Virus record (IMG/VR): IMGVR_UViG_3300015192_000006 | Span: 1 to 27,012 of that record | Length of the DNA stretch: 27,012 nt | From: a virus | Direction: 5' to 3' (one strand) | Shown here: positions 1 to 27,012 of the stretch, in pieces | Position numbering within the stretch: the stretch's first letter is position 1 | Layout: each line of letters begins with the position of its first letter | Notes under the pieces: generated by a model | Databases searched by the model: none | What the model was told of the DNA's origin: nothing | Seen by the model: only the letters and a program-made list of their open reading frames with translations | Position numbers and translations under genes: made by a program

Positions 1-15
1 GATTCGACCGACCAT
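1..15 (-). CDS. Start of a further gene, cut by the window edge
   Basis: Only the first five codons are present (M-V-G-R-I). An AAGGAG Shine-Dalgarno sequence lies about 7 nt upstream of the ATG on the minus strand, and the gene follows the stop of the preceding gene by about 20 nt, so a real gene start is likely. Nothing can be said of its product. Confidence 0.55.
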
Positions 16-35
16 TGGGTACTCCTTCGTGTTTT

Positions 36-587
36 TTATCGGATCATTCGGGTGAATATTTCGACCGTAAGTCCGACGAGAGCGGCGGTCGAAAATATCG
101 CTGAGATGATTTGCCCCGTGGACCAGTTGGACTGGGTGCGGTTCTCGGTGGACTGGGTTTTGATCGCAGCAATCTCGATGACTGCTCGTTCGAGTGGAGC
201 GATTCGACCGACGAGGGCTGCCGTGGAGGCATCGGCGGCGGTCTTGGTCGCTATTGCTGTGGACTCCACTCTCTCAGCAAGGGCCTCTGCGGCCTTGTCG
301 AACCGTGCGGCAAGTGCTCCAGCGGTACCCTCTGCGCGGGTGCTGGCGAGACTGACTGACTCCGCATTGGCATTGAACAGCGCGTCAATACGCTTCGCCT
401 CTGATACGAGGATGCCGTCAATGCGCCTGGTCTCTGCGGTGGCCCGTTCTTCGTATCGACGATCGCGCTCGTCGATGAACTTCTCCATGTCGCTGAGCCA
501 TTGGGAGAACAGCGCGGTCATGCCACTCACGGAGAGGCTGTCACCGTTGGTGAGCTTGCGGCGATCAGACTGGGGTGTGGGGTTCAA
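36..587 (-). CDS. Coiled-coil protein with C-terminal membrane anchor
   Basis: This 183-residue protein is not assigned to a named family. Residues 35-150 are rich in Ala, Glu, Arg and Lys and look like a long helical coiled coil. Residues about 157-178 form a hydrophobic segment followed by a short basic tail (TRMIR), which fits a single membrane anchor. Phages often carry proteins of this layout (coiled coil then one transmembrane helix) next to tail and lysis genes, so a holin-like or spanin-like role is possible but is inference. The start shown is a TTG overlapping the TGA of the upstream gene. Neither it nor the alternative ATG at 521 (residue 23) has a strong ribosome binding site, so the N-terminus is uncertain. 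Confidence 0.7.
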   Translation of the reverse strand: MNPTPQSDRRKLTNGDSLSVSGMTALFSQWLSDMEKFIDERDRRYEERATAETRRIDGILVSEAKRIDALFNANAESVSLASTRAEGTAGALAARFDKAAEALAERVESTAIATKTAADASTAALVGRIAPLERAVIEIAAIKTQSTENRTQSNWSTGQIISAIFSTAALVGLTVEIFTRMIR

Positions 588-973
588 TGCCCGAACACTT
601 CAGGTGAAGCGTCGTGCAGGCTCTTGTTGTCGGTGTGGTGCTTGTGGCCTGCGTCGGTGAAGTCCTTCTCAGCCTTCGCCGAGTGAAGGTTCTTGCCCTT
701 CAAGACTTCGGCCTTGACCTTCGCCCTGTCCAGAGCGGTCATCGCGGCAAAGGCCGCAGGGTCCACAGCCTTGATGGCGTCGTGGTGGGCTTGGACCTCG
801 GCGTCGATGTCTGCCTGCTCATGGAACGTCACCCGTTGGGTGGTGCCGTAGGTGCAGACCTTGCCATTGGCCTTGACCGCATTGCAGGCGTCGGTCGCCC
901 CGCAGGCATGTGTTGCTTTGTCCCCGCAGAGGACGGCATCGAGGCAGCCGTGAGTGATAGATACAGTTTTCAT
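584..973 (-). CDS. Cys/His-rich small protein of unknown function
   Basis: This is a 129-residue protein that I do not recognise. The N-terminal 40 residues contain five cysteines (positions 10, 16, 24, 30, 40), suggesting metal binding or disulphides. The middle is helical and Ala/Lys/Asp-rich. The C-terminal 35 residues hold many histidines (AGHKHHTDNK), a second possible metal site. The ATG start has a clear AAGGAG ribosome binding site that overlaps the stop codon of the upstream gene. It lies between small virion-protein paralogues and a membrane-anchored coiled-coil protein, so it belongs to the same late transcript. Confidence 0.75.
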   Translation of the reverse strand: MKTVSITHGCLDAVLCGDKATHACGATDACNAVKANGKVCTYGTTQRVTFHEQADIDAEVQAHHDAIKAVDPAAFAAMTALDRAKVKAEVLKGKNLHSAKAEKDFTDAGHKHHTDNKSLHDASPEVFGH

Positions 974-982
974 CGTGTCTCC

Positions 983-1408
983 TTACGCGCCAGTTCGGAC
1001 GAATGAGCAGGATTGGAGGAAGCCGTAGTAGTTGGACGCCGAAGCGTTCTTTGTTGCCATGAGAGCCTGAAAAGTTTTGACTGCCTGAGCGGCCACGACA
1101 AGTCCGGTGAGTTCGGTGTAGACGTTACGCGAGAGGGCCACCGAGTATCCGTCGATCGTACCCTGACTAACGCCGTTGAACTGGAGCGTGTAGATGCCAT
1201 TGACGTCTTGGGTAACACCGATAATGGCAATCTTCCATGTGCCACTATCGAGCCAGACATCCCATGTGGCCTCTTCGTTCTGCGTCCCGCCAGATTGGTG
1301 ATGGCCCATCCCAAGTTCGAGTGAGACTGTGTTCCGCGTCCATGTCCCCACCGTGCTCTTGGTGCCCTGCCAGGGGAAGAAGGTCAGCGTTGTGGCTCCT
1401 GCGCTCAT
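983..1408 (-). CDS. Small tail or fibre-associated protein, paralogue B
   Basis: This 141-residue protein is clearly related to the 154-residue product of the gene immediately upstream. Shared landmarks, in the same order, are PWxGTKS (residues 12-18), WLDxGTxK (52-59), a YTExTG block (97-102), KT.Q..MATKNAS.S.Y.G.LQS (111-133) and the identical C-terminal RTGA. The composition (Thr, Ser, Gly, aromatic and beta-prone) fits an extracellular beta-sandwich virion protein; the exact role is unknown. The ATG overlaps the upstream TGA by 4 nt (ATGA), so translation is likely coupled. A longer in-frame reading upstream exists, but it only covers the other frame of the paralogue, so this start is preferred. 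Confidence 0.8.
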   Translation of the reverse strand: MSAGATTLTFFPWQGTKSTVGTWTRNTVSLELGMGHHQSGGTQNEEATWDVWLDSGTWKIAIIGVTQDVNGIYTLQFNGVSQGTIDGYSVALSRNVYTELTGLVVAAQAVKTFQALMATKNASASNYYGFLQSCSFVRTGA

Positions 1409-1869
1409 GCTCCGGTCCTTATCAGGGCGAGAGACTGAAGCGACCCGCCGTAGGCGCTGCTGGATGCGTTCTTGGTAGCCATCGACACCTGTACGGTCTT
1501 GAGTCCTGATGTCACAACGATCCCAGTGACTTCGGTGTAGGCGTTGTCGGCGGCTGCTCCGGCGTAGGAATCGACAGTCTGTGTTCCGTTGATGCCAGTG
1601 ATATTGAAGATGCCCCGGTCCGTACCGGTCGCACAGAGGAGCGCAACCTTGTACGTTCCGGTATCCAGCCATTGGTCTTGCGTGAACAGGTTGTTCTGCG
1701 CGGTCGTAGCGGTGTCCAAGCGTCCACCGCCAAGTTCTGCGGACGACTGGGTGCGAGTGGCAAAGAGCGTATTGCTCTTTGTCCCCATCCACGGCGTGAT
1801 GAACACCGAAAAACCCGGAGTGGCCGAGGCGGAAGCGCTGCTAGCAGTAAGCCACCACATCAAACTCAT
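1405..1869 (-). CDS. Small tail or fibre-associated protein, paralogue A
   Basis: This 154-residue protein has an N-terminal stretch (MSLMWWLTASSASASATPG) that is hydrophobic and small-residue-rich. It could be a weak signal or anchor, though it lacks early positive charge. The rest (about 25-154) is beta-prone and parallels the following gene: PWMGTKS (26-32), WLDTGTYK (67-74), YTEVTG (111-116), MATKNAS (130-136), and the C-terminus RTGA. The start codon overlaps the stop of the HNH gene in a TGATG arrangement. It probably forms a small beta-domain decorating the tail or capsid; this is inference from context and composition. Confidence 0.8.
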   Translation of the reverse strand: MSLMWWLTASSASASATPGFSVFITPWMGTKSNTLFATRTQSSAELGGGRLDTATTAQNNLFTQDQWLDTGTYKVALLCATGTDRGIFNITGINGTQTVDSYAGAAADNAYTEVTGIVVTSGLKTVQVSMATKNASSSAYGGSLQSLALIRTGA

Positions 1870-2396
1870 CAGGCGCTCCTAGCGAGGTACTTGAGATTGC
1901 GTCCGAACGATGGCGTCTTGCGGTGGCACGGCGCACAAAGCGTCCTGCCGTTGTTCAGATCGAGGCGCAGCTCGGGATATTGCGCCAGCGACTTGATGTG
2001 ATCGGCGTGGATGTCACGGCCACGCCCCTGCGTTCCACAAAGCTGGCAGGTGTAATGGTCGCGCCGCTTGACGCGAACGGCCCACGACATGGATGCCCAT
2101 GTGAAACGAAGGCCGCGAACTGGCTGTCCGCCGTTCCAGTTGTGATGGTCTGGGCCGCGACGGTATGGGATGCAGGGGCGAGAACAGTAGGTTCGAGCAT
2201 CCCACGCCTTGCCACGAATACCCGCCAACTCGATCTTGAAGAACTGCTTTTTGCATGTGGGACAGGTCTTTTGGTCCGCAGACCGCTGGCCCACATAAAG
2301 ACAGGCGCGAGAGCAGAATCGCTTGGCCTCCCACGCCCGCCGACACTCGTTTGCACGACGAACCAGAACCTCATGACACGTTTCACACGTTCGCAT
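1869..2396 (-). CDS. Free-standing HNH endonuclease with zinc-finger N-terminus
   Basis: This 175-residue protein carries a C-terminal HNH nuclease motif. CQLC (117-120) and CAPC (154-157) are zinc-binding pairs, HADH (130-133) holds the catalytic histidines, and N148/N149 and H158 complete the His-Asn-His pattern. N-terminal to it are two more treble-clef-like cysteine sets: C4/C7 with C28/C32, and C45/C48 with C71/C75. HNH proteins of this type nick DNA and often act as homing endonucleases in phages. Its place between two tail-type genes fits a mobile insertion, although both junctions are precise 1-nt overlaps (TGATG), so it has become part of the operon. The start at 2396 was chosen because upstream in-frame sequence overlaps the previous gene and reads as shadow (His-rich). 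Confidence 0.9.
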   Translation of the reverse strand: MRTCETCHEVLVRRANECRRAWEAKRFCSRACLYVGQRSADQKTCPTCKKQFFKIELAGIRGKAWDARTYCSRPCIPYRRGPDHHNWNGGQPVRGLRFTWASMSWAVRVKRRDHYTCQLCGTQGRGRDIHADHIKSLAQYPELRLDLNNGRTLCAPCHRKTPSFGRNLKYLARSA

Positions 2397-3031
2397 CAAA
2401 AGTTCAATGTGCTCGTACCAAAGTACGAAGTGCCGTCGTATGTAAGGGTGATGATGTCGGTCTTGTTGATGGCAGTCGTGAGAGTCGGGGTCGTGCCACC
2501 AGGCCATTTGACCGTGGGCCACGTGACGATCCGAGAGCCTGTGGCGTCCTGCGTGAGGATGAGCTGGTACTCACTTCCTGCGGTCGGGTTGGCGAAGGTG
2601 AAGGTGATCGCACCGGCGAGGGTGGCGGTGATCCGGTTGCCGAGGGCAAAGTTGATGGCCGTCGTACCAACGGTGAGCGAGCCAAGCGCCTGAACAGTCA
2701 TCCGCCGCTGATCGACGGCAGCCAATGTACCGGCGGCACTTACCGTGGCGGCTGTGCTGACTCCCGCAGTCGTCTGAACGCTCGCATCTGCGAACACCAG
2801 CGACCCATCAGCGCGGATGGCGAACTTCACCGTTCCGGCGTTGTTCTTGACGGCCAGGAGTTGCGTTGCGGCGGCGGGGTCGGAGGAGGGCTGGAGGGCG
2901 ATGGCTCCGGCGGCGTTGTAGATAAGCGTCAGGGCCTGCCCTGAACCGGAGACTCCGGTGAGGAAGTTCACGATGCCAGAGACATCGGTACTGAGGATGC
3001 GGTCTCCCGCAGCCGGTGAGTTCATTGGCAT
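2396..3031 (-). CDS. Tail fibre or spike-like structural protein
   Basis: This 211-residue, Ala/Thr/Gly-rich, beta-prone protein is typical of short phage tail fibre or baseplate-wedge accessories. Residues about 70-95 (FAIRADGSLVFADASVQTTAG) resemble the FxVxxDGxLxF...QTTAG turn found near the start of many fibre shaft domains. The C-terminal half (GNRITATLAGAITFTFANP, then WPTVKWPGGT) resembles a beta-sandwich domain common in uncultured-phage fibres. The ATG has a GGAG ribosome binding site 7 nt upstream; a second ATG two codons later is possible. It follows the 629-residue tail gene and overlaps the HNH gene by 1 nt. Confidence 0.75.
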   Translation of the reverse strand: MPMNSPAAGDRILSTDVSGIVNFLTGVSGSGQALTLIYNAAGAIALQPSSDPAAATQLLAVKNNAGTVKFAIRADGSLVFADASVQTTAGVSTAATVSAAGTLAAVDQRRMTVQALGSLTVGTTAINFALGNRITATLAGAITFTFANPTAGSEYQLILTQDATGSRIVTWPTVKWPGGTTPTLTTAINKTDIITLTYDGTSYFGTSTLNF

Positions 3032-3042
3032 CTAGTTGCTCC

Positions 3043-4932
3043 TCATGAGTAGTACGCCACAAAGGCATCCGTGCCATTGCTGTATTTCGCTGCTTGGTCG
3101 TAAACGACAGTCGCGGAGTTGTATCGGAAGACGCCGTTTCCTGAGCGCCATTCCAAGAGGGTCACCGGAACACCCCAGACGGTCTCGTCACCATCGAGCA
3201 CCATCTCCTGGTTCCCGATCTCCGTGACAAAGACAGTCCAGATGCGGTTGTCTTTGTCGGTGAACGACACAGGAATGACCGAATCACGCGCAGACTCGAT
3301 GGCCTTCAGTTGGTCGAGCGCGCCCTTGTCGATGTTCGGCAGCGACCCACGAGAGGCTTCGACCATGAAGGTCCATTGCTTCTTGCGCTCGAACCGCAAC
3401 TGGTAGTGACGAGAGAACGGCAGGACACGGGGGGTCTGGGCCGATGAGTCGGTGGTCAGTTTCAGGTGGAGCTGGATGCGCCGACCCTGCGTCGTGGATG
3501 GGAAGTAGATGGAGGACAGACCGGAGGTGGTGACCCGCTTGAGTGGGGTATCCGCTCCACCATCGAGGGCGTAGGACAGGTCCACATAGCGGGCCGTGGT
3601 GACGTTATCGACCTCGAACTTGTAGGACAACTGGGCCTTCGGGGTGTCCTCGAACGTGTCGGCCTCGACCGGCATATACAAGTCGCCGGTCGTGGCGAAC
3701 AGGTAGTTGGAGTCCACATACGGGTTGATGGTGTCCAGCGGCAGGACAAAATACTTCATGGTGGTACCTTCGGAGTACCAGATGCGCGGGTTGCCGCTCA
3801 TATCCTGGAACCGACCGAGGGCGGTGATCGCAGTCGTGCCGGTGAGGGCCAACTGATGCCAGCCCTGACCGGGTGCAGGGTTGTAGTCGTAGGCGGTGAT
3901 GTAGTAGTTGCCTGAGTTCGCGGCGAGGACGCCGTAGAGGAAGTCCACGTCAGCCCACAGGGCTTTGATCTTCCCCCGAACCTCGCTCGATGAACCTTTG
4001 GAAATGGACGGGGCGATGACATCCGCAGAGCGGGTGGGCTTGCCCTCGGTCTGAACGGCGTCGGCGGTGTAGGTCCAAACAGCCGGTCCGACCGGGAGGA
4101 ACAACTTGCCACGGGCAGGCTTGCCACCCTGACAGTTCTGAGCCGACAGGCGCTGGCCCAGTTCCGCAAGGCGGTTGCGGACGGTCGTGCCGTCGTACTC
4201 GAACAGCCCCTCGGGCTTGCCGGTGTGAGGGTTGCCGTTGTAGTCGGTGAGCATCGTCGCAGTCTTGGTCGCATCGCCCAGCGCCACGGCAGTCGTCCAG
4301 GTGGTGCCGTTGGTCGAGGAAGACAACTGGTTGGCGCTGAACACCCGCCACAACTGGTTGCCGATCAGGGCCATGAGTTGGGCCTTGATGCCAGCAGCGG
4401 GCTGGGTCCACACGCCTGAGGTGTCACGGGACCAGTAATCGACCGCACCGCCCGCGCCCACGACAAGGGCCGAGGCGAACACCGTCGCGCAGCCATTGAC
4501 TGCGACGGCAGTAGCGCCCATGTCTTTGTCCACGTCCCAGTTCACGGTGCCTGAGTTCCAGATGTGGACGTAGCGGGCACCGATGGCAAACCACGAGCCG
4601 TTGAACTCGATGGTCTGGTTCTTCGCTTCGGGCGTGGTCATGGTGGTCGTTGACAACTGCGGGCCGAGGATGAGCTGCCCACGAACGCGGGCGTCGATGC
4701 TCTTGGAATAGTGGTAGCGGTCGGCGTCGGAGTTGTCCCGAATCTCCCCCAGCCCGTAGCCCAAGTGCCACGACTTCACCGAGGCGATGAACTCATTAGC
4801 CCGGTCGGCAGGCGAGAGGATGCCCGAACGAATCTGCGAGGCAAGCGCCGGCAGTTCGGCCACCTTGTATTGGATGACCTTGTAGACCGCCGAGTCGAGC
4901 GTGACGGACTCTGTCCGTCCACGGACTGGCAC
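3043..4932 (-). CDS. Large tail protein, possibly tail nozzle (T7 gp12-like)
   Basis: This 629-residue soluble beta-rich protein is full of aromatic and Gly/Thr turns. Repeated short strands with W-T, Y-F and NG turns (for example FNGSWFAIGARYVHIWNSGT and ANQLSSSTNGTTWTTA) suggest a beta-propeller core between about residues 90 and 420. A beta-sandwich follows from about 420 to 560, and the C-terminal 65 residues (VFRYNSATVVYDQ) are again beta. In short-tailed phages a protein of 600-800 residues directly following the adaptor gene is usually the tail nozzle; by position this is the best call, but there is no diagnostic motif. GTG start next to the upstream TAG, with no strong Shine-Dalgarno, so expression may depend on coupling. 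Confidence 0.6.
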   Translation of the reverse strand: MPVRGRTESVTLDSAVYKVIQYKVAELPALASQIRSGILSPADRANEFIASVKSWHLGYGLGEIRDNSDADRYHYSKSIDARVRGQLILGPQLSTTTMTTPEAKNQTIEFNGSWFAIGARYVHIWNSGTVNWDVDKDMGATAVAVNGCATVFASALVVGAGGAVDYWSRDTSGVWTQPAAGIKAQLMALIGNQLWRVFSANQLSSSTNGTTWTTAVALGDATKTATMLTDYNGNPHTGKPEGLFEYDGTTVRNRLAELGQRLSAQNCQGGKPARGKLFLPVGPAVWTYTADAVQTEGKPTRSADVIAPSISKGSSSEVRGKIKALWADVDFLYGVLAANSGNYYITAYDYNPAPGQGWHQLALTGTTAITALGRFQDMSGNPRIWYSEGTTMKYFVLPLDTINPYVDSNYLFATTGDLYMPVEADTFEDTPKAQLSYKFEVDNVTTARYVDLSYALDGGADTPLKRVTTSGLSSIYFPSTTQGRRIQLHLKLTTDSSAQTPRVLPFSRHYQLRFERKKQWTFMVEASRGSLPNIDKGALDQLKAIESARDSVIPVSFTDKDNRIWTVFVTEIGNQEMVLDGDETVWGVPVTLLEWRSGNGVFRYNSATVVYDQAAKYSNGTDAFVAYYS

Positions 4933-5820
4933 CTACGGATATCTCAATGTGTTGTATGCACGGAACTGCGTCCGCTTGAGCGGCTTCTCCGGCATCACCT
5001 GCTGGAGTTGCTTGCGAAGTTTGTCCGCTTCACCGGCCCACTTCTGGACCTCGCCATCAGCATCCTTACGTCCGATGTCGGCGGAACGCGAGGACTCGAT
5101 GCGCCAGAGTTCGGTGATGGCTTGGGCGTAGAACCATTCCTGCTCTGGGCGGTCCAGTTGGACGTAGTCCGTACCAGTGGCGACGGCCTGAAGCGGCGCG
5201 GCGTAGACCACTCGCAGCAGGCGGTTGGTCTGGGGGTTGAAGTTCAGTTGGAGCTTCTTGAGCGTGGCCTGCGCGGTGGTGTCGTAGGTCTCGATGGTGT
5301 CGTACATCTGCGGTGAGAGCACCTGATACGGCCAGTCGGTGTTCGCCGCAAGGGTGAACTTCTGGTACTCCACTCGCAGGATCGAGTCGCCCCCGACGAA
5401 GTCCGGCCCGGTCGGCAGGGCGTAGGTCAGGGTGTCCTGCGTGGCGGTGAAGGTGAACCGACCGTGGTAGTAGAAGTAGGGGTAGGACTTCAGCAGCGCG
5501 GAGTTGGAGGCATTCATGATGTCCTGCGGGCTGAACCGGCGGTACAGCTCGTAGGAATCTCCCGACACGACTGCCGCTGTCGCGGCGCTGTAGAGCGTCA
5601 GTTGGGTGGAAGACGATGTCGATGCCGAGACCTTGCGGACCAGTCCATTGTTCGTCCCTGAAGTGAACTGGACCGAGGCTTCGTTCCAGTAGTTATCGAC
5701 GTAGTTCAGGTTGTTGGCATCCACAACGGTCGTGGTGGAGCCGCCCGTGGCCGTAGACATGACGAACTGAGCCGCACGCTTGGCGATCTCCTGACGGGCG
5801 GTGGCAAAGGTTACGGCCAT
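4933..5820 (-). CDS. Head-tail adaptor-like structural protein
   Basis: This 295-residue protein starts with helix-forming residues (FATARQEIAKRAAQ), has a beta-rich insertion at about 30-95 (NEASVQFTSGTNNGLVRKVSAS, a DNA-surface-type beta fold), and then returns to a helical and beta core with many tyrosines (SYPYFYYHGRF). The segment with YALPTGPDFVGGDSILRVEY and LSPQMYDTIETYD is reminiscent of gp4/gp11-type adaptors that link portal to nozzle in podoviruses, and the long helical C-terminus (205-285) ends in a basic tail. The GGAG ribosome binding site overlaps the stop codon of the upstream glycosyltransferase gene. The assignment rests on position, size and general resemblance. Confidence 0.6.
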   Translation of the reverse strand: MAVTFATARQEIAKRAAQFVMSTATGGSTTTVVDANNLNYVDNYWNEASVQFTSGTNNGLVRKVSASTSSSTQLTLYSAATAAVVSGDSYELYRRFSPQDIMNASNSALLKSYPYFYYHGRFTFTATQDTLTYALPTGPDFVGGDSILRVEYQKFTLAANTDWPYQVLSPQMYDTIETYDTTAQATLKKLQLNFNPQTNRLLRVVYAAPLQAVATGTDYVQLDRPEQEWFYAQAITELWRIESSRSADIGRKDADGEVQKWAGEADKLRKQLQQVMPEKPLKRTQFRAYNTLRYP

Positions 5821-5829
5821 ACGAGTCTC

Positions 5830-6699
5830 CTACATGCTTGCGACGAGGTACTTGCGAGCGACTACGGACCAGTCATAGGACCGCGCGAACAACTGCCCGC
5901 GCTTGGACGTTTCCGCCCAGAGCGTGGGGCTCTCTAGGAGTCGGTCGATGTGCTCTGACCAAAGGCTGTAGTCGATTGGTCTCGGGAGGATGACGGACAC
6001 ATCTGACCACAGTTCGGACAGCGCACCGGAGTCTGAAGCGATGACAGGAGTTCCGGCAGCGAGGGCTTCCAAGACAGCCATGCAGAAGAACTCAGATTCG
6101 CGGACGGGGTCGCAGGGGTGGATGAGAACCTGAGCACTTTGCTGAATGCGGACCAGGTCCGGGCGAGAAATGTCCCGACGGTACGTCGCCAGAAAGTCAT
6201 ACCGCCGCCCGATGCGCTCGGCATGGTGTCCTCCACGATCAGGAGAGGACGTGTAGAGAACACGACGTTCGAGGCGTGGCTGAGGGTCTTTGTAGTCCGA
6301 GATGCGGACTCCCCCACCGATGTGTAGACCGTCCGGTTCTCCACTTAGTTCAGCATGGGTCTTGGAGAGGTAGATGCGTCGGTCGAAGTCTTTGTGTCGG
6401 GGAGGATCACTCCGACAGGAAACAAGAACGACACGCTCCGCGTCGTCCCTGCGGTCGTAGTCATCAAAGCAGAACAGGAGGTCGTATCGCTCGTCGTGAT
6501 GATCCGGGCCGACCCATCGGACTCCGCGATAGGGAGTTTCAGGAGTTTGATAGGGGAGGCGAACCGTAACGTCGTGTCCCTGCGTAGCAAGTTCCGCAGC
6601 CAATTCAGTCGCAAGATGTTCACTCCCTCCAATGGCCGTAGCCCACGGCCAGTTGGGCCAAAAGTTCTCAGTCCAGCCGGTGCTAAATCCGATCTTCAT
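5830..6699 (-). CDS. Compact GT-B (GT4-like) glycosyltransferase
   Basis: This 289-residue protein begins with a Rossmann strand (MKIGFSTGW) and the donor-side loop IGGSE (residues 23-27), as in GT4 enzymes. A YTSSPDRGG motif (149-157) closely matches ASSPDRG in the larger neighbouring fusion, and an E-x7-E motif (E203, E211) followed by AAGTPVIASDSGALSE marks the nucleotide-sugar site. GT4 enzymes move a sugar from a nucleotide donor to an acceptor with retention. It is shorter than usual: only about 50 residues separate SSPDRG from E-x7-E, against about 90 in the fusion, so part of the C-terminal domain is missing. It overlaps the fusion gene by 4 nt (ATGA). Donor and acceptor cannot be read from sequence; a virion protein or the glycan begun by the fusion is inferred. 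Confidence 0.85.
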   Translation of the reverse strand: MKIGFSTGWTENFWPNWPWATAIGGSEHLATELAAELATQGHDVTVRLPYQTPETPYRGVRWVGPDHHDERYDLLFCFDDYDRRDDAERVVLVSCRSDPPRHKDFDRRIYLSKTHAELSGEPDGLHIGGGVRISDYKDPQPRLERRVLYTSSPDRGGHHAERIGRRYDFLATYRRDISRPDLVRIQQSAQVLIHPCDPVRESEFFCMAVLEALAAGTPVIASDSGALSELWSDVSVILPRPIDYSLWSEHIDRLLESPTLWAETSKRGQLFARSYDWSVVARKYLVASM

Positions 6700-9698
6700 G
6701 CCGCGACAACTTCAGCCTCAGTGGCGAGAGTGAGCCAGCCATCCACGACCTTGCCCCAGGTCTGCTGGAGCGCCCAGTCGCGGCGGGTCTTGCGGTACTC
6801 CTCGTGGTCGCTGGACATGAACTGAAGGACATTGGTAAACAACTCATCGAGGTCTTTCGCACCCGGCATCCGCACTACTTCAGGCAATGCGCCCCAGTTC
6901 ACGGTGATAGGAAGGCAGCCGGCGGCTTGGGCCTCGATGGCTGAGATGCAGTAGGTCTCATGGAAGGGTTCACCGTTGGGCATCGTGGATGGGTACAGCC
7001 AGATGTCTGACTTCTGGTACGCCTCGGCCAATGTCTGCTGGTCCACCTTGCCGTGGAGGGTCACTCCGGGCTGCTGGGCCAACTGCTCGACCATCGCGAT
7101 GAACTTCGGGTTGTTGCTCCGTGCGGCGTCAAAGCCGTAGTAGACGTGGAGTGAGGCATCTGCGTACTTCTCACGAATCTTCGGAAACTGCTTGAGCACG
7201 ATGTCCAAGCCCCGATCCGGGGATGAGGCGTAGATGATGCGGTGCTTCTCGCGTCTGACCTTCTTGGCAAAGCGGGCTGGATCGATGCCGTTGCCGCTGA
7301 CGAAGATGTCGGCGGAGGGGTATTGCTCTTGGAGGAAGGTCTTGTGCCACTCACTCAGGGCGAGCACCTTGACCCCCGCCAAGTCCTCAGCGGTCGCCGG
7401 TCCAAAGGTCACGTCATGCGCCCACAGCCAGCGGTGCTGGGCAAACTCCTTCATGTCCTTGAGCGGCGCGGGAGAGCGCCAGGACACGAACAGCCACGTC
7501 GGGCGTGGGACGAACCGCTCGACCGGGGCATAGCGAACGCCGTTCCAGACCCCATCGGCCTCGGCGTAGACCGAGACTCGGAAGCCTTTGGCGTTCAACT
7601 CCTCGGCCACCCTGATGACCGCAGTTTCGGAGCCGCCGATGCCGCCCTTGTTGATGGACTCTGGGGTCCACTCCTGTCCGGTGTTCGGGCACCAGATGAC
7701 CACCGGAGGGGATGTTGGGTCGATGGTCTGATCGGTGACGTACTCACACACAAGGTTCGGCTGGTCGTTCGGATTGGGGTGGGCGACCTTGTGCAGCTCG
7801 ATGAGCTTTCCGCGCTTGGACACCAGTTGGGCGAACTCGCGCTGACTCCAGCCCTGAACGTGCGAGGGGTTCACTTCCTGCGGACCCTCGTAGGAAAAGT
7901 CCGGGGTGGACAAGATGATGCGCGTGGACAGGGTCTCCATCTGGTCGAGGAACGCCTGCGGGTCAAGGACGTGCTCGATGATCTCCGCCCCGACGACCGC
8001 GTCGAACGGCCCGAGGTCACGGACCTTCTGAGTGATGCCCTCGGCGGGGCACCAGTGGAACTGGACCTTTGAGTCCGACTCCAGCACCGGCACTTTCATG
8101 CCGACTTCCTTGTTGTGCTTGGCCTTGATGAGACCGGCCTTGACCGCGTTCCAGTTGGCATCCTTGACCCGCGAGGCATCTACGTCGATTCCCACGACCT
8201 GAATGCCGTTGAGGGCGTAGTAGAACGAGGACACCGCGTTGCCGATGCCCACATCTAGGACTTTCTTCACGCCGGCGGCCTTCAGGCGCGAGAGCACCCA
8301 CGCCATTCGGGGATACCAGACTGGGACATTCTCGATGCCTTCCAGCGGGTCGATGGTCTCGCGCTGTTCGTAATACAGGTTGCGGTAGGCGACCGGGTCG
8401 TACAGATGCTTGATGGACTGATGGACCTTGTGCTCCGCCGCGACGACCACACCGCCGTTGTCGGCAGCGCCAGCCGGGAGGGCCTCAAGCACCTTCTTGG
8501 CCTTGAGCGGTTCGTTGGTCTTGACCAGATGAGCGGCAAGCGCAAGGCCGTAGTTGATGGCCTTCTTGCGGTTGATCGCCGCCCGAAGGTGATTGACCTT
8601 CGTGACGATTTCCGGCTCAGGCCGGACCCCCGCCGCCTGCTCCAGACACGAGAGGGCCTTGTCCTCCTGCTTGAGGTTGTAGTAGCAGACCGACAGCCAG
8701 AGCAACGGGCGGAAGGTGTAGGACAGGCTGTTGACGAACACCGTGGGGTCGGCGGTCTTGCCCTCGGAGACCAGGCGCATCCCAATCTCCCCGAACTGCA
8801 ACGCCTTCTGCCACTCCCCCACGCGGGTATAGGTGTCCCCGAGGTCGAAGTAGGAGTCGGGCCAGTCAGGGCGCAGGGTCATTGCGTGAGTTAGAGCCTT
8901 GATGGACTCTGGGTACATCCCCAGCGCCCGACAGGCGGTGGCGAGCTGGATAAGGGCTTGCCACTTCTCCTCCGGCCAGTTGGAGAGGCCGATGTACTTG
9001 TTGTACGAGTCGATGGCCTGCGCCCAGTTGTGAGCGGCGAAGTGCTGGTTGGCAAGGTAGTAGTGGAAGCGCGGAGCGTCGGGCTCCTTCTCCAGGGCCT
9101 TGTAGATGATGCGGAAGTTGCGGGTGTTGTCCCGCCCTTCCTCCGAAGCATCGTGGACCCAGAGGAAGTCGTCGCAGATGACCATTTCATGCATCAGGTC
9201 ACCGGGGTGGATGTCCTCGTGGACCGGGTCTTTCCAGTACCAGCGCATCGGCTTGCCCTGGAACTGGGTCCGGCAGAACCGCAAACGGCGGATCGTCGTC
9301 ATCGGGTTGCCGAACTCGTCCTGGGCGTAGTTGTAGTCCGAGAACAGGCCGTAGACCTGCGGCGGGACTTCCTTCAGGACTTCCTCAAGGGTCTTGCCGC
9401 TGACCATCTCCAGCGCATCATCGGTGTCGATCCAGTAGAACCAGTCGATGCCTTCGGGGATGTGCTCAAGGGTCAGGTTACGGGCTGCCCCGAAGTCGTC
9501 GTTGAACTCGAACGGGAACAGCGTGACGCGCTCACCCAGACGCTCGCGGAACCACGCCTCGGTCTGTGGAAGAGACTTGCTGTCTATTCCAAGGACGTAG
9601 TCGGTGGTCCCGGCCTTCTCGCAGGACTCCAGCATCCGGGTGAGGTGCTTGAAGTCTTTGTCTTTGTTGTAAACAATCGCGGTAGCGGCGATCCTCAT
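6696..9698 (-). CDS. Multidomain GT2-TPR-methyltransferase-GT4 glycan enzyme
   Basis: This 1000-residue protein has four parts in order. Residues 1-185 form a GT2-type (GT-A) glycosyltransferase, with an N-terminal TAIVYNKDKD strand, the FNDDFGAARN block (65-74) and a metal-binding DTDD (91-94). Residues about 190-400 are TPR-like helical repeats (for example ALIQLATACRALGMYPESIK and DSYFDLGDTYTRVGEWQKAL). Residues about 455-650 are a class I SAM methyltransferase with VLDVGIGN (480-487), IDVD (504-507) and VVGAEIIEHVLDP. Residues about 665-985 are a GT4-like GT-B enzyme with GGIGGSE (685-691), SSPDRG (825-830) and E-x7-E (E914, E922). Start: the ATG 4 nt after the upstream stop; the longer in-frame extension is rejected because it overlaps that gene. 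GT2-TPR proteins are known to glycosylate peptides (SunS), so protein glycosylation with a methylated sugar is a reasonable inference. Confidence 0.9.
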   Translation of the reverse strand: MRIAATAIVYNKDKDFKHLTRMLESCEKAGTTDYVLGIDSKSLPQTEAWFRERLGERVTLFPFEFNDDFGAARNLTLEHIPEGIDWFYWIDTDDALEMVSGKTLEEVLKEVPPQVYGLFSDYNYAQDEFGNPMTTIRRLRFCRTQFQGKPMRWYWKDPVHEDIHPGDLMHEMVICDDFLWVHDASEEGRDNTRNFRIIYKALEKEPDAPRFHYYLANQHFAAHNWAQAIDSYNKYIGLSNWPEEKWQALIQLATACRALGMYPESIKALTHAMTLRPDWPDSYFDLGDTYTRVGEWQKALQFGEIGMRLVSEGKTADPTVFVNSLSYTFRPLLWLSVCYYNLKQEDKALSCLEQAAGVRPEPEIVTKVNHLRAAINRKKAINYGLALAAHLVKTNEPLKAKKVLEALPAGAADNGGVVVAAEHKVHQSIKHLYDPVAYRNLYYEQRETIDPLEGIENVPVWYPRMAWVLSRLKAAGVKKVLDVGIGNAVSSFYYALNGIQVVGIDVDASRVKDANWNAVKAGLIKAKHNKEVGMKVPVLESDSKVQFHWCPAEGITQKVRDLGPFDAVVGAEIIEHVLDPQAFLDQMETLSTRIILSTPDFSYEGPQEVNPSHVQGWSQREFAQLVSKRGKLIELHKVAHPNPNDQPNLVCEYVTDQTIDPTSPPVVIWCPNTGQEWTPESINKGGIGGSETAVIRVAEELNAKGFRVSVYAEADGVWNGVRYAPVERFVPRPTWLFVSWRSPAPLKDMKEFAQHRWLWAHDVTFGPATAEDLAGVKVLALSEWHKTFLQEQYPSADIFVSGNGIDPARFAKKVRREKHRIIYASSPDRGLDIVLKQFPKIREKYADASLHVYYGFDAARSNNPKFIAMVEQLAQQPGVTLHGKVDQQTLAEAYQKSDIWLYPSTMPNGEPFHETYCISAIEAQAAGCLPITVNWGALPEVVRMPGAKDLDELFTNVLQFMSSDHEEYRKTRRDWALQQTWGKVVDGWLTLATEAEVVAA

Positions 9699-9702
9699 GC
9701 TT

Positions 9703-10218
9703 CTATTCGGTCGGCGGGAGTGGGCCGACGCCCATCTTGTGGACCGGGGAGATATACATGCCATCGGCAAGTGCTCGGTCGATCTCGTCCCGCGTCGGAG
9801 GGCGGAACTGGGAGTTCATGCGCTTGTCGGTCTCAAGGTGCTCCATGAGCACCGTGTAGTGGGGTTCAGGGATGCGGGCGGGCTGGCCGGCGATGAGCTG
9901 GTACTGGACTCCGTTCACCGTGACCGGGATGGTCACCGGGGAGATGACATCGACCATCTTGTGGGTCGTTTCGTAGTCGGCGCGGGTGAATGAGGTCTTG
10001 TCCTCACGAACGGTGCCGGGATATCTGACTGTTCCCGGAGGGACTTTGTCAGGAGCGGGCTCGGACGGAAGGTCGGCCAACTCGGAGAGCAGCTCCTGAC
10101 GGCGGGCGCGGATGGTGTCCTCGCTGACTGTGGTCGGCTTCTCGCGCTCGATGACCATTGCGGCTGCGCGCTTGGCGGCTTTGACTTCGCGGGCTTTGGC
10201 GAGTGATTCGGCTGACAC
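9703..10218 (-). CDS. Capsid-adjacent structural or accessory protein
   Basis: This 171-residue protein has a Lys/Ala/Glu-rich helical N-terminus (1-55), a Pro/Gly-rich linker (55-70) and a C-terminal part with the segment VTVNGVQYQLIAGQPARIPE (about 99-118) followed by HYTVLMEHLETDKR. Small phage structural proteins beside capsid genes often carry such a VNG-x-Y...G-x-P-x-x-x-P-E pattern, and it may be a minor head or connector protein. GTG start with an AAAGGAAA ribosome binding site. It sits downstream of the major capsid gene across the large inverted repeat and ends 4 nt before the glycosyltransferase fusion. Function not established. Confidence 0.75.
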   Translation of the reverse strand: MSAESLAKAREVKAAKRAAAMVIEREKPTTVSEDTIRARRQELLSELADLPSEPAPDKVPPGTVRYPGTVREDKTSFTRADYETTHKMVDVISPVTIPVTVNGVQYQLIAGQPARIPEPHYTVLMEHLETDKRMNSQFRPPTRDEIDRALADGMYISPVHKMGVGPLPPTE

Positions 10219-10236
10219 GTTGTTTCCTTTCCATAG

Positions 10237-10251
10237 ACGCCTCTACGGCGT
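10237..10251. repeat. Short hairpin, ACGCC/GGCGT arms
   Basis: Perfect 5-bp arms at 10237-10241 and 10247-10251 enclose a 5-nt loop, 10 nt from the large inverted repeat on its left side. On the plus strand it is followed by GTTTTGG, a weak T-run, so it could only act as a poor terminator for plus-strand transcription. On the minus strand there is no T-run. Together with the large hairpin it makes this gap between genes highly structured. Confidence 0.5.
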
Positions 10252-10260
10252 GTTTTGGCG

Positions 10261-10342
10261 TTCGGGGCTCGCGCTAGACGAACAGGCACCCACAAAGACC
10301 AACGCTTGGGGGCTAATCCGGTCGTCTAGCGCCAGCCCCGAA
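10261..10342. repeat. Long imperfect inverted repeat after capsid gene (hairpin)
   Basis: Arms at 10261-10281 and 10322-10342 match at 20 of 21 positions in inverted orientation, with one internal mismatch, enclosing a 40-nt loop that itself contains a small CCAA/TTGG stem. The arms contain TTCGGGGCT and CGCTAGACGA. It lies 24 nt downstream of the stop codon of the major capsid gene, in the longest structured gap of this late operon. No T-run follows on the minus strand, so a simple intrinsic terminator is not supported. A partial transcription block, an RNase processing site or a 3' stabiliser for capsid mRNA fits position and form. T7 has a terminator at the same place, after its capsid gene. 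Confidence 0.85.
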
Positions 10343-10365
10343 AGGCTGACGAAGAAGAAGGCTTC

Positions 10366-11331
10366 TTAGATGCTGGACCGACTCTCATACCTTACGATTC
10401 TGTTCTGATCGAGAATGACTGCGACGAATGCAGCCTTCCAGCCGAGACTCCAAATCTGATCGAGTGGGTCGTTGATACCGCTCGAACCACGGGGCTTGAA
10501 GTAGGTCCGCGCGGTGTCCGAGGAAAGCTCGATGACCGCGTAGGCTTCCTTGCCGACGAACAGCGTCGAGTAGACCTGTCCACCAGACTGGCCGAGGGAG
10601 CCGTTGATCGTGGCGTTGGTGGTCTCGTAGAACCGGATACCGAGCAGGTCGCCGAGTGCGCCGGTGCTCAGGGGGTTCTCAGCGGTCCCACCGCCCTGCT
10701 CTCCACCTGTGCGGGTGAAGGCGTACTGGAACGAGTTGGTCACGTTGCTGTCCGAGAACAGGTCACGGACGACATCGGGGTGGACGATGGCAACGTACTT
10801 GCCGTCGTCAAGCGGGAGCACGTCCTGGTTCTTCAGGAGCCGGCGAGCGTTCCGAAGCTCGGCCCACGACATGTTGAACCCTGACGCAAGGCCAGAGCGA
10901 ACGGTCGCGGTACTCGCGTAAGCCACTGTCGTTCCAGCGTTGATGACGTTGCGGGTGATCTGGTCGAGAGTGTCCTGAAGATTCTCGCCGAACACCTGCG
11001 TGAACTCCGTCACGACCGGGTCGATAGCCTGCCATTCGAGCAGATCGGAGCCAAGCATATAAGCTCCGTACTGAGCAATCGTGGCAGTGATCGAAGTGAC
11101 GGTGGGGTTGAGCGCGGTCGGCGGAGTACCTTCGGTGAGTGCCGTGGTCTGCGCCGATGGACGAGTGAAGCGGCGGAAGGAGATGATGTTACCGGAGGCT
11201 CCCGCGATGCTCTTCTGAACTCCAAAATTCCGATGGACGAAATTCGGGATGGTTCGCGAGAGGAGCACCTTATCGTAAAATGTGCGGGTCTCCAGGGTCA
11301 TCCCAGCAACGCCGAGCTGCTGGACTGCCAT
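10366..11331 (-). CDS. Major capsid protein, N4-gp56 family
   Basis: This 321-residue protein has the pattern of the N4-gp56 type of HK97-fold capsid proteins. It shows an N-terminal TFYDKVLLSRTIPNFVHRNFG segment, then ISFRRFTR, LTEGTPPTALNPTVTSITAT (the E-loop to spine region), AQYGAYMLGSDLLEW, and a long helix GENLQDTLDQITRNVINAG. The central helical part ends in YVAIVHPDVVRDLFSD, followed by GxRFYETTNA and the C-terminal DPLDQIWSLGWKAAFVAVIL. These are features I associate with that family. It forms the icosahedral shell. ATG start with a GGAAAAA ribosome binding site, 15 nt after the scaffold-like gene. A large hairpin follows its stop, which may help raise its expression above neighbouring genes. 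Confidence 0.88.
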   Translation of the reverse strand: MAVQQLGVAGMTLETRTFYDKVLLSRTIPNFVHRNFGVQKSIAGASGNIISFRRFTRPSAQTTALTEGTPPTALNPTVTSITATIAQYGAYMLGSDLLEWQAIDPVVTEFTQVFGENLQDTLDQITRNVINAGTTVAYASTATVRSGLASGFNMSWAELRNARRLLKNQDVLPLDDGKYVAIVHPDVVRDLFSDSNVTNSFQYAFTRTGGEQGGGTAENPLSTGALGDLLGIRFYETTNATINGSLGQSGGQVYSTLFVGKEAYAVIELSSDTARTYFKPRGSSGINDPLDQIWSLGWKAAFVAVILDQNRIVRYESRSSI

Positions 11332-11346
11332 AGGTTTTTCCTAGTG

Positions 11347-12078
11347 CTAAATTTTCTTGAGGCGACCCGCCTTTGCGTCATTCACCAACTGCATGAACTC
11401 CTTTGAGTTCGGGTCCAGCGAGTTGATGCGATCGGCAAGGCTTCCGCCTCCGCCACGGCTGGAGTCGATGCGACCCACGCCGGCTTCGCGAAGTGTCTCT
11501 TGGGCAATGCGCTTGGCTTCGGCTCCGGCTTCCGCCTTTGCCTGGGCTTTGGTCTTTTCGACAGCGTTGGTCAGTTGGTTCAGTTTCAGTTCGACCTTCG
11601 ACTGAACCTGTGCGTTCACCGTCTCAAACCAGTCCTCGACCCCAGTGGCGTTCGTACCCCAGTCCACTGACCGGGGATCGACTCCCACCTTTTCGAGCAC
11701 ACCAACGAGCACGGCGGTCTGCCGTTCGATGAATGCCTGGGCAGCAACGGCGGCACGCTGTCGCGCCGACTCTTGCTGGTTTGAGTACAGCTGGGCATCG
11801 AGCGCCTTTGCCTGGTCCTCACCGAGGGTGGCCTTGACAAGCTCCTTCTGACCTAGTGCGAGGGCTTTGTATTGAGCCTCCAGGTCGCTGAACCGATTGT
11901 TCAGCATCTGGTTCTCGATCATCACCTTCTGCGTTTTGGGCTGGAGTGACTTGTACGCCTGTTCCCAGTCGGTTTGGGGCTTGGGTGGGTCCGGGTTCGT
12001 CGCTTCGGTCGGGGGGGTCTCGACAGCCGGAGCTGCGATAGCCTCCGCCTCAGTCGGCGTAGCGGTCTCGTCTGCCAC
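11347..12078 (-). CDS. Scaffold-like capsid assembly protein
   Basis: This 243-residue protein has an acidic, Pro/Thr/Ala-rich N-terminus (1-35), a long helical and coiled-coil middle (about 38-190, many Gln, Lys, Ala and Glu) and a short C-terminal domain (SLADRINSLDPNSKEFMQLVNDAKAGRLKKI) ending in basic residues. This is the usual layout of a phage scaffolding protein, in which the charged C-terminal helices bind the capsid protein. Position directly upstream of the capsid gene supports the role. GTG start with a strong AAGGAG site 7 nt upstream; the stop is followed 15 nt later by the capsid gene ATG. No protease domain is seen. Confidence 0.75.
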   Translation of the reverse strand: MADETATPTEAEAIAAPAVETPPTEATNPDPPKPQTDWEQAYKSLQPKTQKVMIENQMLNNRFSDLEAQYKALALGQKELVKATLGEDQAKALDAQLYSNQQESARQRAAVAAQAFIERQTAVLVGVLEKVGVDPRSVDWGTNATGVEDWFETVNAQVQSKVELKLNQLTNAVEKTKAQAKAEAGAEAKRIAQETLREAGVGRIDSSRGGGGSLADRINSLDPNSKEFMQLVNDAKAGRLKKI

Positions 12079-12087
12079 GATGGAACT

Positions 12088-12099
12088 CCTTTTTAGTGG
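12088..12099 (-). promoter_or_regulatory. CCACTAAAAAGG leader motif before scaffold gene
   Basis: On the minus strand this reads CCACTAAAAAGG and includes the Shine-Dalgarno of the scaffold-like gene. Two near copies (CCACTAAAAGG and CCACTAAAGG) lie at 26758-26768 and 26792-26801 before the first gene of the window. It is directly preceded by a 5-bp GGGGC/GCCCC hairpin (12099-12112). It may be a shared late leader or promoter element; the shared part is short and partly explained by a common ribosome binding site. Confidence 0.3.
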
Positions 12100-12112
12100 G
12101 GGCTTGTGCCCC
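12099..12112. repeat. Small GGGGC/GCCCC hairpin
   Basis: Perfect 5-bp arms with a TTGT (plus strand) loop. On the minus strand it lies immediately 5' of the CCACTAAAAAGG leader and scaffold-gene ribosome binding site, with no T-run after it, so it is not a typical terminator for the late genes. It could protect or define a processed 5' end of the scaffold and capsid mRNA. Confidence 0.45.
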
Positions 12113-12138
12113 GGCGTATGCTTCCGTGCGTGTCTGAC

Positions 12139-12342
12139 ATGGGAGAACTGGTTGGGGCGCTTATTGGAGTCTCAATCGCCGCCCTGCTGCTCATTCCACC
12201 CATCGTGGAACTCTGGGTCTGGGTGAACAAAGCGCAGGAGGCTATTAGGACGGTGGAACTAATGGCTGCGCTTGAGTCCGCGTCGTCAGGAAGTGCCCCA
12301 GCCACGGGTCCTTCAGGAGCATCTGCTTCCGCATCGGATTGA
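12139..12342 (+). CDS. Possible small plus-strand membrane protein
   Basis: This 67-residue reading frame runs against all neighbours. Residues about 3-28 (LVGALIGVSIAALLLIPPIV with flanks) form a convincing membrane segment, followed by a short amphipathic helix and an Ala/Ser/Gly-rich tail. The membrane part lies within the 166-nt gap between two minus-strand genes; the low-complexity tail overlaps the 3' end of the 1245-residue gene by 98 nt. No clear ribosome binding site precedes the ATG at 12139 or the longer ATG at 12106, which weakens the call. If real it could be a holin-like or moron peptide; otherwise it is a chance open frame in GC-rich DNA. Confidence 0.35.
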   Translation: MGELVGALIGVSIAALLLIPPIVELWVWVNKAQEAIRTVELMAALESASSGSAPATGPSGASASASD

Positions 12343-15300
12343 CGATGGCGTTCTGGTATCTCGCCAGAAGTTGCTGCTCCTGTGGTGCGAGGGTCTGGCG
12401 AGCCTGGATGGTCAGCACGTTCGTCGGAAGGTTCGATGCAGTCTGCTTGATTTGATTCAACGCTGCGGCTTCGTTCTTCTTTGCAGCACTCAGGGCTACC
12501 CATTCCTGCGGATTGCCAATGAGGTACGGCGGGATGGAGAGATACTTAGTGACGAGCGGCGCGGCCTTGAGGTACTGATCCACGGTGGGTGTCTCGGTCT
12601 GACCGGGAAGCGCCTCTGGACGAGATGCGTCGATTGCCGCCCGCACGTCGGGGGTGAGCTTGCCGGACTTGTCCATCAGGGCCACCCATTGGGCAGCATC
12701 ACGAGGACTATCTGAGAGCGCGTGGACCGAGAGAACTGCCTGCTGGCGGATCGCGTTCGGGTCGGTGCCCTTCAGCACGCCATTCTCAAGGTACTTCTCG
12801 CGGCCAACGTCGTCGGCGCGAGTGATGGCCGACTCGAACAGCCGAGCCTTGAGTGTGTCCGTGGCGTTCTGATATCCCGGTGTGGTCAAGACCTTCTGAA
12901 GTTCGGTGTTTCGCGCCTCACCAACGTATCGAGCGAATGCCATGTATTGGTCGGCGCGCAACTTCAGTTGGTTTGAGTCGCCAGCCTTTCCGATAACGTC
13001 GCTTGGCAGGGCGAGCGGCTTGAACGTCTTGACCTGAGCGACGAGCCGGTCAGACTCCGCAGTTCCAATGGGGGGAAGTCCGGTCTCCGCGCCCTGCGGG
13101 CTGGCCGGACCTTCGGGGGTCACGCGATACGGAAGAAGTGCCCCAACGCCTCCGGTGTCACCGGGAATACGCGGAGCGCCTGCCGGAAGGGCGCTGGGGT
13201 CGCCCAACGGAAAGTTGTTCGGGAACTGACCGCGATACCGCTGGCCGACCTGATTCCAAAGGCCCTTTGTTCCCGGCGGCATCGCGTGGTAGTTCGGGTC
13301 GTTGACCGTCGCGTCGGCCCGAATGAGTCCACTGAATGGCGTGATCGAGAATCCACGGCTGGACAGGTCGTTCGCAAGGGACGCGAGTTCCTGTGTATTG
13401 AGTTTCCCGTTGAGTCCCTGGAAGATGCTGGCGACCGTATCGAGCGCGTCACCAACCGGCTGAACGTGACCAGCGAAGTTCTGGATGAGACCGAGAACCG
13501 CAGCCTGCGCCCCCGATACGTCCTTAGCCTTGCCCTCTTTGACTGACTGGGCACTATCGGCAATCGCTCCGAGGTAGTCACCAAAGACAGGCACCTTGTT
13601 GTAGGTGACCCACTTCCCCATCATCCGCATCGCGTAGGGCAGGTGTGAGGGACTATTCGGGTCACCGATCCACAGCGCCTTCTCCTTTGGGTCGGAGGGG
13701 CCAGCGCCGGTAATGTCGTCGGACATGATCGACTGCCAGAGCGGGTAGATCGCCATTGTTCCGACCGCCGCACGGGTCACGGCCTGCACCCGGTCGGCTT
13801 CGGTCAGGGTGTTGCGACCGAAGTATCCGAGGTTGAGCGGTGCTTCCTTCGGAATGAGTCGGGCGAAGCCCAACGGACTCCATGTGGTAGCGGCTTTCAG
13901 AATGTTGATTTTCGTGTTGAAGAATGGCAGCAGGACCGTGCCGATTGGCCCGGTCGCGTTCTTGACCGTAAGCACCCGATCAGCCAGAGCGCCGGGAGTC
14001 TGACGGTTAATCTGCCGCCGTGCGTCGAACTCGGCAGCCGCCATCGCACCATTGGACTCGGCTTCGTTGCGGAAGTTGCCCATGAAGTCGATGAGTCCCT
14101 GTCCGCTCAGGCCCTTCGCTTGACCCTGAATCCTCGCGGCTTCTGCGAGATTTGATTCCCGCAGGGCGTTGCGAAGCATGTTGTCTACCGAGCTGATGAT
14201 CCGAAGCGGGTAGTTACCCTCAGAAGCGACCTTTGTGAGTGCGCCGAGCGTCTTGACCAGTCCATTCGAGCCGTAATCCCCACGCAGGATCGCGGTGGAG
14301 ATTTCAGAGGGAACGTCCTTATCAACCCAGGCGTTCTTGTTCTGAAGGATGTCCTGAACAAGGTCGTGCCGGACACTGTTCCCGATGGAATGCAGTTGGG
14401 CGCTCAGTCCGGCCACAGCACCGTCGAGGGTGAACCGGCGCTCGGCTGTAATACCAACGGCGTGAAGCGCCGCATCGGCACCAGAAAGAAGCACACGCTC
14501 CGGGAACTGGGAGAGGGACGACGCCGTCGAACCCATGCCATGCGTGAAGATGACAGTTGGGTTGACGATGCCGTTATAGACCCACTCGTTGAACAGCTTG
14601 CCGACCTCACGCGCACCGAACTGACGAGGTGATCCGGGGACCGAACCGTAGGCAATGGCCCGGTCGGACGGAGACATATCAGCCCACGACTTGACGGCTT
14701 CTTCGGACTTCCGCGATGCATCGGCAATGATGGACTGCCCATCGGGATGCGCGATGGCTTCCTGAACGATGGGGCTGTTTGCCACTTCCGGGGGTATTGC
14801 CGATGGGGCTTCGCCCGGAATACCAGCCCGCCGGTCCTCGATAGCCCGCGCAAGCACCCCGTTCTGAGCCTGCTGCGCTGGGGTGTTCGGTGCGCCGATG
14901 CGCTGACTCAGGGTTTCGGCGTTCATTTCCTCGGGGAGTCCGGCTTTCGCCCTTGCGGTCGCGGTGGACTTGGGGCTCTTGGCGATGATCTCGTTACGGG
15001 CGACCTGATTGTCAATCAACTGCTGGGCAAGCGCCGAGCGATTGGCGTCAGACAGGCTGACACCCGCCTCGCGCAGAGCCTTGTTTAGCAGCGGTGTGAC
15101 ATTGGACGTTCCGAGGAGGGTTTCGGGGGTCAATTCAGTCCCGCTGCGGAGTTGTCCGCGCATGACTGACTTGAAGTATTCCGGCACCTTTCTGGCGGCA
15201 GCATCCACGGCAACGGCGTTCTGAAGGGCTGCTTGTGCTTCCGGGGTCACCCCAGCCGCCTGGTTGAAGGCGTCGGACGCTCCGGCGATGTTGGTCGGAG

Positions 15301-15982
15301 CCGCAGGCGCTTCGGTCGCAGCCTTCGCGTTCAGTTTGGCCGCACGAGATTCGGCAGCGGCTTCGGTCGAGTGAACAACTCCACCCGCGTTCGCGCCAGT
15401 CGTGGCATCAAACACCTCGTACATGGACTTCGTTCCGGGGACAAGACGTGGGGCGTAGCGTTCGCCGGCAGACTCAGCGGCAGTGCCGAGTTCCTTCGCA
15501 ATCTTCCCCGCCCCACCAGCCTCGGGACCGAGGATTCCGAACCCAAGCCCCTGGATGCGGTCCTGCTGGGCCTGCTGGAACTCAGGAGTGCCCTGCTGAA
15601 GCCCCTCAAATCGAGGGTCGCGTCCGAGGATTGTGGAGGAGAAAAGACCTTCATCGACCGTCTTTTTGACGTACTGAAGTGCACCACCAAGTACCGGGGC
15701 ATCGTGGATTGCTGACCCGAAGTTGCTGAACGTCTGGCCGATGTCGGTCGAAGCGCCACGCTGGTCTGCCGGAGCGGCGAAATACGAGGGTGACGGTGGG
15801 GTGTAGGTGCCGGTGTCGGTCGGCTCCTGCATGTACGAGTTGGGACTAGAGATGCGCTGCGCGAATGCCGCTGGACCAGCGGATGCCGGGGGCGGGGTGG
15901 GCGTGGGCTCACCGCTGATGAGTTCCTGATACTTGGCGGTCTGTCCGGGATCGTCCTCTACGGGGGCGTAAGCGTAAGCCAC
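12245..15982 (-). CDS. Large internal virion or ejection-type protein
   Basis: This 1245-residue protein has a Pro/Ala-rich N-terminus and long helical stretches. A conserved-looking block at about residues 685-810 (LPFFNTKINILKAA, then DDITGAGPSDPKEKALW, then MGKWVTYNKVPVFGDYLG) resembles a region I know from very large phage proteins, often called large polyvalent or internal virion proteins, which travel in the capsid and enter the cell with the DNA. No catalytic motif is evident. The gene follows the lytic transglycosylase gene by 10 nt, as expected for an ejection complex, but both lie between portal and capsid rather than after the tail genes. GTG start with an AGGGGG site. Role inferred from size, composition and neighbours. 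Confidence 0.7.
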   Translation of the reverse strand: MAYAYAPVEDDPGQTAKYQELISGEPTPTPPPASAGPAAFAQRISSPNSYMQEPTDTGTYTPPSPSYFAAPADQRGASTDIGQTFSNFGSAIHDAPVLGGALQYVKKTVDEGLFSSTILGRDPRFEGLQQGTPEFQQAQQDRIQGLGFGILGPEAGGAGKIAKELGTAAESAGERYAPRLVPGTKSMYEVFDATTGANAGGVVHSTEAAAESRAAKLNAKAATEAPAAPTNIAGASDAFNQAAGVTPEAQAALQNAVAVDAAARKVPEYFKSVMRGQLRSGTELTPETLLGTSNVTPLLNKALREAGVSLSDANRSALAQQLIDNQVARNEIIAKSPKSTATARAKAGLPEEMNAETLSQRIGAPNTPAQQAQNGVLARAIEDRRAGIPGEAPSAIPPEVANSPIVQEAIAHPDGQSIIADASRKSEEAVKSWADMSPSDRAIAYGSVPGSPRQFGAREVGKLFNEWVYNGIVNPTVIFTHGMGSTASSLSQFPERVLLSGADAALHAVGITAERRFTLDGAVAGLSAQLHSIGNSVRHDLVQDILQNKNAWVDKDVPSEISTAILRGDYGSNGLVKTLGALTKVASEGNYPLRIISSVDNMLRNALRESNLAEAARIQGQAKGLSGQGLIDFMGNFRNEAESNGAMAAAEFDARRQINRQTPGALADRVLTVKNATGPIGTVLLPFFNTKINILKAATTWSPLGFARLIPKEAPLNLGYFGRNTLTEADRVQAVTRAAVGTMAIYPLWQSIMSDDITGAGPSDPKEKALWIGDPNSPSHLPYAMRMMGKWVTYNKVPVFGDYLGAIADSAQSVKEGKAKDVSGAQAAVLGLIQNFAGHVQPVGDALDTVASIFQGLNGKLNTQELASLANDLSSRGFSITPFSGLIRADATVNDPNYHAMPPGTKGLWNQVGQRYRGQFPNNFPLGDPSALPAGAPRIPGDTGGVGALLPYRVTPEGPASPQGAETGLPPIGTAESDRLVAQVKTFKPLALPSDVIGKAGDSNQLKLRADQYMAFARYVGEARNTELQKVLTTPGYQNATDTLKARLFESAITRADDVGREKYLENGVLKGTDPNAIRQQAVLSVHALSDSPRDAAQWVALMDKSGKLTPDVRAAIDASRPEALPGQTETPTVDQYLKAAPLVTKYLSIPPYLIGNPQEWVALSAAKKNEAAALNQIKQTASNLPTNVLTIQARQTLAPQEQQLLARYQNAIVNPMRKQMLLKDPWLGHFLTTRTQAQPLVPPS

Positions 15983-15992
15983 TTAGAACCCC

Positions 15993-18656
15993 CTACTGAG
16001 CGTTGTATTCAAACTTCGGTGGGCGATGCTGTCCCGACTGCTCGGGATGCGGGGAGGCGTTCTCGACCATCTGCTCGTAGTCCTTCGGCTCCACGCCGTA
16101 GGCGGAGAGGTAGGACTTGAACGCTTCCAGTTCGCTCGGATTGAGCTGCTGGTAGGCGATCTTGCTCAGGAGCGGGACGCCACGCGGGAGGTTGGACTGC
16201 TGTGGGACGTTCGTGCCGTTGGCGGCGTTGCCACGGTACTGGTCGAACATCCGCTGGAGGAACGGAGGAAGTTTCCCGCGAGCGAGCAGGTCCTGGAGCG
16301 GGTTCTGTCCCGGAACACCGGCGGCGTTCTGGTGATTGTTGTCGTAGACGTTCTTCCCGCCCTGACCTTCGTTGATGCCTTTCGTGAAGTCGTTGTACTC
16401 CGGTGAGGTTTCGGAGAACGATGGGTTGATGTTCGGATTGGCAATAGGAGCGGACTGCCTTCCCCCTCCCCCGGTAAGGAAACTGGGGATCGGGGCTTGG
16501 AATGAGGGACTGCGAATTTCCAAGGGGGCATCCACCGGGTCTCCACCACGGGTGGGTGCAGTCTGCGCGGGTGCGGGCTGCTGCGCGGGGGCGAGCGACG
16601 GGGGCGGGGTGCCTGCGGGCGGCGGGAGCGGGCCGGGAGGAGTGTTGTTCGATGGGCTTGGCGGCGGAGGGGGCGGAGTGTAGGTCGGCGTAGCGGGTGC
16701 TGCGGCCCTGTTGAAGGCGTTCGTCGCGGCGATGGGGTTGTACGAGTTTGGCGACATGGATGCGGGGGGTTGCGCCCCTCCCGGCATGGCATAGGGAGCC
16801 GATGGTGCGCCTGCTGTGGGCATCGCGCCAGCCGGATCGGATGGAAGCGGTGCGGGGTACGAGTTTGGAGAGATGGAGGCCGGCGGCTGTGGCCCACCCG
16901 GCATGGCGTATGGAGCCGATGGCGCACCGGCGGATGGCGTCGCACCAGCGGGATCAGATGCCGGGGTCGGCTCGGGCGGGTTCACATACGAGGGGTCGTC
17001 ATCCGGATTTTTGATCGCTTTACCAGAGAAGCTGATGGTCTCCGGCCCCGCTTCCCCGGCAAGCGCGGTCGGGTGACCCGTCAGCGCATCGACAAGGAAG
17101 TGCGGCGTGGTGATGGTCAGGCTACCGGGCTTGGCGAACTGCCTCGTGGGGTCCGGTTGCGGAGAGATGACACCCTTCGCCGCGAGATTGTCGAAGAACG
17201 ACTTGGTGTCTGATGTAAGACCCCCCGGCGGCAGACCCGTCGTTGGGTAGGCGCTCGGGTTCTGGTTGGCACGCTGGGCATTCACCTGTGCGGTGGCCTG
17301 CTCTGGGGTGCCGATCATGCCCTTGAGGTCATACCCTTGAAGCGTTGGCAGCGGGCCAAGACGCGGCTGAGCGGAGGCAATCGGGCCAGCGGCAGGACCG
17401 CCGGGACCAGCGCCAGCGCCGCCAGCCGAGCCACCCATGCCGCCACCGTTCATCCCGGTCACCCCATCAAACTGCTTGAGGAAGCCCGGAAGGTATGACG
17501 TAAATGGTCCTGCGGTTGCGGACTGCGACTGATTGGTGTTGGCGTAGTTCGCAGAGTCCGGGGGCGGGGCATCGCCGCGATGGTTGTAGAAGTTCTGCAT
17601 GAAGTTACGCGGGTCGGATGAGATGTCTTGAGCGTTCTTGTAGGCATCGAAGCCTAGACGCGATTGGGATTCGGTGAAGGACATATTGTGCGAACGGGCC
17701 AGCTCAGAGGATGAGATGTCGAACTGGCGCTTGGCCTCTGCGGAGTCGCCCTGCTTGAGCGCAAGTTGTCCAGCCTGATAAGCAGCGTCCGACCTGTTCT
17801 TGGCTTCCTCGCTTGCGGCGCGGCGGTTCTCAATAGCAATCTGCGACGGGTCGGCAATGCTCTGGCTGCGGCGAACGGCATTGGGGTCATTCTGCCGACC
17901 CAAACGCGCAGACTCTGCATTCCGATACGCCTCGTCCGACGCCTCTTTGCCACCAACAGCCTTCTGAAAAGTAGCAAAGTCTGGGTACCCTTTAGCAATC
18001 CACGGTGGGGTCTTCCCGTAATATGACCAGTATTCATTGGTGGTCGGGTCGTTCGGAGCCCCGCCAGTTCCACCGCCAGTTCCACCGCCAGTTCCACCGC
18101 CAACAGTCGTTGAAGATGTCCCAGTGCCGTAGTCGCCGCCAGCATTCGGGTCCGTGGTGTATTCGCCATCCGTTGGGTCATTCGGATCGGTACGCGGAGT
18201 GCCCCGGTTCGGGTTGAGTACGGACATAAGCTTGCCTCCGCCACCGCCGGTTCCCTGTTGGGCGTTCCCGAGGATGGTGCTGACGTAGTTGCTGTTCTCG
18301 CCGTAGCCGCCCCAGTTGGGGTTGGCGTAGTTGCCGTTGAGGACGTTCCCTAGACCGCCGTTGTAGGCGGCGAGGGCTTTGCCGTAGTCGCCACCGACGT
18401 TGTCGAGCATCGCCTTGAGGTACTGCGCCCCAAAGCGCAGGGAGTCAGCGGCGTCACTGGAGTCCACCGGCTGGACGCCATAACCCGGATCGGCAGCGGT
18501 GGTGGGCATGATCTGGGCGATGCCGTTTGCGCCACTTCCGGCGTTGTAGGCAGAGGGGTTGAAGCCGCTCTCCTGATTGATGAGGGCTTCGTAGACGTTG
18601 GGGTCTACACCGTTTGCAATCGCTGCCATGCGAGCCGCACGCCGCCAATCAGCCAT
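15993..18656 (-). CDS. Virion lytic transglycosylase with long disordered region
   Basis: This 887-residue protein starts with a complete SLT-type lytic transglycosylase domain (about 1-125): catalytic Glu29 in INQESGFNPSAY, GIAQIMP (45-51) and AYNGGLGNV (97-105). Such domains cleave peptidoglycan and in podoviruses let the ejected proteins cross the cell wall. Beyond it the sequence is mostly disordered: Gly/Thr-rich repeats (about 185-198), a helical stretch (240-350) and a very Pro/Ala/Gly-rich part (about 390-770) containing a 39-residue tandem duplication. The C-terminal 90 residues look folded (LLARGKLPPFLQRMFDQYRG). It follows the 97-residue gene with a TAATG overlap and precedes the 1245-residue ejection-like gene, so the pair likely works together at DNA entry. 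Confidence 0.85.
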   Translation of the reverse strand: MADWRRAARMAAIANGVDPNVYEALINQESGFNPSAYNAGSGANGIAQIMPTTAADPGYGVQPVDSSDAADSLRFGAQYLKAMLDNVGGDYGKALAAYNGGLGNVLNGNYANPNWGGYGENSNYVSTILGNAQQGTGGGGGKLMSVLNPNRGTPRTDPNDPTDGEYTTDPNAGGDYGTGTSSTTVGGGTGGGTGGGTGGAPNDPTTNEYWSYYGKTPPWIAKGYPDFATFQKAVGGKEASDEAYRNAESARLGRQNDPNAVRRSQSIADPSQIAIENRRAASEEAKNRSDAAYQAGQLALKQGDSAEAKRQFDISSSELARSHNMSFTESQSRLGFDAYKNAQDISSDPRNFMQNFYNHRGDAPPPDSANYANTNQSQSATAGPFTSYLPGFLKQFDGVTGMNGGGMGGSAGGAGAGPGGPAAGPIASAQPRLGPLPTLQGYDLKGMIGTPEQATAQVNAQRANQNPSAYPTTGLPPGGLTSDTKSFFDNLAAKGVISPQPDPTRQFAKPGSLTITTPHFLVDALTGHPTALAGEAGPETISFSGKAIKNPDDDPSYVNPPEPTPASDPAGATPSAGAPSAPYAMPGGPQPPASISPNSYPAPLPSDPAGAMPTAGAPSAPYAMPGGAQPPASMSPNSYNPIAATNAFNRAAAPATPTYTPPPPPPSPSNNTPPGPLPPPAGTPPPSLAPAQQPAPAQTAPTRGGDPVDAPLEIRSPSFQAPIPSFLTGGGGRQSAPIANPNINPSFSETSPEYNDFTKGINEGQGGKNVYDNNHQNAAGVPGQNPLQDLLARGKLPPFLQRMFDQYRGNAANGTNVPQQSNLPRGVPLLSKIAYQQLNPSELEAFKSYLSAYGVEPKDYEQMVENASPHPEQSGQHRPPKFEYNAQ
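16741..16957. repeat. Tandem 117-nt repeat inside transglycosylase gene
   Basis: Two direct copies begin at 16741 and 16858 (TACGAGTTTGG) and run about 100 nt each with few differences. They encode two 39-residue Pro/Ala-rich units (DPAGAxPxAGAPSAPYAMPGG...PNSY). The in-frame period indicates expansion of a flexible linker by recent duplication. Confidence 0.85.
18061..18102. repeat. 12-nt microrepeat (3.5 copies) coding Gly/Thr linker
   Basis: The unit CCGCCAGTTCCA is repeated perfectly three times plus a partial copy. On the minus strand it encodes GGTG-type repeats in the linker just after the transglycosylase domain. Slippage here would change linker length in steps of four residues without shifting the frame. 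Confidence 0.9.
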
Positions 18657-18949
18657 TACTTGAGCGGTTCAAAGTCATCTTGTGCTGGGATGGGAGCGGC
18701 CTGCGGCTTCGATGACAACTGGGCGATGCGCTTGGCGGCGTTCTGCGCCGCTCTCGGGTTGGTCTGGGCCATCTGGGTCATGTCCTGCTCACTCATCGAC
18801 TGGACCTGAGCGTCGTACTTCTTCGGGTCCATCGCCTGCTGCATGTACGGCACGACGGCCTGCTTGCCGAGGGCGTTCTGGAGCGTGTCGAGATAGCGGG
18901 CACGAGCGCCCATGACGATGTCCGTCGGCATACTGTGCTTGTTGGCCAT
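18656..18949 (-). CDS. Small helical protein after portal gene
   Basis: This 97-residue, Gln/Ala/Met-rich, mostly helical protein has a Pro-rich acidic C-terminus (PIPAQDDFEPLK). Not recognised. It starts directly after the portal stop (TAG then ATG) and overlaps the transglycosylase start by 1 nt (TAATG), so it is co-translated with both. Small helical proteins at this place in podoviruses can be internal core or portal-associated proteins; this is inference. Confidence 0.8.
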   Translation of the reverse strand: MANKHSMPTDIVMGARARYLDTLQNALGKQAVVPYMQQAMDPKKYDAQVQSMSEQDMTQMAQTNPRAAQNAAKRIAQLSSKPQAAPIPAQDDFEPLK

Positions 18950-20830
18950 CTAGCGCCGACCGCCCTGTGCAGCCCCGACCCCCGGAGCGGAGGGGAGAGC
19001 CCCGCCCGGAGGTGTGGGCATGTTGGGAATGCCAGCCATTGAGCCAGACGGCGCCCCAGCGGGCGCCCCAGCGGGCGCGGCGCCGGCTTGTCCGACCTGC
19101 GGACCGCCAGCAAGCCCGATTTCGCCAGAAGCCCTCACACCAGGAACCCCGACTGGGCCGGTGGTGTAGGACGGGAAGCCGAATGCCTTGAGGGTATCTG
19201 CGATCATCTGTTGCTGGGCCTGCGGACTCTTGACCACGTCCTCGATGAACCGCTCGCGGAGGATTTCCTCGGCGTTCTCGCGGCCAGCGTAGGTTTCAAG
19301 GAAGTCCCGACCGGAGATGATGCCTTCCTGGAACAGCTTCTGGCCGTTGGAGATGTTCACGGCGGTGTCCTGCGGGAGGTCCGGGACCAAACTGACGTAG
19401 ACCTCGTAGGCCCCGTTGATGTCCTTCGGCTTGAGGGTGATGAACTCGTTGCCACCCATCCCCTTGCCCCAGACCGACACCGGCTCCTCGACCACATTCT
19501 CAACCAGCTTGAAGAAGCCGGAGGTGGCCCACTCGGCGACGTGCTCAAGCGCGTCGGAGAGCGGGCGGAGGCGGGCGCGGCCAGTACCGACAAGGATGGA
19601 TTCGTGGTAACCGGAATACACGCCCTTCGGACGCATCCCACCGAGGGTGTCGGGGAGCGTGGCGCTCTCGATGCGGCTCTTGACCAGCTCGACAAACTGC
19701 AAGAGTTCGGAGATCGGGACCACCGGACGCAGTTCAAGGACCGCATCCTTGAGCGCGGTGCCTGCGGGGACGCGGGTGACCCCACCGAGGCTCATGTTCA
19801 ACTGCACGCCCTGCGCTGCGAGGAGCCAGGGGAACGCCTGCTGAGCGATGACCGCCTGGGTATGGGTGAGCGAGCGCATCTCCGCGCCGAGCAAGTCCTT
19901 GATCGGAGTCAACAGACCCTGATAGCGGTACTCAGGAAGCCCAGTGGGCATCCCGTAGCCGGCAGAGGTGAAGTAGTAGGGCATGAACCCAAACCCATGC
20001 GGGGCCACACCGTCATACGCCTTGATGAGCGGCGTCCCGGAGGCTGTTTCTGGGTTGGTTGACGCGGCCATCGAGCCGATGATGTAGGCGTGATAGGTCT
20101 TGTCCCAGTACGAGATGAAGTCCACATAGTCGGTGAGCTTGTAGACCGTGTTTGTACCGGGCTTCTTCATGTCCCAGTTCGGCCAGCGGCGCTTGACCTC
20201 ATGGGCCATCCGGTTGAAGGCGATGATGATGAACTCTTTGCCCTCGGTCGCGGGGTCGGGGTAGACGTTGAGTGGGTCTACCCAATCCAACTCGAAGGGC
20301 CACGAGGATTTGCGGGAGGCGACGGCCTCTTCGTAGTTCTCTTCCTCTGACTCGGAGGCTCCATCACCCGGCTTCGATGGGAGTTCGGGCCACTTCTCCT
20401 TGTTGTAGAACAACGAAGCGCAGATGGCACCCCGCAATCCGCCGATCTGCGCCCATGCACGGAGCGGATTGAGCGGAGCCTCGGCGATGCAGCGGTACCA
20501 AAAGCCCTGACCGGCCTTTTCCATGAGTGTGGTGGCCTCTTGGGCCTTCTCGGTCTCCCGACGACGCGGAACATGCAAGCGCGGGAAGTTTCCAGAGGCA
20601 TGCTCGGCGGCGGTGTCGATAATTGTCTTGCCGGTGGGCAGCCGCACTTGGTCAAACAGGTCCGGAGTGTCGGTCTGACCGACTGCGATCTTGATACCGC
20701 CGGTAATACCACTGCCAGCGTTGTAAAAGGCTTCGTCCTCACGCTGCTGGTCGTGCCACTGCCGGTAAAATGCGTCCAATTCCCAGCGCAGGGCGATAAT
20801 CTCTCGGACGGTCGGCTTCTTTGGCTTCAT
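18950..20830 (-). CDS. Portal protein
   Basis: This 626-residue protein follows terminase with a 4-nt ATGA overlap, the standard order. It begins with a helical REIIALRWELDAFYRQWHDQQREDEAFYN segment typical of portal N-termini, then a mixed core with DWVDPLNVYPDP (wing to clip region), a long helix through TPIKDLLGAEMRSLTHTQAVIAQQA and a helical C-terminal half. Size fits podoviral portals. The last about 60 residues are a Gly/Ala/Pro-rich collagen-like tail (GAPAGAPAGAPSG), unusual for a portal and perhaps disordered inside the head. The portal forms the dodecameric channel through which the terminase pumps DNA and onto which adaptor and tail attach. Confidence 0.85.
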   Translation of the reverse strand: MKPKKPTVREIIALRWELDAFYRQWHDQQREDEAFYNAGSGITGGIKIAVGQTDTPDLFDQVRLPTGKTIIDTAAEHASGNFPRLHVPRRRETEKAQEATTLMEKAGQGFWYRCIAEAPLNPLRAWAQIGGLRGAICASLFYNKEKWPELPSKPGDGASESEEENYEEAVASRKSSWPFELDWVDPLNVYPDPATEGKEFIIIAFNRMAHEVKRRWPNWDMKKPGTNTVYKLTDYVDFISYWDKTYHAYIIGSMAASTNPETASGTPLIKAYDGVAPHGFGFMPYYFTSAGYGMPTGLPEYRYQGLLTPIKDLLGAEMRSLTHTQAVIAQQAFPWLLAAQGVQLNMSLGGVTRVPAGTALKDAVLELRPVVPISELLQFVELVKSRIESATLPDTLGGMRPKGVYSGYHESILVGTGRARLRPLSDALEHVAEWATSGFFKLVENVVEEPVSVWGKGMGGNEFITLKPKDINGAYEVYVSLVPDLPQDTAVNISNGQKLFQEGIISGRDFLETYAGRENAEEILRERFIEDVVKSPQAQQQMIADTLKAFGFPSYTTGPVGVPGVRASGEIGLAGGPQVGQAGAAPAGAPAGAPSGSMAGIPNMPTPPGGALPSAPGVGAAQGGRR

Positions 20831-22083
20831 GCTGACCGCCTCAAGTAGTTATTAGCTGACGAGCGACCCCGTGAGAGGTAGTTGTCGTCGCCCGCGACTG
20901 GGTTGGACCAAATCGGTGTCCCCCGCTGACCCCAGAGCGCAAGGGCGAGCGCCACCACGGCGTCGTCGTGCTGCCCATCTGGTGCGGAGTAGTAATACCG
21001 TCCGGTCTTGTCGTTCTGGGTGATCTCGTAGGCCGCAAGCTCGTTGATGAGTACGGGTTCGTCGGGAATGGTGATGGTCCCGTTCTCAAATGCGACTCGC
21101 AGGTTGTCGATGAGCACCTGCTTAGACTCGTTGGTGAAGATGTAGCCCTCAGCCTGCACGCCCGACTCGCGGACCTGCTGGATGAACACATCACCCACAC
21201 CCGTCGCGTCCATCACCACCCGTGAGCCGAGACCGAAGGCGGTGGCAACGATCTTCTGCTTCTGAACCGCCCAGTCGTTCTGGTAGCGGTCAAAGGAGGT
21301 GACTTGGCGCTTGGAGTTCATCGCGATCTGAACGGTGAAGTCCAGCTTTCGCGCAAGGTCCACGCCCAGACACATGAAGCGGTCGGCCAGCCCGTAGCCG
21401 CCGATGCAGTTTCTGAAATTGCGAAATGCAGAAAGGGCGTTGTCGAGGGGATTGGCCTCGTACTCCTGCATGAAGGTCTCACCGGGAGTGGTGCGGCGCA
21501 TCTCCTCGATGTATTCGCGGGAGACATAGGGCGACTCGGCGGAGGCCCAGTGGAACGAAGCCCAGTCCGGCTCGTTGTTCTTCCCCCGGAGCCAGAGATG
21601 GTAAAACCAGTTCTTCCCGCGAGGGGTGCCGATGAACAACGCCCAGGCATTGGGTCGGGCGGTGAGCATCGGCCCGATGCCACGAATCCAGACGTTCTCC
21701 TTCCACTGGCCGGCTTCGTCACAGACGACACCGTCGAGTGATTCGGAGACCAACGCCTCCTCGGCGTCGGCAGACTTGACCCAGATGATCGAGTTGTTCC
21801 CAAGCGCGACCCGCGACTCGGTCTCGTTCTTCTTGCCGATGACCTGCTTGGGAAGGAAGTCAAGAATGCCCCGCCATGCACGGTCCTTGACTTTGTAGGA
21901 TGGCGCGACCCACCAGAGGATGGCCCCCGGATGGGACATGGCAAAGTTGCAGATTTCCGCGATGCCGGTCATGGTCTTACCGGACTGGCGTCCAGCCATG
22001 ACGACGCGGAATCTGGCCTTTGAGGTATGGACACGGGCCTGGGCTTTCCAGGGCGTGTAGACGACCGGAACGTCGGTGGTCAC
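20827..22083 (-). CDS. terL: Terminase large subunit (packaging ATPase-nuclease)
   Basis: This 418-residue protein is a typical compact large terminase. Walker A is AGRQSGKT (30-37). Walker B is LDGVVCDEA (116-124) with D122 and E123. The coupling motif GTPRG is at 152-156. The C-terminal RNase H-like nuclease has acidic residues D242 in GVDLARKLDFT, D292 in VVMDATGVGD and the pair D373-D374 in HDDAVVALA. It cuts concatemeric DNA and drives it into the procapsid through the portal encoded next. GTG start in a TAGTG overlap with the upstream Lys/Ala-rich gene. No small terminase is recognised; the three small upstream genes are candidates. Confidence 0.95.
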   Translation of the reverse strand: MTTDVPVVYTPWKAQARVHTSKARFRVVMAGRQSGKTMTGIAEICNFAMSHPGAILWWVAPSYKVKDRAWRGILDFLPKQVIGKKNETESRVALGNNSIIWVKSADAEEALVSESLDGVVCDEAGQWKENVWIRGIGPMLTARPNAWALFIGTPRGKNWFYHLWLRGKNNEPDWASFHWASAESPYVSREYIEEMRRTTPGETFMQEYEANPLDNALSAFRNFRNCIGGYGLADRFMCLGVDLARKLDFTVQIAMNSKRQVTSFDRYQNDWAVQKQKIVATAFGLGSRVVMDATGVGDVFIQQVRESGVQAEGYIFTNESKQVLIDNLRVAFENGTITIPDEPVLINELAAYEITQNDKTGRYYYSAPDGQHDDAVVALALALWGQRGTPIWSNPVAGDDNYLSRGRSSANNYLRRSA

Positions 22084-22469
22084 TACTTCTTAGCGGCCTC
22101 AGCCTTGGATGCCTCGTCGGCTGCCTTCGCCTTTGCGGCAGCGGCCTCGTCGGATTCCTTCTTGGCCTTTGCCGCCGCCTCAGCGCGGGACTTGGTGGTC
22201 GAAAGACCATCCTTCTCGCGGGCCTCGTCGGTGGCTTCGGTCTGGGCCTTCTCCTTGAGATGGGCCTTCTCGGTGTCGGTGCGGGACTGCCAGTCCTCAG
22301 ATGCCTCGAAGTCGCGCCGATCGGCGTCGTCGTCGGCAGTCTCTTTTGCGAGAGCGTCCGCTGCGACTTCTGCCTCGGCCTGACCCTTCGCCTCACGGCG
22401 CTGCTTGCGCGAGATGAACACGCCATCCTTCGCGCTGGACTTGAACTCGTCTTTCGTTTCGTCAGCCAC
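22083..22469 (-). CDS. Lys/Ala/Glu-rich helical protein before terminase
   Basis: This 128-residue, highly charged and almost entirely helical protein is Ala/Lys/Glu/Asp-rich, with a C-terminal alanine-lysine run (AAAAKAKAADEASKAEAAKK). Not recognised. A DNA- or core-associated virion protein, or an unrecognised small terminase, is possible: it is the last gene before the large terminase and overlaps it by 1 nt. There is no helix-turn-helix that I can see. GTG start with a clear AAGGAG ribosome binding site. Confidence 0.75.
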   Translation of the reverse strand: MADETKDEFKSSAKDGVFISRKQRREAKGQAEAEVAADALAKETADDDADRRDFEASEDWQSRTDTEKAHLKEKAQTEATDEAREKDGLSTTKSRAEAAAKAKKESDEAAAAKAKAADEASKAEAAKK

Positions 22470-22480
22470 TTGGGTTCTCC

Positions 22481-22780
22481 TTATGTGTTCCTAGATTTGA
22501 CGCTGCGGTCCTGCTGGTTGCGTGCGGCGTTGGTCGGGAAGAATCCGCCGAGGGTGTTGCCGCCACCCTGCACCTCGACGCCTGCGGAGTACGGCTCACC
22601 CGATGCGCCGACCTGATGCGGAATCTTCCCACCGGGATTCATCCGAGAGGTCGCGCGGACGTTGTCGCTGTTGCCACGACTCTTGGTGGAGTTCTTGCCC
22701 GGACCGGGATTGGGGGGGGTGGACTTGAGTCCAGCGGATGGACCCCCACCCTCATCCCTGCCGGTCTTCAACTTTGCCAT
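22481..22780 (-). CDS. Small basic Gly/Asn/Ser-rich protein
   Basis: This 99-residue protein is rich in Gly, Pro, Asn, Ser and Lys/Arg, so probably disordered and positively charged overall. Not recognised. It overlaps the stop of the preceding 69-residue gene by 1 nt (TAATG), supporting a real gene. A DNA-binding or virion-internal role is possible but not shown. Confidence 0.7.
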   Translation of the reverse strand: MAKLKTGRDEGGGPSAGLKSTPPNPGPGKNSTKSRGNSDNVRATSRMNPGGKIPHQVGASGEPYSAGVEVQGGGNTLGGFFPTNAARNQQDRSVKSRNT

Positions 22781-22989
22781 TAGTTGACCTGCTTGCCCTG
22801 AGAGGTCTTGCCCTGAGTCTTGGGGTTGCGGAGGATGCGAGTGCCAGCGTTGTACTGCTTGTGCAGGGCCGGGGTCGCGGCGGGCTTGGTCGGGGAGTTC
22901 GACTTGCTGGTGTCACCGATAGTGAGACCGCCCGGACGGGGAAGTTTCACGACCTTGGCCTTGGGCGCGTAGCTGAATGACTTTGCCAT
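22780..22989 (-). CDS. Small highly basic protein
   Basis: This 69-residue protein is rich in Lys, Pro and Thr (MAKSFSYAPKAKVVKLPRP at the start, KTQGKTSQGKQVN at the end) and looks disordered. Not recognised. The start at 22989 was chosen because AAGGAG lies about 8 nt upstream; the 30-residue extension further upstream lacks such a site. It may bind nucleic acid inside the head; this is inference from charge. Confidence 0.7.
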   Translation of the reverse strand: MAKSFSYAPKAKVVKLPRPGGLTIGDTSKSNSPTKPAATPALHKQYNAGTRILRNPKTQGKTSQGKQVN

Positions 22990-23071
22990 GTGAAGGCTCC
23001 TTGGGCCGTAGCCCGCGCGAACGGCTCCTTCGAGTCCGTCCCCTAGATATTTAGAGGCAAGGAAAAGGTCG
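22990..23071. other. Short intergenic gap in late operon
   Basis: 82 nt between the repeat protein and the small basic gene. It contains the AAGGAG ribosome binding site of the latter. No hairpin or clear promoter was seen. Confidence 0.5.
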
Positions 23072-24754
23072 CTAGTCAAGGAACTCGTAGATGATTCCCT
23101 TGACCTTGATCGCCAGCCGACCGCCGACGAGGATGAGGTTCGCGCCTGCCGCGACGGCTGCGGGGGCGAGGGTGTTTTGCAGCAGGTTCTGAATCCACGT
23201 TCGCTGGCCGATGGGCCGAACGGGAGGCTGCGGCACGGGCCAGTCGAGGTTCGCTGGCGGCTGGCCGGCGAGACCGAAGAACATGTCCTGCCCGATGAGG
23301 TTCGTCTTGAGCGGGTCGATGTGGGTCTTGAGACTGGGATTGGGTGTCTTGCCGAGCGTGACCGGCCAGTCCAGAAGATTGAACGGGAAGATGGTGATGA
23401 CCTGAGCGAGCGTGTTGCTCAGGAGGTTGACGAGCCACGTTCGCTGCATGATGGGTCGGGTTGGAACCTGCGGATTGGGCCAGTCGGCATTGGGTGGCGG
23501 CTGACCCGCCGCGCCGAAGAATGTGTCCAGACCGAGGAACTTGATGGTCGTCCATATCCAGGTCTTTTGACCAATGGGTGGAACGACCCCCCGTGGGTTA
23601 GGCCAGTCCAGGTTCGCAGGCGGTTGCCCTGCGGCGCCAAAGAACTGATCCTGCCCCGCCAGCACGTTGGTCAGCTTGTCCTGCCGCCATGTCCTGACCC
23701 CGGCCTCCCAGAACTTTGTCATGGGGTTGGGCCAACTGAGTTGGGCGAACGGGTTGGCCGCAACGATGACGTTGAGCAGGGTCTGGAGCGGGTTCCAGAT
23801 ATGACTCTTGAGGGTGATGTTCGGGACGTAGCCCCTCGGATTGGGATAGTCGTAGTCCGGGGCCATGCCCGGAGCCCCGAAGAACGTGTCTTTTCCGATC
23901 AGACCCAGGGTGTAGGAGTTCGTCCAGGTCTTGAGGGTGATGTTTGGTACGTAGCCTCTGGGGTTGGGCCAGTCGTAGGTCTTGGTCTGCCCGACCACAC
24001 CGAACTGCTTGTCCTTGAGCAGCCAGAACTCGGAGGCATCGACATCGGCCTCGCGCATCCCCCGCCACAGGCGCTTGACCGGCATCTTGGAGTCGAGAGT
24101 GGACTGACCGGGAGGGAGGGTGGCGGAACCGGCGGCGACAGAGCGGAGCACGAACATGAACGCGGTCGCACCACCGGCCTGGATGTTGGACTGGGTTGCG
24201 GTCCCGACCGCACCAGGACCGACGAACGCCTTATCGTTGACGCAGACCTCGCCGGTCGTGCCACCGAAGCTGGTGACTCGGCGGGTGTAGCCAGTCGGTG
24301 CAGCGGACCACGTGTTCCCGGTCTCGTTGCTGTGGATGATGACTGAGGTGGTGTCTGCTGTGAGTGTCGTGTTGTCGTTGGTCGCCAGACCAGCCGACGA
24401 TGCATTGGTGACGATCGCGGCGAGCGGGTCGGGGTCATACGGGTTGCCGGTCGTGGGCACGCCGGAGTAGGCAAGGACGACACCCTCGCGCCAGACCGAG
24501 GCGAAGGTCCAGACCCAAGACGCGCCCTCGGATGCGGCCCGCTTCCAGTAGATGTAGCAGGCGTTCGCGGCGACAGGCTTGCCCGAAGCGAGAAGGGTCC
24601 AGCCGGTCGGGGCGGTCGGATCGACGTTGTCGTCCTTGCCGATGACCGCGATGAGGATGTCGTTATCGACGGTGCCGGTGGGCTTGGTTAGCGTGAGGTT
24701 CGCGGCGGCGCTGCCCGCTACGTTGGTCGATGCACGATACGCGGGCGAGGCCAT
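23072..24754 (-). CDS. Virion protein with seven WPNP/FFG repeats
   Basis: This 560-residue protein has an N-terminal beta-sandwich-like domain (about 1-210: DNDILIAVIGKDDNVDPTAPTGWTLLAS), of a kind found in many phage tail or receptor-binding appendages. It continues with a linker and seven repeats (about 250-530). Each has a D-W-P-N-P core (W/Y at 262, 303, 341, 384, 425, 463, 505), then a Pro-rich strand and KTW or RTW, and before the core either a D-x-FFG-xxGQPPAN block or an NPFAQLS-type block. A last strand-rich segment (GGRLAIKVKGIIYEFLD) ends it. Intervals of 41, 38, 43, 41, 38, 42 residues show a higher-order period of three units. Probably an extended tail fibre or surface protein; the function of the repeat is unknown to me. 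Confidence 0.75.
   Translation of the reverse strand: MASPAYRASTNVAGSAAANLTLTKPTGTVDNDILIAVIGKDDNVDPTAPTGWTLLASGKPVAANACYIYWKRAASEGASWVWTFASVWREGVVLAYSGVPTTGNPYDPDPLAAIVTNASSAGLATNDNTTLTADTTSVIIHSNETGNTWSAAPTGYTRRVTSFGGTTGEVCVNDKAFVGPGAVGTATQSNIQAGGATAFMFVLRSVAAGSATLPPGQSTLDSKMPVKRLWRGMREADVDASEFWLLKDKQFGVVGQTKTYDWPNPRGYVPNITLKTWTNSYTLGLIGKDTFFGAPGMAPDYDYPNPRGYVPNITLKSHIWNPLQTLLNVIVAANPFAQLSWPNPMTKFWEAGVRTWRQDKLTNVLAGQDQFFGAAGQPPANLDWPNPRGVVPPIGQKTWIWTTIKFLGLDTFFGAAGQPPPNADWPNPQVPTRPIMQRTWLVNLLSNTLAQVITIFPFNLLDWPVTLGKTPNPSLKTHIDPLKTNLIGQDMFFGLAGQPPANLDWPVPQPPVRPIGQRTWIQNLLQNTLAPAAVAAGANLILVGGRLAIKVKGIIYEFLD
23230..24010. repeat. Coding repeat array for WPNP/FFG units
   Basis: Seven diverged units of about 40 codons (period about 115-129 nt), grouped by threes into a roughly 122-codon super-period. 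The best-conserved DNA stretch encodes GQPPANLDWPNP. Units differ in sequence, so the array is old rather than a fresh duplication. Confidence 0.8.
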
Positions 24755-24777
24755 CTAGGGTCTAGACCTGTACGACT

Positions 24778-25281
24778 TTAAGACGGTTCATAGACGATGT
24801 GGGACGCGAGGGCGCCGGGAGTGCCACCAGTGAAGGCCGAGAGGCTGACCTCACCGATGCTCGTGGCGGTGCCGTAGACGGTGATCTCCTCACCGGGGAA
24901 GGCGACCCAGCGGACGATGCCGCCGAAGGCGTTGAACGAGAGCTGGATGAGATGCAACGTCGCGGCTCGCTGGGGCATCGTGGTAGCCGAGAAGCCAGTC
25001 ACCTGCGGCAGCGCAAGCGCAGCGGTGAACGGGTCGAGCGGGGCGTTCTTGCCGTTCGTGCCGAGGGTGATCGCAGTCGCCGCGACAGTCGAGTCACGGG
25101 CAAGGACCATGAACGTCGGGGTCGAGGCACCACCCTGCCCGCCGAGGTAGACCTCGGAGACAAGAAGTTTCTGTGTCGCGCTGCCACCACCAAGGAAGCA
25201 GGCACCGTTCGCGGTCATCGCTGCTGTGTCGGCTACTGCGGTCGGAGTCCATACGGGGTTCGAGAAGGACCATTTAGCCAC
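24778..25281 (-). CDS. Small beta-rich virion protein
   Basis: This 167-residue, Ala/Thr/Gly-rich, beta-prone protein starts MAKWSFSNPVWTPTAVADTAAM, a pattern I associate with small head-decoration or tail proteins in uncultured phages. Not assigned to a named family. The GTG start has a purine-rich AAGAAAGAGG site within the end of the 41-residue gene. It lies before the repeat-containing fibre-like gene, with 23 nt between them. Confidence 0.7.
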   Translation of the reverse strand: MAKWSFSNPVWTPTAVADTAAMTANGACFLGGGSATQKLLVSEVYLGGQGGASTPTFMVLARDSTVAATAITLGTNGKNAPLDPFTAALALPQVTGFSATTMPQRAATLHLIQLSFNAFGGIVRWVAFPGEEITVYGTATSIGEVSLSAFTGGTPGALASHIVYEPS

Positions 25282-25283
25282 GG

Positions 25284-25409
25284 TTATGCCTCTTTCTTAT
25301 TGAGCGACTCAGTCACTCGCTTGATGATTTCGTTCGCGGAAGTTTCGTTCAGGTTGTAGTCACGCGCGAGAGCGGTGACGAGGCTGATGGCCTCAGCGGC
25401 ATTAGCCAT
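25284..25409 (-). CDS. Very small helical protein (41 residues)
   Basis: This 41-residue protein begins MANAAEAISLVTALARDY and is almost wholly helical, with the second half NETSANEIIKRVTESLNKKEA. It has an AAAGGA ribosome binding site and starts within the last codons of the upstream zinc-protein gene (8-nt overlap). Not recognised; the compact amphipathic helix pair could be an assembly or regulatory peptide. Confidence 0.7.
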   Translation of the reverse strand: MANAAEAISLVTALARDYNLNETSANEIIKRVTESLNKKEA

Positions 25410-25692
25410 TGAGTTGTTCCTTTTTGATAATCAATTTGTCCGTTTCGTCGAGCATCGCGGAGAAGGTCTTGCATCCGGCGATCTTGCGGATCGCGCCACA
25501 GGGATCGCAGATGTAGCGGTCGCAGTTGGAGCACCACTCGCGCTCGCGCTTGCGCTCTGGGTTGCGGATCATCTGCCGCTGACAGTGGTTGCAGGTGATG
25601 GTTGCGGCTTCGAGGAAGGTGGTTCCATCGGGACCGGGAGCGTGCCGGTTGTCGATGAGCAGGTACCCCTCACGGGACCGTTTGGTCAGCAA
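25402..25692 (-). CDS. Zinc-ribbon-like small protein
   Basis: This 96-residue protein has three CxxC pairs (C34/C37, C54/C57, C62/C65) in a basic context (CNHCQRQ...CSNCDRYICDPC), as in zinc-binding proteins, and an N-terminal GYLLIDNRHAPGPDG segment. I have seen this combination among small phage proteins of unknown function. It may bind nucleic acid or a host protein. TTG start is preferred because a strong AAGGAGG site lies 7 nt upstream, overlapping the stop of the preceding gene. Confidence 0.8.
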   Translation of the reverse strand: MLTKRSREGYLLIDNRHAPGPDGTTFLEAATITCNHCQRQMIRNPERKREREWCSNCDRYICDPCGAIRKIAGCKTFSAMLDETDKLIIKKEQLNG

Positions 25693-25704
25693 GAACTCCC
25701 CTCC

Positions 25705-26103
25705 TTACGAATACGAGAGTGAGGCGCGGTTGTCCCAGATGGCGTTGAAGGCGCGTGAGCCGTTGGAATACAGCACAGCGGTCAGGTTCGCGCCGACATA
25801 GGTGAAGGACCGAACCTGCCACGCGGCGGCGCTGGTCGCGGTGCCGGGATCGGCCTGACCGAAATAGATCAGGTTGTTCGCCCCGTCGTAGGCCATCTCG
25901 GAGATGTACCGGGAGCCGATGGTTTTGAGCAATCCGATGACCGTGCCCGCCCCCGAGACCCATGCGGTATCAGTGGTCGCGCCCTCGGCAGCGTCACCGT
26001 TGTCGGCAATGGTGATAGCGGTGTTTGAGGAAGGAACTCCGGTGGTGTCGGTGAGCACAACGCGGACCGGAAGGGCAAGGTCAATCTGTTTCTGATCGGC
26101 CAT
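25705..26103 (-). CDS. Small virion-type beta protein
   Basis: This 132-residue protein has the segments VRVVLTDTTGVPSSNTAITIA, YISEMAYDGANNLIYFG and ADPGTATSAAAWQVRSFTY. The last is a pattern common in short phage structural proteins, probably part of the tail or a fibre tip. ATG start with a GGGAGG site; the gene overlaps the end of the upstream acidic gene by 23 nt. Not assigned to a characterised family. Confidence 0.75.
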   Translation of the reverse strand: MADQKQIDLALPVRVVLTDTTGVPSSNTAITIADNGDAAEGATTDTAWVSGAGTVIGLLKTIGSRYISEMAYDGANNLIYFGQADPGTATSAAAWQVRSFTYVGANLTAVLYSNGSRAFNAIWDNRASLSYS

Positions 26104-26512
26104 GGTTCCTCCCTAGAAGCAGCAGCAGGATGGCTTTGATGTACGCCGGGACTTCCGCCGGCAGGGCATCCAGAATGGCGTTGGACTGATCGTCGTTGAA
26201 ATCTGGCTCGACCTTGTCAGACTCCGGCTCGTTCGACTCGGGATCAAACCCCAACAGCGGGTCGTCCTTGGCGCTGCCCTCACGGTGGTACCCGTAGGCC
26301 GGGTAGACATCCTTGAACGTCAGCGTCCGGGGGTCTTCCTTTGGATCAGACGGATGTGGTGAGCCGGGAAGGTCTTGAGGACGAGGGGGCTCAGGCTCTG
26401 AGTCTGGTTCTGGGGCTTTCGCTTCCCAGATGTACTTGCCCTGGGTGTCGTCCCAACGGGGGGTTCTAGTCAGGGTGGAAAAGACCACCTCATCGAGCAG
26501 GGTTTCAGCCAC
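26081..26512 (-). CDS. Acidic Pro-rich protein
   Basis: This 143-residue protein has a short N-terminal folded-looking part (MAETLLDEVVFSTLTRTPRW) and an acidic, Pro/Glu/Asp-rich middle (35-70 and 85-105) that is probably disordered. A hydrophobic helix near the C-terminus (AYIKAILLLLLGR) could be a membrane or protein-contact segment. GTG start with GGAGG 7 nt upstream. Not recognised. Confidence 0.7.
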   Translation of the reverse strand: MAETLLDEVVFSTLTRTPRWDDTQGKYIWEAKAPEPDSEPEPPRPQDLPGSPHPSDPKEDPRTLTFKDVYPAYGYHREGSAKDDPLLGFDPESNEPESDKVEPDFNDDQSNAILDALPAEVPAYIKAILLLLLGRNHGRSETD

Positions 26513-26603
26513 TCATCTCCCTCCGAGGTGGAGCACGCAAAGCGGACAAGGAATGTGGAGGAAGTGCCACAGGCGCTTGACCGGTGGCCTGCGAACAAGC
26601 GTC

Positions 26604-26750
26604 CTAGTCTGGGCTGGCCTGGGTACCAAGACGCAGCTCCAGCTTCCAGGTGCAGTTCGGGGAGCAGGCGTGAAGGTGCTCGGTGCCGTTCGTTACATGA
26701 GTCCACTCGACCGGATCGGCATCGGACTTCTTGCAGCAGTCGCAGTTCAC
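26604..26750 (-). CDS. Tiny cysteine-rich zinc-binding candidate
   Basis: This 48-residue protein has CDCC at residues 3-6, H and C further on (HLHACSPNC) and a Lys/Leu-rich end, fitting a single zinc-binding module. GTG start with AAAAGGAG upstream on the minus strand. The longer frame starting at 26870 is rejected because its first 40 codons are Pro/Leu-rich and lack a ribosome binding site. First gene after the non-coding right end. Confidence 0.6.
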   Translation of the reverse strand: MNCDCCKKSDADPVEWTHVTNGTEHLHACSPNCTWKLELRLGTQASPD

Positions 26751-26757
26751 AGGTGCT

Positions 26758-26768
26758 CCTTTTAGTGG
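26758..26768 (-). promoter_or_regulatory. CCACTAAAAGG leader motif at first gene
   Basis: Minus strand CCACTAAAAGG, overlapping the ribosome binding site of the 48-residue gene. It matches the motif before the scaffold gene except for one A. Preceded by CTCA, which faintly recalls phage RNA polymerase promoters of T7 type (CTCACTATAGGGAG); this is speculative. Confidence 0.3.
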
Positions 26769-26791
26769 TGAGGGGCAAAATTGAGGGAGGG

Positions 26792-26801
26792 CCTTTAGTG
26801 G
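26792..26801 (-). promoter_or_regulatory. CCACTAAAGG motif in right-end leader
   Basis: Minus strand CCACTAAAGG, 33 nt upstream of the next copy and with no gene start beside it, so it cannot be explained as a ribosome binding site. This is the best reason to consider the motif regulatory. Confidence 0.3.
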
Positions 26802-26881
26802 CGGAAGGAGTGGGAGGTGCCCGTTTTTACCTACCCCACCCCCCGTCTTTGGGTATCGGCCCGGCACCACCTGACGCTCAG

Positions 26882-26927
26882 CATCACATGCAATGCTTAT
26901 TACATGGGGAGAGAGGGGGATGTCACA
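26882..26927 (-). promoter_or_regulatory. Possible sigma70-like promoter with partial palindrome
   Basis: On the minus strand GTGACA (26922-26927) and TGTAAT (26900-26905) are separated by 16 nt and match the -35 and -10 consensus at 5 of 6 positions each. Just downstream, 26882-26897 is a partial palindrome (GCAT..CATG..ATGC). Transcription would begin about 140 nt before the first gene and drive the whole minus-strand operon. Not tested; the match could be chance. Confidence 0.35.
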
Positions 26928-27012
26928 AGATGAGACATGACTAGACTGTTACATTCGTGGGACGGTGGACAAGTGCCATAATCTGGCCTGTTTACCCTAG
27001 TTCTGGCGTTGT

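Follow-up and report, generated by a model that had tools for sequence, protein, structure and literature searches.

The presence of glycosyltransferase genes in the middle of a phage morphogenesis operon raises the question of whether their products act on the virion itself, on the host surface or on phage DNA, or whether the genes are cargo without a role in the virion. We investigated such a cassette in the 27,012-base virus record IMGVR_UViG_3300015192_000006, analyzed over its whole length and here called the window. Because it is a fragment, further cassette genes may be located outside it. It contains a single virion module, encoded entirely on the minus strand:

20827..22083, minus strand: terminase large subunit (TerL), marker of the head module (phrog_2, 1.6e-39)
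20830-18950, minus strand: probable portal, by position
18656-15993, minus strand: transglycosylase-bearing internal protein
15982-12245, minus strand: internal virion protein
12078-11347, minus strand: scaffold-like protein
10366..11331, minus strand: major capsid protein, MCP (phrog_1357, 9e-49; 34-41% to relatives)
9703..10218, minus strand: 171-aa gene between MCP and cassette, possibly virion-associated (27% over 82 aa to the gene at the same place in the relative L030)
6696..9698, minus strand: 1000-aa multidomain enzyme, GT2 + TPR + methyltransferase + GT4 (Pfam, PHROGs, NCBIfam SunS as a remote relative, AlphaFold model)
5830..6699, minus strand: second, compact GT4 glycosyltransferase of 289 aa (Pfam, fold match)
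4933..5820, minus strand: putative head-tail adaptor of 295 aa (position and sub-threshold matches)
3043..4932, minus strand: putative stabilization or tail protein, by position only and without family match

A sequence-only reading of this locus had described two glycosyltransferase genes overlapping by 4 nt, on the same strand as the structural genes and with translation coupled to theirs. This layout was confirmed. The 1000-aa gene starts with an ATG at 9698 and shares 4 nt (ATGA) with the 289-aa gene. The end of the 171-aa gene lies 4 nt before the ATG of the large gene, and 9 nt separate the end of the 289-aa gene from the 295-aa gene, whose ATG is preceded by an AGGAG motif. Between 4800 and 12200 no promoter-like sites were detected, and the count of terminator-like sites was not above that of shuffles. 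An Rfam search gave no match. The position of the cassette means co-expression with virion genes and does not identify the substrate. The pair had also been placed between a capsid-adjacent gene and a head-tail adaptor gene. The order is correct, but the adaptor is putative: like the 171-aa gene it is assigned largely by position, with weak sub-threshold matches to BR0599 (9e-4), phrog_778 (2e-3) and TIGR02218 (3e-4). BLAST showed no similarity to the SU10-type adaptor that L021 has in the corresponding position, and tblastn of the 171-aa and 629-aa genes against GenBank phages found no relative.

No mucin-like tract strongly rich in Ser/Thr was found in the proteins neighboring the cassette. 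The window MCP carries a 12-aa Gly/Thr-rich insertion, TRTGGEQGGGTAE, at residues ~208-220, which is absent from 19 aligned relatives; as a candidate target signature this loop was set aside, since the cassette-bearing L030 does not have it. The SLT transglycosylase virion protein (15993-18656, minus strand) contains a GGGTGGGTGG linker and a 117-bp tandem repeat at 16740-16960 within a Pro/Ala/Ser-rich stretch. In a 560-aa protein without family match (23072-24754, minus strand), the pattern DWPNPRGxVPNI..KTW...GxDTFFGAxGQPP recurs about five times in degenerate form.

We determined the domain content of the large enzyme. Pfam matches to TPR_2 (1.6e-15), Glycos_transf_1 (8e-13) and Methyltransf_23 (2.7e-6) were far above chance, and residues 1-390 matched a phage beta-1,4-glycosyltransferase family of PHROGs (7.8e-34). 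Four domains follow one another:

9129..9698, minus strand: GT2 (GT-A) domain, residues ~1-190, with the W-I-D-T-D-D motif
8469..9116, minus strand: TPR superhelix, residues ~195-410, proposed to recognize the protein substrate (Pfam; helical in the model)
7809..8291, minus strand: class I methyltransferase domain, residues ~470-630, VLDVGIG ... VVGIDVD (Pfam)
6699..7712, minus strand: GT4 (GT-B) domain, residues ~663-1000, with GGSE and E-x7-E

The description as two glycosyltransferases therefore holds for the presence of such domains in both proteins, but it had left out the TPR array and the methyltransferase. The catalytic D-x-D is present as WIDTDD at residues 89-94; DxDD and E-x7-E are both intact, and the C-terminal domain shows the GT-B fold and the E-x7-E of the GT4 family. 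A reading as a defence system was discarded, PADLOC having given only an overlap of the methyltransferase region with mad2. The 289-aa protein (Glycos_transf_1, 2.6e-11) also carries GGSE and E-x7-E; it falls short of the fused GT4 by about 50 aa, most of them missing from the C-terminal domain. Its model is of moderate confidence (pLDDT 64.5), with PimA/MshA of the GT4 fold as best matches. One of the two GT4s could be weak or structural, given the change of the second Glu of E-x7-E to Lys in many relatives and the reduced length of the 289-aa protein.

The N-terminal half resembles enzymes that modify proteins. Residues 3-238 match SunS in NCBIfam (TIGR04195, 2.9e-6), where 26.4 bits against a cut-off of 350 make the enzyme a remote relative and not a member. 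Other sequence matches include GmaR, a weak similarity (E 0.007), and OGT TPR. An AlphaFold model built on a shallow alignment is confident over the GT2-TPR part (pLDDT mostly 80-93), whereas the methyltransferase region is poor and unreliable. Its closest structural match was SunS 7msp (Z 22.0, rmsd 2.7, 270 residues aligned in VIA-align), which was also rank 1 in Foldseek; GT4 enzymes and ThuS came next. Structure prediction, earlier proposed as a check on both enzymes, thus gave a SunS-like GT2-TPR fold, i.e. a GT-A domain followed by helices as in SunS and SgtA, and a GT4-like fold for the 289-aa protein. Sequence and model together suggest a GT2-TPR half of the protein-acceptor type, like SunS, SgtA and GmaR, in likeness of working rather than family membership. 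SgtA of C. difficile consists of a GT-A domain (1-260) and four TPRs and transfers beta-O-GlcNAc onto Thr of BclA3, a collagen-like protein and known O-glycosylation substrate whose gene adjoins sgtA (PMC7157674). In FlmG the flagellin substrate is bound by the TPR part (PMC7591256).

These similarities also bear on the possibility of DNA hypermodification, in which the glycosyltransferases would act on modified bases of the phage genome. Phage glycosyltransferases can glucosylate DNA, according to passages of PMC12619734 that cite earlier work, and a methyltransferase is present here. We nevertheless consider this extremely improbable: the best homologues act on peptides, the linkage is to head genes, and family searches of the window, itself a fragment, found no base-modifying partner gene.

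We assessed whether the cassette recurs in other phages. Relatives were gathered by IMG/VR scans with alignments of the large enzyme, from GenBank phages and by an MCP scan. IMG/VR scans with the large glycosyltransferase alone or the MCP alone returned nothing, exact peptide seeds being too strict, whereas pairwise alignments used as queries did recover relatives. The counted set comprises 44 proteins of at least 450 aa including the window's (38 clusters at 90% identity); about 33 GT2-only proteins (L141-L173) and a shorter set, weak matches to the N-terminal half, were left out. Flanking genes were labelled by phmmer against known virion proteins, those of L019 by PHROGs. In 41 of the 44 cases the gene lies in the head module: 18 are located behind the MCP, mostly with a single gene in between, and 23 in the TerL-portal interval or immediately after TerL; a downstream portal or near-identical copies served to place two of the 23. 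Three (L140, L175 and L188) have no recognizable virion gene nearby. The sequence-only reading had named missing linkage to the structural module in relatives and degraded active sites as results that would speak against it. The finding withstood both checks, and the DxDD motif is kept in 41/44 relatives. A tblastn search with the 289-aa GT4 against GenBank phages found no relative.

At least three groups of MCP stand beside the cassettes: phrog_1357 (window and L030), the ctKR88/ctf1B273 type and phrog_1005 (L019). L030, the closest IMG/VR relative found for the MCP, has the order MCP, 171-like gene, GT2/TPR/MTase with 26% identity. In L021 the MCP is followed by a small gene, the glycosyltransferase, a radical SAM gene, the SU10 adaptor and a stabilization gene. 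The methyltransferase domain is also fused in L030 and L136 and is a separate gene in L022-L029.

Further genes were noticed within the cassettes. Radical SAM/SPASM enzymes in the slot behind the MCP in L004 and L021 hint at further protein or sugar chemistry, and phyH and NodB-like genes are also present in this slot of L004. In the TerL-portal interval of L022-L029 and L115-L121 a Cpn60/GroEL-like chaperonin gene (PF00118, 5e-49; e.g. L024:11645-13207) separates the gene that ends in the N-terminal half of the GT4 from the gene for the C-terminal half, the latter being followed by the methyltransferase and the portal gene. With the motifs used, the sole genome matched in an 84,980-species collection was that of the bacterium Fictibacillus gelatini (L110), a seed-limited result serving as illustration and not as a census. 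At L110:7839-13753 a GT2-TPR gene with strong SunS and GmaR similarity and a GT4 gene adjoin an 840-aa GATGPTG collagen-like protein of the exosporium type.

We then analyzed the distribution of the two slots on a maximum-likelihood tree of the GT2-TPR part (40 rows). Although identity among the proteins is only ~25%, a single change separates the slots, as compared to a shuffle mean of 13 with 0 of 500 shuffles as low. This contrast is inflated by near-identical rows, and the rows of the tree are not independent. A well-supported branch (98/94) sets the TerL-portal set apart from the remainder. The window itself is a long branch whose exact place is unsure. With only one slot change, the position behind the MCP has been kept over very long branches, the window's included. 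A rival reading takes the genes as cargo, acquired or in decay, that occupies a hotspot downstream of the MCP gene and has no role in the virion. The varying slot contents among relatives and the shortened second GT4 would be consistent with it. In view of the intact motifs and reading frames, the recurrence in dozens of phages and the single slot change, we regard this as very unlikely.

What occupies the slot when glycosyltransferases are absent was examined in relatives of the MCP. In many of these (L048, L068 and others) no gene stands between the adaptor and the small gene that follows the MCP. Others contain BppU_N, Mtd_N, fn3, collagen, beta-helix or choline-binding domain proteins, which look like fibres or adhesins, suggesting that the slot serves decoration of the virion surface. 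A different explanation is that the enzymes alter polysaccharide or protein of the host surface late in infection, for receptor masking or superinfection exclusion, the late operon providing only the timing. The GT4 domains indeed resemble LPS/EPS glycosyltransferases, and phage glycosyltransferase clusters are often interpreted in this way (PMC7824862). However, the cassette has no recognizable gene for a membrane protein, a flippase or an undecaprenyl-phosphate transferase, and the likeness of the GT2-TPR part is to peptide glycosyltransferases that are soluble. Moreover, the slot has been retained while the proteins diverged strongly, and in relatives fibre-like genes occupy it too. We therefore judge action on the host surface to be unlikely.

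Modification of the virion, as first proposed from the sequence with defence evasion or binding of host glycans as possible purposes, remains the best-supported reading because of the protein-acceptor type of the enzyme, the head linkage across different MCPs and the kept catalytic motifs. In our estimation the cassette quite probably encodes a unit for protein glycosylation that the phage produces along with its capsid. Most likely it glycosylates, and possibly methylates, a protein of the virion surface. As to acceptor, sugars, order of steps and methylation target, we infer the following course. While still in the host cytoplasm, ahead of head assembly or in its course, a virion protein would probably be recognized by the TPR array and receive its first sugar, on Ser, Thr or Cys, from the GT2-TPR half. 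The fused GT4 domain and the separate GT4 enzyme may then extend this with further sugars, and the methyltransferase domain may methylate the glycan (or the protein), giving a capsid or tail surface decorated with glycans.

The wider proposal, which we hold to be evenly balanced, is that of a widespread, old and unnamed virion-glycosylation system of environmental podovirus-like phages, in which a SunS-like GT2-TPR-(MTase)-GT4 enzyme in the head operon decorates the capsid and replaces fibre-like slot genes, with a chaperonin between the GT4 halves in one clade. Should this hold, genetically encoded and possibly methylated glycans from a second, unrelated enzyme lineage would be common on the particles of phages other than actinobacteriophages. 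This would have consequences for adhesion to surfaces and for evasion of recognition, and it would provide a new set of protein glycosyltransferases, with the natural acceptor likely encoded next door.

Among known systems, the peptide S-glycosyltransferases SunS/ThuS and the pair SgtA-BclA3 share with the window enzyme a GT-A domain followed by a helical or TPR region. They act on peptide acceptors, but are not virion enzymes and have no methyltransferase or GT4 fusion. The flagellin O-glycosyltransferases FlmG and GmaR likewise combine a TPR part with a glycosyltransferase part and modify a self-assembling surface protein in the cytoplasm; in FlmG the TPRs are joined to a GT-B domain in reversed order. 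Cassettes of glycosyltransferase, methyltransferase and radical SAM genes occur in GenBank records of uncultivated Manatee Spring phages, in the same post-MCP slot in ctKR88 and ctQWt234 and in the TerL-portal interval in ctf1B273. These records are annotated gene by gene, and our literature search found no publication recognizing the cassette. For the mycobacteriophages Che8, Corndog and Myrna, glycosylation of capsid and tail tube was reported by Freeman et al. 2023 (10.1016/j.chom.2023.05.028), as related in passages of PMC12363180, PMC12619734 and PMC11600133; passages of PMC11600133 and PMC12363180 count cluster O among the groups concerned. Firecracker, a cluster O relative of Corndog, has the order portal, O-methyltransferase, hypothetical gene, two glycosyltransferases, capsid protease, MCP. 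A glycosyltransferase/methyltransferase cassette inside a head operon is thus not new, and the assumption of a usual location elsewhere for these enzymes does not hold generally. Like the actinobacteriophage type, the window encodes its own glycosyltransferases (GT2, GT4, GT4) and a methyltransferase (Methyltransf_23). Firecracker, a Mycobacterium siphovirus, differs in its separate small glycosyltransferases, the absence of a TPR fusion, the slot and the Pfam families. Its gp33-36 showed no significant similarity to the window proteins and, among the cassette relatives, only a marginal match of gp35 to L188 (0.022). The window cassette is a sequence-unrelated variant of the known virion-glycosylation cassettes, found in podovirus-like phages.
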